This document shows, piece by piece, positions 1 through 64,000 of a DNA stretch of 64,000 nucleotides; the stretch's first letter is position 1; each line of letters starts with the position of its first letter. The DNA is from Candidatus Jordarchaeales archaeon (lineage in GTDB: Archaea; Asgardarchaeota; Jordiarchaeia; Jordiarchaeales; Freyrarchaeaceae), in NCBI GenBank assembly GCA_038889235.1, contig JAWAHN010000001.1, positions 695,459 through 759,458 of the forward strand. Reading direction: 5' to 3'. Made by a program: the position numbers and the translations under genes. The notes under the pieces are model-generated. The model was given only the letters and a program-made list of their open reading frames with translations. It searched no databases and had not been told where the DNA came from.

Positions 1-100
1 GTAACAAACGTGCAATATCATCTTTAGCTACTTGAGAATTTAAAATGACAACTTTGTTGGTGTTTAAATATGAAAGATGAAGCTTTGATTGTGGTGGTTG

Positions 101-463
101 ATGGAAGGTACAAGTCCCTTTTACTGGTGGATTGTGAATCCAGGGACAAACCTTCTACTATCGTTCATTTTCTCGTTCCTATCTTTTGTTGGAACAATAT
201 GTTTCATAGCTAATATTGTTTTTCTTTCGATAAGCGAGAGGAACAGGGGTAGATACGTTATTGGCGCAATTTTCTCCTTAATAGTCATAGGATGCTGTTT
301 GAAATGGGAGTGGTTCTTAGTTTCTATCGGAAATTTGGCGAGTATGCTAGCTAGCGGGATAGGGAATATAATAAACCAAGCAATCTATTACTGGTACTTG
401 TATAGTTTTGGAGAGAAAATGAATGAAAGCTTGTTTTTCGGACCGTTGATTCACCGTTTGTGA
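101..463 (+). CDS. Hypothetical membrane protein
   Basis: I do not recognise this 120-residue protein. It is strongly hydrophobic, with about two or three likely membrane segments: one near residues 15-45 rich in Leu, Phe, Ile and Ser, and another around residues 50-75. The ATG at 101 is preceded closely by a GGTGG stretch; a TTG at 89 would add four residues. It ends 13 bp before the convergent gene that finishes at 476. No family motif is visible, and it may be a short lineage-specific gene or a chance open frame. Confidence 0.35.
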   Translation: MEGTSPFYWWIVNPGTNLLLSFIFSFLSFVGTICFIANIVFLSISERNRGRYVIGAIFSLIVIGCCLKWEWFLVSIGNLASMLASGIGNIINQAIYYWYLYSFGEKMNESLFFGPLIHRL

Positions 464-475
464 AATCTTGGTTTT

Positions 476-739
476 TTATTTGTTTTTAAGAGTGTATATC
501 TCGTTGTCTACAAGTATGTAGAATGTGTAATCGTAGAGGATTATTGGTTTTCTGAAAAGAAATGCAAGTTTAAGAAAGTTTGAAACTTGCGCTTCTCCTT
601 TAAATATTATTTCAGAGCATGTCTGTCTGTTGAGCTTGAACTCGTCTGGAACTATTATTGGAACTTTTTCCTCTTTTGCCTTAACCTTTACCCGTTCTAC
701 AAACTCTGTTTTTTCAACATCTTCTCCAAAAATCGGCAT
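476..739 (-). CDS. Small hypothetical protein, 87 aa
   Basis: This is an 87-residue charged protein of unknown function. The ATG start is supported by a very strong Shine-Dalgarno run, GGAGGAGG, six bases upstream on the minus strand, so I regard it as a real gene. The N-terminal half is Lys/Glu/Val rich and the C-terminal half is more hydrophobic, suggesting a small alpha/beta fold. There are no cysteine pairs and no signal peptide. The gene stands alone with no neighbour that hints at a role. Confidence 0.55.
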   Translation of the reverse strand: MPIFGEDVEKTEFVERVKVKAKEEKVPIIVPDEFKLNRQTCSEIIFKGEAQVSNFLKLAFLFRKPIILYDYTFYILVDNEIYTLKNK

Positions 740-1003
740 TACTTTCCTCCTCCTGAAGGGGTATACATTGAAGAGAGGACGCCAGATAACTACCTATAGT
801 TATACTAGAAACTCTAAGAGCACGTGAAATTTTTAATATTTTCCCTTAATAGGCAAGGAACACAATTTAATGTGAAACGACAGTGAAAAACGTGAAAAAA
901 GTGTGTTACGAATCTTTAAGTAAAAGTCTTCTTGTCTTCAGCTAGATACATTTTTAAGGAAGCGTTCTCGGTTTGGTAACCTAGATTTCCTGGAGTCGCG
1001 GCG

Positions 1004-1723
1004 GTGAGAGATGTGGCTCAGAGCAGCGATGTTATTTCGAAAGGAGATTTCGTTCTCGTCGATTTAACCGGACGCGTAAAAGACGGAGAAATTTTTGAAA
1101 CTACGTTGAAAGATGTTGCTGAAAAAGAGGGAATTTATGACGAAAACGAGGTTTATGAGCCACGATTAGTCGTTGTAGGTGAAAATTGGGTTTTCCCCGA
1201 GATTGACAGCACTCTAGAGTCTATGAAAATCGGTGAAACGAAAACCGTTGAAATAAAGAATGCATTTGGAGAGTGGAAGCGAGAGAATGTTAAATCCTTC
1301 TCTGTTAAAGAATTTTTAAAGAACAACATAAATCCAAAGCCAGGTATGCGTGTCAGAATAGGAGGAAGACTGGCAACCATAAAGAAAGTAGGAGGAGGAA
1401 GGGTTAGAGTTGACATGAATCATCCGTACGCCGGCAAAACGATAGTCTATGAAGTTTCGGTAGTAAAGAAAATCACTGATAACAATGAGAAGATTAAGGC
1501 GCTGATTAAGAGAAGAATGCCAAAAATACCCCTTGAAAAAGTGAAAATTGAGGTAGGAAGTGAGGGAAAGTCTATTACGATAGAAATACCTAAAGAGACG
1601 TTTTTTGTCGATGGAGTGCAATTCGTTAAATTCGGGTTGGCGAGAGACTTAAAAAAGTACATTGGTTTTGAGGAAGTGATATTTATCGAGAGGTATAGTG
1701 AAGAACTACTCAGCGGGTCTTAG
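1004..1723 (+). CDS. FKBP-type peptidyl-prolyl isomerase (SlyD-like)
   Basis: Probable cytoplasmic cis/trans prolyl isomerase and chaperone of the archaeal SlyD/FKBP26 class. The N-terminal part (about residues 10-80) has the FKBP opening KGDFVLVDLTGRVKDGEIFETT, with an insert-in-flap region after it. Residues about 105-155 carry a conserved GMRVRIGG...RVRVDMNHPYAGKT stretch typical of archaeal SlyD proteins, and a C-terminal extension of about 80 residues follows. The total of 239 aa fits the long archaeal form. The GTG at 1004 lies nine bases after GGAG; another GTG three codons later is also possible. The 3' end overlaps the convergent UPF0179 gene by 18 bp. Confidence 0.88.
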   Translation: MRDVAQSSDVISKGDFVLVDLTGRVKDGEIFETTLKDVAEKEGIYDENEVYEPRLVVVGENWVFPEIDSTLESMKIGETKTVEIKNAFGEWKRENVKSFSVKEFLKNNINPKPGMRVRIGGRLATIKKVGGGRVRVDMNHPYAGKTIVYEVSVVKKITDNNEKIKALIKRRMPKIPLEKVKIEVGSEGKSITIEIPKETFFVDGVQFVKFGLARDLKKYIGFEEVIFIERYSEELLSGS

Positions 1724-2146
1724 AAGCACGACTTTCATACTTTTTCCCATTGGACAAACAATATTTCCATTTACTTCTTCTACAATACAACGGTCTCCAG
1801 GTTTTAACGCGCTTGGCTTACAAACATCGATATTTGTACAATTGTATGCGCATTCAACATCCCTATAAACTATTGTAGCACCTTTTACGGCTTGCTTTGG
1901 TTCAAGAGCCGCTGGGACCACAGAGAGGATAACTTCAACAGCCCTAACACCGTTTTCATGAAGAGTGCAAGGGTGAGTTAATTCGCGCACATTAACGACT
2001 TCGTAAATTCGACCTGGTTCCAAGTTTTCTATGCACACTTTTTTAAGCTGACAAGAATTGCATGGCTCTGCAGAACCATAATGAACAAATCTAAACCCAA
2101 TTTTAGCTTGCATGGAACCCACAAGTGTCAAAAAGCGACGAGGCAC
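1706..2146 (-). CDS. UPF0179 family protein
   Basis: Matches the archaeal UPF0179 family, whose function is unknown. The protein is cysteine rich, with CNSCQLKKVC near the N-terminus, then HPC, CAYNCTNIDVCKP and CPMGKS towards the C-terminus, so it probably binds metal or an Fe-S centre. I chose the GTG at 2146 because GGGGTG lies six bases upstream; the longer frame starts at 2155. It follows egsA on the same strand with a 14-bp gap and is probably cotranscribed with it. Confidence 0.8.
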   Translation of the reverse strand: MPRRFLTLVGSMQAKIGFRFVHYGSAEPCNSCQLKKVCIENLEPGRIYEVVNVRELTHPCTLHENGVRAVEVILSVVPAALEPKQAVKGATIVYRDVECAYNCTNIDVCKPSALKPGDRCIVEEVNGNIVCPMGKSMKVVLLRPAE

Positions 2147-2160
2147 TAGGAACACCCCAC

Positions 2161-3279
2161 TTAAGTTATTACGCCAGTTATTGTTGCAAGTCTTATAGCA
2201 GCTTCTCTATCTATACCTTTTTCCCCAAGAATAGTGTATCTTTCCGGCCTTATCTTATGCGCGATACATAGAGCTTCAATTATATATTCTGCGTCTATAC
2301 CTAATTCTTTCGCCGTCACAGGAGCGCCTATAGTTTTCAGTGCGTCTCTAATCGCCTGCCAGTCACCCCCATGGAGGTACATCATCATTATCGCTCCTAC
2401 CCCGCATTGTTCTCCGTGGAGAGCAGGTTTTGGAGCAATCATATCCAACGCATGGCTGAACATGTGCTCCGCACCACTAGTTGGACGACTGCTGCCGGCA
2501 ATTCCCATGCTGACGCCACTGCTTATCAAGGCTTCTATGACTGTTCTAAGGCTATTCTCAGTTCGTCGAGCAATAAGATGAGCATTTTGAAGGATAAGCT
2601 CACCGCTAAGTTTCGCAAGTGAGGCAGCATACTCGCCAAAATACTCGTTCCTTAACTTATACGCCAGCTCCCAATCTTTAACCGAAGTTATATTTGCAAT
2701 AACATCGCCGCAGCCGGCAGCCGTTAACCTATACGGTGAGCTCCCTATTATGTTAGTATCGGCAATTATGGCAATAGGTGTTGCCGCTTCGAGAGAATGA
2801 GGTATACCTGTGTCCTTGATGCTTGCTCTAGGGGAAGCTATCCCATCGTGAGAAGCGGCTGTTGGAACACTTATGAATGGCAGTCCTTCAAGGTGTGCAG
2901 AGAGCTTAGCTACATCTATGCTCTTCCCACCTCCCACACCTATTATTAACTGAGGCCTAACTTTCTTAGATATTGCCCTAACTTTTTCAACTTCCTTCAT
3001 TGTGGATTCTTCTATAATTACAATTTGGCTCGAAATTTTTGCATCATAAAGCGAGGTGGAGACTTTTTCGCCTGCTATTTTACTAGTTTTTGGACCAGAA
3101 ACGATAAGAGCAGATCCCATTAATCCGAGCTTCTTACAAACGTCTCCAACCATGTATATGACGTCGCGTCCAACAACGATTTTCCTCGGAAGTTCCATTT
3201 TGTGAACTGGCAGGCGAACTTGAAGAACAGTCAAAGCGTCATCAACACCTCTAAGATGTTTAGAGAAAAATAGAGTCAT
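2161..3279 (-). CDS. egsA: Glycerol-1-phosphate dehydrogenase (NAD(P)+)
   Basis: Makes sn-glycerol-1-phosphate from dihydroxyacetone phosphate, the committed step that sets the stereochemistry of archaeal membrane lipids. Seen in the sequence: the nucleotide-binding GVGGGKSIDVAK, the signature PTAASHDGIASPRAS, and metal-binding Asp/His residues, including HMFSHALD-type and ALHGEQCG motifs in the C-terminal half. At 372 aa it is slightly longer than the usual ~350, so the start may be the ATG at 3198 (28 residues in). The upstream start sits directly after an AT-rich promoter-like stretch, which would make a near-leaderless message. Together with carS at 36 kb it marks archaeal-type lipids. 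Confidence 0.93.
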   Translation of the reverse strand: MTLFFSKHLRGVDDALTVLQVRLPVHKMELPRKIVVGRDVIYMVGDVCKKLGLMGSALIVSGPKTSKIAGEKVSTSLYDAKISSQIVIIEESTMKEVEKVRAISKKVRPQLIIGVGGGKSIDVAKLSAHLEGLPFISVPTAASHDGIASPRASIKDTGIPHSLEAATPIAIIADTNIIGSSPYRLTAAGCGDVIANITSVKDWELAYKLRNEYFGEYAASLAKLSGELILQNAHLIARRTENSLRTVIEALISSGVSMGIAGSSRPTSGAEHMFSHALDMIAPKPALHGEQCGVGAIMMMYLHGGDWQAIRDALKTIGAPVTAKELGIDAEYIIEALCIAHKIRPERYTILGEKGIDREAAIRLATITGVIT

Positions 3280-3313
3280 AGCTTTTAATAGTTTACACTT
3301 CTTGTCTGATATA

Positions 3314-3364
3314 AAATTCGATTATTGACGAAAAAAATACATTAATTAGTAAATAATCGAATTT
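3314..3364. repeat. Perfect 13-bp inverted repeat
   Basis: The left arm AAATTCGATTATT (3314-3326) and right arm AATAATCGAATTT (3352-3364) are exact reverse complements separated by 25 AT-rich bases. It lies in the divergent region about 35 bp from the egsA start, so it could be a regulator site, a replication-related element or a transcript hairpin. Confidence 0.7.
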
Positions 3365-3498
3365 ATGATTTTATGGAAGAAACGATGCATATCAGTTTAA
3401 GGGCGGAGAAGGTACGCGGAAGAGAAGAGGTAAAGCGAAATGTTTATTATCAATGCTTCAATGAAAAATTCATGAATTTGAAACAACTTATCTTTTAA

Positions 3499-3513
3499 GA
3501 CTTTAAATAAGTC
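3499..3513 (+). promoter_or_regulatory. Palindromic TATA-like element upstream of fttA
   Basis: GACTT-TAAAT-AAGTC is a 5-bp inverted repeat centred on a TATA-like core, about 130 bp upstream of the fttA ATG. It may be the fttA promoter with a long leader. The palindromic flanks could bind a dimeric regulator overlapping the TBP site. Confidence 0.35.
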
Positions 3514-3640
3514 AGACAGAAACAGAGCTTGCTTTCTCCAAGAAGTGGTTAAATCAAAAACTTCCCGCGCAATAAACTTGGATTAAAGGTAATGTGAATT
3601 AAAGAAAAAGTCTTAGATAGGAAATCGAAGGTGCAGAGAC

Positions 3641-5539
3641 ATGTTTTATGAGGATGTTGAAGAGCTTAAACGAGTAATTCTAGAAAATATCCCCAGGTCG
3701 GCAGATGTTACAGCAATAGAATTAGAGGGGCCTGAAATAGCGGTTTATTTGAAAAATCCGAATTTACTTGTTGACGATGCAGAAATAGTCAAGAATATAG
3801 CGAAGAAAATTAAGAAACGCATAGTTATTAGGTCAGATCCTTCTGTCAGACTCCCCCCGGAAGAAGCTGAAAAGATAATTAGGGAAATAGTTGTCGAAGA
3901 CGCTGGCATTGGCGAAATCTCGTTCGACAACATTTTAGGAGAAGTTATAATAGAGGCTAAAAAACCAGGACTTGTAATCGGCAAAAATGGTGTAACTTTA
4001 AAGGAAATAACAAGGGCGACCCGCTGGAGACCCATTGTAGTTAGAGAGCCGCCTATGGAGTCAAAATTAGTCAAAAGAATAAGGGGAGTACTCCAGCTTG
4101 AAAAAGAGCAGAGGATGAACATTTTAAGAAAAAGTGGATGGCGAATACATCGCTCACCGATTTTCAAGAATGGATGGGTAAGATTGGTTACCCTGGGGGG
4201 ATTCAGGGAAATTGGACGAACAGCGATCTTGGTTCAAACGCCTGAAAGTTCAATTTTAATTGATTGCGGGATCAATGTTGGAGGCGGTGGGGGGGCGTTC
4301 CCATACTTAGACGCGCCAGAATTCGACATAGAAAAATTGGATGCGGTTATAGTTACTCATGCGCACCTAGATCATAGTGGTTTCGTGCCTTTCTTGTTTA
4401 AGTATGGATACGATGGACCGGTTTATTGCACCACACCTACTAGGAATCTTATGACGCTACTTCAATTAGATTACCTTGAAGTAGCCGAAAGGGAGGGAAA
4501 GATAACTCCTTACACTCAAAAAGATGTTAAAAAGGCGGTGCTCCACACAATAACACTAGAGTACGGTGAAGTGACGGACATAGCGCCGGATGTGAGGCTA
4601 ACACTTCATAATGCCGGCCACATACTGGGGTCCGCCATAGTTCACCTCCACATCGGTGATGGGCTTTACAATATAGCTTACACTGGAGACTTTAAGTTCG
4701 CCAAAACAAGGCTGCTTGAACCAGCTTGCAACACTTTCCCACGACTCGAAACAATAATAATTGAAAGCACTTATGGTGGACCAGAGGATATCAAGCCCTC
4801 CCGGAAAAACGCCGAAAGAGCTCTAGTTTCAGCGATAAATGCCACTTTAAGCAGGGGGGGTAAAGTCTTAATTCCTGTACTGGGAGTCGGGAGAGCACAA
4901 GAATTGATGTTAGTCATCGAAGAGTACATGAGAAGGGGAATAATAAAAGAGACTAAGGTTTACATTGATGGAATGATAAGTGAAGCAACAGCTATACACA
5001 CGACACACCCTGAGTACCTTTCGAGAGAATTAAGGGAAAGAATATTCCACCAGGGAAGCAACCCCTTCCTTGCAAAGTGTTTCGAACCAGCTAAGAAAGA
5101 AAAAATGGACGTAGTTGAGGGAGATCCATGCATAATTATGGCGACGTCAGGAATGCTCACCGGAGGTCCAAGCGTTGAGTACTTCAGACTTATGGCTCCT
5201 GATCCCAGAAATTGTCTGCTATTTGTATCATATCAGGTTGAGGGAACTCTAGGGAGAAGGGTGCAGAAGGGATGGAAAGAAGTACCCATGCGTACTGAAG
5301 ATGGAAAAACGGAGATAATTCCGGTCAAGATGGAAATAAAAACCATTGAAGGTTTTTCAGGACACAGCGATAGAAGGCAGATAATTAATTACCTTAGGAC
5401 TATTAATTCTAAACTTGAAAGAGTGATTACCTGCCACGGAGAGGAAAGTAAATGTCTCAATATGGCAACATTAATCCACAAGTCCTTTGAAATAGAAACC
5501 AGAGCCCCTCAGAACCTAGAAACTATTAGGTTAAAGTAA
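3641..5539 (+). CDS. fttA: aCPSF1 beta-CASP ribonuclease (transcription termination factor FttA)
   Basis: Archaeal homologue of the 73-kDa cleavage and polyadenylation factor. Family knowledge: it cleaves nascent RNA at U-rich sites to terminate transcription. Domains in order: two N-terminal KH-type domains (residues ~1-145, with a VIGKNG loop near 110), a metallo-beta-lactamase core with the zinc ligands THAHLDHSG (~240), and the beta-CASP segment with ATSGMLTGG and the late GHSDRRQ and CHGEE histidine motifs. The length of 632 aa is normal. The ATG at 3641 follows GAAGGTG at good spacing. It starts a run with cdc6 and pelA, with gaps of 21 and 2 bp. Confidence 0.95.
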   Translation: MFYEDVEELKRVILENIPRSADVTAIELEGPEIAVYLKNPNLLVDDAEIVKNIAKKIKKRIVIRSDPSVRLPPEEAEKIIREIVVEDAGIGEISFDNILGEVIIEAKKPGLVIGKNGVTLKEITRATRWRPIVVREPPMESKLVKRIRGVLQLEKEQRMNILRKSGWRIHRSPIFKNGWVRLVTLGGFREIGRTAILVQTPESSILIDCGINVGGGGGAFPYLDAPEFDIEKLDAVIVTHAHLDHSGFVPFLFKYGYDGPVYCTTPTRNLMTLLQLDYLEVAEREGKITPYTQKDVKKAVLHTITLEYGEVTDIAPDVRLTLHNAGHILGSAIVHLHIGDGLYNIAYTGDFKFAKTRLLEPACNTFPRLETIIIESTYGGPEDIKPSRKNAERALVSAINATLSRGGKVLIPVLGVGRAQELMLVIEEYMRRGIIKETKVYIDGMISEATAIHTTHPEYLSRELRERIFHQGSNPFLAKCFEPAKKEKMDVVEGDPCIIMATSGMLTGGPSVEYFRLMAPDPRNCLLFVSYQVEGTLGRRVQKGWKEVPMRTEDGKTEIIPVKMEIKTIEGFSGHSDRRQIINYLRTINSKLERVITCHGEESKCLNMATLIHKSFEIETRAPQNLETIRLK

Positions 5540-5560
5540 GGGTTAAAGGGTGTCAGTTTG

Positions 5561-6739
5561 ATGTATAGGAGCTCACCTGTTTTTAAGGATGAAAGCACGT
5601 TTTTTCATGAATATGTGCCACCCGAGCTCCCGCATAGGGAGAAACAACTAGAACAACTTACAAGATTTTTTAAACCAATATTTACTAATAAGTTTGTAAG
5701 TGTCAATGTTGCAATAATAGGACAGGCCGGAGTTGGAAAAACGGCCCTTGTGAAACTATTCGGAAAGAAATTAGTTGAAGAGTCTAAGAAAAGTGATGGA
5801 AAAGTAATTTTCGAGTACATGTACTGCAGCGCGGCGAGGACTCTCTCAGCAGTATTAAGACAGGTGATATCTAAGAATTGGAGAAAAATTCCAATCACCG
5901 GGATCACTGGAAGCGAGCTAATAGTAGAGTTAAATGACAGACTGGCCAAAGAAGATAAAAGGCTTGTTTTAGCTCTTGACGAAGCCAAACTTTTGGGAGG
6001 CGAAGAAATCCATGGGCTCATAAGAAGCGCCGAGTTCTTCGGCTACGGTAAAGCGAGAATAAGTACTATAATAATAAGTAGGCCCGAAGATTGGGTTGCT
6101 TACCTTCAACCCGACCTTTCAGAAGACATACACATCGTTATAGAGCTCCCAAGGTATTCTGAGGAGGAACTAAAGGACATTTTAGAGTATAGGGCTAGGA
6201 TAGGGTTTCATGACGGGGTTGTCAGCCCGGAGATATGCGGTATGGTGGCTAAAATAGCCAGTGAAACCGGAAACGCACGGCACGGGATAGAAATACTCTA
6301 CCATGCTGGGCTGCTGGCTGAAAAAAGCGAAGAGAAAAGAATAACACCTGAAATGATAAGGATAGCTAAGAACCAAGTTTACCCAGAAACTTCACCTGAA
6401 ATCCTTAAGGGGCTACACGTTCACGAGCTTTTAACATTGCTCGCAGTTGCGATCACATTAAAGGAAGAACTGGCAGTCCCCATAGGTAAAGTGTATGAAA
6501 CATACAAAGTTGTTTGCGAAGAGTATGGAGCGAAACCCCGCACAACGCGGAATTTCAGAAATTACTTAAGGGTTCTCTCAGAGATCAAGGTAATAAATAC
6601 TGTTGTTAAGAATTTTAAGAGAGGCAGAAGGACTGTCATTACACTGACAGAGATACCTTCATCTGTTCTTGAAGAAAGAGTGAGAAGTTTGCTTGAGAAG
6701 AAAGCTCCTATAGACATAAGAGACATAGGGAGCGACTGA
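5561..6739 (+). CDS. cdc6: Orc1/Cdc6-type AAA+ replication initiator
   Basis: AAA+ ATPase of the Orc1/Cdc6 family, which binds replication origins and helps load MCM. Walker A is GQAGVGKTAL (~residues 55-64), and Walker B is LVLALDEAKLL, where the canonical DE is followed by AK. Sensor motifs lie in the middle (IIISRPEDW region), and a C-terminal winged-helix region starts near residue 290. The length of 392 aa is typical. The ATG at 5561 was preferred to the TTG immediately before it because of spacing from GGGTGT. Its place just after fttA is unusual for an origin-linked cdc6; no origin boxes were recognised nearby. It could be one of several paralogues. Confidence 0.88.
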   Translation: MYRSSPVFKDESTFFHEYVPPELPHREKQLEQLTRFFKPIFTNKFVSVNVAIIGQAGVGKTALVKLFGKKLVEESKKSDGKVIFEYMYCSAARTLSAVLRQVISKNWRKIPITGITGSELIVELNDRLAKEDKRLVLALDEAKLLGGEEIHGLIRSAEFFGYGKARISTIIISRPEDWVAYLQPDLSEDIHIVIELPRYSEEELKDILEYRARIGFHDGVVSPEICGMVAKIASETGNARHGIEILYHAGLLAEKSEEKRITPEMIRIAKNQVYPETSPEILKGLHVHELLTLLAVAITLKEELAVPIGKVYETYKVVCEEYGAKPRTTRNFRNYLRVLSEIKVINTVVKNFKRGRRTVITLTEIPSSVLEERVRSLLEKKAPIDIRDIGSD

Positions 6740-6741
6740 AA

Positions 6742-7824
6742 TTGAAGATACTAGAAGAGAACCTAGAGAGAGGCGAGGTTGTAGTACAAGTAGAGAGCCG
6801 GAACGATCTTTGGCATCTTTACAACATAATATGTAAAGGAGACGTTGTTTACGCGTTGACATATAGGAGGATTCGTGGAGGAGACGATGCCATAAGAGCA
6901 GATAGTGGAGAAAGAATACCGGTTTATTTGGGGATACGGGTTGAAGATGTAGAATTCCACAGGTACTCAGATAGACTTAGAGTTAAAGGAATCATAGTAG
7001 AAGGTTCAAATGAGGTGGCTAGAGGAGATTACCACACGATAAATGTCGAGGTGGGAAAAAAGGTAAAAGTTGTAAAAGAGGAGTGGCCTACGTATATCAT
7101 TGACAGGTTAAAGGAGGCAGCAAAAGGCGTAGAGGAGCATGTTATATTAGTCGCTGTTGAGGAGGGCGAGGCATATATTGCGTCGATTGACAGAATTACT
7201 ATTACTCCACTAATTAGGGTTAGCGAAAGTATACCGGGTAAGAGAGCAGGGGAGGAAAGAGAGAGCAGCTTGAAAATGTTTTACTCCAAGGTGGCTAAGA
7301 GCATAATTCACTATGCAAAACAACTTAATCCCGTTAAGATAATAATCGCTGGTCCTGGATTGACGAAAAACCGCTTAAAGGAGTACATAGTTAACAACTA
7401 TCCTGAGCTTGAACCCCTAATTATTCTTGAAAACGCTAGCTATGGGGATGAAAGCGGAGTTTACGAGGTCATTAGAAGAGGGACTGTAGAGAAAGTTTTA
7501 AGGGAGAGCAGGGCGTTGCGAGAAATAGAGGCCATTGAAGACCTTTTGACTCAGTTAGCAAAAAATCCTGAAAAAGTAGTGTACGGTAAAGAGCAAGTTG
7601 AAAAAGCGGCTCTTTATGGTGCTATACATAGGCTCTTAATTGCCTCGAAAATCATGAAGGATGCCACGCCCGAAGAGAGAAAGAACTTAGAGGAGCTGAT
7701 CAAAAATATTGAAAAAATGAGGGGTGAAGTTATTTTCGTCGACGGGGAGCATGCCGCCGGGCAGCAACTCCTTGGTTTGGGGGGAATCGCTGCAGTATTG
7801 AGATACTCCATCAGCGAGCTATAA
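6742..7824 (+). CDS. pelA: Pelota, mRNA surveillance factor
   Basis: Archaeal Pelota (Dom34) rescues stalled ribosomes together with aEF1A and ABCE1. The N-terminal Sm-like domain (residues ~1-125) has the conserved DLWHLYNII and GEYH-like sequences. The central and C-terminal eRF1-like domains follow (IIAGPGLTKN, then YGKEQVEKA and VDGEHAAGQQLLGLGGIAAVLRY). The length of 360 aa is standard. The start is a TTG two bases after the cdc6 stop with GGGAG upstream, so it is translationally coupled to cdc6. Confidence 0.95.
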   Translation: MKILEENLERGEVVVQVESRNDLWHLYNIICKGDVVYALTYRRIRGGDDAIRADSGERIPVYLGIRVEDVEFHRYSDRLRVKGIIVEGSNEVARGDYHTINVEVGKKVKVVKEEWPTYIIDRLKEAAKGVEEHVILVAVEEGEAYIASIDRITITPLIRVSESIPGKRAGEERESSLKMFYSKVAKSIIHYAKQLNPVKIIIAGPGLTKNRLKEYIVNNYPELEPLIILENASYGDESGVYEVIRRGTVEKVLRESRALREIEAIEDLLTQLAKNPEKVVYGKEQVEKAALYGAIHRLLIASKIMKDATPEERKNLEELIKNIEKMRGEVIFVDGEHAAGQQLLGLGGIAAVLRYSISEL

Positions 7825-7839
7825 TGGTCTTGACAAATT

Positions 7840-8637
7840 CTATTGAAGTTCCCTTATGAGAAAATCGCATAAAGCCATTATGCTTTGAACAGCAGGAGAA
7901 TTAGGCGCATAGTCAAGTAGAGCTTTGTTTGCTAGATCAGCTTCTATAACATTTTTATCATAGGGTATTAGACCTGCTATTTTCACTCCTATTCTGTTAG
8001 CGGCTTCTTCCAGAAAGCTTTTTTCTTCTTCGTTCGAAATTTTATTTCCCACCAGAAAGACACGCTTCACACCCAGTCCCAAAGAAAGGTTTTTTATTTT
8101 TTCAGCTATGACCACGGATTTAGCCCCTGGTTCTGTTACAATCAACATTGAATCCACATTCTTAGCTGTACCCCTACCCAAGTGTTCTATTCCAGCTTCC
8201 ATGTCAAGTATTACTACTTCGTCTCTTTTTAAAATAAGATGGGAAATTAGGGCTCTTACTAGGGCGTTGCTTGGACACATGCAGCCTCCACCTGGATTAA
8301 CGACTGTACCAGCAACTAAAAGTTTCACTCCATCAGGACCAACTATTTTGAACTTTTCAGGTATGTCTGAAACTTTAGGATTTAAAATGAAGACACCACC
8401 GATCGACCCGGGTCTAGCCCCTGTTCTCTCCTCTATGAGGTCACTCATTTCAGAAATCGGAGTTATGTTGCGGGCAATTTCTTGTGGTATACCTAAGGAA
8501 GAATAGAGGTTCATGCCAGGGTCTACATCTATTGCAAAAACATCGAAACCTTTCCTGGAAAACAGCCGGGCAAGTGTCCCTGCAATTGTTGTCTTACCTA
8601 CACCTCCCTTGCCGGCTACTGCTATCTTGAAGCCCAA
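7840..8637 (-). CDS. CooC/MinD-like P-loop ATPase
   Basis: Deviant Walker A GKGGVGKTT near the N-terminus places it in the MinD/CooC family of dimeric ATPases. The GGGCMCPSNALVRALI segment carries the CxC metal site typical of CooC, the nickel-inserting factor for CO dehydrogenase/acetyl-CoA synthase. Walker B-like VVILDMEAGIEHLGRG is also visible. No CODH gene is in this window, so the client is unknown. I chose the TTG at 8637, six bases after GGTGG, which places the P-loop at the very N-terminus as in relatives; a GTG at 8670 would overlap rtcB. Length is 265 aa. Confidence 0.82.
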   Translation of the reverse strand: MGFKIAVAGKGGVGKTTIAGTLARLFSRKGFDVFAIDVDPGMNLYSSLGIPQEIARNITPISEMSDLIEERTGARPGSIGGVFILNPKVSDIPEKFKIVGPDGVKLLVAGTVVNPGGGCMCPSNALVRALISHLILKRDEVVILDMEAGIEHLGRGTAKNVDSMLIVTEPGAKSVVIAEKIKNLSLGLGVKRVFLVGNKISNEEEKSFLEEAANRIGVKIAGLIPYDKNVIEADLANKALLDYAPNSPAVQSIMALCDFLIRELQ

Positions 8638-8653
8638 AGAAAACCACCGAGGA

Positions 8654-10126
8654 TTAACCCTTGACGACACCTATTGGTCTAAGTTTGGCTACTAGGGATG
8701 CAATGCCTACCTTATGGGAAACGTCGACAACCAAATCGACGTTTTTATACGCATCTGGCGCTTCTTCACTTATGACAACTATACTGGCAGCCTCTATGAG
8801 TATACCTGATTTTTGAAGCTCATTCTTGATTTTTTCACCCCAAAACTTCTTCTTTGCGTCAGCTCTGCTAAGCCGCCGGCCTGCACCGTGAGCCGTTGAA
8901 CCGAAACTTAGTTCCATGGATTCAGGGTTTCCTCGTAAGACATAACTAGCAGTACCCATGGTTCCAGGTATGAGAACCGGTTGCCCAATGTCTTTGTACT
9001 TTGACGGTATATCTGGATGACCTGGCGGGAAAGCTCTAGTAGCGCCTTTTCTGTGGACACATAGGACTTTGCTTTCGCCATCAACACGGTGTCTTTCAAG
9101 CTTAGCGATGTTGTGAGCCACATCGTATACTACATGTATTCCAAGGTCTTCGGAAGAAGAGGAGAAGACTTTTTCAAACGATTCGCGCACCCAGTGTGTT
9201 ATGCACTGCCTGTTTGCCCAAGCAAAGTTTGCAGCCGCCGCCATCGCCGCCAAGTAATCTTCACCCTCCCTGCTTTTTCCTGGAACAGCCGCCAGCTCTC
9301 TGTCTGGAAGCGAGATACCATACTTTCCCATTGCGTGCTCCATTATCTTTAAATAATCGGAGCATACCTGATGACCTAAACCACGTGAACCGGTATGTAT
9401 TAGTACTGCTATCTGTCCCTCAAATAATCCCATTTTCTCGGCTGCCCTCGCATCATAAACTTGCTCAACATATTGTATTTCAAGGAAGTGGTTACCGCTA
9501 CCTAGTGTCCCGAGTTGAGGGGCACCACGATCCTTTGCCTTAGAGGAGACCTTGCTCGCATCAGCACTCTTAAGACACCCCTCCTCCTCACAAAATATTC
9601 GGTCTTCATCCCAACCGAAGCCTTTTTCGATCGCCCAATTCACACCGCTTTCAAGTACTTCATTTAGTTCAGAGTGAGAGACTCTAATCTTGCCCTCAGA
9701 ACCCACACCACTAGGAATCTCTCTGAATAAAACTGCTAGTAACTCTTTGAGCTTGGGAATAACTTCTTTCTTCGAAAGATTTGTCCTGAGAAGACGAACA
9801 CCACAATTTATATCGTAACCAACCCCTCCTGGAGAAACCACACCATCCTCTTCAAAGTCGACTGCTGCAACTCCGCCTATGGGGAAACCATATCCTTGAT
9901 GAGCATCAGGAAGAGCTATGGAGTTTTTCTGGATTCCCGGTAGGCACGCTACATTCATAGCTTGAACTAATGTTTGGTCTTTCTTCATTCCATCGAGAAG
10001 TTCCTCATTCGCGAAAATTATGGCCGGAACACGCATACACTTCTTGGCATCCTTCGGTATTTCCCATATTAGGTTAGATCTTTTTTTCAGAGGAACCTGG
10101 GACACGCCCACCACCCTTCTTTCCAT
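8654..10126 (-). CDS. rtcB: tRNA-splicing RNA ligase RtcB
   Basis: GTP- and Mn-dependent RNA ligase that joins 2',3'-cyclic phosphate to 5'-OH ends, the archaeal ligase for exons released by the BHB splicing endonuclease. Metal and catalytic motifs are present: PDAHQGYGFPIGGVAA, GGVGYDINCGVR (Cys/Asp ligands), LGTLGSGNHFLEI, HTGSRGLGHQV, YDVAHNIAKLE, and the guanylylated-His region AHGAGRRLSRA. The start ATG at 10126 agrees with relatives; an upstream GTG at 10168 would add 14 residues. It is of special interest here because the window contains 16 probable tRNA introns and one mRNA intron that need this enzyme. Confidence 0.95.
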   Translation of the reverse strand: MERRVVGVSQVPLKKRSNLIWEIPKDAKKCMRVPAIIFANEELLDGMKKDQTLVQAMNVACLPGIQKNSIALPDAHQGYGFPIGGVAAVDFEEDGVVSPGGVGYDINCGVRLLRTNLSKKEVIPKLKELLAVLFREIPSGVGSEGKIRVSHSELNEVLESGVNWAIEKGFGWDEDRIFCEEEGCLKSADASKVSSKAKDRGAPQLGTLGSGNHFLEIQYVEQVYDARAAEKMGLFEGQIAVLIHTGSRGLGHQVCSDYLKIMEHAMGKYGISLPDRELAAVPGKSREGEDYLAAMAAAANFAWANRQCITHWVRESFEKVFSSSSEDLGIHVVYDVAHNIAKLERHRVDGESKVLCVHRKGATRAFPPGHPDIPSKYKDIGQPVLIPGTMGTASYVLRGNPESMELSFGSTAHGAGRRLSRADAKKKFWGEKIKNELQKSGILIEAASIVVISEEAPDAYKNVDLVVDVSHKVGIASLVAKLRPIGVVKG

Positions 10127-10313
10127 TTTAACCTTTTTCCATTTTTTAAAAGTTATGTAGACGCTCACTACCGCGTATAGTAACTAGACAAGGATTGATA
10201 AACTGTGGAGAAACGTGGGAATTTTTGAGGATACCCGTGTAGGAGACATTACGAGTGAGGATAAATAAAAGTATCGCGCTTCAAAAGGAAGGTAAATATG
10301 CGATGCGGACAGC

Positions 10314-10652
10314 TTAGTACACTCGCCATGTGTGCTTACATAAGGTACATCTAAAGAATATCGTTGAAGCCTCATCAGCCCGCCTAGTTTGAACCTGCCA
10401 GTAGTAAGCTGTGGTATTGCCGCATTTAGGACAAACGGCTTTTGCAGTAGGTAATGTCTTCACTTCCAACTCTTCATCCAGAATCAATGTTTTATCTTTC
10501 GGCGAATGTTCTATTTCTCTCTTGACAACAAATCTCTCCTTATAGTTGGATGGGAGATTCTCTTGGTGGCCACAGCTTCGGCATATTAGTTTAACCTCAT
10601 TTTTCGCTTTCTCGGGATACATTAGCATACCGCATTTGGGGCAGAAGTTCAA
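10314..10652 (-). CDS. tfs: Transcription factor S (TFIIS-like)
   Basis: Small two-zinc-ribbon protein that stimulates RNA cleavage by arrested archaeal RNA polymerase. The N-terminal ribbon is CPKCG...CRSCG. The C-terminal ribbon has CPKCGNTTAYYWQ, the acidic RRADEAST hairpin that reaches the polymerase active site, and FFRCTLCKHTWR. Length is 112 aa, normal. The TTG start has AAGGTGAT upstream. It follows the RNase III-like gene on the same strand with a 36-bp gap. Confidence 0.95.
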   Translation of the reverse strand: MNFCPKCGMLMYPEKAKNEVKLICRSCGHQENLPSNYKERFVVKREIEHSPKDKTLILDEELEVKTLPTAKAVCPKCGNTTAYYWQVQTRRADEASTIFFRCTLCKHTWRVY

Positions 10653-10688
10653 CGGCTATCACCTTTCTAGTGTTACAGTTAGATACGA

Positions 10689-11075
10689 TTAATCCTTATT
10701 TTTCTCTTCAACAATTCCTAATTCTTTTATAATGTTTCGTATGAGCGATGTGAAGGCAGAGACAAAATTACTGGTGTTGTTTTTAACTGAAAGCTTCGGG
10801 TTAATCATCGAGGCGATGAAGTTTGCAGCCTCTTTTATCTCTATCGCCCCAGTTAGCCAAGCATATCCTATTAAGGCCTCCGCCGCGTCACTCAGCTTAT
10901 ACTTGTCTTGTCTTGGCGGTAAATAGAGACGTAATCCCGACGCTCTTAAAGCTTCTGCAAGTATGTAGCCAGGGAGCTTCGTTTTTTTGATATCACCTAT
11001 CGCTATAAGTAAAGCCAAACTGTACATCAAATTGACTACTCCATCCCCTATCCTCGCGAATTGCCTGTTAGACAA
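10689..11075 (-). CDS. Archaeal RNase III-like protein
   Basis: Short all-alpha protein with the archaeal RNase III-family signature at its start (ARIGDGVVNLMYSLAL) and KLSDAAEALIGYAW later, matching the helix pattern of ribonuclease III catalytic domains. It is usually linked to rpoL and csl4 in archaea, as here. The TTG at 11075 has no ribosome binding site. Homologues begin several residues earlier, and a good GGAGG (inside the end of rpoL) points to an ATA codon at 11099-11097 as the real start, which would add eight residues in frame. In-frame stop TAG of rpoL lies directly upstream. Confidence 0.75.
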   Translation of the reverse strand: MSNRQFARIGDGVVNLMYSLALLIAIGDIKKTKLPGYILAEALRASGLRLYLPPRQDKYKLSDAAEALIGYAWLTGAIEIKEAANFIASMINPKLSVKNNTSNFVSAFTSLIRNIIKELGIVEEKNKD

Positions 11076-11102
11076 AACCTTACTGAGCGACTGCAGTATG
11101 CC

Positions 11103-11405
11103 CTACCCTCCTGTAGAGGATTTAAAGGCATCCAGAGCTTTGGAGAAAGATTCACTAAATTCAGTAAAAGTGTTTTTGAGGCGTTCAACAGCGTTCTTCA
11201 AAGCCTCTTCAGGAGAGATTGTTTGATTAGTTGTAATGTATATTTTCGGGTTCGATAACAAGGGGTGCTCTATTTTGTAACCTGCAAAGACAACGTTCTT
11301 GTCCTCCAGTAGAGACTTCTTAAGCAATCCGCATAGCGTGTGATCCTCTCCTTCCACTTCTAACTCCAAATGGTTTTCTGTACGTTTTATCACGCGCACC
11401 TTCAT
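11103..11405 (-). CDS. rpoL: DNA-directed RNA polymerase subunit L (Rpb11-like)
   Basis: Small subunit that dimerises with subunit D to form the assembly platform of RNA polymerase. The sequence has the expected ELEVEGEDHTLCGLLKKSL core and the PKIYI...EALKNAVERLKN helix. Start ATG at 11405 is fixed by GGAGGTG nine bases upstream and gives 100 aa, the normal size; a longer frame to 11462 would overlap csl4. It sits between csl4 and the RNase III-like gene in a tightly packed leftward operon. Confidence 0.93.
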   Translation of the reverse strand: MKVRVIKRTENHLELEVEGEDHTLCGLLKKSLLEDKNVVFAGYKIEHPLLSNPKIYITTNQTISPEEALKNAVERLKNTFTEFSESFSKALDAFKSSTGG

Positions 11406-11442
11406 GTACCATACACCTCCTTGCAAACATACTTTTCCGGGC

Positions 11443-12021
11443 TTACACTTTTGATTTACCATAATCCACAGAAACCTTTCTTTTCTCTTTATTGCCGCAA
11501 GATTTACAAACTAAAATACTATTTCCCCTTGACTCCAGTACCGAGCCGCACTTGGAGCAAAACGCAAGGATAACTCCCAGATTCTTGCCAACAGTGGATA
11601 ATTGGACAAACTCGCTTCGTATGTCTATCACCCGTGCTCTCACTATGTCTCCAGCTTTAAAAGCATCAGAAGGTTTTTCAATAAATTGATTGCTTATCTG
11701 AGAAACGTGAATGATTCCAGAACATGGGGAAGTGAGTGTTTTTCCTCCAACACGCACAATGCTAACTCTACTGAACTTGCCCGTGTTATTTACAACCATT
11801 CCTAAGACTAAACTGCCCTTCTTGACTATGGAAGGAGCTTCAAAGGATACTACTTTAACGCGTCTTTCAACCTTATCAATCAACAGTATTCCCGCATTAG
11901 AAGCGAAAATTTTGCCATCCTCGTCGTACGTTCCTTCATTCGGTGAAAATTCTTCTATAACACCTAACCAATCTCCCGGTAATACGAAACTGCCAGTTTT
12001 AGGTCTCTCTGAGCTAACCAC
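11443..12021 (-). CDS. csl4: Exosome RNA-binding subunit Csl4
   Basis: Cap subunit of the archaeal RNA exosome. The N-terminal domain has VLPGDWLGVIEEF...GTYDEDGKIFAS. A central S1 domain follows (~residues 65-145, ending VQLSTVGKNLGV), then a C-terminal zinc ribbon CSKCG...CKSCGNKEKR. Length is 192 aa. The GTG start has a GGGGGTGA motif upstream. The neighbours dph2, METTL5-like and rpoL form the common archaeal arrangement. Confidence 0.93.
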   Translation of the reverse strand: MVSSERPKTGSFVLPGDWLGVIEEFSPNEGTYDEDGKIFASNAGILLIDKVERRVKVVSFEAPSIVKKGSLVLGMVVNNTGKFSRVSIVRVGGKTLTSPCSGIIHVSQISNQFIEKPSDAFKAGDIVRARVIDIRSEFVQLSTVGKNLGVILAFCSKCGSVLESRGNSILVCKSCGNKEKRKVSVDYGKSKV

Positions 12022-12041
12022 TTAAAGTCACCCCCTTCCCT

Positions 12042-12671
12042 CTAAACTCTTAAAATTCTATATATGTCAACATCCACGACATGAAATCTCTTGGTATGGA
12101 AACTGAAGAGAGCGGGGATAGGTAGCTTAACCGTAACTATCTGGTCTATGTATCCACCTTGCTCTGCCACGAACTTCCTAATGAAGCGTCTAACTTTAAA
12201 GTTTGCTTTATGAATGGAGTATACAACATTAGCGATTTTAAGCGCTTTTTCTAGGAACAGTCTATCGCTGAAACGTCTACGGACGCCGAAAGGAGGGTTT
12301 TGAACTACAGTGTCTGCATCTCCTCTTAAATTTTTCAGGTCTATTAAGATCCAATCAACTTTATCATCTACACCTAATTGTTTAGCGTTCAGTTTCGCTA
12401 TCCTTAGTACATTTGAATCCACATCCACGCCGACAACCCGCTTTGCACCAAGTATAGCGGCGCCCAAGGCTAGCATGCCGTTACCACATCCGAGGTCATA
12501 AACTACTTTTCCTTCGATGTCATTGTAAGTGTATGCTGCCATAAAGAGGAGAGTTGATGCTATTCTGCTATGTGTAGGGTATTGTTCCAGTTTAACCTGA
12601 GGACATGGATTTCTCTCTAAACTTTCAAGTACGAGTTCAAGATGTTTGCGCTTTAATTTAACTTCAGCCAT
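12042..12671 (-). CDS. METTL5-like RNA N6-adenine methyltransferase
   Basis: SAM-dependent Rossmann methyltransferase. Motif I is VVYDLGCGNGMLALGAA, the acidic SAM ribose site is VGVDVD, and the catalytic N6-adenine motif is NPPFG. The N-terminal KHLELVLESLE and QYPTHSRIAS match METTL5 and its archaeal homologues, which methylate an adenosine in small-subunit rRNA; that target is inferred. Length is 209 aa. Its start overlaps the end of dph2 by eight bases, implying translational coupling. Confidence 0.87.
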   Translation of the reverse strand: MAEVKLKRKHLELVLESLERNPCPQVKLEQYPTHSRIASTLLFMAAYTYNDIEGKVVYDLGCGNGMLALGAAILGAKRVVGVDVDSNVLRIAKLNAKQLGVDDKVDWILIDLKNLRGDADTVVQNPPFGVRRRFSDRLFLEKALKIANVVYSIHKANFKVRRFIRKFVAEQGGYIDQIVTVKLPIPALFSFHTKRFHVVDVDIYRILRV

Positions 12672-13683
12672 TCTCTTTCCCTGCCTCCCTAGTCAATATA
12701 GGATATATCTCTGTCCAGTCTCTCCTTCCAAGAACTACTTCGACTTCATTTGGAGTCAACACGGGAATGGGAAAGCGTGGTCCATCCTCGATTGCAATTC
12801 TAGGACATGCCGTCACGACAAGCGCTTCTATATCTTTTAAATTGGTGAAGCGTTCAGGGGATACTTCTCTCATGGCTAACAAATAAACTTCTTTCCCCGA
12901 AGCGCGCAAGGTCTCTTTCAACTTTTTTACTAATTTTAAACGAGTTTGACCAGATTTTAACCCTATAACTATACCGAACTTTTCCGCGTTTTTGGCTCTA
13001 CATATCTGAGCAAATCTCTCAAGGAGTATGCGTTTAACTTGTGGCGTCACGTCACACGCTTCCCCCGTGTAAGGGTCTAGCGATATGACACGTTTTCCGG
13101 TGAAGAGCGCCATACCCACCGCATGGAAAAAACCACCACCTATAAAGAGGACAGTGTCGGCTTCCGATGAAAAAACATTAGAGAAGTCGCAGCCTAATAC
13201 TTGGCCGGGGTAGGGTGCTTTCTTACTACACGCCTTAAGAACCACTTTGACCCCAGCGTTTTCTAATGCTTTTTTAACTTTGGGTAGTTTTTTAGCGTGC
13301 TGCACTGTTGACGTAAGAATCAAGCGCTTTAATCCAAAGCGTGACGATACATTAACCGCTTGATCTTCGATCTCGCGTGTCGAAAAACACTCAACGAAAA
13401 TAACGGGTATAGTGGTGTTAATGGGCCAAGGAGCATGCCCAAAATGAATCAAGAGGTCTGCTTTAAGAGCGGTAGATTCATGGATTGCTAAATCGCACGC
13501 CCCCCAGCATGGGTCAAGCGATATAATAACTTCGGCTCTTGTCTTTTCCTCTAAGATGGATGCGACTTTTGTTGCGTAGGGAAGGAGACCTTCAGGGAAT
13601 TGGAGGCAAACCCGCTGAGCCCTTCTCTCTTTAACTTCTGAAATTACCTTTTCAATTTCAAAGTCGAAGTCTTCCGCGTTCAT
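12664..13683 (-). CDS. dph2: Diphthamide synthase subunit Dph2
   Basis: Radical-type [4Fe-4S] enzyme that transfers an aminocarboxypropyl group to a histidine of elongation factor 2, the first step of diphthamide synthesis. The three cysteines of the noncanonical cluster are visible in context: DPCWGACDLA, VLGCDFSN and the late TACPRIAIEDG. Length is 339 aa, typical of archaeal Dph2 homodimers. It is the first gene of the leftward csl4-rpoL operon, with METTL5-like overlapping its end. Confidence 0.93.
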   Translation of the reverse strand: MNAEDFDFEIEKVISEVKERRAQRVCLQFPEGLLPYATKVASILEEKTRAEVIISLDPCWGACDLAIHESTALKADLLIHFGHAPWPINTTIPVIFVECFSTREIEDQAVNVSSRFGLKRLILTSTVQHAKKLPKVKKALENAGVKVVLKACSKKAPYPGQVLGCDFSNVFSSEADTVLFIGGGFFHAVGMALFTGKRVISLDPYTGEACDVTPQVKRILLERFAQICRAKNAEKFGIVIGLKSGQTRLKLVKKLKETLRASGKEVYLLAMREVSPERFTNLKDIEALVVTACPRIAIEDGPRFPIPVLTPNEVEVVLGRRDWTEIYPILTREAGKENG

Positions 13684-13793
13684 AACGGGGAACCGCCTGA
13701 AACATGCCTGTTCCTACTAATTCTATCAAAAAGGAAAATATTTTTTCTTCGTCTTAGACGATATTGTAACTGCTTTCAGACGAGGTGACGGAG

Positions 13794-15029
13794 ATGAGTA
13801 AAATAGAGCGCATCGAGGCGCGAAAAATATTTGATTCAAGGGGGAACCCGACAATAGAAGTAACAGTGTATGCTGGTGGCGTAATGGCGAGCGCGTGTGC
13901 TCCTTCTGGTGCGAGCGTCGGTAAATTCGAGGCGCAAGCGTTTCCTAAAGGAGGAGTTGAACAGTCAATTAAAGTAATCAAGGAACTTTCAGACGTGCTA
14001 AGAGGGATGAGTGTAGACGACCAAGCATCAATAGACATGACCATCCGTAAATTTGATGGGACAGAGAACTTTAGCAGACTAGGGGGAAATGCTGCGATAG
14101 CGCTTTCCATAGCTGTCGCGAAGGCAGCATCTATTGTTAGAGGAGTGCCTTTATGCAAATACCTTAACAATGAATTAGAAGCACCTTTTCCGCTCAGTAA
14201 TATAATCGGTGGCGGGGTTCATACTAAAGGAGATTCCATAGATTTTCAGGAGTTCCTAGTGCTTCCTGTAGGCGCCAAAAGTTTTAGGGAGGCTGCAAGT
14301 GTTAACGTAATGGTTCACAGAGAAGTGGCCCGCATTTTAACAGAACGATACCCGAAATATGTGTTTGGAAGGAACGATGAAGGAGCGTGGGCAGCCCCTC
14401 TGACTATACGAGAAGCTATTGAAGTGCTTTTCTCAGCGACGTGTAAGGTTGAAAGTGAAACAAATGTTAAGGTTAGAATGGGTATTGATGCTGCAGCGTC
14501 TGAACTTTGGGATGAAAAGAAGAAATCATACATTTACAGGAAAGAAGGGTTTGAGAAAAAAAGAGAGGAGCAAATTGAATACATATCTTCACTTATAGAA
14601 GAATACGATATAGCTTACTTCGAGGATCCGTTTAACGAAGAAGATTTTGAAGCTTTTGCGAGTTTGAAGAGCTCGCTAAAGAAAAAATGTATAATCACAG
14701 GGGATGACCTAACAGTAACCAACAGGAAAAGGATAGAGCTGGCTATTGAGAGGAGGGCCATAAATGGAGTAATAATAAAACCAAACCAGATAGGAACGCT
14801 TACGGAAACTAGAAAGGCTGTTGAGGTGGCTCTGTCAAAGAACGTTGTCCCAGTGGCGTCTCACAGATCGGGTGAAACGTGTGATCCAGCGTTAGCACAT
14901 CTTGCGCTAGGAATGAAATGTCCCGTGATAAAGATAGGGATTATGGGCGGTGAAAGAATAGTAAAAATAAACGAAATAATGAGGGTCGAAGAAGAGTTAG
15001 GGGTCAAAATGGCAAAGCCTCCGATTTGA
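13794..15029 (+). CDS. eno: Enolase
   Basis: Interconverts 2-phosphoglycerate and phosphoenolpyruvate. The substrate loop SRGNPTIEV, the Mg ligands in YFEDPFNEEDFEAF and TGDDLTVTN, and the catalytic KPNQIGTLTE and SHRSGET motifs are all present. Length is 411 aa. I chose the ATG at 13794, six bases after GAGGTGA, rather than an upstream GTG at 13785. It is followed closely by a UPF0146 gene and then PEP synthase, an apt neighbour for gluconeogenesis. Confidence 0.96.
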   Translation: MSKIERIEARKIFDSRGNPTIEVTVYAGGVMASACAPSGASVGKFEAQAFPKGGVEQSIKVIKELSDVLRGMSVDDQASIDMTIRKFDGTENFSRLGGNAAIALSIAVAKAASIVRGVPLCKYLNNELEAPFPLSNIIGGGVHTKGDSIDFQEFLVLPVGAKSFREAASVNVMVHREVARILTERYPKYVFGRNDEGAWAAPLTIREAIEVLFSATCKVESETNVKVRMGIDAAASELWDEKKKSYIYRKEGFEKKREEQIEYISSLIEEYDIAYFEDPFNEEDFEAFASLKSSLKKKCIITGDDLTVTNRKRIELAIERRAINGVIIKPNQIGTLTETRKAVEVALSKNVVPVASHRSGETCDPALAHLALGMKCPVIKIGIMGGERIVKINEIMRVEEELGVKMAKPPI

Positions 15030-15042
15030 GGGGGTTTACACC

Positions 15043-15489
15043 ATTTTTGCTGAGATAGCTGAGTTCATAGAGACAAGGTATCGTAACGCGCGAAAAATAG
15101 TTGAAGTGGGTGTTGGAAGAAAATACGAAGTGGCTGCTAGACTGGCGAGCAATCTGACTGCAGAGCTTATTTTAACTGACTTAAATCCTAATTTTTTCGT
15201 AGGAGTCAGACTTGGAAGAAACGTCAAAATGATTGTTGATGACATTTTTAACCCTGATTGGAAGTTGTATGAAGGGGCAGACTTAATATACGCTATAAGA
15301 CCGAACCCAGAAGTGCAAAATCAGATACTTGAAGTGGCGTCAAGAGTAGGAGCAGATGTTCTTCTCAATGTCCTAAGCGGAGAGTGGATTGAAACGAACA
15401 ATAAAAAAATGAAACACGTGTTGATCAATTATAAGGGAGTCACGTTACACCTCTTCCTTAATGTTTCCCGTAAAAGAGAAGAAACTTGA
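15043..15489 (+). CDS. UPF0146 family protein (probable non-AUG start)
   Basis: Member of UPF0146, a small Rossmann-like family related to methyltransferases; function unknown. The opening glycine motif KIVEVGVGRKYEVA and the later LIYAIRPNPEVQ and GADVLLNVLSGE are characteristic. The only ATG/GTG/TTG-type start in a sensible place is a GTG at 15106, but that would cut off the conserved N-terminal helix and the first half of the glycine motif. An ATT codon at 15043, eight bases after a GAGGGGG ribosome binding site, restores the family-length protein (148 aa). Probably coupled to eno, which ends 13 bp upstream. Confidence 0.75.
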   Translation: MFAEIAEFIETRYRNARKIVEVGVGRKYEVAARLASNLTAELILTDLNPNFFVGVRLGRNVKMIVDDIFNPDWKLYEGADLIYAIRPNPEVQNQILEVASRVGADVLLNVLSGEWIETNNKKMKHVLINYKGVTLHLFLNVSRKREET

Positions 15490-15530
15490 TTTAACAGAGA
15501 TTGTTAGCATGTATGTATGTACAATCTAAT

Positions 15531-15547
15531 AAAAAAAGGTTTATAAA
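15531..15547 (+). promoter_or_regulatory. Archaeal promoter (BRE/TATA) of ppsA
   Basis: A purine-rich A-run followed by GG and TTTATAAA (15540-15547) fits a BRE plus TATA box. Initiation about 25 bases downstream would give a leader of roughly 30 nt before the TTG start of ppsA. Confidence 0.6.
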
Positions 15548-15600
15548 AAAGCAGGAGTCACCCTTTTCATAGAAGGTACGGAATAATAAGGGGTGGGCAC

Positions 15601-18009
15601 TTGTCAAGGAATGAAAGATTTGTACTTTGGTTCGAAGAAGTAGGAAAGGAAGACGTGGCACTAGTGGGCGGAAAATGCGCGAATTTAGGAGAACTAATGA
15701 CGAAAGCAAAGGTGCCGGTCCCGCCAGGGTTCGCTGTGACAACACATGCTTTCAACTACTTCATTACCAAAACGAAAGTGAAAGATAAAATATTCAAAAT
15801 ACTTGAAGATATTGACGTCAAAGACTTGAAGCAGCTAGAAGAAGCCTCAAGAGAGATGAGGAGACTAATTGAGGAGGCGCGAATTCCCGAAGAAATAGAG
15901 ACAGAGATCCTGAATGCTTACGACGAATTAACTAGGAAAGTTGGTAGAGAACCTCTTGTAGCTGTTCGTTCCAGCGCCTCGGCAGAGGATTGAGTTGGCT
16001 TCCCTCAATTGCCGGGCGCCAGCTTTGCTGGGCAGCAAGAAACGTATTTGAATGTTTGCAGAAGCGAGCTTTTAGAGAAGATTAAGAAATGTTGGAGCAG
16101 CCTTTACACCCCTAGGGCAATAGTATACAGAAAAGAGAAGGGCTTTAAGCACGAACACGTTTCGATAGGTGTTGCTGTACAAGAAATGGTTGATGCGAGA
16201 TCTGCAGGGGTGATGTTTAGCATACACCCAACTACTGGTGAGAGGAATAAGATTCTCATAGAGGCAAGCTGGGGGCTCGGTGAGGCTGTTGTGAGCGGAG
16301 CAGTAACGCCCGATACGTACATAGTAGACAAAAACACTCTTGAAATACTTGAAAAACATATTGCTTCTAAGAAAGTTGAGTATGTAAGGGATCCTAAAAC
16401 TGGAAAGACAGTACATTTAGAGGTGCCTAAGGAAAGACAGGACGCACCCGCTTTGAGTAACGAAGAAATAAAGACTCTGGCAAAATACGCGCTTCAGATA
16501 GAGAGACATTACGGTGTTCCTCAAGATATTGAATGGGCTGTGGATAGAGACGGAAGGATTTTTATACTGCAAGCAAGACCTGAAACTGTGCACTCGAAAG
16601 GCGTGCTTGTAGAGCAAAAACCGGTGGAAAGTGTGAGTGGAATAGAAGTTTTAGTGAGAGGGTTGCCGGTCTCCCCGGGGATAGGTGCTGGTAAAGTTAA
16701 GGTAATTCTTGACGTCAAAGAAATTCATAAAGTTCAGGAGGGGGACGTTCTTGTTACCAGGATGACAACGCCTGATTGGGTTCCAGCGATGAAAAAAGCG
16801 GTCGCGATAGTTACAGATGAGGGGGGTTATACCTGTCATGCAGCAATAGTGTCTCGTGAATTGGGTATCCCATGTGTTGTGGGTACGGGGAACGCAACAA
16901 AAGTGCTTGCGAACGTAGACGCTGTGACTGTGGATGGTAGTAAGGGATTGGTTTACCGTGGAATAGTAGAGAAGGTTGAAAAAGCTGAGACACCAACCGT
17001 CGTCACAACCGCTATGATTCCGACTGCGACCAAAATATTTGTTAACCTTTCAATACCGGAGATCGCCGACAAAGTTGCAAGCGAAACTATGGCCGACGGT
17101 GTTGGACTTCTCAGAGCGGAGCACATGATGATAACTATAGGTAAACATCCTAGAAAGCTCATAGAAGAAGGTGGAGAAAGCCTAATGATTGAAAGGTTTG
17201 CAGAGGGCATCAAAAAAGTTGCTGAAGCATTTTATCCTAGACCCGTAGTGTATAGGTTCTTAGACTTCAAACCAGACGAATTCTTAGCTTTGGAAGGAGG
17301 AGAAAAATACGAGCTTGAAGCGGGACACGTTGGACCAAACCCAATGATAGGATACAGAGGCCAATTTAGATATGTCAAAGAGCCAGACATATTCAGGTTG
17401 GAGTGCAGAGCGGTGAAGAAAGTCAGAGAGGAATACGGGCTGAAAAATGTCTGGGTTATGGTGCCATTCGTTAACACAGTGGAAATTTTCAGAGAAGTTA
17501 AAAGAATAATGAAAGAAGAAGGGCTTGACCGAGAAAAGGATCCTGACTTTAAGCTATGGATAATGGTTGAGGTTCCGAGTAGCGTCTTTCTCATAGACAA
17601 GTTCTGCGAAGAAGGCATAGATGGAATATCATTTGGAACCAATGACCTCACAATGCTAGTGCTGGGAGTGGACAGAAATGATGCTTCGGTTCAAGAAGTT
17701 TACGACGAACGTAATTTAGCAGTACTTAGGGCGATAGCATACACTATAAAGATATGTAGGAAGTACGGGGTAACTACTTCTGTGTGTGGGCAAGCACCCA
17801 GCGTGTATCCGGACTACTTGGAGTTCCTAGTGAGACTGGGAGCCACTTCGATAAGTGTGAATCCAGACGCTGTGAAAAGAACACGTGAAATGGTAGCAAG
17901 AATAGAGCAGCAAATCCTCATGGAAAAAGCTCTAGGCATCAAACCTAGAGTCAAGATAGGGAAATACTTCCTCGAGGAAGTGGAGTTCTGGAAGCTGGCA
18001 AACGACTAA
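15601..18009 (+). CDS. ppsA: Phosphoenolpyruvate synthase, interrupted by an 18-nt mRNA intron
   Basis: Converts pyruvate, ATP and water to PEP, AMP and phosphate for gluconeogenesis. The coding sequence is join(15601..15990,16009..18009), giving 796 aa, a normal length. Exon 1 holds the ATP-grasp N-terminus ([22 protein letters not shown]). Exon 2 continues [15 protein letters not shown], then the phospho-His domain ([21 protein letters not shown]) and the PEP/pyruvate barrel ([21 protein letters not shown]). Without removal of 15991-16008 the frame hits TGA after residue 130, exactly inside the most conserved ATP-binding motif. The TTG start follows GGGGTG. The gene is otherwise undamaged for 2 kb, arguing against a pseudogene. 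Confidence 0.9.
15991..16008 (+). other. BHB-type archaeal intron in ppsA mRNA (18 nt)
   Basis: Predicted pre-mRNA intron TGAGTTGGCTTCCCTCAA. Fold: outer helix GCGCC-(U)-CGGCA (15974-15984) pairs with UGCCG-GGCGC (16010-16019). The central 4-bp helix is GAGG (15985-15988) with CCUC (16003-16006). Three-base bulges are AUU (15989-15991) and AAU (16007-16009). A 3-bp inner stem (GAG with UUC) closes a 5-base loop. Cutting after the second base of each bulge, the archaeal splicing endonuclease rule, removes exactly these 18 bases and joins GAT to TTG, restoring the family motif Asp-Leu-Pro. The structure and the protein alignment independently give the same boundaries. Confidence 0.9.
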
Positions 18010-18068
18010 GGAAGCCCCTACATTTTCTTCTCATTCAGCGAAACGCTTTAAAAACAATTCAGTTAATT

Positions 18069-19505
18069 TTGAAAGTGATTTCAATAGCGAAGGAGAGTGG
18101 CATTATTTCGGCGCAAAAATATTATCGTACAATATCCGAAATCACCGGTCCACTTGTTATAGTGAGTGGTGTGAAAGACGTAGCTTACAATGAAGTAGTT
18201 CTCATAGAACTTCCTAATGGCGAAACAAGAAGAGGAACAGTTTTAGAAGTTGGGTTAGGTAAGGCTGTAGTTCAAGTCTTCGAGGGAACTAGAGGAATCG
18301 ACGCCAGGAACACCACTGTCAGATTTACTGGGGAGACGATGAAGCTGCCTGTCTCCATCGAGATGATGGGACGCATCTTTAATGGTTCAGGGGAGCCCAT
18401 AGACGGGGGACCACCAATAATCCCTGAAGACGAGTTAGATATTCACGGTTACCCGATCAACCCTTATGCAAGAGAATACCCCAGAGAGTTTATCCAAACA
18501 GGTTTAAGCGTAATAGATGGTTTAAACTCTCTAGTCAGGGGGCAGAAGTTACCGATATTTTCAGGAGCAGGGTTACCTCACAATAGGATAGCTGTCCAAA
18601 TAGCTAGGCAGGCTAAAGTTCTGGGGAAAGAGGAAGACTTCGCCGTTGTTTTCGCCGCAATGGGTATAACAGCAGAGGAGGCAAGATTTTTCAGGGCTGA
18701 CTTCGAAAGAACTGGAGCGTTAGAAAGAGTTGTCCTTTTCATGAACCTTGCAGATGACCCTGCGATTGAGAGAATAATAACTCCCCGAGTAGCCTTAACG
18801 GCAGCAGAGTACTTGGCATATGAACACAACATGCACATCTTAGTGATACTCACAGACATGACGAACTACGCTGAAGCTTTAAGAGAAATAAGCGCCGCAA
18901 GAGAAGAAGTGCCGGGAAGAAGAGGGTACCCAGGATACCTTTACACCGACCTCGCAACAATCTATGAGAGAGCTGGACGCATAAGAGGGAAGAAGGGAAC
19001 GATAACTCAAATGCCAATTCTAACAATGCCCAACGATGACATTACTCACCCAATCCCAGACCTTACAGGCTATATCACGGAGGGACAGCTAATTGTTGAT
19101 AGAGGACTTCACAGAAAAGGCATATACCCGCCAATTGACCCAAGACCAAGCTTAAGCAGGCTCATGAAAGAAGGTATAGGGCCGGGAAGAACTAGGAAAG
19201 ACCACAGAGAAGTTAGTGACCAATTATACTATGCTTATAGTGAAGCAGTAGACCTCAGAGCATTAGTAGCTGTCGTAGGCGAGGAGGCGCTCCTTCCGAG
19301 AGACAAAAAATATCTAGAGTTCGGTGAAGTTTTCGAAAAGAGGTTCATTAATCAAGGAGAGTACGAAGAACGTAGCATAGAAGAAACACTGGATCTTGGA
19401 TGGGAGTTACTAAGCATGTTCCCTGAAAGCGAGCTGAAAAGGATAGACCCAGAAACAATAAACTGGGCTAAACGAGAAGGAAAGTACACGTACGTCGGAG
19501 AGTAG
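18069..19505 (+). CDS. atpB: A/V-type ATP synthase subunit B
   Basis: Non-catalytic nucleotide-binding subunit of the archaeal A1 head. It has the beta-barrel N-terminus ([14 protein letters not shown]), the degenerate P-loop region [22 protein letters not shown], and the family signature in [37 protein letters not shown]. Length is 478 aa, slightly above the usual ~460. The TTG at 18069 adds a short N-terminal tail; downstream GTG/ATT-type starts are possible. It is unusual that no other ATPase subunit lies next to it: it follows ppsA by 59 bp and a convergent membrane protein comes next. Confidence 0.94.
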
Positions 19506-19597
19506 TATGCAAGTTTAAGTTGATGAAGAAACAATTATTTATTTCACTTTTTATATTACAATTTTTACGATTTTCAGTTTTTAGAATTAAGTACTTT

Positions 19598-19993
19598 TCA
19601 GGAGGCTTGGAAAAGCCAAGGCGCTTTACTAATTAACAATAAATGAAGAATTACCACTGCCACTATAATTAAGATCAAACCGACTGCTATCAATTTAGTA
19701 GCGTAGCTTGGATTGTACGGGTTTTTTGTACCTTCATACATTAAGATGAAGCCTGCAAAACTTGTGAATATTAGTACTGCTACCACAATTCCTTCTACTG
19801 CGTATTGATCTTGGAGACTATTACTTATGAAGCCAAAACTTATTGGGGGAGGGTTTATTAATAAGTAGGCGCCGCCGCTAAGAAGGAACAAAGCAAACAC
19901 TACTAACATTATTGTTATTAATGTGTTGGGAGGTTGACGCAGCATGATCCTTTCTCGTATCCATTTCGATATTCGAGCATACATTTTCTTCAA
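19598..19993 (-). CDS. OSTC/OST3-6-like membrane protein
   Basis: A 131-residue protein with three likely membrane helices (~residues 25-47, 68-88 and 102-124). Its pattern closely resembles eukaryotic OSTC, and the membrane part of OST3/OST6, subunits of the oligosaccharyltransferase that glycosylates secreted proteins. Shared elements: a PP pair before helix 1, a helix ending LLSGGAYLL followed by INPPP, then QYAVEGIVVAVL, GFILMYEGT with a Pro-containing linker, and a final helix ending near KAPWL. The start TTG has GGAGGAGG six bases upstream. Assignment is from pattern recall; a general three-helix membrane protein is the alternative. Confidence 0.65.
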   Translation of the reverse strand: MKKMYARISKWIRERIMLRQPPNTLITIMLVVFALFLLSGGAYLLINPPPISFGFISNSLQDQYAVEGIVVAVLIFTSFAGFILMYEGTKNPYNPSYATKLIAVGLILIIVAVVILHLLLISKAPWLFQAS

Positions 19994-20031
19994 TAAGTTC
20001 CTCCTCCCTTTCTCGACCAGGTGAGGTTTAA

Positions 20032-20259
20032 TTACTTTTGGTTTTGCCTCCTAATTAAATCGTCTGCCACTTCTTTAGCCCATTGACCAGTATTTTCGTT
20101 CTCTGCTACCCTTCTTAAATATTCCTGCCAACTTATTTGAAAAGCTTTTTTCCAGTGCGGATACTGTTTCTTTAGGTTTTCATATGCCAGTTGATGTTTT
20201 TCACAATAGACGCTGCCCTCCACTCTTTTTTCACCACAGATTTGACATTTTTCCCGCAT
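20032..20259 (-). CDS. Small zinc-finger protein, 75 aa
   Basis: Conserved small archaeal type with an N-terminal CQICGEKRVEGSVYCEKH motif (Cys-Cys-Cys-His ligands), followed by a charged helical tail rich in Trp, Lys and Glu. No known function. It starts one base after... topA's coding end side: its ATG at 20259 is two bases from the topA stop at 20261 on the same strand, so it is cotranscribed with topA and may take part in DNA or RNA handling (inference). Confidence 0.72.
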   Translation of the reverse strand: MREKCQICGEKRVEGSVYCEKHQLAYENLKKQYPHWKKAFQISWQEYLRRVAENENTGQWAKEVADDLIRRQNQK

Positions 20260-20260
20260 T

Positions 20261-22324
20261 TCACTTTGCCTCCTGACAGTTCTGCCAATTAACGCAAATT
20301 TCCTGAGGACGTCGCTTAGGCCTTTTAATGATAATTATTGGGAAACCACAATTAGGGCATTTCTTTCGTGTTGGTTCGATGGTTCCTGATTGAGGGAGTG
20401 GAGCACTAAAATAGCATTTTGCATTCCAATAGTTAGAGCAGCCCACGAACCGTTTCTTACTTTTTTTAGATTTAACTATTTTCAATAGTCCTCCACAGAT
20501 TGGACATTCACCTAAAGTAGACTCTTTTTCCCATAAAACTACTAATGATTCATAAAGCGCTTTTCCAATTTCTTTTTCTTTCAATTTAAATTCTTCAAGG
20601 ATTGGAGTTAGTTTTTCTATCGCATCCATTAATACTTCTTGTCTCGTTTTTTTCTGTAGTTCTATTTGATTCATTGCTTCTTCGAGTTCACGTGTTAAAT
20701 CAACTGACAAAACTTTTGGACAGTAGGACGATAAAACGTTGATCACAGAGAAGCCTAGGTCGGTCATTTCAATTTGTCTTCCGGTAATGTACCGCCTTTC
20801 ATAAAGTGTTTCTATTATTTCTGCTCGGGTGGCTTTCGTTCCTATCTGGTTGGCTTCCATTAATTTTAGGAGACTGCTGGGGTTATATCTAGGGGGTGGC
20901 GACGTATACTTTTTCTCTGGAAGGACCTCGATTATTTCAACTTGATCTCCTTCATTCACGTTGGGAAGCTCCATTTCTTCTATTCTGGCGTATGGCTTGT
21001 AAGCGTCTAACCAGCCGGCGTGCTTGGTTTTTATTCCTCTTATGTAAAAATCATGGGATGAAATCTTTACTACGATTTTCATGCTTTCTCGAATAGAGGG
21101 GGGGCCGAATGATGCGAGGAAGCGCCTCACTATTAAATCGAATATTCTTTCCTCTTCTGGTGAAAGCTTTTCTTCGGGAAGCACTCCTGTCGGATGGATT
21201 GGCGGATGCGCTGGATCGTCTTTTTTACCTTCAGTAGGGGATAGTTTTCCACTAGAAAGGATTGAAGTGGCTATGGGCTCATATTGTTCACATTTTTTCA
21301 GTTGTTCAAGGATGGATGCTAAATCTATTGACAGAGGAAACTTTTGACTGCCGGTTCGCGGATAAGAAATCAAAGCTGCTAGGTATAGTCTTTCGGCAAT
21401 GGCCATTGTCCTACTGGGGGTATAACCGAAGAGAGAATAAGCCTCTGATTGAAGGCTGCCGATGTCAAATGGGGGTGGTGGATTAAGTTTTCTTTCGGCT
21501 GAATGAATTTCAGTTATTACTCCTGTTTGGTTGCTGCATTCTTCGACGATCCTGTCAGCTTCATCTTTTAGCAATATTTTTCCTTTCCCATATTGCAAAA
21601 TGTAGGGTTTACCGTGAATTCTAACTTTAATTTTAATCTCCCAGTAAGGTCTTGGCACAAAACTTTTTATTTCGTACTCTCTTTTTGCTACGAAGTAAAG
21701 CGTTGGTCCTTGAACGCGCCCAGTGCTTAAAATAAAATGCTTTCCGGCGGCGTTCTTTAGTGATGTAGTCATTGCTCGTGACAAATTTACTCCATATATC
21801 CAGTCAATTTCATGCCTTGTCCTGCCTGCTTCGATAAGGCCCCAATCAAGGGATTCTGAAAGGGAGTAGTAGGCCTTGAGAAGTTCTTTTTCGGTTAATG
21901 CTGAAAATTTCATCCTTTTTGCTTTTGAAAGGCTGTCTGAGCCGCAGGCGTATTTGAGTATATTGTAGGCAATTTGGCTACCTTCTATGTCGAAGTCGGT
22001 AGCCGAAATAAATAAGTCGGCACCTTTAGCAAGTTTCGAAATGAGACTTATGAAGCGCTCAGTGTTGGCGGCGCGTTTGTTAACACGATAGGCAGCAACC
22101 CATTCTAAGTTGAAGACAGGGTAAATCCACCCGTCACTTTTTTGGCGAACTAGGAAAAGATGACCTAAAGCTGGGACTATTATCAATTCATTCTTGTCTC
22201 TAATTGCTTTATAATAGCGGATGCCATCTTCTTCATAGACTGCTGGGTTACCATTTTCGTCAAGCGCCCTGGCGATGCGTTCTGCGGCACTGGGTTTTTC
22301 TGCGATAACTAAAATATAACCCAC
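20261..22324 (-). CDS. topA: DNA topoisomerase I (type IA)
   Basis: Relaxes negatively supercoiled DNA through a 5'-phosphotyrosine intermediate. The N-terminal Toprim domain has VIAEKPSAAERIA and the acidic DFDIEGSQIAYN. The active-site Tyr lies in ALISYPRTGSQ (~residue 330). Two C-terminal zinc-ribbon elements are present (CPICGG...C and CPNCGFPIIII). Length is 687 aa, typical of the archaeal TopA/Top3-like form; there is no reverse-gyrase helicase half. GTG start with GGAGG upstream. Confidence 0.94.
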   Translation of the reverse strand: MGYILVIAEKPSAAERIARALDENGNPAVYEEDGIRYYKAIRDKNELIIVPALGHLFLVRQKSDGWIYPVFNLEWVAAYRVNKRAANTERFISLISKLAKGADLFISATDFDIEGSQIAYNILKYACGSDSLSKAKRMKFSALTEKELLKAYYSLSESLDWGLIEAGRTRHEIDWIYGVNLSRAMTTSLKNAAGKHFILSTGRVQGPTLYFVAKREYEIKSFVPRPYWEIKIKVRIHGKPYILQYGKGKILLKDEADRIVEECSNQTGVITEIHSAERKLNPPPPFDIGSLQSEAYSLFGYTPSRTMAIAERLYLAALISYPRTGSQKFPLSIDLASILEQLKKCEQYEPIATSILSSGKLSPTEGKKDDPAHPPIHPTGVLPEEKLSPEEERIFDLIVRRFLASFGPPSIRESMKIVVKISSHDFYIRGIKTKHAGWLDAYKPYARIEEMELPNVNEGDQVEIIEVLPEKKYTSPPPRYNPSSLLKLMEANQIGTKATRAEIIETLYERRYITGRQIEMTDLGFSVINVLSSYCPKVLSVDLTRELEEAMNQIELQKKTRQEVLMDAIEKLTPILEEFKLKEKEIGKALYESLVVLWEKESTLGECPICGGLLKIVKSKKSKKRFVGCSNYWNAKCYFSAPLPQSGTIEPTRKKCPNCGFPIIIIKRPKRRPQEICVNWQNCQEAK

Positions 22325-22428
22325 TTAAGCTGCCTCCTTGGGGGGGTAAGGTGTACAAAAGGCAGGCAATTGCTTTTTTTATCATCCCACTGTTCTCTCT
22401 TAGACTGTTAGAGACTTTTTAAACGTTT

Positions 22429-24804
22429 TTACTGTGCTTGTTGAAGGAGTTCTGTTTTGAGTTTCAGTGGTAGCTTGTTAAGTTCGTTTAAGTAGATTGT
22501 TCTAACTTTATCTCCGAAGTGTTGTTTAAGTTCTGATGCCAGCTTTCTGTCACGTTCATCGGTAAAAATTATTAAAACAGAAGAGTGTTTTTCGATGATC
22601 CTTTTGATTAGCGGTAGTAATCGCTCAATGCATTTCTCCTTATCAGTTAGTGCTAGTTTAAACGGGCAATTTTCTATAAAACCATCCAATCCCAGCTTTG
22701 GATCTTTAAGTTCCACTAACAGTAAACCTGTCTCATTGCATATTCTCTCTATTAAATCGTGAGCGTATGACAAAATAACTTCATCTGTTTTTCCGGTTTT
22801 TGTTTCAAGGAAAAATACCGGGACATTTTTTCCGTCAAGTGCAGGTAAATGGACATGTTTAATGTAAAAAATGTTCTTTTCCAGTCGATTTAGTACCTCA
22901 TGAGCAGTCTCCTTGGGTATTCCAAGAGACTGAGACACAACGTCTTCGGTAATGTATGCATGGTTCTCCATGAGTTGTATTATCTTGGCTTCGATATCTA
23001 TAATTGATTCGTTTTCCAGTGTGAGAGAGGTATTCTGACATGTGATGCTGAAAGTTATTGTGGGGCAACCCTTTCTTGAAAGGGAGAAAAGTTTGCTTTT
23101 ACGGTTGTCAACCACTTCAGCCTCTGTAATTATGGAGTTAAACTTCTGGAGTATCTGGAAGGGTAGGGTGCCTACCGTTGAAAAAATACTGAACGAAAAG
23201 TCTCTGAATATCTTGTCCATTACATGGCTTTCCGTTAGAAACGATGCTATCGATGAGGGCGCGATCATTATGAGGGCGTATTCATATCTAGGGCACAAGT
23301 CAAGAATCAAAGAGGTTAGAAATTCAATAGTAGTTGGCGAAAGACTTAGTGTCGAGCCACTTAAATCTAGGAAAATTCTTGATGAGGCAAACAGTTCTCC
23401 TAATGTAGGCCTATTTTTTTCGAAGAACTTAGATAGGATACCACTCTCTACATCTGAGAGAAACTCCTTTAACTTGTCCTTATGAAGAGCGCTTTCAGAC
23501 AAGGAATAGACTACTTCTGAAATGAAAGAGACAATATCTCTGTGGCGTGATGACCTTAGAATCGTTTGGATCATGTCATTCTTTTCAATTGAAACGTTTA
23601 ACGTTTTTGCTAACTGTTCTAGGAGATGCGTGAAGTAGTCATGCATAGGAGTGTTGGATTGAGGCGCTAGGGAGAAAGAAGTAAAGCTATCTTTTTCTGA
23701 TAGAAGTAATCCTCCTCCCAGCATATTCCTCAACTGCAATGCAAGTCCTGAGAAGTCAACAATTAACAGCTTGTGTGACAACTGAGACACTATCTTTCCG
23801 AGAAGAGTAACAATAGAACTTTTATGTTTCGCGAGAATCAAAAGAGGGTTGAGTGTTTTTTCGTCAACTTTAAGGTCAACTGTTCGGTCGTTAATAAGCA
23901 CTTTTCCTAAGTTAATCATAGAAGCAGTAGTTGAAGTGTGGGAGTTTAGTAATTGATTATCCGCAAGAGCAGCATAGAACGCACTTATATCTTCTAGGAG
24001 GGAATACTTGTTTGAAACGCTGAGACGGCAAATGATTTTAGAAAGATTTCTCGCCACCACTTTGCTGCTTACAAAGGATGGTTCACTGAGGAAACATGAT
24101 ACTAGAGCACTAAAAGCGCCCACAGCATTCTTTAAAGATGAAAGATTCCTGCTCAGGAGCACGATGTAGGGCGACGTTTCCAATGCAAAGTTGCCTGACT
24201 CAGCTGCCTTTGGGTAGTGAGAAGCTCGTTTGAGTTTTAATGGAAAAATTAAGTAGACGTCTACATCGAAGTTTTTTGAAAGAGATTCAAGACGTTCAAC
24301 TAAATTGCATATTGTTTGGTATGAAACCGGTGTAAAAGTGATCAAGGATACATAAAGTGGGGAATCATTGTCCTGTATGCAAAGGATGTTCTTTTCGATA
24401 TTAGCAGTTCTTATAGTTTTTTTGTTTCCAGAGATTGAGAGGAGAACATCATTTAGTGAAGAACCCTGCAATGCCTGTGCGCGGCTTAATGGAGGAATGA
24501 GGTCTGGCGAGGGACAGTAGAGATACATGAACTTGTGTCGTTTTCCTTTACTTATCACTAATTCAAGGGATATCTCTACGCCATTTACTTTCAAAAAATC
24601 CTCCAGATGCTTATTGAAAAATTCAGATGGAAGTATTACTCCCACCTTAACAAGTTTCCTGCCTTTCACTACACAAAAATTATTTTTCTTCATAACGATG
24701 CAAAGACAATTTCCAACTAAACGGAGGTATAAAGTAACAGATATGAGAAGAAGTAGTAATGAAGCCATAAGCGTAAGTGAAAACAATGTCCTCCACCTTT
24801 GCAT
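22429..24804 (-). CDS. Degenerate HerA/FtsK-like protein with N-terminal membrane anchor
   Basis: Large 791-residue protein without a confident family. Residues ~7-30 form a membrane helix if the ATG at 24804 is used; a start at residue 38 would make it soluble. The central part (from ~340) resembles the HerA/VirB4 ATPase layout: a strand-loop-helix where a P-loop is expected reads LAKHKSSIVTLLGKI, lacking the glycines and GKT, followed by KLLIVDFSG in a Walker B-like position. Further on, IFLDLSGSTL also fits the HerA pattern. Near 630-690 there is a winged-helix-like segment (EDVVSQSLGIPKETAHEVLNRLE), then a C-terminal nuclease- or receiver-like alpha/beta region. Probably a pseudo-ATPase scaffold. 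Confidence 0.5.
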   Translation of the reverse strand: MQRWRTLFSLTLMASLLLLLISVTLYLRLVGNCLCIVMKKNNFCVVKGRKLVKVGVILPSEFFNKHLEDFLKVNGVEISLELVISKGKRHKFMYLYCPSPDLIPPLSRAQALQGSSLNDVLLSISGNKKTIRTANIEKNILCIQDNDSPLYVSLITFTPVSYQTICNLVERLESLSKNFDVDVYLIFPLKLKRASHYPKAAESGNFALETSPYIVLLSRNLSSLKNAVGAFSALVSCFLSEPSFVSSKVVARNLSKIICRLSVSNKYSLLEDISAFYAALADNQLLNSHTSTTASMINLGKVLINDRTVDLKVDEKTLNPLLILAKHKSSIVTLLGKIVSQLSHKLLIVDFSGLALQLRNMLGGGLLLSEKDSFTSFSLAPQSNTPMHDYFTHLLEQLAKTLNVSIEKNDMIQTILRSSRHRDIVSFISEVVYSLSESALHKDKLKEFLSDVESGILSKFFEKNRPTLGELFASSRIFLDLSGSTLSLSPTTIEFLTSLILDLCPRYEYALIMIAPSSIASFLTESHVMDKIFRDFSFSIFSTVGTLPFQILQKFNSIITEAEVVDNRKSKLFSLSRKGCPTITFSITCQNTSLTLENESIIDIEAKIIQLMENHAYITEDVVSQSLGIPKETAHEVLNRLEKNIFYIKHVHLPALDGKNVPVFFLETKTGKTDEVILSYAHDLIERICNETGLLLVELKDPKLGLDGFIENCPFKLALTDKEKCIERLLPLIKRIIEKHSSVLIIFTDERDRKLASELKQHFGDKVRTIYLNELNKLPLKLKTELLQQAQ

Positions 24805-24900
24805 TAAATCTTTCGCAAGTCTAATTAGTTATAGTCAAAAAGCAATTTAAACCGCACATTTGAGTTAAAATAAGCGAATTGTAAAAAAGGAAGTGGAAAA

Positions 24901-26175
24901 GTGAGTGAAGTAGAAATTGAGCTTAAAGGCCACATAATCGACTCGCTCATTCTACCTAAAGTTTTTGCAACAATATATGATTTAGATGGTGAGTTCGAAA
25001 TTCTAGAGTTCAGAATTGGAAGAACGAAAAACGAACATTCGTACGCCAGAATTCTCATTAAAGGAAAAAATGAAGAACACCTTAACATTATTTTGAAAGA
25101 GGTGCAAAAAATCGGTGCAGTTCTTGTTAAAGAAATAGAAGATGTTAAACTAGCACCCGCACCAAGCGATGGAGTGCTCCCAGATAATTTTTATTCAACA
25201 ACAAGTAATCCAACCTATATTCGCCTAGGAGGAAAATGGGTTGAGTGTCAGGACATAGAGATGGACAAAGTTATTGTCGTGAAAGATGGAGTGCCTGTAT
25301 GCATTCCCATGAGGAAAGTTAAGAAAGGAGACTTGGTGGTGCTAAACGGGTCAGGGATAAAGGTGGTGCCTCCTGAAAGATCTAGAAAAAAGGAGATATT
25401 TAGATTCATGAGCAGTGATGTCTCCTCTGAGAAGCCAACAATAACCCTAGTCAAGATGTTGGCGAGGGAAATGTACCTCATGAAGAAAGTAAGAAAAGAA
25501 AAGATAGTCGTAGTGGCTGGTCCAGCTGTAGTTCATTCCGGTGCTTCAAATGCACTAGCTAAGCTTATAAGAATGGGATACGTTGATGCGCTACTTTCGG
25601 GAAACGCGCTAGCTGTGCACGACATTGAAAAAAGCCTTTATGGTACATCTTTAGGAGTGAATATTGAAACGCTTGAAAGTTATGAAGGAGGGCACAGGCA
25701 CCACTTAATGGCCATAAATGAAGTCAGGAAGCATGGTTCAATAAAGAACCTCGTAGAAGCCGGAGTGCTCAAGGAAGGAATAATGTACGAGTGCATAGTT
25801 AACAATGTACCATTTGTTCTCGCAGGCTCTATACGTGACGACGGACCCCTTCCTGAGGTTATAACAGATGTACTTGAGGCACAGGATGCTATGCGAAAAT
25901 GCCTGAGAGGAACGAAACTAGTATTAATGCTGGCTACGATGCTTCACTCAATAGCTGTCGGTAACATGTTGCCTTCAACGGTAAAAGTAGTTTGTGTGGA
26001 CATGAATCCTAGTACCGTGATAAAATTGACAGACAGGGGGACATATGCGCTAGGTATAGTGAGTGACGTGGGAACATTCCTCCCGCGATTAGTTCAAGAA
26101 CTAGAAAACATAGAGAAAGAGGTGAGCACAGAAAAATTTACAAGTCAAACCTTCTCGGAAAAGAAGGCAGGATGA
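24901..26175 (+). CDS. LOR/SDH-region protein, archaeal ornithine cyclodeaminase type
   Basis: Belongs to the archaeal family built on the bifunctional lysine-ketoglutarate reductase/saccharopine dehydrogenase conserved region. One methanogen member is known to convert ornithine to proline and ammonia, so proline synthesis is the likely role (by family). The N-terminal domain begins EIELKGHIIDSLILPK, and a nucleotide-binding part has VVVAGPAVVHSGASNALAKLI and DALLSGNALAVHDIE, with YEGGHRHHLMAINEVR. Length is 424 aa. GTG start after a GGAAGTGG sequence. It lies 13 bp before glpK and is probably in the same transcript. Confidence 0.8.
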   Translation: MSEVEIELKGHIIDSLILPKVFATIYDLDGEFEILEFRIGRTKNEHSYARILIKGKNEEHLNIILKEVQKIGAVLVKEIEDVKLAPAPSDGVLPDNFYSTTSNPTYIRLGGKWVECQDIEMDKVIVVKDGVPVCIPMRKVKKGDLVVLNGSGIKVVPPERSRKKEIFRFMSSDVSSEKPTITLVKMLAREMYLMKKVRKEKIVVVAGPAVVHSGASNALAKLIRMGYVDALLSGNALAVHDIEKSLYGTSLGVNIETLESYEGGHRHHLMAINEVRKHGSIKNLVEAGVLKEGIMYECIVNNVPFVLAGSIRDDGPLPEVITDVLEAQDAMRKCLRGTKLVLMLATMLHSIAVGNMLPSTVKVVCVDMNPSTVIKLTDRGTYALGIVSDVGTFLPRLVQELENIEKEVSTEKFTSQTFSEKKAG

Positions 26176-26188
26176 GGGAGGGAGAAAA

Positions 26189-27730
26189 GTGGAGTACCTA
26201 GTCGCCATAGATGCAGGAACAATTGGTTGCAGAACAATAGTTTTTGATGAAAACGGAAGAGAGATTGGTAGAGCATATGAGGAGTACCCCAGTTTATACC
26301 CATACCCAACATGGGTTGAGCAAAGACCTGACGATTGGTGGAGAGCTGTATGCAACACAGTAAAGGGAGCGATATCTAGAGCCAAAATAAAAGCCGAGGA
26401 AATAGCTGGAATAAGTGTAACTAACCAAAGAGAGACCATTGTTCCAGTAGACGAGAACGGGAAGCCGTTAAGGAACGCGATAGTTTGGCAGGACAGAAGA
26501 ACGATTGAGGAGTGCAGGAAAATAAAGGAAGTCCTTGGAAGCGAAAAAGTTTACGAAATAACAGGATTAACTGTCGATCCATATTTCTCAGCTCCGAAGA
26601 TACTTTGGATAAAAGAGAACGAGAAAGAAATTTTCGATAAAACTTACAAGTTCATGCTGGTACACGATTACATTTTAATGAAACTGACTGGGGAGTTTGT
26701 CACAGACTGGTCTAATGCGTCAAGGACCATGCTTTTCAACATAAAGGAATTTAAGTGGTCCAGAGAAATTTGCGACGCTCTAGAGATACCGCTAGAAAAA
26801 CTTCCAAGAGCAGAAGCACCTGCAAAGAAAATAGGGGAAGTAACTAGAGAGGCGAGTGAGGCAACCGGGCTGGCTGTAGGGACCCCTGTTGTTACGGGAG
26901 GGGGAGACCAGCAGTGTGGTGCTGTAGGCATAGGAGTCGTGAGGGAAGGAAGAGTAAAAGCTACAACTGGAACTGGAACCTTCATTTTGGCGTATTCTGG
27001 TAAGCCTGTTTTAGATAAGAAAATGAGGGTGCTCTGTAGCTGCCATGCAGATCCCGGCAAATGGGTAGTTGAGGCAAGTATTTTCACTACAGGGTCAATA
27101 TACAGGTGGTTTAGAGACCAGCTTGGACATGTTGAAAAAGTCGTAGCGGAAATACTCGGCGAAGACCCGTATAACATTCTTAACAAGGAGGCTGAGGCAG
27201 TGCCACCCGGCTCTGGGGGAATACTTGTTCTCCCGCACTTCATAGGAGCCGGAGCGCCATACTGGAATCCGAACTCGAGAGGGGTAATATTCGGCCTAGC
27301 GTTAGGACACACAAGAAAACACTTGATAAGAGCACTAATGGAGGGAGTGTGCTTCGAAATAAGAAAAAACATCGAAGTGATGAGGGAAGTAGGAATCTCT
27401 ATTAACGAAATGAGGATTACTGGAGGGGCCACACGAAGCGACCTCTGGAACCAAATTCAAGCAGACATTTATAACTTACCAATTGTAATAGGGGCCGTTG
27501 AGGAGGCTACAGCACTTGGAGCAGCAATATTGGCAGGAGTTGGAGTAGGAGTGTATAAGTCGATTTCTGAAGCGGCAGAGAGAGCAGTTAAAATAAAGGA
27601 GGTTAAAAAACCCGATGCAACAAAGCGAAAGGTATACGATAGCTTATATAGCTTGCATGTAGAACTATACGAAGCATTAAACAGTAGAGGACTCTTCGAA
27701 AAACTAGCTAAAGTAGCTGAGCTGATGTAA
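26189..27730 (+). CDS. glpK: Glycerol kinase (FGGY family)
   Basis: Phosphorylates glycerol to sn-glycerol-3-phosphate. FGGY-kinase signatures: the N-terminal phosphate loop DAGTIGCRTIVFDENG, SVTNQRETIVPVD, IVWQDRRT, GLTVDPYFSAPKILWI, the ATP-site TGTGTFIL, and MRITGGATRSDLWNQIQADI. Length is 513 aa. The GTG start lies five bases after GGAGGGAG. The immediate glpA, glpB and glpC neighbours make glycerol the most likely substrate, although the N-terminal loop departs from bacterial enzymes (IGCRT instead of TSSRA). Confidence 0.9.
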   Translation: MEYLVAIDAGTIGCRTIVFDENGREIGRAYEEYPSLYPYPTWVEQRPDDWWRAVCNTVKGAISRAKIKAEEIAGISVTNQRETIVPVDENGKPLRNAIVWQDRRTIEECRKIKEVLGSEKVYEITGLTVDPYFSAPKILWIKENEKEIFDKTYKFMLVHDYILMKLTGEFVTDWSNASRTMLFNIKEFKWSREICDALEIPLEKLPRAEAPAKKIGEVTREASEATGLAVGTPVVTGGGDQQCGAVGIGVVREGRVKATTGTGTFILAYSGKPVLDKKMRVLCSCHADPGKWVVEASIFTTGSIYRWFRDQLGHVEKVVAEILGEDPYNILNKEAEAVPPGSGGILVLPHFIGAGAPYWNPNSRGVIFGLALGHTRKHLIRALMEGVCFEIRKNIEVMREVGISINEMRITGGATRSDLWNQIQADIYNLPIVIGAVEEATALGAAILAGVGVGVYKSISEAAERAVKIKEVKKPDATKRKVYDSLYSLHVELYEALNSRGLFEKLAKVAELM

Positions 27731-27731
27731 A

Positions 27732-29222
27732 ATGAAAGTAGAAGTAGCAATAGTGGGGGGAGGGGTCACTGGGCTCGGGATTGCGAGAGATCTTGCTTTA
27801 CGGGGGGTGAGTGTAGCTCTCTTCGAAAAGGGGGATTTGGCCTCCGGAACTAGTGGAAGGTCACATGGACTACTTCACAGTGGAGCAAGGTATGCGGTGA
27901 AAGACCCTGTATCTGCTAGAGAATGCGCACAAGAAAACAAGGTTCTGAAAAAAGTAGCAAAACATGTGATAGAAGATACTGGAGGGATGTTCGTTGCTAT
28001 TGAAAAGAAAGACCTAGAGTACGAAAAAGCATTCTTAGATGGCTGCAAGAAAGCAGGGGTGCATGTTGAGGAGCTTAGCGTTAAAGAGAGCTTAGAAAGA
28101 GAGCCTTTTTTAAACCCGAACTTGCTTGCGTCGTACTTGGTAGAAGACGCTGCAATTGATCCGTTTAGACTTGCACTCGCAAACTTCCTTGATGCGAAAA
28201 ACAATAACGCTCAGATATACACTTATACTCCAGTTAGGCTTCTAAGGGAGGGAGAGGAGGTTACTGGAGTAAGAATCCTCACCACGGGAGAAATCGTACA
28301 TGCGGATATAACAGTTAACGCCACGGGGGCTTGGGCTGGGAAAGTGTGTATGCAGGCAGGCATTAAACTTGATGTCAAGCCGAACAAGGGGACGCTTGTT
28401 GTCGTTAATAAGAGATTAGTGAACACAGTTTTGAACAGATTAAGGCCTCCATCGGATGGTGACATCATAGTTCCTCACCAGTCAACAATGGTTTTAGGAA
28501 CCACTTCAATTTACACTAGAACCCCCGAGAACGTTTTACCTACCAAAAAGGAGATTGCGTTAATTCTGAAGGAAGGAGAAAAGCTGGTGCCGCTATCTAG
28601 AAAGCTGAGAGTTATCAGGGCTTTTTCAGGAGCACGCCCACTTCTCGAAGGCGGGTCTGGAAGGGAGGCTACGAGGGCATTCATAATAGTAGATCACGAA
28701 GAAAACGATGTAGGGGGATTGGTTACTGTTACTGGAGGCAAGCTCACAACTTATAGGCTTATGGCTGAGAAAACATCAGACATTGTGTGCAGCAAACTCG
28801 GAGTAAGGGCGTCTTGTAGAACTGACAAGGAGGAACTGCCGAAAGTGCCAATTAGAGATACAATTGAACGCTACGAAGTACTTGAGGGAGAACTGTGGAA
28901 AGGAGGAGAAGTTATCTGTGAGTGTGAAAGTGTAACGCGCAGCGAAGTTGAACGGTCATTTAAGGTCCTAGCAGCTAAAACAATAGGAGACGTTAAAAGA
29001 AGGACAAGACTGGGTATGGGAGAGTGTCAGGCGCAGAGTTGTGCTTATAGGGTGGCAGACTTGCTTGTTGAGCTGTTTGGATTCTCAGCAAGTGAAGCGT
29101 TGAACATGCTGAAAGATTTTTTGAAAGAGCAGTGGAAGTATGGCAAAATATTGGGGGGCATTCAGAGGGCGCAAGTAGAGTTTTCTAAAGCGATGTACAG
29201 GATGGTAGGTGGCCTTGAGTAA
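27732..29222 (+). CDS. glpA: Anaerobic glycerol-3-phosphate dehydrogenase subunit A
   Basis: FAD-binding catalytic subunit oxidising glycerol-3-phosphate to dihydroxyacetone phosphate. It has a dinucleotide fold at the N-terminus (VAIVGGGVTGLGIARDLALRG), SGTSGRSHGLLHSGARYA, and the C-terminal BFD-like [2Fe-2S] region (VICECESVTRSEVE ... RTRLGMGECQAQSC). Length is 496 aa. Its ATG follows the glpK stop with a one-base gap, and its end overlaps glpB by 14 bases, so translation is coupled. Confidence 0.93.
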   Translation: MKVEVAIVGGGVTGLGIARDLALRGVSVALFEKGDLASGTSGRSHGLLHSGARYAVKDPVSARECAQENKVLKKVAKHVIEDTGGMFVAIEKKDLEYEKAFLDGCKKAGVHVEELSVKESLEREPFLNPNLLASYLVEDAAIDPFRLALANFLDAKNNNAQIYTYTPVRLLREGEEVTGVRILTTGEIVHADITVNATGAWAGKVCMQAGIKLDVKPNKGTLVVVNKRLVNTVLNRLRPPSDGDIIVPHQSTMVLGTTSIYTRTPENVLPTKKEIALILKEGEKLVPLSRKLRVIRAFSGARPLLEGGSGREATRAFIIVDHEENDVGGLVTVTGGKLTTYRLMAEKTSDIVCSKLGVRASCRTDKEELPKVPIRDTIERYEVLEGELWKGGEVICECESVTRSEVERSFKVLAAKTIGDVKRRTRLGMGECQAQSCAYRVADLLVELFGFSASEALNMLKDFLKEQWKYGKILGGIQRAQVEFSKAMYRMVGGLE

Positions 29223-30327
29223 AGAAGTAGACTTACTTATTATAGGAGCTGGCATGGCTGGACTAACTGCTGCAGAGACGGCTGGTGGAAGAGAACTTCA
29301 AGTGAAGGTGATAGCATCTGGCTACGGTTGCAGTCAAGCTTCCTCCGGAACAATAGATGTACTTGGACAATACGCTAATAAGAAAGTCGTAGATCTGGAA
29401 GAGACTCTTGGGGGGTTCATAGAAAGAAACCCGTGTCACGTTTATGCGGTAGCAGGGAGAGAAACGGTTCTAAGCGTTCTGTCTGATTTCCAACGTAGAA
29501 GTGATGGGCTTTACGTCGGAAAAGATGGACAAAATATGGAAGTGATAACGCCGCTGGGAACATGCAAAACCACATACCTTATTCAGTTTACGATGCGTAA
29601 TGCTTCATTTAACTTGCTTTCAGAAGGTAAATCCTTAGTAGTAGCAGTGCCGGGGTTGCTAGGATATGCACCTCACATCATAAAAGGGAAAATGGAGGAG
29701 AAGGGGATAAACGTAAAGATGGCAAAGCTGAAATTAGCTGTTACAAGCCCCTTCCAGCTGGCAACGTATCTGGAGGCAAATCCAGAGACGTTGATCAGCG
29801 AGCTAAAAGAGGCAAATGCAAGTAGTTATGACTGGGTAATTCTGCCTCCAATTTTGGGCATAACAAATGTGAAAAAGGTGTGGCAGATAGTTGAGGAATC
29901 CTTAAAGACAAATATTGTTGAACTTCCGTCATTTCCTCCTTCTGTCCCCGGAAAACGGCTTCACATTTTACTTAAGAGACGCTGTGAAGAAAAAGGTGTG
30001 AGTGTAGTATTAGGAGAAGTAGCAAAAGAAGTCAAGATTAAAGAACGAAGGGTGAAAGAAGTTTTAACCAGCAAAGGAAGGTATAGTCCACGAGCCTTAG
30101 TTTTGTCAACCGGATGGGCGTTAACCAATGTTTTGAAAATTAAGGGAGTCTCCCCGGTTCAGAAAACTAAAGGCAAGAGCCACATGGTTAGACATGAGTA
30201 CATAGAAAATCTGTTCTTCGCGATATCTCCGGTTTCATATGAAGAGAAAGTGGGTTTAGGCGCCGCCATGATTGCAGGATACCTGGCAGGGAAAGCTGCT
30301 GTAGATTATTTGGGAGGTGGAAGATAA
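29209..30327 (+). CDS. glpB: Anaerobic glycerol-3-phosphate dehydrogenase subunit B
   Basis: Flavin-containing companion of GlpA that passes electrons on to GlpC. An N-terminal dinucleotide motif LLIIGAGMAGLTAAETAG and a C-terminal GLGAAMIAGYLAGKAA are seen. Length is 372 aa, a little shorter than bacterial GlpB. The start overlaps glpA, and the stop is directly followed by the glpC start, as expected of a three-subunit complex at the membrane face. Confidence 0.88.
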   Translation: MALSKEVDLLIIGAGMAGLTAAETAGGRELQVKVIASGYGCSQASSGTIDVLGQYANKKVVDLEETLGGFIERNPCHVYAVAGRETVLSVLSDFQRRSDGLYVGKDGQNMEVITPLGTCKTTYLIQFTMRNASFNLLSEGKSLVVAVPGLLGYAPHIIKGKMEEKGINVKMAKLKLAVTSPFQLATYLEANPETLISELKEANASSYDWVILPPILGITNVKKVWQIVEESLKTNIVELPSFPPSVPGKRLHILLKRRCEEKGVSVVLGEVAKEVKIKERRVKEVLTSKGRYSPRALVLSTGWALTNVLKIKGVSPVQKTKGKSHMVRHEYIENLFFAISPVSYEEKVGLGAAMIAGYLAGKAAVDYLGGGR

Positions 30328-31425
30328 TTGAAGGAAAAAATTTTTCGTGAAACCGATAGGTGTCTTCACTGCGGCTCCTGCTTGTCAGTTTGCCCAATAG
30401 TTAACGCTGGGGGTGCTGGCAGCCCTAAGAAGATTGGGGTTTACGCAACTAAGGACGTAAGGAAAGCAGATTACTTGGCTAGTACACCTTTCAATTGTAC
30501 TTTTTGTTTGGCGTGTGTTAACGTTTGCCCTGTCAACCTTCCTATACCGGAAGCGGCGAGATATCTTAGGGGGAAAGTCAAGCTTCCGGAAAACGTAGAG
30601 GAAATTGTAAATAATATTAAGTCTAGTGGGAACATATTCGGGATGGGTGATGACGAAAGATGGATCTGGAGCATGGAGCTGAGTTTTCCCCTCGAGAGGA
30701 GGTTAGATATTAAAGCAGAAGTAGGATATTTTGTAGGATGCAACTCAGCATTTTCCCCTTCTCTTCTAGGGATACCTGTAGCAAATCTCACTATCTTCGA
30801 GAGAGCCAAAGTCGACTATACGCTGGTTTCTGGCGAGAAGTGTTGTGGTATGCCGCTCATTATGGCTGGAGAAGAGGAGGAAATCGCAAAACTAGCAAAA
30901 ATTAATGTTGAGGAATATAAGAAAAGGAAGATTAAAACATTAGTTACAGGGTGCCCGGCTTGCTTACGTGTGTGGAAAGAAGTTTATCCTAAATTCGTGA
31001 AAGTGCCGTTTGACGTTCAGCATTCAACGCAACTTTTACTTAAACTGATAATGGAAGAAAAAATTAAGCCTTTGAAAATGAGTCGCAAGGTCATCTACCA
31101 GGATCCATGCGAGTTAGCTAGAGGATGCAACATAACGGACGAGCCACGTCTTATCTTAAATAAACTCGGATTAAAACTATTAGAGTTCCAGGACAAGGGA
31201 TTAGATGCAAAATGCTGTGGTGGTGGAGGACTTTTAAGAGCCACAAATCCTGACGTCTCTGTAAAGCTTGCTTTCTCAAAAATAGAGGAGGCAAAATTGC
31301 TGGGAGCAGAAATAATAGTGACTGCTTGTCCTGCCTGCAAACAAAACTTGTTGAAAGCGGGAGAAAAAATTTCAGTTTTAGACATCAGCGAGCTACTCCT
31401 TACTGCACTCCCTTCTGAGCCTTGA
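30328..31425 (+). CDS. glpC: Anaerobic glycerol-3-phosphate dehydrogenase Fe-S subunit C
   Basis: Iron-sulfur subunit that links GlpAB to the electron acceptor. Two [4Fe-4S] motifs occupy the first ~75 residues (CLHCGSCLSVCPIV and CTFCLACVNVCPVN), followed by two CCG cysteine-rich domains (EKCCGMPLI ... GCPAC and DAKCCGGGGLL ... TACPACKQN) of the HdrB/GlpC type. Length is 365 aa. The TTG start follows GGAGGTGG at seven bases. The acceptor in this organism may be a heterodisulfide or a quinone; the sequence does not decide. Confidence 0.92.
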   Translation: MKEKIFRETDRCLHCGSCLSVCPIVNAGGAGSPKKIGVYATKDVRKADYLASTPFNCTFCLACVNVCPVNLPIPEAARYLRGKVKLPENVEEIVNNIKSSGNIFGMGDDERWIWSMELSFPLERRLDIKAEVGYFVGCNSAFSPSLLGIPVANLTIFERAKVDYTLVSGEKCCGMPLIMAGEEEEIAKLAKINVEEYKKRKIKTLVTGCPACLRVWKEVYPKFVKVPFDVQHSTQLLLKLIMEEKIKPLKMSRKVIYQDPCELARGCNITDEPRLILNKLGLKLLEFQDKGLDAKCCGGGGLLRATNPDVSVKLAFSKIEEAKLLGAEIIVTACPACKQNLLKAGEKISVLDISELLLTALPSEP

Positions 31426-31824
31426 AAGCACTCTCTCAAAAACTCTTAGGCCAACAGCCAGTTTAGCATTTTTAGCCATGAGACAAGCAATCATTATAAC
31501 ATCGAATATTTCGTCAATAGACGCACCTTCATGTAAGGCAGCTTCAATGTGGAAATCGATGCAATGCTCACAATCTAGAGCTACAGCAGCAGACAACGCG
31601 ACGAGCTCAGCCAACTTAGGAGATAAGGCCTTTGGTTTTCTGAGAGTGAATAAAGATGAAAGAGATTCCATGACAAGCAGTTCGGGTCTGTTGCGTCCAA
31701 TGGACTCCGCTATAAAGGGTACACGTCCATATTCTTCGCGCATTTTGCAAAGAATCTCACTGACTGTAGAGTCTAAATCTTTAAGCAAGCATTCGAGGAG
31801 GGATTTCAAACTCAAACTTTTCAC
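31393..31824 (-). CDS. AhpD-like carboxymuconolactone decarboxylase family protein
   Basis: Small all-helical protein of the CMD/AhpD family, which includes peroxide-reducing disulfide proteins. The redox motif is DCEHCIDFHIEAALHEG (CxxC followed by His). Starts considered: GTG at 31824 or TTG at 31815, the latter with GGGGTG six bases upstream; the longer frame to 31938 has an unlikely hydrophobic leader. It is convergent with glpC and overlaps its 3' end by 33 bp. The partner reductase is not visible here. Confidence 0.75.
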   Translation of the reverse strand: MKSLSLKSLLECLLKDLDSTVSEILCKMREEYGRVPFIAESIGRNRPELLVMESLSSLFTLRKPKALSPKLAELVALSAAVALDCEHCIDFHIEAALHEGASIDEIFDVIMIACLMAKNAKLAVGLRVFERVLSRLRRECSKE

Positions 31825-31957
31825 CCCGAACGAAAAGCTAATGGAAACGAGAAACAAATAAAAAAATTGCGGTAGGCCTAACGAGATCTTATTCAGCTTC
31901 TTTTTAGGGTGAGCAGGTGAATTGATAGGAGACTTCAAGAGAAACTAGAAGGGAAAG

Positions 31958-31965
31958 TTATAAAA
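31958..31965 (+). promoter_or_regulatory. TATA box for tRNA-Leu(UAG)
   Basis: TTATAAAA after a GGGAAAG stretch lies about 38-45 bases before the mature 5' end of the tRNA, consistent with a short 5' leader removed by RNase P. Confidence 0.5.
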
Positions 31966-32002
31966 GAAAATAAAAAGTAATTTTTCCAACGGAGTTACTG
32001 GT

Positions 32003-32142
32003 GCGGGGGTTCCCTAGTCTGGTCAATTTAAGTTGGCCAAAGGGGCCGGGCTTAGGACCGTTTATTAAGGGTAAGAGACCCGGTGGTGTAGGCAGTTAAA
32101 TGACACAAACCTGCGTGGGTTCAAATCCCACCCCCCGCACCA
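32003..32142 (+). tRNA. tRNA-Leu(UAG) with three introns
   Basis: Class II tRNA. The acceptor stem GCGGGGG/CCCCCGC is followed by discriminator A and an encoded CCA. The anticodon loop CUUAGGA gives UAG. Three BHB-type introns: D-loop 32027-32040 (14 nt; GGUC/GGCC central helix, bulges AAU and AAA); canonical 37/38 intron 32057-32077 (21 nt; CUUA/UAAG, bulges GGA and AGA); variable arm 32092-32108 (17 nt; GUGU/ACAC, bulges AGG and AAA). Removing all three yields 88 nt with variable arm U-GGU-GUAG-ACC-UGC, the pattern expected of archaeal tRNA-Leu. Confidence 0.92.
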
Positions 32143-32193
32143 TTATTGCCTTTTTTAAAAAATGCTCGCCAGAAAGGATGGAGGACTTGGTGT

Positions 32194-32985
32194 TTGCCGA
32201 GAGATGTTTGGAAGTCGGAAGAGAGAGCTGATCGCGGATTAATTAAAGAAAAAGACTCCGATCTTTTTAAGACAGTTGAAGGCGTCCTTGACACAAGTAC
32301 TGTAATGGTACTGTATGAGCTGGAAAATAGAGGATATTTTAAGAAGCTTTTAGGAGTGGTTTCTACCGGAAAAGAGGCTAATATTTATTGGGGAGTAGGT
32401 GATGAACGAGAGGTTGCAGTCAAAGTTTACCGTACAGCAACACTTGACTTCAAGAAAATATGGGTTTACATAGTGGGTGATCCTAGGTTTTTCAGGTTCA
32501 AAAAAAGTACACGTGGAATGATGTTTATTTGGGCTGAAAAAGAGTTTAAGAACCTTAAACTGGCATACGAAGCGGGAGTAAGAGTTCCTGAACCTATAGT
32601 TCAACACAAAAACGTCCTAGTGATGGAGTTCATAGGTGAAGACGGCATTCCAGCTCCAAAAATAAAAGATGCTAAACTCTCCCAACAGGAGCTAAAGGAA
32701 GCTTTTGAAAAAATAGTTGACTACGTTACTAAACTCTATAAAAAAGCAGAGCTTGTTCACGCAGATATAAGCGAGTACAACATTCTGTGGTGGGATGAAC
32801 CCGTACTGATAGATTTATCCCAAGCAGTAATGCTTAATCATCCACTGTCGCAGGAGTTCTTGATCAGAGACCTTAAAAACTTGTTATCATATTTTTCACG
32901 TGAAGGAGTCAAAGTGCCTTCTTTAGAGGAGTTATATTACCAAGTAACAGGAGAGGAGTTGCCATGGAAGCAAGAGAACATGTAA
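32194..32985 (+). CDS. rio1: RIO1-type serine/threonine kinase
   Basis: Atypical protein kinase/ATPase needed in late small-subunit ribosome maturation. The ATP loop is GVVSTGKEANIYWG, the Lys is in VAVKVYRT, the catalytic loop is LVHADISEYNILW, and the metal Asp lies in PVLIDLSQAV. Length is 263 aa. TTG at 32194 chosen because GGAGG lies nine bases upstream; the frame opens earlier but would reach the tRNA end. The stop overlaps the next gene (Dim2-like KH protein), a conserved archaeal pairing. Confidence 0.93.
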   Translation: MPRDVWKSEERADRGLIKEKDSDLFKTVEGVLDTSTVMVLYELENRGYFKKLLGVVSTGKEANIYWGVGDEREVAVKVYRTATLDFKKIWVYIVGDPRFFRFKKSTRGMMFIWAEKEFKNLKLAYEAGVRVPEPIVQHKNVLVMEFIGEDGIPAPKIKDAKLSQQELKEAFEKIVDYVTKLYKKAELVHADISEYNILWWDEPVLIDLSQAVMLNHPLSQEFLIRDLKNLLSYFSREGVKVPSLEELYYQVTGEELPWKQENM

Positions 32986-33521
32986 AAGTGCCAAAAGAAC
33001 GTATAGCGGTGATAATAGGTAAAAACGGATGCGTTAAGAAAAGATTAGAGGATGAGACTAAGACTAAGATAACAATAGATAGCAATGAGGGGACAGTCAT
33101 CATCGAGGCAACAGAAGAAACAGATGACCCTCTCGCAGTGTGGAGAGCAAGGGACATCGTAATTGCTATGGCGCGAGGGTTCAGCCCGGAAAGGGCTTTC
33201 CGTCTTTTGGACGAAGAACAAATGCTAGAAGTGATAGACTTAACGAGAATCGTTGGAGATTCAAGAAACACGCTTACAAGGATAAAAGGAAGGATAATTG
33301 GCGAAGAAGGAAAAAGCAGGAGAATCATAGAGGAAACGTGTGGAGCAGCAATATCGGTTTACGGACACACGGTAAGTATAATAGGGGATATTGATCAGCT
33401 TCAGTGTGCAAAAAAGGCCATAATGATGCTCATTGAAGGAGCACGTCACGCAACAGTTTACAAGGTAATACAGAAAATGGCTAGAGCAATGAAAATGAAA
33501 CGAATGCTTTCATCAATTTAA
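32964..33521 (+). CDS. Dim2/Pno1-like KH-domain RNA-binding protein
   Basis: Two KH domains: the first has VIIGKNGCVKKRLEDET, the second RIIGEEGKSRRIIEETCGAAI. This matches archaeal Dim2p, the partner of RIO kinases in 16S rRNA 3'-end maturation that binds near the anti-Shine-Dalgarno region. Length is 185 aa. ATG at 32964, within the end of rio1, follows a GGAGAGG. Cotranscription with rio1 supports the ribosome-assembly role. Confidence 0.92.
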   Translation: MEAREHVKVPKERIAVIIGKNGCVKKRLEDETKTKITIDSNEGTVIIEATEETDDPLAVWRARDIVIAMARGFSPERAFRLLDEEQMLEVIDLTRIVGDSRNTLTRIKGRIIGEEGKSRRIIEETCGAAISVYGHTVSIIGDIDQLQCAKKAIMMLIEGARHATVYKVIQKMARAMKMKRMLSSI

Positions 33522-33636
33522 ATCTGCTTTTTCTGACTTATCAGCATAATTTCTTTCTTTCAAACCAACTTTTTTGAAGGTTAATTGAGAAAAAGTAATA
33601 ACCGGAAAAAGAAAGCAAACGCTTTTTATTTAGAAT

Positions 33637-33763
33637 TGGTGCAGGGGGTGGGATTTGAACCCACGCAGGCTTACGCTCCTCATTCGGATCTACGCCACGC
33701 GGGCCTCAGCCGCGTTCCTTTGACTTAGCCCGTTATTGCTACGTCTGGCTCGGACACCCCTGC
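33637..33763 (-). tRNA. tRNA-Leu(GAG) with two introns
   Basis: Read on the minus strand: acceptor GCAGGGG/CCCCUGC, discriminator A and encoded CCA, anticodon stem CGCGG/CCGCG and loop CUGAGGC (anticodon GAG, no intron at 37/38). D-loop intron 33725-33744 (20 nt): AGCC/GGCU helix, bulges AGA and AAG, inner CGU/ACG. Variable-arm intron 33671-33689 (19 nt): GCGU/GCGU with terminal G-U pairs, bulges AGA and AAG, inner UCC/GGA. The product is 88 nt with D-loop GAGCCAGGUCAAA and variable arm U-GGC-GUAG-GCC-UGC. Confidence 0.92.
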
Positions 33764-33790
33764 TCCGATTATTAAGTTAAAAAGAATTGT

Positions 33791-33801
33791 CTTTTTATAG
33801 T
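33791..33801 (-). promoter_or_regulatory. TATA box for tRNA-Leu(GAG)
   Basis: On the minus strand ACTATAAAAAG lies about 30 bases upstream of the tRNA 5' end, the expected spacing for initiation near the mature end. Confidence 0.5.
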
Positions 33802-33825
33802 TTTCTTTGAGATGGAAGAAGCAGT

Positions 33826-34533
33826 TTATTGCTTTGATAGTATTATTCTGGCGTCTACGGCTTTTGCTCCTTTGGAATAAGCGAATATCGGGTTTAAGTC
33901 TAGCTGATCTATTTCAGGGTGATCTATGACAAGGCTCGAAACTTTCAGGAGGATGTCTATTAAGGCTTCTATATCTGCAGGAGGCTGTCCTCTTATCCCT
34001 TCCAATATTGGGTACGCTTTAATCTCTTTTATCATTTCCTCTGCATCATACCTTGTTATCGGAGCAACCCTGAAAGAGACATCTTTGAGTACTTCCACGA
34101 ATATTCCTCCAAGTCCGAACATGAGAGCTGGTCCGAATTGGGGGTCTTTGGCCATGCCTACTATGACTTCTCTGCCTTCCGGACAGAACTCCTGAACAAG
34201 CACGCCAACTATTCTCGCATCGCTTTTATGTCTTTTCACGTTTTCGATTATTTCGTTGTAAGCTTTCACAACTTCGTCTTGATTTTTCAGGTTGACTTTA
34301 ACTCCTCCTACATCACTCTTGTGAATTATGTCTGGGGAAACTATCTTGAGAACAACAGGGTACCCTATTTCTTCAGCACACTTGACAGCTTCGCTTGGAT
34401 TTTTTGCAACTTTAAACTTGGTCGTCGGAATACCATACGCTCTGATTACTTCTTTCGCTTCTGGTTCTAGGAGGTAAGTTCTTCCTTCATCCAGAGCCTT
34501 TTGTATTATCTTAGAAACTACTTCGTTAGACAT
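33826..34533 (-). CDS. acdB: Acyl-CoA synthetase (ADP-forming) beta subunit
   Basis: ATP-grasp subunit of acetyl-CoA (acyl-CoA) synthetase (ADP-forming), which makes ATP from acyl-CoA in sugar and peptide fermentation. Motifs: ATP-grasp PEAKEVIRAYGIPTTKF near the N-terminus, YPVVLKIVSPDIIHKSDVGGVKV with the conserved His, and MFGLGGIFVEVLKDVSFRVAP. Length is 235 aa, right for the separate beta subunit; the alpha subunit is not in the window. It works downstream of pyruvate:ferredoxin oxidoreductase, encoded at 38-41 kb. Confidence 0.92.
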   Translation of the reverse strand: MSNEVVSKIIQKALDEGRTYLLEPEAKEVIRAYGIPTTKFKVAKNPSEAVKCAEEIGYPVVLKIVSPDIIHKSDVGGVKVNLKNQDEVVKAYNEIIENVKRHKSDARIVGVLVQEFCPEGREVIVGMAKDPQFGPALMFGLGGIFVEVLKDVSFRVAPITRYDAEEMIKEIKAYPILEGIRGQPPADIEALIDILLKVSSLVIDHPEIDQLDLNPIFAYSKGAKAVDARIILSKQ

Positions 34534-34648
34534 TTATTTCAATCCTCTCCGGCAGTGTTATTATGAAATTTGGAATTTAAGGTTTCGAAAAGTTCAGAAG
34601 GAGAAGATCCCTATAAAAGTTTCTTTCAGCACAGCATTTAAAACCAAG

Positions 34649-35410
34649 TTATTTCGACAGCTCACCGCCTGTAAAAATTCGTTCTAATGCCGCTTGAAGA
34701 TTATCAAACCCTTCGAGTTTTACGGAAGAGACAGGTATTGGTGCATCAAACATGTGAATTTTCACTAGCGCCTCACATATACCGAGGGACATTTCCCTCT
34801 TTATGCCCTGCGTCTCACGATCTATGGCTTCCGTCAATGTGCGAGGTTCTGTGGCCCAATCTATGATCCTCAAACGCTCGCGCTCAGTCAAAGTATCGCT
34901 TTTCGATAATATATTAAGTTGAGGGAGAAAGAAGCGGTACTGAACAGAGGCACCCAAGAGCATGACACTTACAAAGCCGTGGGGTGTACGTGCTATGAAT
35001 GGATCTATTAGGAAACATACCGCACTTTGGTCTCCGCTCAGTGAAGATGTAACTATTGGTCCGGACTCCCTGAATGCAAATAGTTCTAGTTGTCCGGGCG
35101 TGTCTATTAGAACATAGGTTGCTCCAAAGTCATCGATTTCGCGTTTGATTTCTCCTAAGAAGTTCACCATCATATCGATGCAAGCCACTAGTCCACCATT
35201 AGGACCTAGGTTAAAAGCGTCCATCACATCTTCCAGGACTAAGTATTCCCTTATGTCGACATCAGGTGTGTATGGAATATAACGCGCCCCGGGGTCTAGG
35301 TTTACTGTAGCTACATCTATGTTTTGGTCTCCGAGCCATTCCGAAAATGCACCTACAAGTGTCGATTTGCCACTCCCAGCAGTCCCGACAAAAAAAGTTG
35401 TATAGTACAT
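34649..35410 (-). CDS. GPN-loop GTPase
   Basis: P-loop GTPase of the GPN/XAB1 family, whose eukaryotic members assemble RNA polymerase II. Walker A is GTAGSGKSTLVGA; a GPN-loop equivalent reads NLGPNGG; Walker B/G3 region YVLIDTPGQLELF; the G4-like site is LNILSKSD. Length is 253 aa, normal for archaea. Lone gene between acdB and a small zinc protein. ATG start; weak ribosome binding site. Confidence 0.92.
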   Translation of the reverse strand: MYYTTFFVGTAGSGKSTLVGAFSEWLGDQNIDVATVNLDPGARYIPYTPDVDIREYLVLEDVMDAFNLGPNGGLVACIDMMVNFLGEIKREIDDFGATYVLIDTPGQLELFAFRESGPIVTSSLSGDQSAVCFLIDPFIARTPHGFVSVMLLGASVQYRFFLPQLNILSKSDTLTERERLRIIDWATEPRTLTEAIDRETQGIKREMSLGICEALVKIHMFDAPIPVSSVKLEGFDNLQAALERIFTGGELSK

Positions 35411-35484
35411 TTTCTCACTCTGTCTTTATCTCAAAATAAATTAAAAAGAGAGAGGCGAAAAAGCTTTTGATGGAGGAGGAAATC

Positions 35485-35628
35485 TTGGAGGAGCGCTGTG
35501 CAGTCATAAACTGCGGACAAAACTTGAAAGAAAATGAAGGAATAGAACTTGATGGAAAAAAATATTGCAAAAAGTGTGCCACATTAATTATGAAAGAAGT
35601 GATGACAAGATTAATTGAAAGAATTTGA
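35485..35628 (+). CDS. Tiny zinc-binding protein, 47 aa
   Basis: Short gene with a two-part zinc motif: C-x6-C (ERCAVINCGQN) and CKKC, followed by a helical tail of Met, Glu and Arg residues. TTG at 35485 is set by GGAGGAGG five bases upstream; an in-frame ATG at 35470 would add five residues. It ends six bases before the convergent carS gene. It looks like a treble-clef mini-protein of unknown role, possibly nucleic-acid binding. Confidence 0.65.
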   Translation: MEERCAVINCGQNLKENEGIELDGKKYCKKCATLIMKEVMTRLIERI

Positions 35629-35633
35629 TTTTT

Positions 35634-36311
35634 TTACCACGGCTCCTTTTTAAGACGTAAAACGTATGCGCCTGCGTTAGCTAAAAGGTGTATTACCGGT
35701 GTGACTATTACTACTACCAATAGGACTTCTACAGGTGGTAAGTAAAACCATGAAGAGAGCAAAATGGCACCAGCTATGAAGTCGAGTTGATCTAATCCCG
35801 GGGCTGGGGTACCGCGATCTAAGTTTAAACGTCGTTTAATAAATGAGCCGACCAAGTCTCCTGTCAATGCTCCAAGCGAGAGCAGGAAACCCTTCAGTAT
35901 GCTGGGCATAATAATTTCTTTTGATGTTGACGGATACCCTAAGAGAAAGAAAAACAGAGGAGTGAAAAAGAGCGCGTTAACTAGTATGAGGTGAGCATGT
36001 TGAGGGCTCAGCGCATTAGCTGCAAATAGGAAGAAAGTTACCTGGGGGGAAGATAACAACATAGGAATGCCTACAGTACTTCCAGCTATCGATTGCGCCG
36101 CGCCAACGAAAGTTCCAGCGACTACACCACCCACGAAGCCTCTTAGCGTTTTTCCGTCTCCAAACAATCGCTTTCCATCTATGAAGTTTCTACCTAAATC
36201 TAATGGCATGTTAAAGCGCTTACCTCGCCCAAATATCACAGCTAATCCGTTGGCGGCATAAGCAGGGAGGATATACCAAAGAGCTAGGACAAGTAAAATT
36301 AGCAAATCCAC
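35634..36311 (-). CDS. carS: CDP-archaeol synthase
   Basis: Integral membrane enzyme that activates digeranylgeranylglyceryl phosphate with CTP to make CDP-archaeol for polar lipid head groups. Conserved motifs: DLGRNFIDGKRLFGDGKTLRGFVGG near the N-terminus, and LGALTGDLVGSFIKRR with RGTPAPGLDQLDFI, the CTP- and Mg-binding region. About five to six membrane helices. I take the GTG at 36311 (GGAGG seven bases upstream); a TTG two codons earlier is closer to the binding site. Length is 225 aa. Works after egsA in the same pathway. Confidence 0.92.
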   Translation of the reverse strand: MDLLILLVLALWYILPAYAANGLAVIFGRGKRFNMPLDLGRNFIDGKRLFGDGKTLRGFVGGVVAGTFVGAAQSIAGSTVGIPMLLSSPQVTFFLFAANALSPQHAHLILVNALFFTPLFFFLLGYPSTSKEIIMPSILKGFLLSLGALTGDLVGSFIKRRLNLDRGTPAPGLDQLDFIAGAILLSSWFYLPPVEVLLVVVIVTPVIHLLANAGAYVLRLKKEPW

Positions 36312-36371
36312 GTTCAAGCCTCCAATGAGTAGAGGTAAATTGTGTATAGATCCTTGTAATAAATTGCCTTT

Positions 36372-37046
36372 TTAAGTTAATCCTCTCTCTGAGAGGATCA
36401 GTTCCACACACGACCCCACTTTTCCCGCTTCGCCTTTAATTAGCGTTACCTTCACTTTACCAGGTGTAATACGCTCCATTTTCAAGTCTACTGCAGACCA
36501 ATAAGATACGACATTCTCTCCTACGGGTCGCATTTCCCCCGTTTCTGGGTCAAAAGTGACTTGATTTGTTAAAAGAACTGCTGAGAAAGTCTTCTGGGCG
36601 ATAGCCAGTAACTCTGCAAGCTGCATGTTTAGTCTACGATTTGCAATTATGTTTTTCTCCTTTTCTTCGAGCTCCAATCGATACATGCTTGCGATGCTAT
36701 CAATGATTATAAGCGAGTAAAGGGGGGTAGACGCGCTTAGTTGTTCTATTATTCGTTCCTGTTCCATAAACGAGAACGGCTTTACAACCATAATTTTTCT
36801 TAAATCTCCCTTATAGAGTAACAATTGCTGTAGACGTTTTGGGTGGAGGGAGTGTTCTGCGTCTATGTAGAAAACTTTAGTTCCATAGGAAGAGGCATTA
36901 AGAGCGCATTGTATGCTAAAAGTAGTTTTTCCCCCACCTTTGGGCCCAAAAATGTGCGTTATGAATCCAACTGGGAGACCTCCAGAAAGCAAAGAGTCTA
37001 CCTTGCCCACCCCTGAAGGAATTTTCTTCATAGCTCTGCTAGCCAA
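36372..37046 (-). CDS. radB: DNA repair and recombination protein RadB
   Basis: RecA/RadA-fold paralogue lacking the N-terminal helix-hairpin-helix domain; a recombination mediator in archaea. Walker A GPKGGGKTTFS (~residue 35), Walker B LIIIDSIASMYR, and the DNA-binding loop region NQVTFDPETG. Length is 224 aa from the TTG at 37046, which lies five bases after GGGGTGG. A GTG three codons upstream is the alternative. RadB is best known from Euryarchaeota, so its presence is a useful lineage clue. Confidence 0.9.
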   Translation of the reverse strand: MASRAMKKIPSGVGKVDSLLSGGLPVGFITHIFGPKGGGKTTFSIQCALNASSYGTKVFYIDAEHSLHPKRLQQLLLYKGDLRKIMVVKPFSFMEQERIIEQLSASTPLYSLIIIDSIASMYRLELEEKEKNIIANRRLNMQLAELLAIAQKTFSAVLLTNQVTFDPETGEMRPVGENVVSYWSAVDLKMERITPGKVKVTLIKGEAGKVGSCVELILSERGLT

Positions 37047-37220
37047 TTTTTCCACCCCGGTTAGGGAACGAAAGTGGTGAGCTGATTGGCGGAAGACGAA
37101 AAGATTTCAGATAAAATTATATTGACAAGAACGAATATTGTTCCCCAAAAATAAAATTAACAAAGGTACTTTGAAAAAGGAGACGACGAACTACGGAATC
37201 TTCTAGTCTGAGGGAGATAC

Positions 37221-38495
37221 TTGGAGCGCGTGGAAATAGCAAACGAAGGCGAATGTCTCTTGATCAAAGGGCCTGCTAACATAGAGATCAAAGAAGGCAA
37301 GGTGATGATACTGGGTGGAACCTTCGGGGCAGGAGAATGCATAGTGATTCCTAAGGGGAAGGCAATTTCACTAAGGGCATACACTCCTGTCGTATTGAAA
37401 GTAACGTCAGGTTGTGTTGAACGAGTAATAGAGGACGTACCACCGTACTGGTGGAAAGCCGTTGAGGAACTAGACAGTGTCGAGAAACCAGTAATAACTT
37501 TGGTTATAGGCGGTGTCGACATGGGCAAGACAACTTTCACGACGTTTCTAGCTAATGCTGCGTTTATAAAGGGGCTTAAGGTCGCCGTAGTAGATGCAGA
37601 TGTAGGACAAAGTGATGTAGGGCCTCCATGCTTTGTAGCTATGGGACTGCTCAGCCATCCGGTAACAGATATGGCAAAAGTGAAATTAGAAGATGCATAC
37701 TTTATAGGTTCAACTACGCCGTCAACTTACCCTCATAGGATAGTTGCAGGCGTGAAATTGATGGTTGAAAAAGCACTTAAACTTGGATGCGAAGCAGTCT
37801 TCATAGATACTCCGGGGTGGATTACAGGGCTAAAAGCAAGAGACTTAAACATAGCGTTATTTAACGTTCTGCGTCCAAACATGGTGATAGCACTACAAGA
37901 AAAGAATGAAGCTGAAGGAATACTCAAAGCGCTTTCTGGATCGAAGACGCGCATTTTAAGGCTTCCAGCATTGGCAGCGTGTAAGAGAGATAGGGAAACA
38001 AGAAAGTTTCTTCGCGAAGCTGCCTACAGACGGCACTTGCGGGGAAGCGAAAATGTTACTCTGGATTTAAGCAAGGTTTCTGTAGCGTATACAGCACTTT
38101 TTAGCGGAGATAAGTTGGACGTTGAAGAAGAAAGAAAAATCTCGGCGGTTTTGGGCTTCAACCCAGTTTACGCTGAATCTTCTCCTGATGTCTTAACTAT
38201 AGTTCTGCCGAGCGAGAAAAACGTTAAAAGAGAGAGCATTGAAGCACTTAAAATACTGTTTAAAGGTAAAGAGATACACTTGGTCAATGAAAACGAGTTC
38301 GAGAACCTTTTAGTGGCATTATTGAACGAAGACGACAAATACCTTGGGATAGGTATCTTGAAGAAGCTTGATTACGCTGCGAAAAAGGTAACAGTCTTTA
38401 CACCCGTTCCTCCTGAAAAGGTAACAAAGATACTTTTCGGGTCTGTGAAAGTTATAGAAAACGGTGTAGAAATAGGTCCCATACGACACAATTAA
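37221..38495 (+). CDS. Clp1/Grc3-type polynucleotide 5'-kinase
   Basis: Archaeal Clp1-like RNA/DNA 5'-OH kinase. Domain order: N-terminal beta domain (residues ~1-75), P-loop kinase domain with GGVDMGKTTFTTFLANAA (~95), VVDADVGQSDVGPP (Walker B/clasp), FIGSTTPSTYP and a lid region, then a C-terminal beta domain. In the P-loop the second residue pattern differs slightly from the typical GxxxxGKT/S. Length is 424 aa. TTG start with GGGAG upstream. A 5'-OH kinase is relevant to an RNA-splicing lifestyle, since endonuclease cleavage leaves 5'-OH ends (inference). Confidence 0.88.
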   Translation: MERVEIANEGECLLIKGPANIEIKEGKVMILGGTFGAGECIVIPKGKAISLRAYTPVVLKVTSGCVERVIEDVPPYWWKAVEELDSVEKPVITLVIGGVDMGKTTFTTFLANAAFIKGLKVAVVDADVGQSDVGPPCFVAMGLLSHPVTDMAKVKLEDAYFIGSTTPSTYPHRIVAGVKLMVEKALKLGCEAVFIDTPGWITGLKARDLNIALFNVLRPNMVIALQEKNEAEGILKALSGSKTRILRLPALAACKRDRETRKFLREAAYRRHLRGSENVTLDLSKVSVAYTALFSGDKLDVEEERKISAVLGFNPVYAESSPDVLTIVLPSEKNVKRESIEALKILFKGKEIHLVNENEFENLLVALLNEDDKYLGIGILKKLDYAAKKVTVFTPVPPEKVTKILFGSVKVIENGVEIGPIRHN

Positions 38496-38504
38496 CTGCA
38501 AACT

Positions 38505-39683
38505 TTACTTTAATCCAAGCCATATTATACCTTTAGGTTCCGTGCATTCTTCTATAATCTTGAACGCTTGCTTCATCACTTCTAATTCTTCTTCGAGTGT
38601 AACGTCCCGGCCGCCTAGTCCCGCTATACATTCTAGAATCAAAGGTTTTTCTTTGATTCCGTAAAGTGATGCTTTAAGCTCTGATGCTACAGCCCCACCT
38701 TTCCCGGGGCTGAGATTTCTATCGATGACCAAAATACACTCTGTCTTCCTCGCAATGCGGCAAAGCTCTTCCTCTGGGAAGGGTCTGAAGGATCTAAGTT
38801 TTACAGCTCCAGCCTTATAACCTTCTTCCCTTAACACATCCACAACTAATTTTGCTTGGTCAGCTAACGACCCCATGGAAAGAAGGACAACATCGGCGTC
38901 ACTGCACTTGTATTCTTCCACGAGGTGTCCATGATTGCGGCCAAAAATTTTTTCGAATTCTTCGGAGCAACGGACTATTTTTTTCTTGGCGGTTTCCATA
39001 GCCTTGTGTAATAGGAACCTGAACTCGTAAAACCAGTCCTCGGGCATTTGGAGATTTCCGTGAGTTATTGGATTGTCGATGTCTATCGTAATATGCTTCC
39101 ATGGTTCATGTGGAATGAAGGCGTCAACATCTTCTTGGTTGGGGAGTAACACTGGTTGAGCCGTGTGGCTTAGGACGAAACCTTCAAGGCAAACCATTAC
39201 TGGAAGAAGAACCTCTGGGTCCTCTGCTATTTTATATGCTTGAAGAATTGTGTCGAAAGCTTCCTGATGGTTGCTTGTATAAATTTGAATCCATCCTGTA
39301 TCCCTCTGAGATATCGAGTCGCCATGTTCAGCCCAAATGTTCCAAGGCGGACCTATGGCACGGTTCACTACGGCCATAACTATCGGAAGCCTAGTTGCTG
39401 AAGCCCAATGAAGCATTTCGTGCATGTAGGCCAGTCCATGACTACAAGTGGCTGTAAATGTCCTTACTCCAGCTAAACTTGCTCCTATACATGCCGCCAT
39501 AGCTGAGTGCTCTGACTCGACAGGCACAAAGACCGCATCCAACTCACCGCTTAGAATGAACTCCGCCAGTTTTTCCACAATCTGAGTCTGGGGGGTTATA
39601 GGATAACATGAGACAAAACGCGCCCTAGCCATTTTGACAGCATACGCGACAGCGTGATTCCCCGTCAAAATTAAAGTTTCCAT
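38505..39683 (-). CDS. porA: Pyruvate:ferredoxin oxidoreductase alpha subunit
   Basis: Part of the enzyme that converts pyruvate and CoA to acetyl-CoA, CO2 and reduced ferredoxin. The N-terminal pyrimidine-binding half has the conserved opening GNHAVAYAVKMARARFVSCYPITPQT, and the C-terminal transketolase-like part has VLLSMGSLADQAK and FRPFPEEELCRIA. Length is 392 aa from the ATG at 39683, five bases after GAGGGGTG. It is the last gene of the leftward porB-porGD-porA operon. Confidence 0.94.
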   Translation of the reverse strand: METLILTGNHAVAYAVKMARARFVSCYPITPQTQIVEKLAEFILSGELDAVFVPVESEHSAMAACIGASLAGVRTFTATCSHGLAYMHEMLHWASATRLPIVMAVVNRAIGPPWNIWAEHGDSISQRDTGWIQIYTSNHQEAFDTILQAYKIAEDPEVLLPVMVCLEGFVLSHTAQPVLLPNQEDVDAFIPHEPWKHITIDIDNPITHGNLQMPEDWFYEFRFLLHKAMETAKKKIVRCSEEFEKIFGRNHGHLVEEYKCSDADVVLLSMGSLADQAKLVVDVLREEGYKAGAVKLRSFRPFPEEELCRIARKTECILVIDRNLSPGKGGAVASELKASLYGIKEKPLILECIAGLGGRDVTLEEELEVMKQAFKIIEECTEPKGIIWLGLK

Positions 39684-39699
39684 GAACACACCCCTCTTC

Positions 39700-40614
39700 C
39701 TATTTTTTCTCATCAACAACCATGCGTATAGCCTTCCTCGGACACTCGTTAAAACATACGCCGCAGCCTTTGCAGTAGTCGTAATCTATCTCGGGAAAGC
39801 CTTCTTCGTTAACATTTACTGCTGCTTCAGGGCAGTACATCCAGCAAAAGAGACACTTAGTGCATTTTTCTTTATCAATTACCGGCATATGTGTACGCCA
39901 GTCACCTGTTTTACCAATACTTCCTTTACTTGGAGTCGAGACGGGGACTGGTGGTAGGTCGGTCCAGTGGCGGAATTCAGGTATTCTTTCGGGTCTTGAG
40001 GGGGGAACGGGAGGGATGTATTGTTCAGGGGTTATATGAACCTTTAACGTGGAATAATAAGCTTTCTCTATGGCTTTCATGTTTTTCTCAACTAACACTG
40101 ATTCAAAGGACGATTCTACTGCTTTCCTAAGGCCTTTGAGACTTATGAGTCCTGTAGCCTTGGCAAATGCACCCAGCATTGGCATAGCTAAAACATATAA
40201 TCCAGCAGCTTGCAGGCCCAGTTCTAGGCATATTGAGGTAGCATCAACTACATAGACAAGACATTCCTCTGGTACACGGATAGACGGAATGACTTTTGTG
40301 CCAGCAGTATTAATTATAAGGAAGCCACTCTTTTTCAGCCCACGAATGACAACATTGTTATTTCTGGTTATCATTGAGGGGTCGACTACGACCACGGCGT
40401 CCGGTGAGTAAACTTGGGAATGCAGTAAGATAGGCGTACGGGAAATCCTGTTGTAAGCTTCTATTTGTGCACCTCTCCTCTCGGCTCCAATCCATGGAAT
40501 GGATTGGACCCCTGCAAAACCTTCATTGAAAGCGGCAATCGCAAGTATTCTAGATGCTGTGACTACTCCTTGTCCGCCACGGCCATGCCATCTTACTTCG
40601 AACATTTCGTGCAT
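39700..40614 (-). CDS. porGD: Pyruvate:ferredoxin oxidoreductase gamma-delta fusion
   Basis: Residues 1-~185 form the gamma domain (VRWHGRGGQGVVTASRILA; WIGAERRGAQIEAY), and residues ~215-304 form the delta ferredoxin domain with two [4Fe-4S] motifs (CTKCLFCWMYCPEAA and CKGCGVCFNECPRKA). In most archaea these are separate porG and porD genes; here they are one 304-residue chain, with the linker rich in Pro. Situated between porB (16-bp gap) and porA (17-bp gap) on the same strand. Confidence 0.93.
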   Translation of the reverse strand: MHEMFEVRWHGRGGQGVVTASRILAIAAFNEGFAGVQSIPWIGAERRGAQIEAYNRISRTPILLHSQVYSPDAVVVVDPSMITRNNNVVIRGLKKSGFLIINTAGTKVIPSIRVPEECLVYVVDATSICLELGLQAAGLYVLAMPMLGAFAKATGLISLKGLRKAVESSFESVLVEKNMKAIEKAYYSTLKVHITPEQYIPPVPPSRPERIPEFRHWTDLPPVPVSTPSKGSIGKTGDWRTHMPVIDKEKCTKCLFCWMYCPEAAVNVNEEGFPEIDYDYCKGCGVCFNECPRKAIRMVVDEKK

Positions 40615-40629
40615 ATAGGATCCCTTCTT

Positions 40630-41544
40630 CTAGAAGAAGAGCGTTTTTCCATCAAGTTCAGCTACTTTTTCAAGCTTCTTGTCGATTATTTCCTGAAGAG
40701 ACTTTATTTCTTCATCACTCATCCTGCTAAAACGTTCTTGCGCCCTGATATATTCTCTCACTGGAATACGTTTCTCGGGCTTCTCTATAATGGTTCTGCT
40801 CGGCGGGCTTAGGCGGAAAACGCCATTTTCAACTTCGTATAAAAGCCACATTCCAGATTGGACAGCCAACCTACCGATTTTAACCGTTAATCCGGTGTCG
40901 AAGCGCCATCCCGGAGGACATGGAACTAAGATGTGGATGTATCTCATACCTTTAATGTTCTTGGCTTTCTTGGTTTTATTGTAAATATCGATAGGGTATG
41001 AAGAGCACGTTGTAGCCACGTAAGGAATCCTGTGAGCAGCCATGATTAACGCCATATCCTTCTTATTTTCCTTTTTACCCAGAGGAGTTGTTGTGGTCCA
41101 GGCTCCTGCAGGTGTGCTCCCGCTTCTCTGCGTTCCAGTATTCATGTATGCCTCATTGTCGTAACAGAAGTAAATGTAATCCGTGTTTCTTTCGGCGGTC
41201 CCGGAAAGACTTGAAACACCTATGTCTGCTGTCCCTCCATCACCAGCCCAACAAACCACCGTAACGTCTTTTTCTCCTCGAGCAGCTAAACCACCCACTA
41301 TTCCGGATGCAGCAGCAGGTCCTGCTGCGAAAGCCATTTGGATGTACGGAACGCTTATCGCTGTTCGCGGATAGAGGCCGACATAAACACAACCACAAGA
41401 AGCAGGGTTAACTATAACCGTTCTCTTGCCTAAAGCTTTTAAAATCCACCTTAAAGCCAATGTCGAGCCGCAACCCTGACAAGCAGAGTTACCTGGCAAC
41501 ACATATTCTTCTGGTGCTTCTTGATAGATTTTTCTTGCAGACAA
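40630..41544 (-). CDS. porB: Pyruvate:ferredoxin oxidoreductase beta subunit
   Basis: Thiamine-diphosphate-binding subunit. The CxxC-G motif GNSACQGCGSTLALRWIL and the late cysteine of the [4Fe-4S] cluster fit; the ThDP motif is WAGDGGTADIGVSSLSGTAERN, followed by NEAYMNTGTQRSGSTP. Length is 304 aa from the TTG at 41544 (eight bases after GAGGGTG); a GTG four codons earlier also fits. First gene of the por operon. Confidence 0.94.
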   Translation of the reverse strand: MSARKIYQEAPEEYVLPGNSACQGCGSTLALRWILKALGKRTVIVNPASCGCVYVGLYPRTAISVPYIQMAFAAGPAAASGIVGGLAARGEKDVTVVCWAGDGGTADIGVSSLSGTAERNTDYIYFCYDNEAYMNTGTQRSGSTPAGAWTTTTPLGKKENKKDMALIMAAHRIPYVATTCSSYPIDIYNKTKKAKNIKGMRYIHILVPCPPGWRFDTGLTVKIGRLAVQSGMWLLYEVENGVFRLSPPSRTIIEKPEKRIPVREYIRAQERFSRMSDEEIKSLQEIIDKKLEKVAELDGKTLFF

Positions 41545-41765
41545 ACTGTGGTACACCCTCTTGAAAAGTTTAGAAAAACGAGAAAAGGGGCTATTTAAAA
41601 AAATTATGGGGAAATATTCCTAGCTTGCCTTTGGGAGGCACATTAAAACGAGTTGAAATGTTTAAGAGGTTTTGAGCCGAAGAGATAAATTTTTAGAGTT
41701 AGCTTCAGTACCTTTTAAAGAGAAAGGAATTTGTCGATTTGCTTTTTCCGACATGCGAGGTGAAC

Positions 41766-42203
41766 ATGATGAGTACTACTACGTCCGTCAATTTTTTCAA
41801 AGATCTGGCAAGCATGGTAGGTAAAAAGGTTAAAGTCAACCTCGAAGATGGTAGAACGTACACTGGGAACCTAAGGAGTTATGAAGTCAACACTTTGAGT
41901 TTATGCCTAACAGACGCCGAGGATGGTAAAGGGAATACCTACAAGAAAGTTTTCATTAAAGGGGACAAAATCGTGGACTTCTTTCAGATAGAAAAAGGAA
42001 TGGACTTGCGAGAACTTTACATGGAAATTAGCAAAGTATTCCCTCACGGTGATGTGGAGTTTCTCGAAGATAGTAATGTTATACTCGTACTTAAAAAGGT
42101 CAAGGTTACTGAGAGCGGCGTAGAAGGAGAGGGGCCTATAGCAAGAAGAGTTAAGGAAATATATGATAGGTTTATGACGGAAAAAAGAGCGGACACTTCT
42201 TAA
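41766..42203 (+). CDS. Lsm/Sm-like archaeal RNA-binding protein with C-terminal extension
   Basis: The Sm1 motif is KKVKVNLEDGRTYTGNLRSYEVNTLSLCLTDAED and Sm2 is KKVFIKGDKIVDFF. It is followed by ~70 residues of a second domain ending in a charged helix, as in SmAP3-type proteins that form ring oligomers on U-rich RNA. Length is 145 aa from the ATG at 41766, near GAGGTG. Its 3' end overlaps the convergent zinc protein gene by four bases. Confidence 0.88.
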   Translation: MMSTTTSVNFFKDLASMVGKKVKVNLEDGRTYTGNLRSYEVNTLSLCLTDAEDGKGNTYKKVFIKGDKIVDFFQIEKGMDLRELYMEISKVFPHGDVEFLEDSNVILVLKKVKVTESGVEGEGPIARRVKEIYDRFMTEKRADTS

Positions 42204-42508
42204 TTCTCCAGCGATTCTATAGGGTGCAATCTGAACAATGCGACAGCAACCCATTTTTTATTCGAGTACAAACTCTCTTTGGCCTTTTTAATGCGAAAAC
42301 TCATACACTGCTTACATGTAGGATGACGTGGATCTAAAGGGCCGTCACAAGACGCGCAGTGAAGCATTAAAACATGGTGCTCACCTATCTTTGCTTGCAA
42401 AAATTCATCTTCGTCACATTCTGGAGAAAACTCAGGCCATATATCATAAATTTGTGGATCACCGAGAACCTCTTTCAACCTCTTAAAAAAACGTTCAAAA
42501 CTAACCAT
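42200..42508 (-). CDS. Hypothetical zinc-binding protein, 102 aa
   Basis: Unknown archaeal protein. The C-terminal half has CASCDGPLDPRHPTCKQC, a four-cysteine zinc site, and the N-terminal half is acidic with one short helix. The ATG is preceded by GGGAGGCC. Convergent with the Lsm gene. No pathway link is seen. Confidence 0.65.
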   Translation of the reverse strand: MVSFERFFKRLKEVLGDPQIYDIWPEFSPECDEDEFLQAKIGEHHVLMLHCASCDGPLDPRHPTCKQCMSFRIKKAKESLYSNKKWVAVALFRLHPIESLEN

Positions 42509-42655
42509 TGGCCTCCCTTCCCGGGAGATTTTTGGAGAAATGGGGGTCTTAAGAAACCTTAAATGTTAGTCTTCTCAAGACAACATCTTGCATGTGTAAT
42601 GAGCGCATATGTAGACGGACGGGGGCATGTGTAAGCGGAGCTACGATTGAAAAGG

Positions 42656-42664
42656 TTTAAATTT
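42656..42664 (+). promoter_or_regulatory. TATA box for rpl23
   Basis: TTTAAATTT following GAAAAGG (BRE-like) is about 46 bases before the GTG start, leaving room for a short leader with the GGAGGT binding site at ~42698. This argues that an open frame extending upstream from the GTG is not translated. Confidence 0.55.
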
Positions 42665-42709
42665 GCTTTTTACTCATCTCTGAGTAAAGCTTTCTTTGGA
42701 GGTAACGAC

Positions 42710-42970
42710 GTGGAGCCTCACGAGGTTATCAAAGCACCATTAGCGACTGAGGCTGCTTTCAGGATGATAGAGAAAGAAAACAAACTAGTTTTTATAGTCG
42801 ACCGAAGGGCCAACAAGAAAGTCATACGTGCTGCTGTAGAGAAACTTTACGGAGTAAAAGTTGAAAAGGTTAACACGCTTATAACTCCCAGGGGAGAAAA
42901 GAAGGCATTCGTTAAGCTTAAGCCAGAATACAGTGCAGCCGATTTAGCAACAAAAATGGGATTATTCTAA
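42710..42970 (+). CDS. rpl23: Ribosomal protein uL23
   Basis: Binds 23S rRNA at the exit tunnel and docks the signal recognition particle. Sequence features: [33 protein letters not shown] and [23 protein letters not shown]. Length is 86 aa, the archaeal norm, from the GTG at 42710 with GGAGGT upstream. It is outside its normal S10-operon place: neighbours are a zinc protein and ogg. Confidence 0.95.
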
Positions 42971-42984
42971 TCTTCTAGAAGAAT

Positions 42985-43623
42985 ATGCTTATGTCTTCGC
43001 ATAACATGTACTACTTATTAAACAAACTAAGGGAACTTAAGGAAAGCAGTGTGAGAGAAATTATTGAAAAAAGAATTAAGGAATTTGAGTCCCTGCCTCC
43101 CGAAAAGTGGTTCTCTGAACTTTGCTTTTGTATTCTAACGGCGAATTCGTCCGCCCAGATAGGTATCAAAGCACAAGAAGTCATAGGAGATGGCTTTCTT
43201 TCAATGAGTAAGGAGGAGCTTGCGCTTGTCCTAAAAAAGTTGGGACATCCGTACTATGTGAAAAGAGCGGAATATATAGTTGAGGCGAGAAAATACAGGG
43301 AGATACATAAGATAGTGTCTCAGTTTGGTGATGAGAGACAGGCAAGGGAGTGGCTTGTTAAGAACATTAAAGGAATAGGGTACAAAGAAGCAAGCCACTT
43401 TTTGAGAAATGTAGGTTACAAGAACGTGGCGATAATTGATAGACACATACTTAGAGTGATGGTTAGGTACGGATTGATTGAAAAAGTACCTAAAGGACTT
43501 ACAAAAAAGAAGTATCTCGAACTTGAAAAAATACTTGAAAGGGTTGCTAGGGAGGCAGGGTTAACATTAGCAGAGCTAGATCTTTACCTTTGGTACATGG
43601 ACACTGGAAAGGTTCTCAAATAG
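42985..43623 (+). CDS. ogg: 8-oxoguanine DNA glycosylase/lyase (Ogg2 type)
   Basis: Helix-hairpin-helix-GPD base-excision enzyme that removes 8-oxoguanine. The HhH region is KGIGYKEASHFLRNVG; the catalytic Lys is in it and the catalytic Asp in NVAIIDRHILRVM. Length is 212 aa, typical of archaeal Ogg2, with the C-terminal residue Lys expected to contact the base. It follows rpl23 by 14 bases and probably shares its transcript. Confidence 0.9.
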   Translation: MLMSSHNMYYLLNKLRELKESSVREIIEKRIKEFESLPPEKWFSELCFCILTANSSAQIGIKAQEVIGDGFLSMSKEELALVLKKLGHPYYVKRAEYIVEARKYREIHKIVSQFGDERQAREWLVKNIKGIGYKEASHFLRNVGYKNVAIIDRHILRVMVRYGLIEKVPKGLTKKKYLELEKILERVAREAGLTLAELDLYLWYMDTGKVLK

Positions 43624-43633
43624 CAACCGTTCT

Positions 43634-44404
43634 TCAAAAAGTGAGAAGAGTATATGCAATCAAAACAACGGAATACGAGAAAATTAAGGAAAAACTTGTA
43701 GATAATTTAGCCGCTTTACGGATTCCAGGCGTTATCAAGAAAGCTACACCTAGGAGACATACCAACTTAGCTGTTTTGCCAACTTTCCAGAGAAGATATA
43801 GGTAGAATTGAGTGGTGGAGAGCTGGAGCACAGGCGGAAGCGCTGGCATAACGAGTACGCTACTATTGATAGAAGTAATTATTAAGGATACCATCTGACC
43901 TAACACTACCAGGACGTATGCGTATCCAACCATAGAGACAAAAGATTTGAAGCGGACGTCGCGCCCTAGTAATTTGAGGGGAAGCCAATACAGAAAACTG
44001 ACCAAGAAGAGTTCCAAAAACGCCAAGGAGAGATTGAAGTAAAATAGGATAATTGGGAGAGAAGAGAGAGAGTCTTTGAAAAAGAGGAAGAAAAGCATAT
44101 CAGTGAAGAAGATTTTGCCTATCGGAAGTAGGAAGTAAATTGTGGAGAGGAAACTGTTTAAAAAGACTACTAACAGTGGACCAAGAAGGTCCGGTGACGA
44201 TACTATGTCACTGAAAACAACGTTTGGCTTAATCATTCCGGTGAAAAGCCTATGGTGCACCGAGAGAGGGGTAGCAGGTTTTTCTAATGGTTTTCTTAGA
44301 AGAGGGAGCAAGCGTTCAATGATTTCTTCCCCTATTCTAGCGCCACAATATGGGCAATTGAGTTCGTCTGGCGAAACTTTATTTTTACATTTAGGACACT
44401 TCAA
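43634..44404 (-). CDS. Zinc-ribbon Yip1-like membrane protein
   Basis: N-terminal zinc ribbon CPKCKNKVSPDELNCPYCG, then about five membrane helices (from ~residue 75) of the Yip1/YIF1-like domain pattern, with a Pro-bearing loop between helices. Eukaryotic Yip1 proteins act in vesicle transport; in archaea the role is unknown. Length is 256 aa. It lies beside the GvpD-like gene on the same strand with a 36-bp gap. Confidence 0.68.
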   Translation of the reverse strand: MKCPKCKNKVSPDELNCPYCGARIGEEIIERLLPLLRKPLEKPATPLSVHHRLFTGMIKPNVVFSDIVSSPDLLGPLLVVFLNSFLSTIYFLLPIGKIFFTDMLFFLFFKDSLSSLPIILFYFNLSLAFLELFLVSFLYWLPLKLLGRDVRFKSFVSMVGYAYVLVVLGQMVSLIITSINSSVLVMPALPPVLQLSTTQFYLYLLWKVGKTAKLVCLLGVAFLITPGIRKAAKLSTSFSLIFSYSVVLIAYTLLTF

Positions 44405-44440
44405 TATTCAGCCCCAGGAGAAATAGTAGGTCATTAAAAT

Positions 44441-45784
44441 TTAAACTATTTCTGTAAGGGAGAGCTTAACATAACCATCATAAGTTAAGGACACAGAAAT
44501 ATGGTAGTATGGGGTCCAAGGTTTAATGCCGCAGACAAGCGTATAGCCGGCTTCTTCTTGGAACAAGAATATGCGACTTGCTAACCCTTGAACCGCACGC
44601 GAAGCCTTTGAACATACACCAACTATACATATATTATCAAGCGCAAGCGAGTTCAATAAAGAGTATATTAAGGATGAGACTCCACTATTACCCAATGCAA
44701 CCTCCATGTAATCAAAGTTGAAAAACAGGAGGATGTACTTCCCCTGTCTCCCTGACAGGAGATCCTTAATATCGCTTGCGATCTTATCTAAATTTAATTC
44801 GCCGGAGACTTGAATAGGAAAATACAAGGGGGACATTTTAAAACAAAGAGGGGGAGGAGTGTGTAAAAGTGGCTCCATGCCTATCGAAAGAACAATTCCT
44901 CCGTTATTTATGAAGGACTTGATGATATTTAGAAGAATTAAGGCACGGATTAATGAGTGAACTTTTACGTCAAAAATCAGGAGATTAAGGCCTTCATTAG
45001 ACAACCCTCCTAGGAGTCGGTCAAATGATTCTGAACCAAAGCTTATGAGTTTCTCTCCAAGAACGCCGGTACAAGCACCAGTTTCTAGTGCTAAACCCTG
45101 AATTTTATCCAGAATGCTCCTTGGAAGGTTTTCAATATCCTTCAATGGTCGAGAAAGAGGCAGTAAGCGTCCTCCCAAAATGGTATAGAGAAAGCGTGAC
45201 TCGCGAATTTTCAGACCACAGAGCTTCTTAACAAAAGCTTTCCTGATCACTCGTCCATCTTGTTCCTTAACTTCAAGGACGATAACGCCGTCAGCGATTT
45301 GCTCTAAGTGCTCGTTTCTTCTAACAGTAACTATGCTACGAAGACTTGCATGCCTAAGAAATGAGACATAGAGTTCCATGACGGAGACAGGGTCTAAGCC
45401 TATTGCGTTAGAAACTCTTTCGAAATCATCAATAAAGATCAAGGCACTCTTCACTTTCTCGGCCCGCTCGTAGAGGTACCTTAGGAACATAGGAAGGTTT
45501 GACCGCAAAACAGCGTCATAGATGTTCTCTTCCTGAGGAAAAGGAAGATCATTTACATCTATAACCTCACATAAGTAGCGGTTTAAGTCGCTATAGCGGC
45601 TAAGCAGAGCAGTACGATCAATTCCACAGGAGACGTAGAATCCGCACCCAACATCGCCCACTTCTCTCAGTACTTCAAAACCAAAAGCAGTTTTTCCAGT
45701 TCCAGAATCCCCGTAAACAAGCAGGAGGTTATTCCCTTCTAAACCGAAGAAACTCTTAATAAGTTTAAACAAGGCGTTCACCAA
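44441..45784 (-). CDS. GvpD-like/KaiC-related P-loop ATPase
   Basis: RecA-fold protein with Walker A YGDSGTGKTAFG near residue 25 and Walker B ALIFIDDFERV near 120. A second RecA-like half starts near residue 245 (FGSESFDRLLGGL) but lacks a recognisable Walker A, like a decayed tandem KaiC. The best resemblance is to archaeal GvpD-type proteins, but no gas-vesicle genes are nearby, so the name is structural only. Length is 447 aa; the start is TTG at 45784 or the GTG next to it. Confidence 0.6.
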   Translation of the reverse strand: MVNALFKLIKSFFGLEGNNLLLVYGDSGTGKTAFGFEVLREVGDVGCGFYVSCGIDRTALLSRYSDLNRYLCEVIDVNDLPFPQEENIYDAVLRSNLPMFLRYLYERAEKVKSALIFIDDFERVSNAIGLDPVSVMELYVSFLRHASLRSIVTVRRNEHLEQIADGVIVLEVKEQDGRVIRKAFVKKLCGLKIRESRFLYTILGGRLLPLSRPLKDIENLPRSILDKIQGLALETGACTGVLGEKLISFGSESFDRLLGGLSNEGLNLLIFDVKVHSLIRALILLNIIKSFINNGGIVLSIGMEPLLHTPPPLCFKMSPLYFPIQVSGELNLDKIASDIKDLLSGRQGKYILLFFNFDYMEVALGNSGVSSLIYSLLNSLALDNICIVGVCSKASRAVQGLASRIFLFQEEAGYTLVCGIKPWTPYYHISVSLTYDGYVKLSLTEIV

Positions 45785-45866
45785 ATCTAAAATTATAACG
45801 TGACTGCAAATAAATGCCTGACGCGAAAAATTTGTAAGAGCATTTTTGAGAAAGTGACACGAAAAA

Positions 45867-45874
45867 TTTAATAA
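45867..45874 (+). promoter_or_regulatory. TATA box for tRNA-Asp
   Basis: TTTAATAA after GAAAAA ends 26 bases before the mature tRNA 5' end, the usual archaeal promoter spacing. Confidence 0.55.
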
Positions 45875-45899
45875 CCTTTTAAGGTACAGGTTTGCTGTA

Positions 45900-46058
45900 G
45901 CCCCGGTGGTGTAGCCACCATAAAGAGGCTGTAACGGCCGAGCATACGGGACAGTGACAAGCCCCTAATGTCAACGACGGTGGCAGAACTCCCGCGACCC
46001 GGGTAGTATATCCATCTGATGGATATACTAGGGATTTCAAATCCCGGCCGGGGCGCCA
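45900..46058 (+). tRNA. tRNA-Asp(GUC) with four introns
   Basis: Acceptor GCCCCGG/CCGGGGC, discriminator G, encoded CCA, anticodon stem CGGGA/UCCCG, loop CUGUCAC after splicing. Introns: D-loop 45917-45934 (18 nt); position 32/33, 45953-45968 (16 nt); 37/38, 45974-45988 (15 nt; CUGU/GCAG helix, bulges CAA and AAC); T-arm 53/54, 46004-46035 (32 nt; 11-bp inner stem, bulges GGU and AUU). The mature molecule is 78 nt with D-loop AGCCCGGCCGA and T-arm CCGGG-UUCAAAU-CCCGG. The two anticodon-loop introns isolate a 5-nt exon UGUCA. The D-loop boundary could shift by a few bases. Confidence 0.88.
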
Positions 46059-46110
46059 CTCCTTTTCTTAATCCGTTTCGTTACAATCTCGGCAGTGCAG
46101 GTTTACGTAA

Positions 46111-46119
46111 ATTATTTAA
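46111..46119 (+). promoter_or_regulatory. TATA box for tRNA-Pro
   Basis: ATTATTTAA lies about 26-34 bases upstream of the mature tRNA-Pro 5' end. Confidence 0.45.
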
Positions 46120-46144
46120 GTTTTGTGATGGGCAAGGTTTAGTA

Positions 46145-46289
46145 GGGCGGGTGGTCTAGAGCGAGAGCCAGCGGAGAACTTGGTATGATTCCCTCTTTGA
46201 GGGAGTAAAACCGGGTTTGGGACCCGGAGGCCCTGGGTTCAATGCTGTGCATGATTTATGCAGGCGAACAAATCCCAGCCCGCCCACCA
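46145..46289 (+). tRNA. tRNA-Pro(UGG) with three introns
   Basis: Acceptor GGGCGGG/CCCGCCC, discriminator A, encoded CCA, anticodon stem CCGGG/CCCGG and loop UUUGGGA (UGG). Introns: D-loop 46160-46180 (21 nt, relaxed BHB); 25/26 46190-46209 (20 nt; outer UUGG/CCGG, central UAUG/AGUA with a G-A pair, bulges AUU and AAA, inner CCCUC/GAGGG); T-loop 46243-46271 (29 nt; GUUC/GAAC, bulges AAU and AAA). The product is 75 nt with D-arm GUCUAGUGGUAUGAU, matching other tRNA-Pro. There is no intron at the usual 37/38 site. Confidence 0.9.
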
Positions 46290-46323
46290 TGCTTATAAAG
46301 CATTTTTTGGAGGGAGCTTCGAA

Positions 46324-47889
46324 GTGAAGTTTATGTTGAAGGGATGCATAGAGCTCAGTGGTAACCTTCCAGAAAATGCTACAAGCGAAATTGAAAAGTT
46401 TTTGAGTGACATTTATGGAAAAGTATTCTTGAAAGGTGCTCCTCAGGGTCGTGAGGAGGAAGGTGCACATTTAACTGCGTGGAGAGTGGAGGGGAATAGG
46501 TTTTATGTCGAGATAAAAAGTGGTAGGTATGTGCGTGCACATGTAGCACTCATTAGATTAAGGAACGTATTGGCAGAGTTTTTGGGTTCTAAGTTTGGGG
46601 TTGGTGTTAGGTCTTGCAAGGCGCTTGATTACATCTTAGAATTTGAGCTCGAAAAGGAGCCTATTGAACCTGTAAGGGTTCTTTTTGCAAGAGACGTGAA
46701 GTTTGATGGTAGAAAGGTTACTGTTTCCTTGGAGGAGTTAGATGACGCTGCTCTAGAAAAGAATTATCCAGATCGCATAATTAACCGCGTACGTGAGAAA
46801 GTTTCGAGACAATATGTTTCCGGTAAGAAGGAATTTACTCGTACTGTTAAACGTAAAGTAAAAGGGTTTGAGCGGTACAGGTTAAACGAGGACCCAACGG
46901 ATATTGCTGTTAAACTCGGTTGGGTCAAGGAGTACCCTGCAGCGGGAGTATGGCAAATAATGCCGCCCATGGCCGCATTAATCAGGGCCATGGAAACGTT
47001 AATAGTAGAAAGAGTTGCCAAGCCTCTTGGTTTCCAAGAAGTTATGCTTCCGCGCCTAATCCCACTCGAGGTTGAATACAGAAAGGGGCATTTTGGAATC
47101 GCAAACGAGATAATCTGGGCTTGCCCGCCTATCTCCCGAGATCCGAAGGACTTTGAAGACATTGTGGATTATGTCGAAATAACCGGCGGGCCGCCACCCC
47201 CAGAAATGTTGAAAGAAAAACTTAGACCACCCGTGTACGGACTTTCATACGCCCAATGCGAGCCTTTCTACGAAATGTTCCACAAGGAGATAGTGGACTT
47301 AGATATTCTCGAAAGAGAGCCTATAATGCTTTTCGACAGGAACGGTCCAACATACCGATGGGAGAGTGGCGGGATTAGAGGACTTGAGAGGCTTAATGAG
47401 TTTCACAGGATAGAGTTTGTTTTTCTCTCAACACCAGAAAAATGTGTTGAAATAAGGGATGAAGTACTTGAAAAAACTGAGAGACTTGTTGACGAAGTAT
47501 TGGACTTAGACTACAGAGTGGATGCCACCACAGCAGTGTATCTCGAGCACGCGGGGAAAAGCGGTGAGGACGAAGAATATGGAGGATTAGTTAAGACGTA
47601 CGATTTAACTGTTCTTTTACCTTTCCAGACGAAAAGCAGACCGGAAGCTGAGCTTGAAATAGCCAGCTTCCATGTTCACACGGACTTTTATGCCAAACGG
47701 TTCAATTTCAAAGACAAAAAGAGAAGGACAGTTTTTACTGGATGCGCTGGACTCGGCCCGTCTAGGTTCGCCTACGTTTTCCTGGTAAGACACGGATTTG
47801 ACTTTGAAGAATGGCCTGTCGAGGTTAAAAAGCACATAGGGGATAGGCTACCCGAGCCACCGCGTATGCTAACATGGCCAAAGAACTAG
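46324..47889 (+). CDS. serS2: Type-2 (methanogenic-type) seryl-tRNA synthetase
   Basis: Class II aminoacyl-tRNA synthetase of the rare SerRS2 kind, first known from methanogens, unlike the common type. N-terminal tRNA-binding domain (residues ~1-165, with RYVRAHVALIRLRNVL), then the catalytic core with zinc-dependent Ser binding: IWACPPISRDPKDFEDIVDYVEITGG, YAQCEPFYEMF and motif 2/3 residues (TYRWESGGIRGLERLNEFHRIE; VFTGCAGLGPSRFAYVF). Length is 521 aa. GTG at 46324, with GGAGGG nine bases upstream, was preferred to a frame running into tRNA-Pro. It also serylates tRNA-Sec in Sec-using archaea. Confidence 0.92.
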   Translation: MKFMLKGCIELSGNLPENATSEIEKFLSDIYGKVFLKGAPQGREEEGAHLTAWRVEGNRFYVEIKSGRYVRAHVALIRLRNVLAEFLGSKFGVGVRSCKALDYILEFELEKEPIEPVRVLFARDVKFDGRKVTVSLEELDDAALEKNYPDRIINRVREKVSRQYVSGKKEFTRTVKRKVKGFERYRLNEDPTDIAVKLGWVKEYPAAGVWQIMPPMAALIRAMETLIVERVAKPLGFQEVMLPRLIPLEVEYRKGHFGIANEIIWACPPISRDPKDFEDIVDYVEITGGPPPPEMLKEKLRPPVYGLSYAQCEPFYEMFHKEIVDLDILEREPIMLFDRNGPTYRWESGGIRGLERLNEFHRIEFVFLSTPEKCVEIRDEVLEKTERLVDEVLDLDYRVDATTAVYLEHAGKSGEDEEYGGLVKTYDLTVLLPFQTKSRPEAELEIASFHVHTDFYAKRFNFKDKKRRTVFTGCAGLGPSRFAYVFLVRHGFDFEEWPVEVKKHIGDRLPEPPRMLTWPKN

Positions 47890-47967
47890 AATAGAAAAGT
47901 TGCTAAAGAAGAGGGAGTTAGTAGTCGTTTCTTGATTCGTAAGGTTGCTTCGGGTTTGGTTCCAGCA

Positions 47968-50799
47968 CTATTCAATGTAAATTCCCGGCTTCAGCGGCTC
48001 AGCTACTTTCGCTTTTTCGTGAGTTGATTCTTCAGCAAGTAAAACTTCCACTTTCGCTTCAAACTCGCGTTCTATGAACGATGAGGCAGATTTTAAGGTA
48101 TTCAGCTCTTCATCCTGCGTGAGGAATATCGGCAGGGGCTCTTTCACTAATTTTTCAGCGTACTTGACAGCTTCTTTACCGTGTACTTTTACTTCGGGTA
48201 TTTGCATCACACGTTTTACAAGCCCTTCTTTCCCTTTAAGTGATTCTTCTAGCACTCTGTACTTCCAGCGCGGGGCCACGAACAAGGTTATTCGTTTCGG
48301 CTTCTTACCAGTTACGCTTATAATTTCCTTTATGTCGTTTAGCAGGGATTCAAGCAGCATTTCCTTTCCTTCCACAACGTCGTCGAAAAACTCTTCGTTA
48401 TATTCAGGCCACTTTTCAGTCGCTATAAAGCCTTTTTCGCCCATTTTTTCCCATATTTCTTCGCATATGTGAGGGATTACGGGAGCCAATAGGATAATCA
48501 TAGTTCGCACTGCTTCCTTTAATATGTCGCCGTACTCGTCTGTCCGTTTCATGTACCATCTTATGTCATTCCACAAGTTAAAGAGACACTCTTGTATTGC
48601 GGATCTCGTCTTTAAAGACTCGTAGCTTTCAGTCGCAGCCTTTATTCTTCGGTGCAATCGACTTCTGAGCCACCTGTCGATCTCCCTATTAAGAGGCTTT
48701 GTCGGTGGAAGATTCAACACAAACTCGTAGAGTGATTCAAGGCGTTTTTTAAGTCCTTGAACCTCTTTATCACGCCAGTCAGGGTCGTTTAAGCCTTCAG
48801 CAGCGTAAGCTAATCCAATTCTTGTCACGTCAGCACCATACTTATTTAGAACTTCGCGTATAGTAATGAAATTCCCCTTAGACTTCGACATTTTTTCTCC
48901 TTCTACACGTATCATGCCGTTGACTCCTATTTTGCGGGGCCACTTGTCTTCTGGCCATATGGCTACGTGGTGAAAGAGGAAGAAGGTGAGGTGGTTGAAT
49001 ATCAACTCTTTGGCAGAAACTCTCAGATCAACGGGATACCAGTACTCAAACTCGTCACGCATAGCTTCCAAAAGCTCTTTGCTGAGCCCACTTTTAGATG
49101 AAACCTCATCGATGCTTCCCTTGTTAAGGAATATATAATCAAAAACTTCGGGGGAAAGCTTGTTCGCGTCAATATTAAATTCGTTTAAGTATTTCGCCAA
49201 AGTGTAGAACGCCATGTATATTGTGGAGTCTGATAGTGTTTCAACTATCCATTCCGGATCCCATGGGAGCTTTGTCCCTAGTCCCGTCTTACGAACACAC
49301 GCCTTATCTTCAAGCCAGTCTATAGTGTTCTCGAAAGCGCTCCGCGCCTCGTCGGGAAGAATAACCATCTTCCTTAAAAGGCGGTAAACTTTCTCTTTCC
49401 ATTCGTGGTCGGAGTATTTGAGAAACCACTGATTCTCTAGGATCTTAACTATACATTTCGTGTTACACCTGCATATGACTGTGTCAGCACATTCGTACAT
49501 AAAGTCAGCTTTATTCTCCGAGATGAAATCTTCAATTAACAGTCGTTTAGCTTCCCTGACTGGAAGCCCTCGATACTTGCCAGTATTCTCTTTAAGCACG
49601 CCCTTATGGAACTCTTTCTTGTAAATCTCTTTAGTTAGTTCATCCAACCTTGGATCGAGTTGACTTGTTATTCCCGCATTTTCAACTGCTTCTACCGCCG
49701 GATGCTCTCCTAAGCCTTCAGTCTTTATCAAGCTTATAGGTTTCAACTCTCTGACTATGTCTAACGGGACCCCATATTTTTCGAGGAGTGATGGGTTAGA
49801 CTTTAACTCCTTTATAGCAGCCCAGTCATATGGAGCATGACTAGGAACACTCATAACTACACCCGAAGCATTATCAGGGTCTACGAATGATGCTGGCAGT
49901 ATTGGCACGGAATTCCCTAAGACAACGTTTCTGCAGAACCTTCCCACAAGTTTACTTCCCTTAAAGGATTCAATCACTTCAACCTTTTTCCCTTGCGCTC
50001 TAAGTTTAGGAACAGCAGACTCGCTTACTATCCATAACTCATCATTGTGTTTTACTCGGACATATGAAGCGTCAGGGTTTACCCATATGTTTGTCACACC
50101 GAAAACCGTTTCAGGCCTCAATGTTGCAGCCATTAAGTATGCGCCGTCTAGCTCGAACTTCAACAAGGTAAACTCGACGTAGGATACGCCTTCGCCAACA
50201 AGGCGGTCGTGATCGCCTGTCGGGCTTTCACAGTTTGGACACCAAATGACGGGGTGAGTGCCTAAAGTAACATAACCTAGTTCTCTCAGCTTGAGATACT
50301 GCCATTCTATGAAGCGATTATAGCGAGGATCTATTGTTGTAAATTGACGACGCCAATCAACGGAAAAACCCATTCGCGTAACATCTTCTATGGCTTCGCG
50401 ACGGTAGTATTCAACTATGTAGTATGGGTCTTTAAACTTTTCAACTTCTTTTTCGGGAATGCCACTCTTGAGCAAGATGTCAATTTGCTTTTTATCACCC
50501 TTTCGAATTCTTTCAGCGACACCAACTATCGGCTCGCCTGTTGCGTGAAAAGCAAAGGGAAAGAGAACATTGAAGCCTTGCATTCTTTTAACCCGCGCAT
50601 AAATATCCGCCTTTAAACAAGTGAAGGCGTGCCCCAAATGTAAAAGCCCATTGAGGTATGGGTACGGAAAGGTTACAAGTAACCCCTTCTCCTTTTTGCC
50701 AACTCTCTCGTATTTTGAAGGGGGGTCGGCTTCGAACAATCTAGCTTCAGCCCAACGCTTCTGCCATTTTTCCTCGGTAAATTTCCAGTCAACTACCAT
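47968..50799 (-). CDS. leuS: Leucyl-tRNA synthetase
   Basis: Large class I synthetase of the archaeal/eukaryotic-cytosolic form. HIGH-like motif PYLNGLLHLGHAFT near residue 45, KMSKS motif as GEKMSKSKGNFIT, the CP1 editing domain between (~residues 160-400), and a C-terminal extension with the archaeal-type coiled part. Length is 943 aa from the ATG at 50799; a longer frame would add 27 Cys-rich residues and overlaps no binding site. Two leucine tRNA genes with introns lie in this window. Confidence 0.95.
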   Translation of the reverse strand: MVVDWKFTEEKWQKRWAEARLFEADPPSKYERVGKKEKGLLVTFPYPYLNGLLHLGHAFTCLKADIYARVKRMQGFNVLFPFAFHATGEPIVGVAERIRKGDKKQIDILLKSGIPEKEVEKFKDPYYIVEYYRREAIEDVTRMGFSVDWRRQFTTIDPRYNRFIEWQYLKLRELGYVTLGTHPVIWCPNCESPTGDHDRLVGEGVSYVEFTLLKFELDGAYLMAATLRPETVFGVTNIWVNPDASYVRVKHNDELWIVSESAVPKLRAQGKKVEVIESFKGSKLVGRFCRNVVLGNSVPILPASFVDPDNASGVVMSVPSHAPYDWAAIKELKSNPSLLEKYGVPLDIVRELKPISLIKTEGLGEHPAVEAVENAGITSQLDPRLDELTKEIYKKEFHKGVLKENTGKYRGLPVREAKRLLIEDFISENKADFMYECADTVICRCNTKCIVKILENQWFLKYSDHEWKEKVYRLLRKMVILPDEARSAFENTIDWLEDKACVRKTGLGTKLPWDPEWIVETLSDSTIYMAFYTLAKYLNEFNIDANKLSPEVFDYIFLNKGSIDEVSSKSGLSKELLEAMRDEFEYWYPVDLRVSAKELIFNHLTFFLFHHVAIWPEDKWPRKIGVNGMIRVEGEKMSKSKGNFITIREVLNKYGADVTRIGLAYAAEGLNDPDWRDKEVQGLKKRLESLYEFVLNLPPTKPLNREIDRWLRSRLHRRIKAATESYESLKTRSAIQECLFNLWNDIRWYMKRTDEYGDILKEAVRTMIILLAPVIPHICEEIWEKMGEKGFIATEKWPEYNEEFFDDVVEGKEMLLESLLNDIKEIISVTGKKPKRITLFVAPRWKYRVLEESLKGKEGLVKRVMQIPEVKVHGKEAVKYAEKLVKEPLPIFLTQDEELNTLKSASSFIEREFEAKVEVLLAEESTHEKAKVAEPLKPGIYIE

Positions 50800-51035
50800 T
50801 ACCAGGAACACCCCTTCTAGGAGGAAACTACTTAGAAAGTAAGGACACCAACTAGATAAGCATTTTTCACAAAGCCGCATGAAGTTTTTATGTTTTATTC
50901 ATTTTACGAGAATGTGTTACGTTAGATATATTCCAGAGTCCGCTTGTACAGGGCGCAAAACCATTTTGAGAAAAACTTTTTAGCTGTTTTTGTTCGATGG
51001 TTTCACGAGGTTCCAAACCCCCGAGGTGTTCAAGC

Positions 51036-51230
51036 ATGGTTAGAGGCAAACTTTCAGAGGACGAGAAAAACATAGTTAAAGAGGTAATGGACGAGTTGGG
51101 GCTAAGTGGAGGAAGAATCAAAATGCTTGTAGAGGCAGTGGGAGTCAGAACAGGTTTCGATAAGAAGAGGATGCGCGTGGCGGTCAAGCGAGCACTAATC
51201 GGGGGAGAGCCTACTGTAAGGAAGAAATGA
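51036..51230 (+). CDS. Small basic hypothetical protein, 64 aa
   Basis: A 64-residue Lys/Arg-rich protein with a helix-turn-helix-like run (EDEKNIVKEVMDELGLSGG, then RIKMLVEAVGVRTGF). ATG at 51036 has GAGGTG seven bases upstream. It is 35 bp before hdrA on the same strand, so it might be part of the hdrA transcript or a small regulator. I do not recognise a family. Confidence 0.5.
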   Translation: MVRGKLSEDEKNIVKEVMDELGLSGGRIKMLVEAVGVRTGFDKKRMRVAVKRALIGGEPTVRKK

Positions 51231-51264
51231 GAGAAAAACAGGTTGATTGGAGGTGGTTAAGAAA

Positions 51265-53229
51265 GTGGCTGAAAGAGGAAAGAAGGCAGAGGAGCCGGTC
51301 ATTGGCGTCTATGTGTGCAAGTGAGGCGTTAACATCGGCGGAGTCATAGATACAGAAGCAGTGGCAGAGTATGCAAGTAAGCTGCCGAACGTGAAAGTAG
51401 CGAAGACATACTCATTCTTCTGCTCTGATCCTGGACAGAAGATAATAAAAGAGGACATTGAGACCCAAGGAATCAACAGGGTAGTAGTAGCGGCTTGCAC
51501 GCCGAAAATACATGAGCCAACATACAGGGCATTGCTGCAGTCGGCGGGATTAAGCCCCTACTATTTCGAAATGGTGAACCTAAGAGAACACTGTTCTTGG
51601 GTCCACATGACAGATCCAAAAGCGGCAACAGAAAAAGCCAAGAAACTTGTAGCTGCAGGCGTGGCAAGAGCTAGACTGCTTGAAGACGTGCCCCAGAAAA
51701 AGTTACCTGTTGAACAAGCAGTCATGGTTATAGGCGGAGGCATAGCTGGTATAAGTGCGGCCCTTAGTGTAGCAAACCACGGGATAAAAGTTTACCTAGT
51801 GGAAAAGGAGCCAACCATTGGAGGACTGGCTGTTCGCCTAGATAGAACTTTCCCAACTGACGACTGTGCTATCTGAATACTGGCGCCGAAAATGGTTGAA
51901 GCAGCAAAGCATCCAAACATTCAGATCCTTTCGTACACAGAAGTTCTTGGAGTAGAAGGGGTGCCCGGAGCATACAAGGTAAAGCTTCTTAAAAAGCCAA
52001 GGTATGTGGATGAGAAAAAGTGCACTGGATGCGGCAGCTGCATGGAAGTCTGCCCAGTTGCAGTACCCGATGAGTTCAACTACGGATTGGGATACAGAAA
52101 AGCGATATACATACCATTCCCCCAAGCTGTCCCTAAGGTTGCACTAATATCGATGGATGACTGCATACAGTGCAAGTCCTGCCAGAAGGAGTGTAAGGCA
52201 GGAGCTATAGACTACGAGCAGAAACCGGAGGAAATTGAGCTAACTGTTGGGAGCATAATAGTTGCCACGGGGTTCGAAATATACGATATAGCTAAGTACG
52301 GCGATTACGGCTATGGACGGTTTGAAAACGTCATAACACAGATTGAACTAGAGAGGATGCTGAGTCCTACGGGACCAACTGGCGGAGCTGTGGTTAGAAT
52401 TTCAGACAGGAAGCATCCAAAACGCATAGCTATGATTCAGTGTGTTGGATCTAGGGACATTAAAAGGAATCCTTACTGCTCAGAAGTATGCTGCATGGTC
52501 GCAGTCAAGAACGCTAAGATCATAAAACAGGAGAGCCCGGATACTGAAGTAATCATCTTTTACATGGACATCAGAGGGATAGATGAAGGGCACGAAGAGT
52601 ACTATTCGGCTACACGTGAATATGGTGTGATATTTGTGAGGGGAAGAGTCGCAGAAGTAATAGAAGATCCGGAAACCAAGAATCTCAAGCTTCTCGTTGA
52701 GAACACATTGACAGGAGAGCTAATGGAAATTGAAGTAGACTTGTTAGTGCTGTCAGCGGCGGTAGTACCTTCTGAGGGAACGAAGAAAATAGCGCAGATC
52801 CTGGGGCTCAACAAAAGACCAAGTGGTTTCTTAGCACCACAACACGTAGCTTTAAACCCCCAGGAGACGAAAAGCCCAGGAATATACATTTGCGGCGCTG
52901 CTTTAGGACCAAAGAACATACCCTATGCCGTTTCGAGCGCTAGGGCTGCCGCTGCTGCTGCAACGGCATGGGTGCTTTCAGGAGAAGTTTCAGTAGAAAT
53001 GATGACACCAGAGGTTAACGAAGAACTTTGCGTCGGTTGCAGAAGGTGCGAAAGAACATGTCCCTTCGGTGCTATAAAGGTCATCGAGGGGAAAGCAGTC
53101 GTCAATGATGTGCGATGCAAAGGCTGCGGTTCTTGCGTGGCGTCATGCCCAGCCCATGCCCTAGACTTACGTTACTACAGAGATAAACAAATAATAGAGG
53201 AGCTGAAAGCTGTGATTGAAGCTCACTAA
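51265..53229 (+). CDS. hdrA: HdrA-like flavoprotein with two selenocysteines (TGA)
   Basis: FAD/Fe-S electron-bifurcating subunit of a heterodisulfide reductase type complex. Two in-frame TGA codons: 51322-51324 (residue 20, in CK-U-GVNIGG) and 51874-51876 (residue 204, in DDCAI-U-ILAPKMVE). Related HdrA proteins have Cys at both places, so both read as selenocysteine. Also seen: FAD-binding GGGIAGISAALSVANHG (~155), two central 4Fe-4S motifs (CTGCGSCMEVCPV, CIQCKSCQKEC) and two C-terminal ones (CVGCRRCERTCPF, CKGCGSCVASCPA). Length is 654 aa. GTG start follows GGAGGTGG. A SECIS-like structure follows the stop; mvhD comes next. Confidence 0.92.
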
Positions 53230-53314
53230 TTGAGGGGGCCGATGACCACGCCAGCGAAACCCTTTAAAGGGAGCTGGCGTGGAAGGCACTGGCTAGCGGC
53301 CAGGAAACCCTCAA
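53230..53314 (+). ncRNA. SECIS-like element in the hdrA 3' region
   Basis: Hairpin CCACGCCAGC (53246-53255) pairs perfectly with GCUGGCGUGG (53273-53282). It is interrupted by a GAAA/A asymmetric internal loop, with a CCC/GGG stem above (53260-53262, 53269-53271): the layout of archaeal SECIS elements. AUGA (53242-53245) sits just below the stem, and an outer stem TTGAGGG (53230-53236)/CCCTCAA (53308-53314) encloses the unit. It lies directly after the hdrA stop. Confidence 0.75.
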
Positions 53315-53405
53315 TAACTCATCTACTTATACTCATGCGTAAACACATTGCAAGAGTAAACGTTTTATAATACTGCTTTTGAAAAAGTCCACCGAGGTGT
53401 GGCGG

Positions 53406-53822
53406 ATGGATACGCCGAAATTTAGCATAGTGTCTTTCTGTTGCTGGAAGTGAGGCTACGGTGCCAGCGATCTAACAGGCGTTTCTAGGGTACAATATGA
53501 CCCTTCGGTGATGATAGTGCGAGTCAAGTGTACTGGAAGAGTCGATGTTAAACATATCCTGGAGGCAATAAGGCATGGCGTGGATGGCGTCATGGTTGTC
53601 GGTTGACACCCAGGCGAGTGCGATTTTGGTGACGGAAACATAAAAGCAAGGCAACGAGTAGAGTTCGCAAAGAAAGTGCTTGACAAAGTTGGTCTTGGAG
53701 GAGACAGGGTTAACATGTACAATGTCTCAGCCGCCGAGATTGGAAAATTCAGAGATGCAATAGTAGATATGGTTGGAAAAATAGAGAAACTTGGTCCAAA
53801 CCCCCTGAAAGCCAAAAAGTAA
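53406..53822 (+). CDS. mvhD: MvhD-like electron-transfer protein with two selenocysteines
   Basis: Small [2Fe-2S] subunit that connects hydrogenase or formate dehydrogenase to HdrA. TGA codons at 53451-53453 (residue 16, SFCCWK-U-GYGAS) and 53604-53606 (residue 67, VMVVG-U-HPGECDF) replace cysteines of the conserved motifs (CxW-C-SYGG; GCHPGDCH). Two ordinary cysteines of the cluster remain (FCC; GEC). Length is 138 aa, normal. ATG has GAGGTG seven bases upstream. Sits between the hdrA SECIS-like structure and a second SECIS-like hairpin. Confidence 0.92.
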
Positions 53823-53837
53823 CCCACTTTAAAAGCG

Positions 53838-53902
53838 CAGGGAATGAGCCTCAGGCCTAAAGCAGGTGCCTGAGGTGACTGGCCCTCGTAAGCGGTGGGC
53901 CA
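53838..53902 (+). ncRNA. SECIS-like element in the mvhD 3' region (eukaryote-like core)
   Basis: Stem CCUCAGGC (53849-53856) with GCCUGAGG (53868-53875), 8 bp. Below the stem, AUGA (53844-53847) faces UGA (53876-53878), and the apical loop carries AAA (53859-53861): the AUGA/AA/GA arrangement that forms the SECIS core in eukaryotes. A second hairpin (UGGCCC 53880-53885 with GGGCCA 53897-53902) follows. It is within 20 bases of the mvhD stop. Confidence 0.7.
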
Positions 53903-53905
53903 ATC

Positions 53906-53922
53906 ACAATTTATATAATTGT
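53906..53922 (+). promoter_or_regulatory. Palindromic TATA-like element before the HTH-FrhB gene
   Basis: ACAATT-TATAT-AATTGT is a 6-bp inverted repeat around a TATA core, about 73 bp upstream of the following TTG start. A dimeric repressor binding it would block TBP. The downstream protein carries its own helix-turn-helix, so autoregulation is possible (inference). Confidence 0.45.
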
Positions 53923-53994
53923 AAAATGTTTTCAGGTGTGACGAAAAAAGAGAAGGTAAAATGTTAGCGGTCTTGGGTCTGGAGGGTTTCCAAG

Positions 53995-55413
53995 TTGATC
54001 GATCTTAGATGGAAAGTTGATGCCATTACCGAAGCTGCGGATAGCTTTAGAGTCAGAGCGTTCTTCACTGGTGAAAAAGAGATAGTAGAAGCAGGGAAAT
54101 TCTCTAAAGAAGAGTACGAGAAATATTTAGACTACCTGCTAGAGGACGAGTACAGTAGGAGGCTTGTTCTCAGGGTCATTAGGGAAAAAGGAAGTATTAC
54201 CTTTAACGAAATAGCTCGTGAGCTGGGTATTTCCAGGATTGAAGTTGCCAGACACGTTGGCTTACTGAGATACGAGGGATTAATCGAGCTTAAGGAAAAC
54301 GAAGTTGTAGTCGCCAAGAGTGAGGTGTTGCAGAGGACACCCTATGAAAAAATAAAGTTCATTGTCGAGGAAGGATTGTGCACTGGGTGCGGCGGATGCA
54401 TCGCAGCTTGTCCTGTTCGGGCTATAACCTTCGTCAATGAAAAGCCCGTAATAGACGAAGAGAAGTGCATAGGTTGCGGTATTTGCAACGTTCATTGTCC
54501 AAGGACGTTTTTCCCCATGAGCTTTCTCAGGGAGAGTTTGAAGGGGAGCCCGGTAAACTTAGAAGCAGAAGGTATATCTTTCTTTAGGAAGGCGTATATG
54601 GCGCAGACAACTAAGGAAAAGATAAGACAAGTTTGCCAGGACGGAGGAATTGTAACATCAATTCTGGCCTATCTTTTCGATAAAGGTATGATAGATTGCG
54701 CTATTGGTGTCAAGAAAGTCGATGAGACATGGAAAACGCAAGCCGTAGTGGTTACCAATATAGAGGAGTTGCTCGAAACTGCAGGCACTAAGTACACGGT
54801 AACTCCAACTATTTCGGCACTTGAAGAAGTCAAAAGAAGGGGATTGAAGAGAGTTGCTGTTGTAGGAGTACCCTGCCAGATACACGCAATCAGGAAGGCA
54901 GAAGCATACTCTTCGGAACTTTTGGCCTCACTAGGAAAAGTGATCGTTTCAATAGGGATATTTTGCATGGAAAACTTTGGGCATGAAACATTGAGAGAAA
55001 TAGTTGAGGGACGGCTTGGCGTAAAGATCGAAGAAGTAACTAAATGTAACATAGACAAAGGTAAGTTCTTCGTTCGTACAAAAAGCGGAGAGGAGAGGTC
55101 AATACCAGTTAAGGAGATATCTGAACTTGCACGACACGCTTGTCATTACTGCCCAGACCTCTCGAACGAGCTTGCAGACATTTCTGTAGGCTCCATCGGG
55201 TCGCCAAAAGGTTGGTCAACTGTAATCGTGAGAACTGAGAAAGGAGAGGAAATATTTGATGGCGCAGTGAAAGAGGGCTATATAACAGTTAATCCACTGC
55301 CGAGTGATGGTATGGATCTACTCCAAAAGTTGGCTAGGGGCAAGAGAAAGAGGAACCTCGAGACATTAAACAAAAGAGCAGAGGAAAGAAAATATGCAAC
55401 ATTAATACTATGA
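53995..55413 (+). CDS. HTH-ferredoxin-FrhB-like fusion (F420 oxidoreductase beta type)
   Basis: Three-part protein: a winged-helix region (~residues 55-110, EKGSITFNEIARELGISRIEVARHVGLLRYEGLIELKE), two [4Fe-4S] motifs (~125-165: CTGCGGCIAACPV, CIGCGICNVHCPR), and an FrhB/FdhB-like flavoprotein domain (~190-440; KIRQVCQDGGIVTSILAYLF and VGVPCQIHAIRKAE). FrhB domains carry FAD and oxidise or reduce F420 or ferredoxin. The DNA-binding start suggests a redox-sensing regulator. Start TTG at 53995, eight bases after GGAGGG. Length is 472 aa. Next to selenoprotein genes hdrA and mvhD. Confidence 0.82.
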   Translation: MIDLRWKVDAITEAADSFRVRAFFTGEKEIVEAGKFSKEEYEKYLDYLLEDEYSRRLVLRVIREKGSITFNEIARELGISRIEVARHVGLLRYEGLIELKENEVVVAKSEVLQRTPYEKIKFIVEEGLCTGCGGCIAACPVRAITFVNEKPVIDEEKCIGCGICNVHCPRTFFPMSFLRESLKGSPVNLEAEGISFFRKAYMAQTTKEKIRQVCQDGGIVTSILAYLFDKGMIDCAIGVKKVDETWKTQAVVVTNIEELLETAGTKYTVTPTISALEEVKRRGLKRVAVVGVPCQIHAIRKAEAYSSELLASLGKVIVSIGIFCMENFGHETLREIVEGRLGVKIEEVTKCNIDKGKFFVRTKSGEERSIPVKEISELARHACHYCPDLSNELADISVGSIGSPKGWSTVIVRTEKGEEIFDGAVKEGYITVNPLPSDGMDLLQKLARGKRKRNLETLNKRAEERKYATLIL

Positions 55414-55442
55414 ATCATTCCATTTTTAACGGATAAAAAAAA

Positions 55443-56573
55443 TTAGAAATGTTTAACGATAATGTTTCCTTCATTGTCTTCTAGTGTAACCTGATATTTT
55501 TCGGCTTGCACATTGTAATCAAATGATTTTTCTTCGTTGGGAAGCAATTCGGCTATGCCATAAACATATGGTTTGACTTCAAATAGTTCTTCTTTAATTG
55601 CATTCACACGTACCGTGACACCCTTTAGAACTCTGGAAGACACATTTTTGACAATGAATTTTACCTTCGAGTCCTCCCTTTTTACTGAAATTACAATGGA
55701 GTGGGGGTCTAGCGGTTTAAATGGTTTAGCTTTCTCAGCTGCTTCCTCAAATATTTTCTCTACTACCCGTTCTTCTGTAACAACATTTATTGGAATCTGG
55801 AACATTACGGATTCCCCACTAGTTCTTAGGCATTCTACTTCAAGATACCACCTGGAATACGCTCCGAACACTAGAGACCAGAAGGTAACCTCTGGAGGTT
55901 CCCAGAGATAGTTATAACTCGGCTCCGCATAAGCAGGTATCTTTATCGTTACGACGCCTGACCCTGGATTCAATTCCTCAACAGAAAGAACTTTCTCCTT
56001 AGGGTGCCTTTTAACGTACGCGCACACAGTCTTGTACCGGGGACAAGCGCACGTTATGTTAGACTCGTGAATTAGGTCGACCTTCATCGTCCTAACATTT
56101 TGTACAGAGTATTTTAGTTTAATTTCTTCTCCTGGTTTAAAGGTGTCCTTCTCTAAAGAGAAGGACATTCCTTTAATATTCATGGAGACTGGCGTCGCCT
56201 CGGCAAAAACCCTGGCTAATAATGTTACGGGTTTTTCAGAGGATAATCGCCATTCTTCTTCCCGCGTGCCAGGCTTTTTCATGGAGAGTATAGCTCTCAA
56301 GAAGTAGCTAACCTTGTTGGGAATTGATGGAACAACGCGCCTGCTAATTACTAGCTCTCGTGAACGCACATATTCGCCTTTTTTGAGTTCACCTTCGCAG
56401 AAGATATTACTGTTAGCTACGGTTAGCTCGTTTCCGCAGGGAAGTTTTGTGAACAAAGAAATGTTACCGTTCCATATCTCCGTGTCACTGTCTATGTCGA
56501 AGACAGCTTTAACTTTTAATGAACCACCTACTTCTGCAACGTCCCCCGAAAACAACCTTATCGACATAGCCAT
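55443..56573 (-). CDS. Arrestin-like beta-sandwich protein
   Basis: I infer a double beta-sandwich arrestin-like protein of 376 aa. The N-terminal sheet domain (~1-130) is followed by a second one starting MSFSLEKDTFKPGEEIKLKYSV. SYNYLWEPPEVTFWSL...RWYLEVEC and FQIPINVV fit arrestin C-domain strands. The last ~90 residues (from ~290) form an extra sandwich very like the C-terminal domain of the FrhB-like protein at 57580-59079. No membrane segment. It is third in a leftward trio after the FrhB-like and GTPase genes. Confidence 0.55.
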   Translation of the reverse strand: MAMSIRLFSGDVAEVGGSLKVKAVFDIDSDTEIWNGNISLFTKLPCGNELTVANSNIFCEGELKKGEYVRSRELVISRRVVPSIPNKVSYFLRAILSMKKPGTREEEWRLSSEKPVTLLARVFAEATPVSMNIKGMSFSLEKDTFKPGEEIKLKYSVQNVRTMKVDLIHESNITCACPRYKTVCAYVKRHPKEKVLSVEELNPGSGVVTIKIPAYAEPSYNYLWEPPEVTFWSLVFGAYSRWYLEVECLRTSGESVMFQIPINVVTEERVVEKIFEEAAEKAKPFKPLDPHSIVISVKREDSKVKFIVKNVSSRVLKGVTVRVNAIKEELFEVKPYVYGIAELLPNEEKSFDYNVQAEKYQVTLEDNEGNIIVKHF

Positions 56574-56599
56574 AACCCAGGAAAGTTTTTAGAGGGAGG

Positions 56600-57514
56600 C
56601 TATCTTTCTGCATGCGCTCTTACAACAAGATCTGCAAATACTTCCATATCCTTTAACAGTGTTCTTATTTTTTCTTCATCTTCTTCTCTAAGTTTACCAG
56701 TCTTCATTATGATGACTGCCAGGATGTACTTGAAGAGATTCAATATTAACTCCTTACTTCCGTCTATGGGTTTCCCTGTAAAGACTGCTGAGTCTGCCAT
56801 GAAGAAGTTTTCTCGGAGATTGTTGCAAGCTACAATGAAGTCCCTTAGGTCAACTCTAAGCTGTAAGCCAGTACTTACTCCCTGAACATTGTGGACGATA
56901 ACATTACCGGCAGTATCGCTTATAATCACCTTTGCAGGTATTTCCGCTAATTGTTTTTGCGCGTTTTCAAGGTGTTTTTGAAGCTCTTCATAATGAGCCA
57001 CTAAAATATCCCTAAATATTTCAGCGAGCCTTTCTTGCTCGTAAATAGAAGTTACATAATATTTTGCGCCCCATTCGTCAAATATTTCGCTAAAAATGCG
57101 TTTGGCGTCATTCAGGTTTTTCTCTAACAGCTCTTTGGCATAATCCTTAGAGTCGTATTTGTGCAAGAAGACGTAAATGGTAGGCTTAATTCCCTCCTTT
57201 TTGAAGAACTCTAGGACTTTTTTGAAATAGTTTTTAGCAGCATCAAATTTCTCTGGACTGTGGAGGTCTATAACAGGGATGAGAATATCTGTTCCAGCAA
57301 AGACTTTGGGGTCCTCTAAATACGACTCGATGTATTGTTCTTGTCCTCCAAAGTCAAATAAGCTAATGTCGAGGCCTAAAAACGGGTGTCGGCGCACTTC
57401 GTACATAACTGTGGGAGCAATTCCCTTCGTCTCCTGAGGTTTTTTACCAGCAAATGTGGTGAGATATATGCTAGTTTTTCCACTACCAGCTAGTCCTATA
57501 AGTGATATTTTCAT
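56600..57514 (-). CDS. Rag/Gtr-like small GTPase with C-terminal roadblock-like region
   Basis: GTPase domain: P-loop GLAGSGKTS (residues 7-15), switch II DFGGQEQ (54-60), and G4 as HKYD (118-121), the variant of NKxD that marks Rag/Gtr proteins. Residues ~185-304 (KVIISDTAGNVIVHNVQG ... LNLFKYILAVIIM) have the strand-helix pattern of a roadblock/longin-like fold, again as in Rag proteins, whose eukaryotic members control growth signalling. Length is 304 aa. ATG with GGAGGG six bases upstream. Lies between the FrhB-like and arrestin-like genes, same strand. Confidence 0.8.
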   Translation of the reverse strand: MKISLIGLAGSGKTSIYLTTFAGKKPQETKGIAPTVMYEVRRHPFLGLDISLFDFGGQEQYIESYLEDPKVFAGTDILIPVIDLHSPEKFDAAKNYFKKVLEFFKKEGIKPTIYVFLHKYDSKDYAKELLEKNLNDAKRIFSEIFDEWGAKYYVTSIYEQERLAEIFRDILVAHYEELQKHLENAQKQLAEIPAKVIISDTAGNVIVHNVQGVSTGLQLRVDLRDFIVACNNLRENFFMADSAVFTGKPIDGSKELILNLFKYILAVIIMKTGKLREEDEEKIRTLLKDMEVFADLVVRAHAER

Positions 57515-57579
57515 CCAATTCCCTCCTTTAATTTACCGGCTTAAAAAAGGAAGAGATGACAGCTTTAAACGTTTCCATT

Positions 57580-59079
57580 TTACTCTTTGCCCTCTGTCTC
57601 CTTTTTTCCTCCTTTTTCAAGTTCAGCTAAGGAGAGGCGCTTTACGAATATCGGACCTCGCTTAGTGGCGACCCTTATCATGTATTCTCTATCATTTGGC
57701 ATGCGCGGATACCTAAACTCGAGTTCTTCTGAGGGGTGCCACATCTCGATGTCGGTCGTCCAAGCATTTGTTTCAAAGAATTCGTCAACATGGGATATCC
57801 GTACATTTAAATCGTAAAGAACTTGCCCTGAATTGTTTTGAAGAATAACTAGAAACTCTTGTCCATTGCTTGTCAATGACGCGTTCGCTATCTTAATTGG
57901 GGGTTTAACGGATGGCGCAACAACTTCAACGGCTTCCTTTTCAAGTGGTATAGGGCCAGCCCGCAATTCTAGTTCGGCCAGCGGCACTCCAGGGACTCTT
58001 ACAACGTATGTTCGCCGCTTCTTGGTGGTGTAAAGCTGAACTTTTTTAATCCTTGCTAGGTTAAGGACGCTTGTAAGACCCTTCCTATCAAGCGGCTCGA
58101 GTTCGATGTAACCATTATCCATAGCGTTAAATAAGAGTTCTAAGGCGATAGGAGATCTCACGAGAACAGTTGAGTATCCTTCAGGAGTGCCAACGCTGCC
58201 GACGGATATGTCCGCGTCCTCGGAAGTTAAGTCAGAACAGAAATAACAACTTGGTGCTCTGTACTTGTCTAACTTGCTCAACGGGTATGATGCCACTTTA
58301 CCTTCACCGTAGTAAATGTTAAACTTTCCAGCTGAGATACTCATCTTCGAAATAGATGCTAAGGGTATGCCCTCTTCTTCTTCGAAGAAGGATTTTAGAC
58401 CCTCGTATGAAAAGGCATCCATGCAGAACAATCCTATCTTCAGTATATTTGCCTTCATTAAGAAGCGAAGCATTCCAGCGGGGAACTGGTATATTTTCTT
58501 TACTGCAGAAATGTTGCATGGAGTGCCGACAAATGCTAAAGATTTTAGACCTCGCTTTATAGCGTCAACTAGAGCTTTAACAGTATAGCTGTGCGAATAA
58601 ACACTGCCAGCACCTTCCAGTATTTCTTCCTCGGTAGTGGCTATAGTTGCTACAGGTTTCCAAGGCTCTTCTTTACTTTTGTGAGTTACTATTGCTCCGT
58701 CAATCAACCCCTCTCTTAGAGCATAGAGAAGCAGTCCAGTAACTACTCCACCATCCTGCCCGTGAACACCATTGATTTTGCATTTGGCTTTGTAAGCAGA
58801 TATGAAACACCCTATTAAGTCATTTACATGGGTTTTCGTTCGGGGGCAAACATTGTAACATACACCACATGCCGTACATTTTCCCTTAAGCGTCGGCTTC
58901 CCATTAACCATCTCTAGCGCGTTTTCGGGACAAGATGCTACACAGGCTGTGCATTCTGTGCAAACCCCAGAAAGTATAACGTGACTTTGAAGGCGAGAAA
59001 AGTTTTCAAACTTTCTCTCTTTCAAAACGCGCTCTGGATAGAAGTAACTCACCTGCGCTTCTTCGTTGGACAACGACAA
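57580..59079 (-). CDS. Ferredoxin-FrhB-like protein with C-terminal beta-sandwich
   Basis: Begins with two [4Fe-4S] motifs (~40-75: CTECTACVASCPE, CTACGVCYNVCPR), then an FrhB/FdhB-like flavoprotein region (~85-350; NGVHGQDGGVVTGLLLYALREG, FVGTPCNISAVKKI). From ~395 it has a beta-sandwich like that of the arrestin-like gene's last domain (both carry N-S-x-x-VLx-x-L/V-x-VR, then FE, a late E-E/EL-x-F-x-Y, and a closing G-x-I-x-VK). Length is 499 aa. The TTG start follows GGTGGT. Upstream gene of the Rag-like and arrestin-like pair. Confidence 0.8.
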   Translation of the reverse strand: MSLSNEEAQVSYFYPERVLKERKFENFSRLQSHVILSGVCTECTACVASCPENALEMVNGKPTLKGKCTACGVCYNVCPRTKTHVNDLIGCFISAYKAKCKINGVHGQDGGVVTGLLLYALREGLIDGAIVTHKSKEEPWKPVATIATTEEEILEGAGSVYSHSYTVKALVDAIKRGLKSLAFVGTPCNISAVKKIYQFPAGMLRFLMKANILKIGLFCMDAFSYEGLKSFFEEEEGIPLASISKMSISAGKFNIYYGEGKVASYPLSKLDKYRAPSCYFCSDLTSEDADISVGSVGTPEGYSTVLVRSPIALELLFNAMDNGYIELEPLDRKGLTSVLNLARIKKVQLYTTKKRRTYVVRVPGVPLAELELRAGPIPLEKEAVEVVAPSVKPPIKIANASLTSNGQEFLVILQNNSGQVLYDLNVRISHVDEFFETNAWTTDIEMWHPSEELEFRYPRMPNDREYMIRVATKRGPIFVKRLSLAELEKGGKKETEGKE

Positions 59080-59179
59080 GCTCTTTCACCACCTTAAACC
59101 AGAAGGACGCCATAAATTTCAGAAAATATAGACGAGTAAGTTAGATATAAAAATTATTGAAGGAAGCGCTTTTGCGCCG

Positions 59180-61729
59180 TTAATTGCTCGAGCTGCTTTT
59201 TCTCTGCAGAAAGCTTAACATTATTAATGACAGCGTGAACATGCTGAGGAAAACGGGAGGCAGCCAAATGTTTCTCTGAGTAATTATTAGAGGAAGTTCT
59301 AGGACTAGTTTGTGCTCGGTGATCAGCAGTGAAACTACATCAGACATGTATGTTTCTCCGTTCCCTGTTACAGCTACCGCATAAATGAGTACTCGGTCAT
59401 CTCTAAGTTTTAGCGTATCAAACTGAAGAGATGCAACGTTTCCTAGTGAAGTGTTGGTGAAATTTTCTCGATCAGTTACTACCATAATTGTTAAGCTTAC
59501 GATGTCATAAGGATGCGTTGCTGTAACGTTTAGAGAAACTGTTTTGCCCTTTTCTACTTTCGTTGGAAGGGTGATGTTAAATTGTGGTGGAGTCGGGGAG
59601 TTAGCGAGCCACTTACACAGAGATTTGAATAGTTGAACATTATCTTTCTCCAGTATAACATCGTCCTTCAAAAAATCAAGATCCGAAAGGAATGCCACTC
59701 TCCCGCGCCCCCAGTTTATGCAAGATCCAACTATTATAGATTCTTGAGCGACAATTATGGGTCTTCCACCATCTATTTTCCCATGGTCTTTCAGAAGAAC
59801 CTCTTTTGCCCTGAACGTTTGAGGGGACTTAATACATCTGGCGGTTGTAAAGCCTGTTTTGCTGCAAATTGAAAACGACACATTGAAAAGTGATGAGAGG
59901 ATATTTAGGTATTCCAACGAGTCGGGATCATTTTCTCCTATTAGCAAAAGTCCGCCTCCAGACATCACAAAGTCAAGTATCGCACTAACCTCACTTTCAG
60001 TGTAGTTCCGTGAGGGACAATATATCACAAGTATGTGAAATCCTTCAAGGACTTCTGGTGTCACTTGGCTGTCGTAGAGTGCTTGGAAGTAGAGGAGACT
60101 CGCATTTAGTATGGCCCTAAGCTTTGACGTGTTGTTCCAGAATTCCATGTAGTGGGAGCTTTCATGGTGGTATTCGTCGACAAGTATCCTTATTGGGGTA
60201 CCGACTACAATGGATGTTTGAGCGGGAGCGAAACCTTCCTTAGTTACTGTTACGACATATACTCCCTGTTCTGGACATGGAAAGTGTATTTCTCCGTTTT
60301 TATCCGTGAGATAGACTCGGTAGTAGTCTCGTCCCTGTAAACATACGAGGGCACCACTAACAACACTGCTTCCGTCTGAAACCTTAATTATTGCCCTCTT
60401 TCCCGGAGCCAAATTTCCTTCAACTGAAATTTTCAGGTCTCTCATTGGTCCACAGCATATTGGCACTTCTGGGTCTCCTAGGAGAATGTACTCGACAAAC
60501 AGTTGAGCGCGATTTACATCGCGCTCAACTAAACTTCTGTGAGTTAAGTAGAACTCTTTCTTGGACTCGTACAGTGCATACCCCGGACGGTGGGTGAACG
60601 GCGGACTTGAACTGAAGAAAAGCTTGAAAAAGAGGTGATCGAGAAACGTGTCTGCGGCGTCATCAATAGTATCACCGCCAAACGTTATTCTAGTTGGCGC
60701 TATAACAGCTATAGCGCCACCGCAAGGGTTTTTCAGTAAAGCTTCAGCAATGGAGTCACTTGAGTAATCTATGCGTCCTGCTTCACATGCCGATATGAAG
60801 AACAGCGGGAGACGAGGGCCATTAGAAAGTCGGGCGGCAGACGCTGAGTTTAAGAAAATGGGAAGGTGAGAAGAGCAGTAAAGTGCCGTAGGGCTTCCGT
60901 GAGAACATATATCAACTATTGAGGCGCCCCCCTCAACTATTTCTATAAAACTCGTGAGGTTGCTAAAATTTCTTTTAGTGTCATAAGCAAGGAGTATCAT
61001 TTCTAACGGGGGTAGAGGTATGGATCCGACGGATGCAAGCTTAGCCCTCCACCCTTGAATGTCTTGCAATGAATTTATTTCGCCACCTGCGAGGACAAAC
61101 TTGTTAAGCCATTCAGTGTTATGCATGTAGAGGTATTTTTCGTAAGTTAACGTCTTATTTATGAAGACATTTAACTCGTCGGTTGTGGAAACAGGTATCC
61201 TTCCCACGTAAAGTTCAGGCATCCAATCTATTTCTCCGGGCTCACCGTATTCTCCATCCATATCGTTGTCGAATGAGCCGTCGAGAGCAGCGTAGTAGTA
61301 GTCCGATGGCACTTTATTAGTACCAATAGTAAAGTTTCTTATCGGAACTTTGTCGACGTCTCCTACCAGGAGAACCCATTGTATCCCTTTTGAACGGTAT
61401 AAGTCTTTTAGAAAGTTACGTATTTTTGAAGCATTATCTTCTCCTGCATAGTTCTGGTATATGTAGTCGGTAGTGTATATCTCCGTTGGGATGCCTTTAT
61501 ATGTTTTCCATTCGGCGAGTGGAGTAACGGCATTAACCCAGTTTGAGTCACCTAATATGATCACGTACTTAGTGATGTTAAAAGTTAACAATGCAGGAGT
61601 GTATGGAGGGGGGACAGGAGAAAGCTGGTGAAACGAGTAGATTTGCAGGGGTTGGTTTGGAACAAGTAAAGATAGCGCAATAAGTGCTAAGAAGAGAGGA
61701 AGCCAAGTTTTTTTGTTCGTTTCGAACAC
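59180..61729 (-). CDS. Membrane-anchored C25 (gingipain-like) cysteine peptidase
   Basis: Secreted 849-residue protein with an N-terminal signal helix (residues ~9-28) and a C-terminal membrane helix (~820-840) ending in RKSSSSN. The gingipain-type fold carries the catalytic dyad pattern: His in VDICSHGSPTALYC and Cys in PLFFISACEAGRID. After it come an Ig-like domain (~415-500), a glutaminase-like domain (LVIYCPSRNYTESEVSAILDF), and another beta domain before the anchor. GTG start. Likely a cell-surface peptidase; its substrate cannot be told from sequence. Confidence 0.82.
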   Translation of the reverse strand: MFETNKKTWLPLFLALIALSLLVPNQPLQIYSFHQLSPVPPPYTPALLTFNITKYVIILGDSNWVNAVTPLAEWKTYKGIPTEIYTTDYIYQNYAGEDNASKIRNFLKDLYRSKGIQWVLLVGDVDKVPIRNFTIGTNKVPSDYYYAALDGSFDNDMDGEYGEPGEIDWMPELYVGRIPVSTTDELNVFINKTLTYEKYLYMHNTEWLNKFVLAGGEINSLQDIQGWRAKLASVGSIPLPPLEMILLAYDTKRNFSNLTSFIEIVEGGASIVDICSHGSPTALYCSSHLPIFLNSASAARLSNGPRLPLFFISACEAGRIDYSSDSIAEALLKNPCGGAIAVIAPTRITFGGDTIDDAADTFLDHLFFKLFFSSSPPFTHRPGYALYESKKEFYLTHRSLVERDVNRAQLFVEYILLGDPEVPICCGPMRDLKISVEGNLAPGKRAIIKVSDGSSVVSGALVCLQGRDYYRVYLTDKNGEIHFPCPEQGVYVVTVTKEGFAPAQTSIVVGTPIRILVDEYHHESSHYMEFWNNTSKLRAILNASLLYFQALYDSQVTPEVLEGFHILVIYCPSRNYTESEVSAILDFVMSGGGLLLIGENDPDSLEYLNILSSLFNVSFSICSKTGFTTARCIKSPQTFRAKEVLLKDHGKIDGGRPIIVAQESIIVGSCINWGRGRVAFLSDLDFLKDDVILEKDNVQLFKSLCKWLANSPTPPQFNITLPTKVEKGKTVSLNVTATHPYDIVSLTIMVVTDRENFTNTSLGNVASLQFDTLKLRDDRVLIYAVAVTGNGETYMSDVVSLLITEHKLVLELPLIITQRNIWLPPVFLSMFTLSLIMLSFLQRKSSSSN

Positions 61730-61920
61730 CCCTACGTTAGAGTTATTTCAAGATTATTGATTTCATTTTAGAACTCCCAAAGAAAAATAAATTTCGCTTT
61801 AACTTCTAGGATGTTTAAAAACATTACGTAGCTCTTTCAACGTATTATGTGACAAAAAAATTAAAAGCCGCAACTTACTATTGACTAAACTGCTTGCTGT
61901 TAAGAGGAGGGAGCAGTTGG

Positions 61921-62775
61921 TTGAGGAAGATTTCCCCGTTGTATGTCCCGGTGAATGCGACTAGGGAAGAAATAGAGGAACTTTTGCCATGCGAGATCGC
62001 CATTATAGGTGGAACCGGAAACTACGATCCGGCGATATTCTCGGTTACAAAAGAAATCAAAGTGTATACGCCGTACGGGCCGCCTTCAGACAACATAATT
62101 GTAGGACTTGTAAAGGGAAGAAAGGTAGCTTTCCTTGCAAGGCATGGAAGGTATCACACGATACCTCCACATGAAATAAATTATAGGGCAAACATATGGG
62201 CGCTGAAGAGTCTAGGCGTGCAAAGAATAATTTCGCCAGCTGCGTGTGGAAGCTTGCAACCAGAAAAAATAAAGCCTGGAGAGTTTGTTATAGTCGACCA
62301 AATCTTTGATAGAACATTCGGGCAGAGGAAGGACACGTTTTTCGAGGGGGGAGTCGTAGGACATGTGGAGTTTGCGGAGCCGTTCTGTCCCGAGTTAAGA
62401 AGAGTAATAATAGAGTGTGCTCGTGAGCTTAACTACAAAGTGCATGACGGAGGGACTTATGTATGCATAAATGGCCCTAGATTTTCGTCTAGGGCGGAAA
62501 GTCTCTTTTATAAGAGCCAAGGATTCTCCGTGGTTGGTATGACCGCTTACCCAGAGTGTGTCTTAGCTAAAGAGGCTGAGATATGCTTTGCTACTATAGC
62601 TATGCCAACAGACGTCGATGTCTACGGCCTGAGGCCAGTTACAGCGGACCAGGTTGCGAAAAGCATGCGCGAAAACATTGATAAAGTAAGAAAGTTAATC
62701 GCTAAAGTCATTGAAGCGATACCTAAAGAGAGAAAGTGTTCATGCGGCAAAGTTTTAGACTTTGCGCTTTACTAA
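61921..62775 (+). CDS. mtnP: S-methyl-5'-thioadenosine phosphorylase
   Basis: Splits methylthioadenosine (or a related nucleoside) with phosphate, recycling methionine and adenine. PNP/MTAP family motifs: CEIAIIGGTGNYDP, FLARHGRYHTIPPHEINYRANIWALK, SPAACGSLQPEKIKPGEFV, GGTYVCINGPRFSSRAES, and VGMTAYPECVLAKEAEICFA. Length is 284 aa from the TTG at 61921 with GGAGGG upstream; an in-frame TTG at 61894 adds nine residues. It precedes the uS10 gene on the same strand. Confidence 0.93.
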   Translation: MRKISPLYVPVNATREEIEELLPCEIAIIGGTGNYDPAIFSVTKEIKVYTPYGPPSDNIIVGLVKGRKVAFLARHGRYHTIPPHEINYRANIWALKSLGVQRIISPAACGSLQPEKIKPGEFVIVDQIFDRTFGQRKDTFFEGGVVGHVEFAEPFCPELRRVIIECARELNYKVHDGGTYVCINGPRFSSRAESLFYKSQGFSVVGMTAYPECVLAKEAEICFATIAMPTDVDVYGLRPVTADQVAKSMRENIDKVRKLIAKVIEAIPKERKCSCGKVLDFALY

Positions 62776-62848
62776 CTCAAAAGCTTTTTAAACACTTCTT
62801 CTTTACCACTATTCTGCGTAACTGTTCACTAAAAAAGGGTGACATTAG

Positions 62849-64000
<1,152 letters not shown>

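Follow-up and report, generated by a model that had tools for sequence, protein, structure and literature searches.

The closest described counterparts of the interruption analysed here are the introns of 16 to 44 nt in the cbf5 gene of Desulfurococcales and Sulfolobales (Watanabe 2002; Yoshinari 2006; Yokobori 2009, PMC2738675). Both these introns and relaxed bulge-helix-bulge (BHB) motifs have been associated with a hetero-oligomeric form of the splicing endonuclease EndA (PMC2738675). Crenarchaeal cbf5 has stood as the single accepted archaeal gene family with a spliced coding sequence, and a paper of 2020 named it as the only earlier BHB intron in an mRNA besides its own case, which lies in a 5' UTR (PMC7714728). 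Freyarchaeia and Atabeyarchaeia are reported to have introns in 92 to 95% of their tRNA genes (PMC11291895); by keyword, tRNA introns are the only ones mentioned in that study, which lists PEP synthase for Freyarchaeia and makes no mention of an intron in it. In animals, the ligase of XBP1 mRNA splicing is RtcB, which is also named in the abstract of a further source (PMC8718801).

Here we describe a protein gene, ppsA, in a genome of Candidatus Jordarchaeia (Asgard archaea), whose coding sequence is interrupted by 18 nt that are almost certainly an archaeal pre-mRNA intron, predicted to be cut out by EndA and sealed by RtcB so that full-length PEP synthase is made. The gene lies in a stretch of 64,000 nucleotides (the window), and its features are collected in the table together with those found elsewhere in the genome. 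The in-frame TGA falls within the conserved ATP-binding motif, and the frame is restored directly behind the insert with no residue lost. When the insert is removed, the PEP synthase matches positions 2-784 of the family model TIGR01418 (784 positions) in one stretch at 997.7 bits, against a curated cut-off of 739.75 bits. The unspliced gene yields two TIGR01418 pieces that abut at 125/126, with nothing lost or doubled. Translation of an unspliced message would end after 130 residues, inside the ATP-binding domain. As ppsA is the only gene of the assembly in which we found a PPDK_N domain, PEP synthesis from pyruvate by that route would depend on splicing, if the gene is used. Splicing could possibly serve as a control point of ppsA expression, although this is speculation.

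Features of the ppsA locus, of the splicing context within the window, and of further inserts in the same genome
Feature	Position	Strand	Remarks
rtcB, 3'-phosphate RNA ligase predicted to seal the exon junction	8654..10168	-	only match in genome
ppsA exon 1	15601..15990	+	TTG start assumed; 130 codons; ends ...RSSASAED; ORF 15601-15993; TIGR01418 positions 2-125
Outer helix, 5' arm	15974..15984	+	GCGCC, bulged U (15979), CGGCA; computed fold
BHB centre, 5' strand	15985..15988	+	GAGG, paired with CCUC 16003-16006; computed fold
5' bulge	15989..15991	+	AUU; predicted cut 15990/15991; computed fold
18-nt predicted BHB intron, TGAGTTGGCTTCCCTCAA	15991..16008	+	first codon (15991-15993) is the in-frame stop TGA; junction common to five other sequences
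Inner stem-loop	15992..16002	+	GAG, loop, UUC (CUU in the computed fold); 3-bp inner stem; computed fold
BHB centre, 3' strand	16003..16006	+	CCUC; computed fold
3' bulge	16007..16009	+	AAU; predicted cut 16008/16009; computed fold
ppsA exon 2	16009..18009	+	runs to the stop; TIGR01418 positions 126-784
Outer helix, 3' arm	16010..16019	+	UGCCG-GGCGC; computed fold
tRNA gene	33640..33763	-	extra segments in the D-loop region and 3' of the anticodon arm; Rfam
EF-2 insert, 29 nt	C1:445935-445963 (outside window)	-	inside DTPGHVDF; homology comparison, BHB
cbf5 insert, 29 nt	C1:835887-835915 (outside window)		splits the catalytic Asp codon between letters 1 and 2
DnaG (archaeal primase) insert, 34 nt	C1:972079-972112 (outside window)	-	BHB splicing would give GAIFGQLEGLLG
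Ras-like GTPase insert 1, 44 nt	C1:996133-996176 (outside window)		P-loop
Ras-like GTPase insert 2, 30 nt	C1:996247-996276 (outside window)		before the GIDIFSK segment

The region around the insert folds as a BHB whose outer helix consists of ten pairs and one bulged U, and this structure is the minimum-energy fold of positions 15968-16032: forcing the BHB costs 0.0 kcal/mol. Cutting between the second and third bulge bases on both sides removes exactly the 18 nt and leaves a protein reading ...SASAED-LPGASF... across the junction. The same rule gives the junction that the protein requires not only in ppsA but also in cbf5 and EF-2 (see below). An initial annotation, drawn from the letters of the window, had placed the stop and the resumption of the frame correctly to the base, as judged by the open reading frames and the TIGR01418 match. 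Its ten-pair outer helix with one bulged U and its GAGG/CCUC centre were reproduced by our computation, and its claim that a cut after the second bulge base on each side frees 18 nt and restores Asp-Leu-Pro was borne out by the join at TIGR01418 positions 125/126. A fold this good arose at the site in about 4e-5 of trials when exon codons were replaced by random synonymous ones and the intron was shuffled, and in about 0.5% when the intron alone was shuffled between the real exons. The z-score of the fold energy was -1.8 for the 65-nt piece and -3.1 for a tight 48-nt piece. With the motif conserved in relatives, as described next, a chance origin of the ppsA BHB is untenable.

Comparison with relatives that carry or lack the insert had been put forward as a check, and it favours an intron. 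The named relatives, all of them metagenome-assembled, were Jordarchaeum JNZ_1113, isolates QC4, RPF2 and QZM_A3, and Freyarchaeota SQRJ_82. Among the eight class genomes, the gene occurs in six and is interrupted at the identical place in every one of them; the insert can be read across in five, and in the sixth (G002) a run of N begins just inside it. This run, 33 bases long in the genome of isolate QC4 (L011, L035), represents an assembly gap or a masked stretch. A sixth readable sequence with the intron at the same junction came from contig L045 (JAUQYY010000037.1), which is filed under Sigynarchaeota SQRJ_179 and has the gene order of Freyarchaeota SQRJ_82; a binning error or mislabelling is likely. 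No insert was found at the ppsA junction in the outgroups (Odinarchaeota, Baldrarchaeota and others), and in a tree the intron-bearing genes form a single clade (support 99/97). The six inserts measure 18, 20, 28, 29, 29 and 30 nt and are unlike in sequence. Relatives encoding the insert in sense codons would have spoken for a protein segment, and we found the opposite: four of the six inserts (20, 28, 29 and 29 nt) have lengths not divisible by three and break the frame.

All six inserts nevertheless fit a BHB with 3-nt bulges, the centre pairing at 4 of 4 positions in five of them and at 3 of 4 in G007, where an A.C mismatch occurs. Pairing between the exon arms amounts to -19.6 kcal/mol in the host gene and ranges from -14.0 to -21.8 kcal/mol over the six intron-bearing genes, compared with -2.7 to -11.0 kcal/mol in 14 intronless homologs that encode nearly the same peptide, so the flanking codons appear to have been chosen for pairing. 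The free fold prefers a shifted register over the canonical BHB in G001 (by 0.6 kcal/mol), G007 (4.6) and L045 (3.2), and in G005 and G006 a small shift of the inner stem gains 1.0 kcal/mol. Across the six sequences, 96% of cells pair, as against 45-53% when the partner strand is slid. Formal covariation is weak: in a set of six, most exon pairs do not vary, and in one pair both partners have changed. The evidence at ppsA therefore consists of conserved position and pairing rather than of covariation statistics. We also noted that the intron-bearing PEP synthases all read RSSASAED (positions 15976-15984 of the window and the corresponding sites of relatives), whereas RSSATAED stands at this place in the close intronless homologs displayed. 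The U of the Ser codon takes part in the outer helix of Freyarchaeia-type ppsA, and the protein may thus have been shaped by RNA pairing.

Sequencing or assembly error deserves mention since the named relatives are metagenome assemblies, yet its probability is negligible: separate assemblies agree on the junction and differ in the sequence and length of the insert, and the relatives already refute it. Decay into a pseudogene, to which an in-frame stop within an essential motif might point, is just as negligible, given that this is the sole PPDK_N gene found in the genome, that the rest of its frame is intact throughout, and that the interruption is common to the class. Slightly more weight, though still very little, falls to gene fission, in which a separate protein would begin at the TTG at 16009 and assemble with the product of exon 1. 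A TTG does open exon 2 in every readable case, and neither half shows damage. The break, however, falls inside the ATP-binding motif with no residue lost, added or overlapping across the class; in G001, exon 1 runs on into exon 2 in another frame; and fission does not predict a conserved BHB with exon-arm pairing at the break.

Translational recoding would leave the insert in the message and have the ribosome deal with it, by inserting selenocysteine or reading through at the TGA, or by bypassing the insert altogether. Jordarchaeia have been reported to recode UGA as selenocysteine (PMC9723677). The TGA of ppsA is not conserved, however: orthologs have TAA or frameshifts in its place, so readthrough cannot explain the other inserts, and a selenoprotein was rejected on the same grounds. 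Bypassed gaps of tens of nucleotides are known elsewhere, but here the take-off codon (GAT or GAC) does not match the last triplet of the gap (CAA, CTC, CTA or CCA). We regard recoding as very improbable, more so than fission. A self-splicing intron of group I or II was discarded on size, as inserts of 18-30 nt compare with a catalytic core of hundreds of nucleotides; a search against Rfam gave no intron match in the window.

Excision of a BHB intron by the tRNA-splicing enzymes, the reading we prefer, calls for an endonuclease and a ligase, and the genome encodes both. Besides rtcB, it contains two EndA paralogs (L032:1192-1782 and L033:1474-2061). One is of the catalytic type, with the YEHGPGIDHAP and RKK regions kept, and has archaeal EndA chains as its nearest solved structures (3p1z and 3ajv; best, 3p1z_B); the other has no catalytic-type His and matches beta-subunit models weakly. 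The presence of two paralogs suggests an EndA of the heterotetrameric type, the one linked to relaxed BHB motifs and cbf5 introns, in which both would presumably join in one complex. The nascent ppsA transcript would fold into the BHB, and EndA, probably a heterotetramer of the two paralogs, would cut it at 15990/15991 and 16008/16009, between bulge bases 2 and 3. RtcB would then ligate GAU to UUG, and the ribosome would read Asp-Leu-Pro and continue to full-length PEP synthase (pyruvate, water dikinase). We infer cleavage, ligation and use of the spliced ppsA message; the proposal of the initial annotation that the splicing endonuclease removes an 18-nt BHB intron gains support from the fold, the relatives and the enzymes in the genome. 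The one tRNA gene that Rfam detects in the window has two extra segments that are probably tRNA introns, and ARAGORN reported no tRNA in the 64 kb.

The initial annotation must be amended in that the ppsA intron is not an isolated case: the same genome also has predicted introns in cbf5, EF-2, DnaG and a small GTPase. These did not emerge from geometry. A strict BHB scan that covered 97% of the assembly (2.08 Mb) returned 783 geometric joins of two open frames, compared with 625-687 in controls with the wrong bulge size; after filters for coding potential and start codons, ppsA had one of the three best helix scores, and no other candidate was convincing. The strict scan missed cbf5 and EF-2, in which the first outer pairs are broken, and its failure to report other introns therefore meant nothing. 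Relaxed scans gave 2604 clusters for 3/3 bulges and 2550 for 2/2 bulges. With chance hits so close to control level, BHB geometry is unusable as a detector in this genome unless it is combined with homology.

A homology survey was more informative. Of 317 ORFs taken from 400 kb of G010, an Asgard relative, 226 had matches in the host genome, and among these EF-2, DnaG and the GTPase (three of the 226) were found interrupted. This suggests, as a very rough figure, that about 1% of conserved genes are interrupted. Other breaks were set aside: at about C2:434889 the match had been read past the natural end of a gene, at about C2:361450 adjacent genes appear fused in the other genome, and at about C2:115617 and C3:260890 there were plain frameshifts with no insert. 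The frameshift at about C2:115617 (minus strand) breaks a reductase-like match and may reflect a sequencing error, a pseudogene or frameshifting.

In cbf5, an insert is present in all eight genomes of the class (29-35 nt) at the published site of the crenarchaeal intron. Its BHB has the centre CACU/GGUG or CACU/AGUG, and its bulges read AG^A and AA^A. Three genomes of another Asgard family (G021, G028 and G041; L278, L284 and L285) have inserts in this Asp codon as well, and G052 has one of 17 nt on a second contig with cbf5 (L287); the cbf5 intron may be old within the Asgard archaea. In G066, G011 and G083 (L282, L283 and L288) the corresponding part of cbf5 contains stops or gives split matches. 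Three members of the genus have the EF-2 intron; the fourth, G003, lacks it, and its DNA reads GTAGACTTTACC, the spliced form. The EF-2 intron is also absent from Freyarchaeia-type G005-G007. The DnaG insert occurs in the host genome (G000) and, shorter, in G001, and is absent from G004-G007. Removing both inserts from the Ras-like GTPase gives a full small-GTPase match, and the predicted splices of cbf5, EF-2, DnaG and the GTPase each restore a full family match.

In total, the host genome contains at least six BHB introns in five genes (ppsA, cbf5, EF-2, DnaG and, with two, the GTPase), and Jordarchaeia thus appear to be a hot spot of archaeal mRNA splicing. The pattern probably reflects a small but general protein-only system of pre-mRNA splicing, in which the tRNA-splicing enzymes would remove these introns, with introns gained and lost within the genus. 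Because the cbf5 intron lies exactly where that of Crenarchaeota does, it may have been inherited from a common ancestor of Asgard archaea and Crenarchaeota. Most of the six introns lie in catalytic or nucleotide-binding motifs. Precise removal may be enforced at such highly conserved sites, or insertion may have been targeted to them, but with six introns the pattern could also be an effect of ascertainment, breaks being easiest to see in conserved stretches.

If this reading is true, a single Asgard genome combines a class-wide intron in a core metabolic gene with no fewer than four further interrupted genes. Splicing of mRNA by the tRNA machinery would then be more than the oddity of a single gene, and would take place in the group nearest to eukaryotes. 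Genes of this kind will be broken or truncated by standard gene callers, a practical concern since phylogenies and metabolic reconstructions draw on EF-2, Cbf5, DnaG and PEP synthase. With three congeners that have the EF-2 intron and a fourth that lacks it, the gain and loss of archaeal mRNA introns becomes directly testable.

In the open-access literature we found no earlier report of coding-sequence introns in Asgard archaea or in ppsA; subscription papers and bioRxiv preprints lay mostly outside that scope, so that priority is not certain. HVO_1309 of Haloferax volcanii resembles ppsA in that its mRNA is cut at BHB sites by EndA, but its intron is in the 5' UTR (PMC7714728), whereas that of ppsA is in the coding sequence. 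Archaeal tRNA introns, notably those of Freyarchaeia and Atabeyarchaeia in the study cited above (PMC11291895), share with ppsA the presumed enzymes, the BHB rule and the lineage; they interrupt tRNA genes, whereas the ppsA intron interrupts a protein gene. The XBP1 and HAC1 messages of eukaryotes likewise undergo protein-only mRNA splicing, a likeness of mechanism by analogy only. They differ from ppsA in being cut by IRE1 and regulated by stress. The nearest parallel is the crenarchaeal cbf5 intron, which, like the one predicted in ppsA, is short, sits in a conserved coding motif, adopts a BHB or relaxed BHB, is cut between bulge bases 2 and 3 and goes with a hetero-oligomeric EndA. The predicted ppsA intron differs in gene (PEP synthase), phylum (Asgard) and site; the mechanism is the one known from cbf5, ppsA is a new instance of it, and the more notable finding is that a single Asgard genome has a whole set of such introns.

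Follow-up and report, generated by a model that had tools for sequence, protein, structure and literature searches.

A tRNA-Asp(GUC) gene interrupted by four introns in a genome of Candidatus Jordarchaeum

The tRNA-Asp locus and its genomic surroundings

The window (the whole stretch of DNA analyzed here, 64,000 nucleotides long) derives from Ca. Jordarchaeum, a member of the class Jordarchaeia (= Freyarchaeia) of the Asgard archaea and not of the Thermoproteales, the group that an earlier note on this DNA had named; NCBI places Jordarchaeum in the Promethearchaeati. Of all archaea, those of the Asgard group are most closely related to eukaryotes. The window contains a tRNA-Asp(GUC) gene in which five exons alternate with four introns (Table 1). 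The exons, including an encoded CCA, sum to 78 nt and the introns to 81 of the 159 bases, in agreement with the count in the earlier note, and the introns occupy the places given there (the D-loop, both sides of the anticodon, and the T-arm). The T-arm intron forms the 11-bp stem that had been described for it, by perfect pairing of TAGTATATCCA with TGGATATACTA. By inspection, a promoter-like element precedes the gene, and a similar one lies upstream of the tRNA-Asp genes of congeners.

Table 1. Features of the tRNA-Asp locus and other genes in the window (positions are those of the window)
Feature	Position	Strand	Length (nt)	Remarks
RtcB RNA ligase	8657-9964	-		PF01139, E = 1.6e-180
tRNA-Leu(UAG)	32003-32142	+		three introns, one in the variable arm
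tRNA-Leu(GAG)	33637-33763	-		two introns, one in the variable arm
BRE/TATA-like archaeal promoter element	45860-45876	+		by inspection only
TATA part of this element, TTTAATAA	45867-45874	+		center ~30 nt upstream of tRNA-Asp
tRNA-Asp(GUC)	45900-46058	+	159	five exons, four introns
Exon 1	45900-45916	+	17	positions 1-17 (acceptor 5′ strand, first half of D-arm); D-loop intact in Odinarchaeum and the sister family
Intron 1	45917-45934	+	18	17/17a, D-loop; central helix GTAG/CTGT, 4/4 paired
Exon 2	45935-45952	+	18	positions 17a-32
Intron 2	45953-45968	+	16	32/33; relaxed central helix GGG/CCC, 3/4
Exon 3	45969-45973	+	5	micro-exon U33-G34-U35-C36-A37, carries anticodon GUC
Intron 3	45974-45988	+	15	37/38, canonical; central helix C32U33G34U35/GCAG, 4/4
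Exon 4	45989-46003	+	15	positions 38-53
Intron 4	46004-46035	+	32	53/54, T-arm, 11-bp stem; relaxed central helix CCC/GGG, 3/4
Exon 5	46036-46058	+	23	positions 54-73 plus encoded CCA
tRNA-Pro(UGG)	46145-46289	+		directly 3′ of tRNA-Asp; three introns (D-loop, 26/27, T-loop)
SerRS	46318-47889	+		methanogen-type tRNA-binding domain PF18490

Joined in order, the exons make up a complete tRNA of a single isotype: ARAGORN calls the spliced 78-mer tRNA-Asp(gtc), the isotype assigned earlier from the letters, and no tRNA is called in the unspliced gene either by ARAGORN or by Rfam at its curated cut-offs. When the locus is aligned with splicing to the tRNA-Asp genes of other Asgard genomes, it reaches a score of 93; in 300 dinucleotide shuffles, scores average 16 and do not exceed 35, and the best of 84 other segments of the window scores 32. 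The exons are collinear within the 159 bases, such that the gene is neither split nor permuted, and the introns do not have the character of group I or group II introns (Rfam detects no intron family in the window, and these introns measure only 15 to 32 nt). A 77-nt mature form, in which intron 1 would be one base longer, was discarded, given that C17a is present in intact relatives and that the register of the bulge-helix-bulge (BHB) motif fits 78 nt.

The SerRS gene close downstream encodes a tRNA-binding domain of the methanogen type in an Asgard genome; its matches include Ca. Jordarchaeum LHC_1308 and Jordarchaeia QC4, with relatives in Baldrarchaeum and Borrarchaeum.

Interrupted tRNA genes predominate among those surveyed in this genome. 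The survey, a partial one, took in 26 tRNA genes, of which 25 were interrupted, by 51 introns in all: one gene (Asp) has four introns, eight have three, seven have two, nine have one, and a single gene has none. Splicing yielded an isotype call for 23 of these 26, and boundaries outside of tRNA-Asp are less certain. The resulting load, about 2.0 introns per gene in this partial survey, can be set beside the 71 introns in 46 tRNA genes of Pyrobaculum calidifontis, the highest cited (PMC8450103). Several of the surveyed genes have features of their own: both tRNA-Glu genes (L072 and L073; G000:C1:666083-666213 and 760886-761022) hold three introns, one of them at 34/35, within the anticodon; tRNA-Pro(GGG) (L165; G000:C1:772863-773032) has introns of about 33, 29, and 33 nt and, at 170 bases, is longer than the Asp gene; and the tRNA-Gln genes (L155 and L156) carry 53/54 introns of just 11 nt.

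Intron positions among relatives and alternative readings of the gene

We compared the gene of the window genome (G000) with tRNA-Asp genes from three congeners (G001 to G003), three genomes of the sister family (G005 to G007), and two Odinarchaeum-like genomes (G010 and G019). Each of the four intron sites is uninterrupted in orthologues, in different relatives. In G002 and G003, which have three introns (17/17a, 32/33, and 53/54), UGUCACUCCCG is unbroken at 37/38 and exon 3 runs straight into the next exon (TGTCACTCCCG), which fixes the 15-nt intron of the window gene exactly. The G001 gene has introns at 32/33, 37/38, and 53/54, with a contig end falling inside the gene and leaving its D-loop out of view; because it has C as the first base after CCGGG, the T-arm junction lies at 53/54 rather than at 54/55. 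In the sister family, the D- and anticodon loops are intact and the two introns lie in the variable loop and at 53/54, the latter being the sole intron site in the Odinarchaeum-like genomes.

The four introns thus differ in their distribution. The position 53/54 is the most widespread, recurring in every congener as well as in the sister family and Odinarchaeum, whereas the D-loop and 32/33 introns were seen only within the genus (the latter present in G001, G002, and G003 and absent from the sister family and Odinarchaeum) and the 37/38 intron only in the window genome and G001. The 17/17a site is also used in G002 and G003, but by introns of other sequence, and likewise in tRNA-Glu(CUC) of the window genome. 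With tRNA-Asp genes of one, two, three, and four introns available in related genomes, intron gain and loss can be traced site by site.

Relative to G002 and G003, 77 of the 78 exonic bases match, whereas introns shared in position differ in sequence and some also in length; conservation of exons alongside divergence of the shared introns is the mark of a gene that is kept functional. It accordingly counts against a decaying pseudogene or unexpressed copy, a reading that we consider very unlikely and to which the failure of ARAGORN and Rfam to call the unspliced gene would lend itself. It would also condemn as "dead" most of the other tRNA genes surveyed in this genome, since they too are interrupted, and no other tRNA-Asp gene was found in the 95%-complete draft genome, including the intact second copy that the earlier note had named as fatal to its claim.

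The history of the 37/38 intron is less simple. A tree based on three proteins resolves as (G000,(G002,(G001,G003))) with support of 97 to 99%; taken with the distribution of this intron, it implies that the intron was gained twice, was gained once and lost twice, or passed from one lineage to another, and a single clean gain on the branch leading to the window genome is unsupported, with the intron occurring in G001 as well. Moreover, the intron is the same in G000 and G001 at 15 of 15 bases, while proteins of these genomes are only ~76 to 84% identical. Candidate explanations for the G001 copy (L039, at the end of G001:C54) are that the intron was exchanged recently, that it was lost repeatedly, or that the contig end is chimeric; the first and the last of these are worth checking.

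This same pattern (an identical intron in G000 and G001 that is missing from G002 and G003, against the tree, with the G001 copy at a contig end) is what could suggest that an assembly error or chimera added one intron to the window gene. The gene, however, sits inside a contig of 1.11 Mb, in which the order tRNA-Asp, tRNA-Pro, SerRS is the same as in congeners, and each intron fits a splice motif; doubt mainly concerns G001, and we regard an artifact in the window genome as extremely improbable. Equally little probability attaches to there being only three introns, with the anticodon region excised in a single longer stretch and TGTCA not serving as an exon. Unguided spliced alignment favors this reading by placing a single 32-nt gap there (a gap-penalty effect, since an exon of 5 nt gains too little score to offset the cost of two gaps), but we reject it: the loop would be left with neither U33 nor an Asp anticodon, TGTCA is contiguous with CTCCCG in G002 and G003, where only the 32/33 intron precedes it, and the 37/38 piece by itself makes a perfect 4-bp BHB helix.

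Splice motifs, processing enzymes, and a predicted order of removal

The preferred reading, a gene with four introns, was examined at each junction under a fixed BHB geometry, in which the 5′ bulge comprises two exon bases and one intron base and the 3′ bulge two intron bases and one exon base. A BHB motif is found at every junction of tRNA-Asp, with the central helix fully paired for introns 1 and 3 and relaxed, with one mismatch, for introns 2 and 4. Across 14 tRNA genes of the window genome, 18 of 29 introns have a fully paired central helix, where 0.9 would be expected and no more than 5 were reached in any of 2,000 shuffles. The 53/54 helix of the sister family and Odinarchaeum, as read off the sequences, would be a perfect CCCG/CGGG, of which the Jordarchaeum helix looks like a slightly decayed version. 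When folded as a whole molecule at 37°C, the RNA forms no BHB helix at intron 1 or intron 4, and that of intron 2 reaches only 0.45 in the full precursor; for these three, local motif recognition is assumed, and whole-molecule folding is no guide for introns 1 and 4.

Genes for both steps of processing are present in the genome. The splicing endonuclease is of the (alpha-beta) type, with two PF01974 subunits. Its catalytic subunit resembles that of Aeropyrum (3p1z) and keeps GPGIDHAP and SVRKKF, and its K-P-K aligns to K44-P45-R46 of the Crenarchaea-specific loop in the same structure; in the Aeropyrum enzyme, changes to P45 or R46 sharply reduce cleavage (PMC12397907). The second subunit, which is devoid of the catalytic histidine, looks like a structural subunit. 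This two-subunit enzyme would cut at the BHB or relaxed BHB motif of every intron, with RtcB as the likely ligase of the exons.

The two introns flanking the micro-exon appear to be coupled. The central helix of the 37/38 intron pairs C32-U33-G34-U35 with intronic GCAG, and in the precursor C32 and U33 are held apart by the 32/33 intron. By partition-function folding, the pairing probability of this four-pair helix is 0.99 to 1.0 in each of the four intermediates from which the 32/33 intron is gone; in the four that retain it, the value does not exceed 0.08. Because C32 and U33 are contiguous only once the 32/33 intron is gone, the model predicts an obligatory order, with removal of the 32/33 intron joining C32 to U33 and the 37/38 helix forming thereafter. 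Such dependence has precedents, in that the formation of one motif only after the exit of another intron is already known from archaeal tRNAs (PMC8450103), and in a three-intron tRNA of Cyanidioschyzon merolae, the anticodon intron is removed last (PMC9602550). A single enzyme and a single transcript would suffice to test the predicted order directly.

Given its anatomy, boundaries set by comparison, motif geometry, and the presence of both enzymes, we hold with high confidence that the locus is a functional tRNA-Asp(GUC) gene, apparently present in one copy and broken by four BHB introns, which would be transcribed and then processed by the endonuclease and RtcB, the 32/33 intron before the 37/38 intron. 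A bolder proposal, toward which we lean slightly less than against, is that no tRNA gene with four introns had been described before this one and that its 5-base anticodon exon and obligatory order amount to a built-in check by which only correctly processed anticodons are joined.

Place among known multi-intron tRNA genes

The earlier note had put four introns in one tRNA gene at the extreme of the known range, a judgment that holds up in the sources accessible to us, where the maximum is three per tRNA gene, both in archaea (e.g., PMC8450103) and in C. merolae; a literature search for a four-intron archaeal tRNA gene found none. Accordingly, the Asp gene belongs to a known kind, and its intron count is probably a record: as far as the accessible literature goes, its four introns probably exceed the published maximum, and the largest load per tRNA gene moves from three to four, now in Asgard archaea.

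Abundant introns are themselves familiar from this group. According to the main text of PMC11291895, 92 to 95% of tRNA genes in Atabeyarchaeia and Freyarchaeia contain introns, more than half of them several and often at noncanonical positions. The Freyarchaeia of that study belong to the same class as the host, and multi-intron tRNA genes are thus already published there; its main text states no per-gene maximum, and the sister-family tRNA-Asp genes examined here have two introns, not four. The multi-intron tRNA genes of the Thermoproteales (Pyrobaculum and Thermofilum) are likewise served by an endonuclease of the (alpha-beta) type, and 53/54 and 37/38 are known positions among them, but their published maximum is three introns, whereas four interrupt the Asp gene, which comes from a different phylum. 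Introns in the D-arm and at 37/38 and 53/54, with hBHBh′ motifs, also occur together in tRNA-Ile(UAU) of C. merolae (PMC9602550); this eukaryotic gene, however, has three introns with one in the anticodon loop, in contrast with the two that surround a 5-nt exon in tRNA-Asp. Finally, the split tRNA-Asp(GUC) of Aeropyrum and Thermosphaera is of the same isotype and is joined at 37/38, but it is assembled from two separate transcripts, whereas the Jordarchaeum exons lie in order at one locus.
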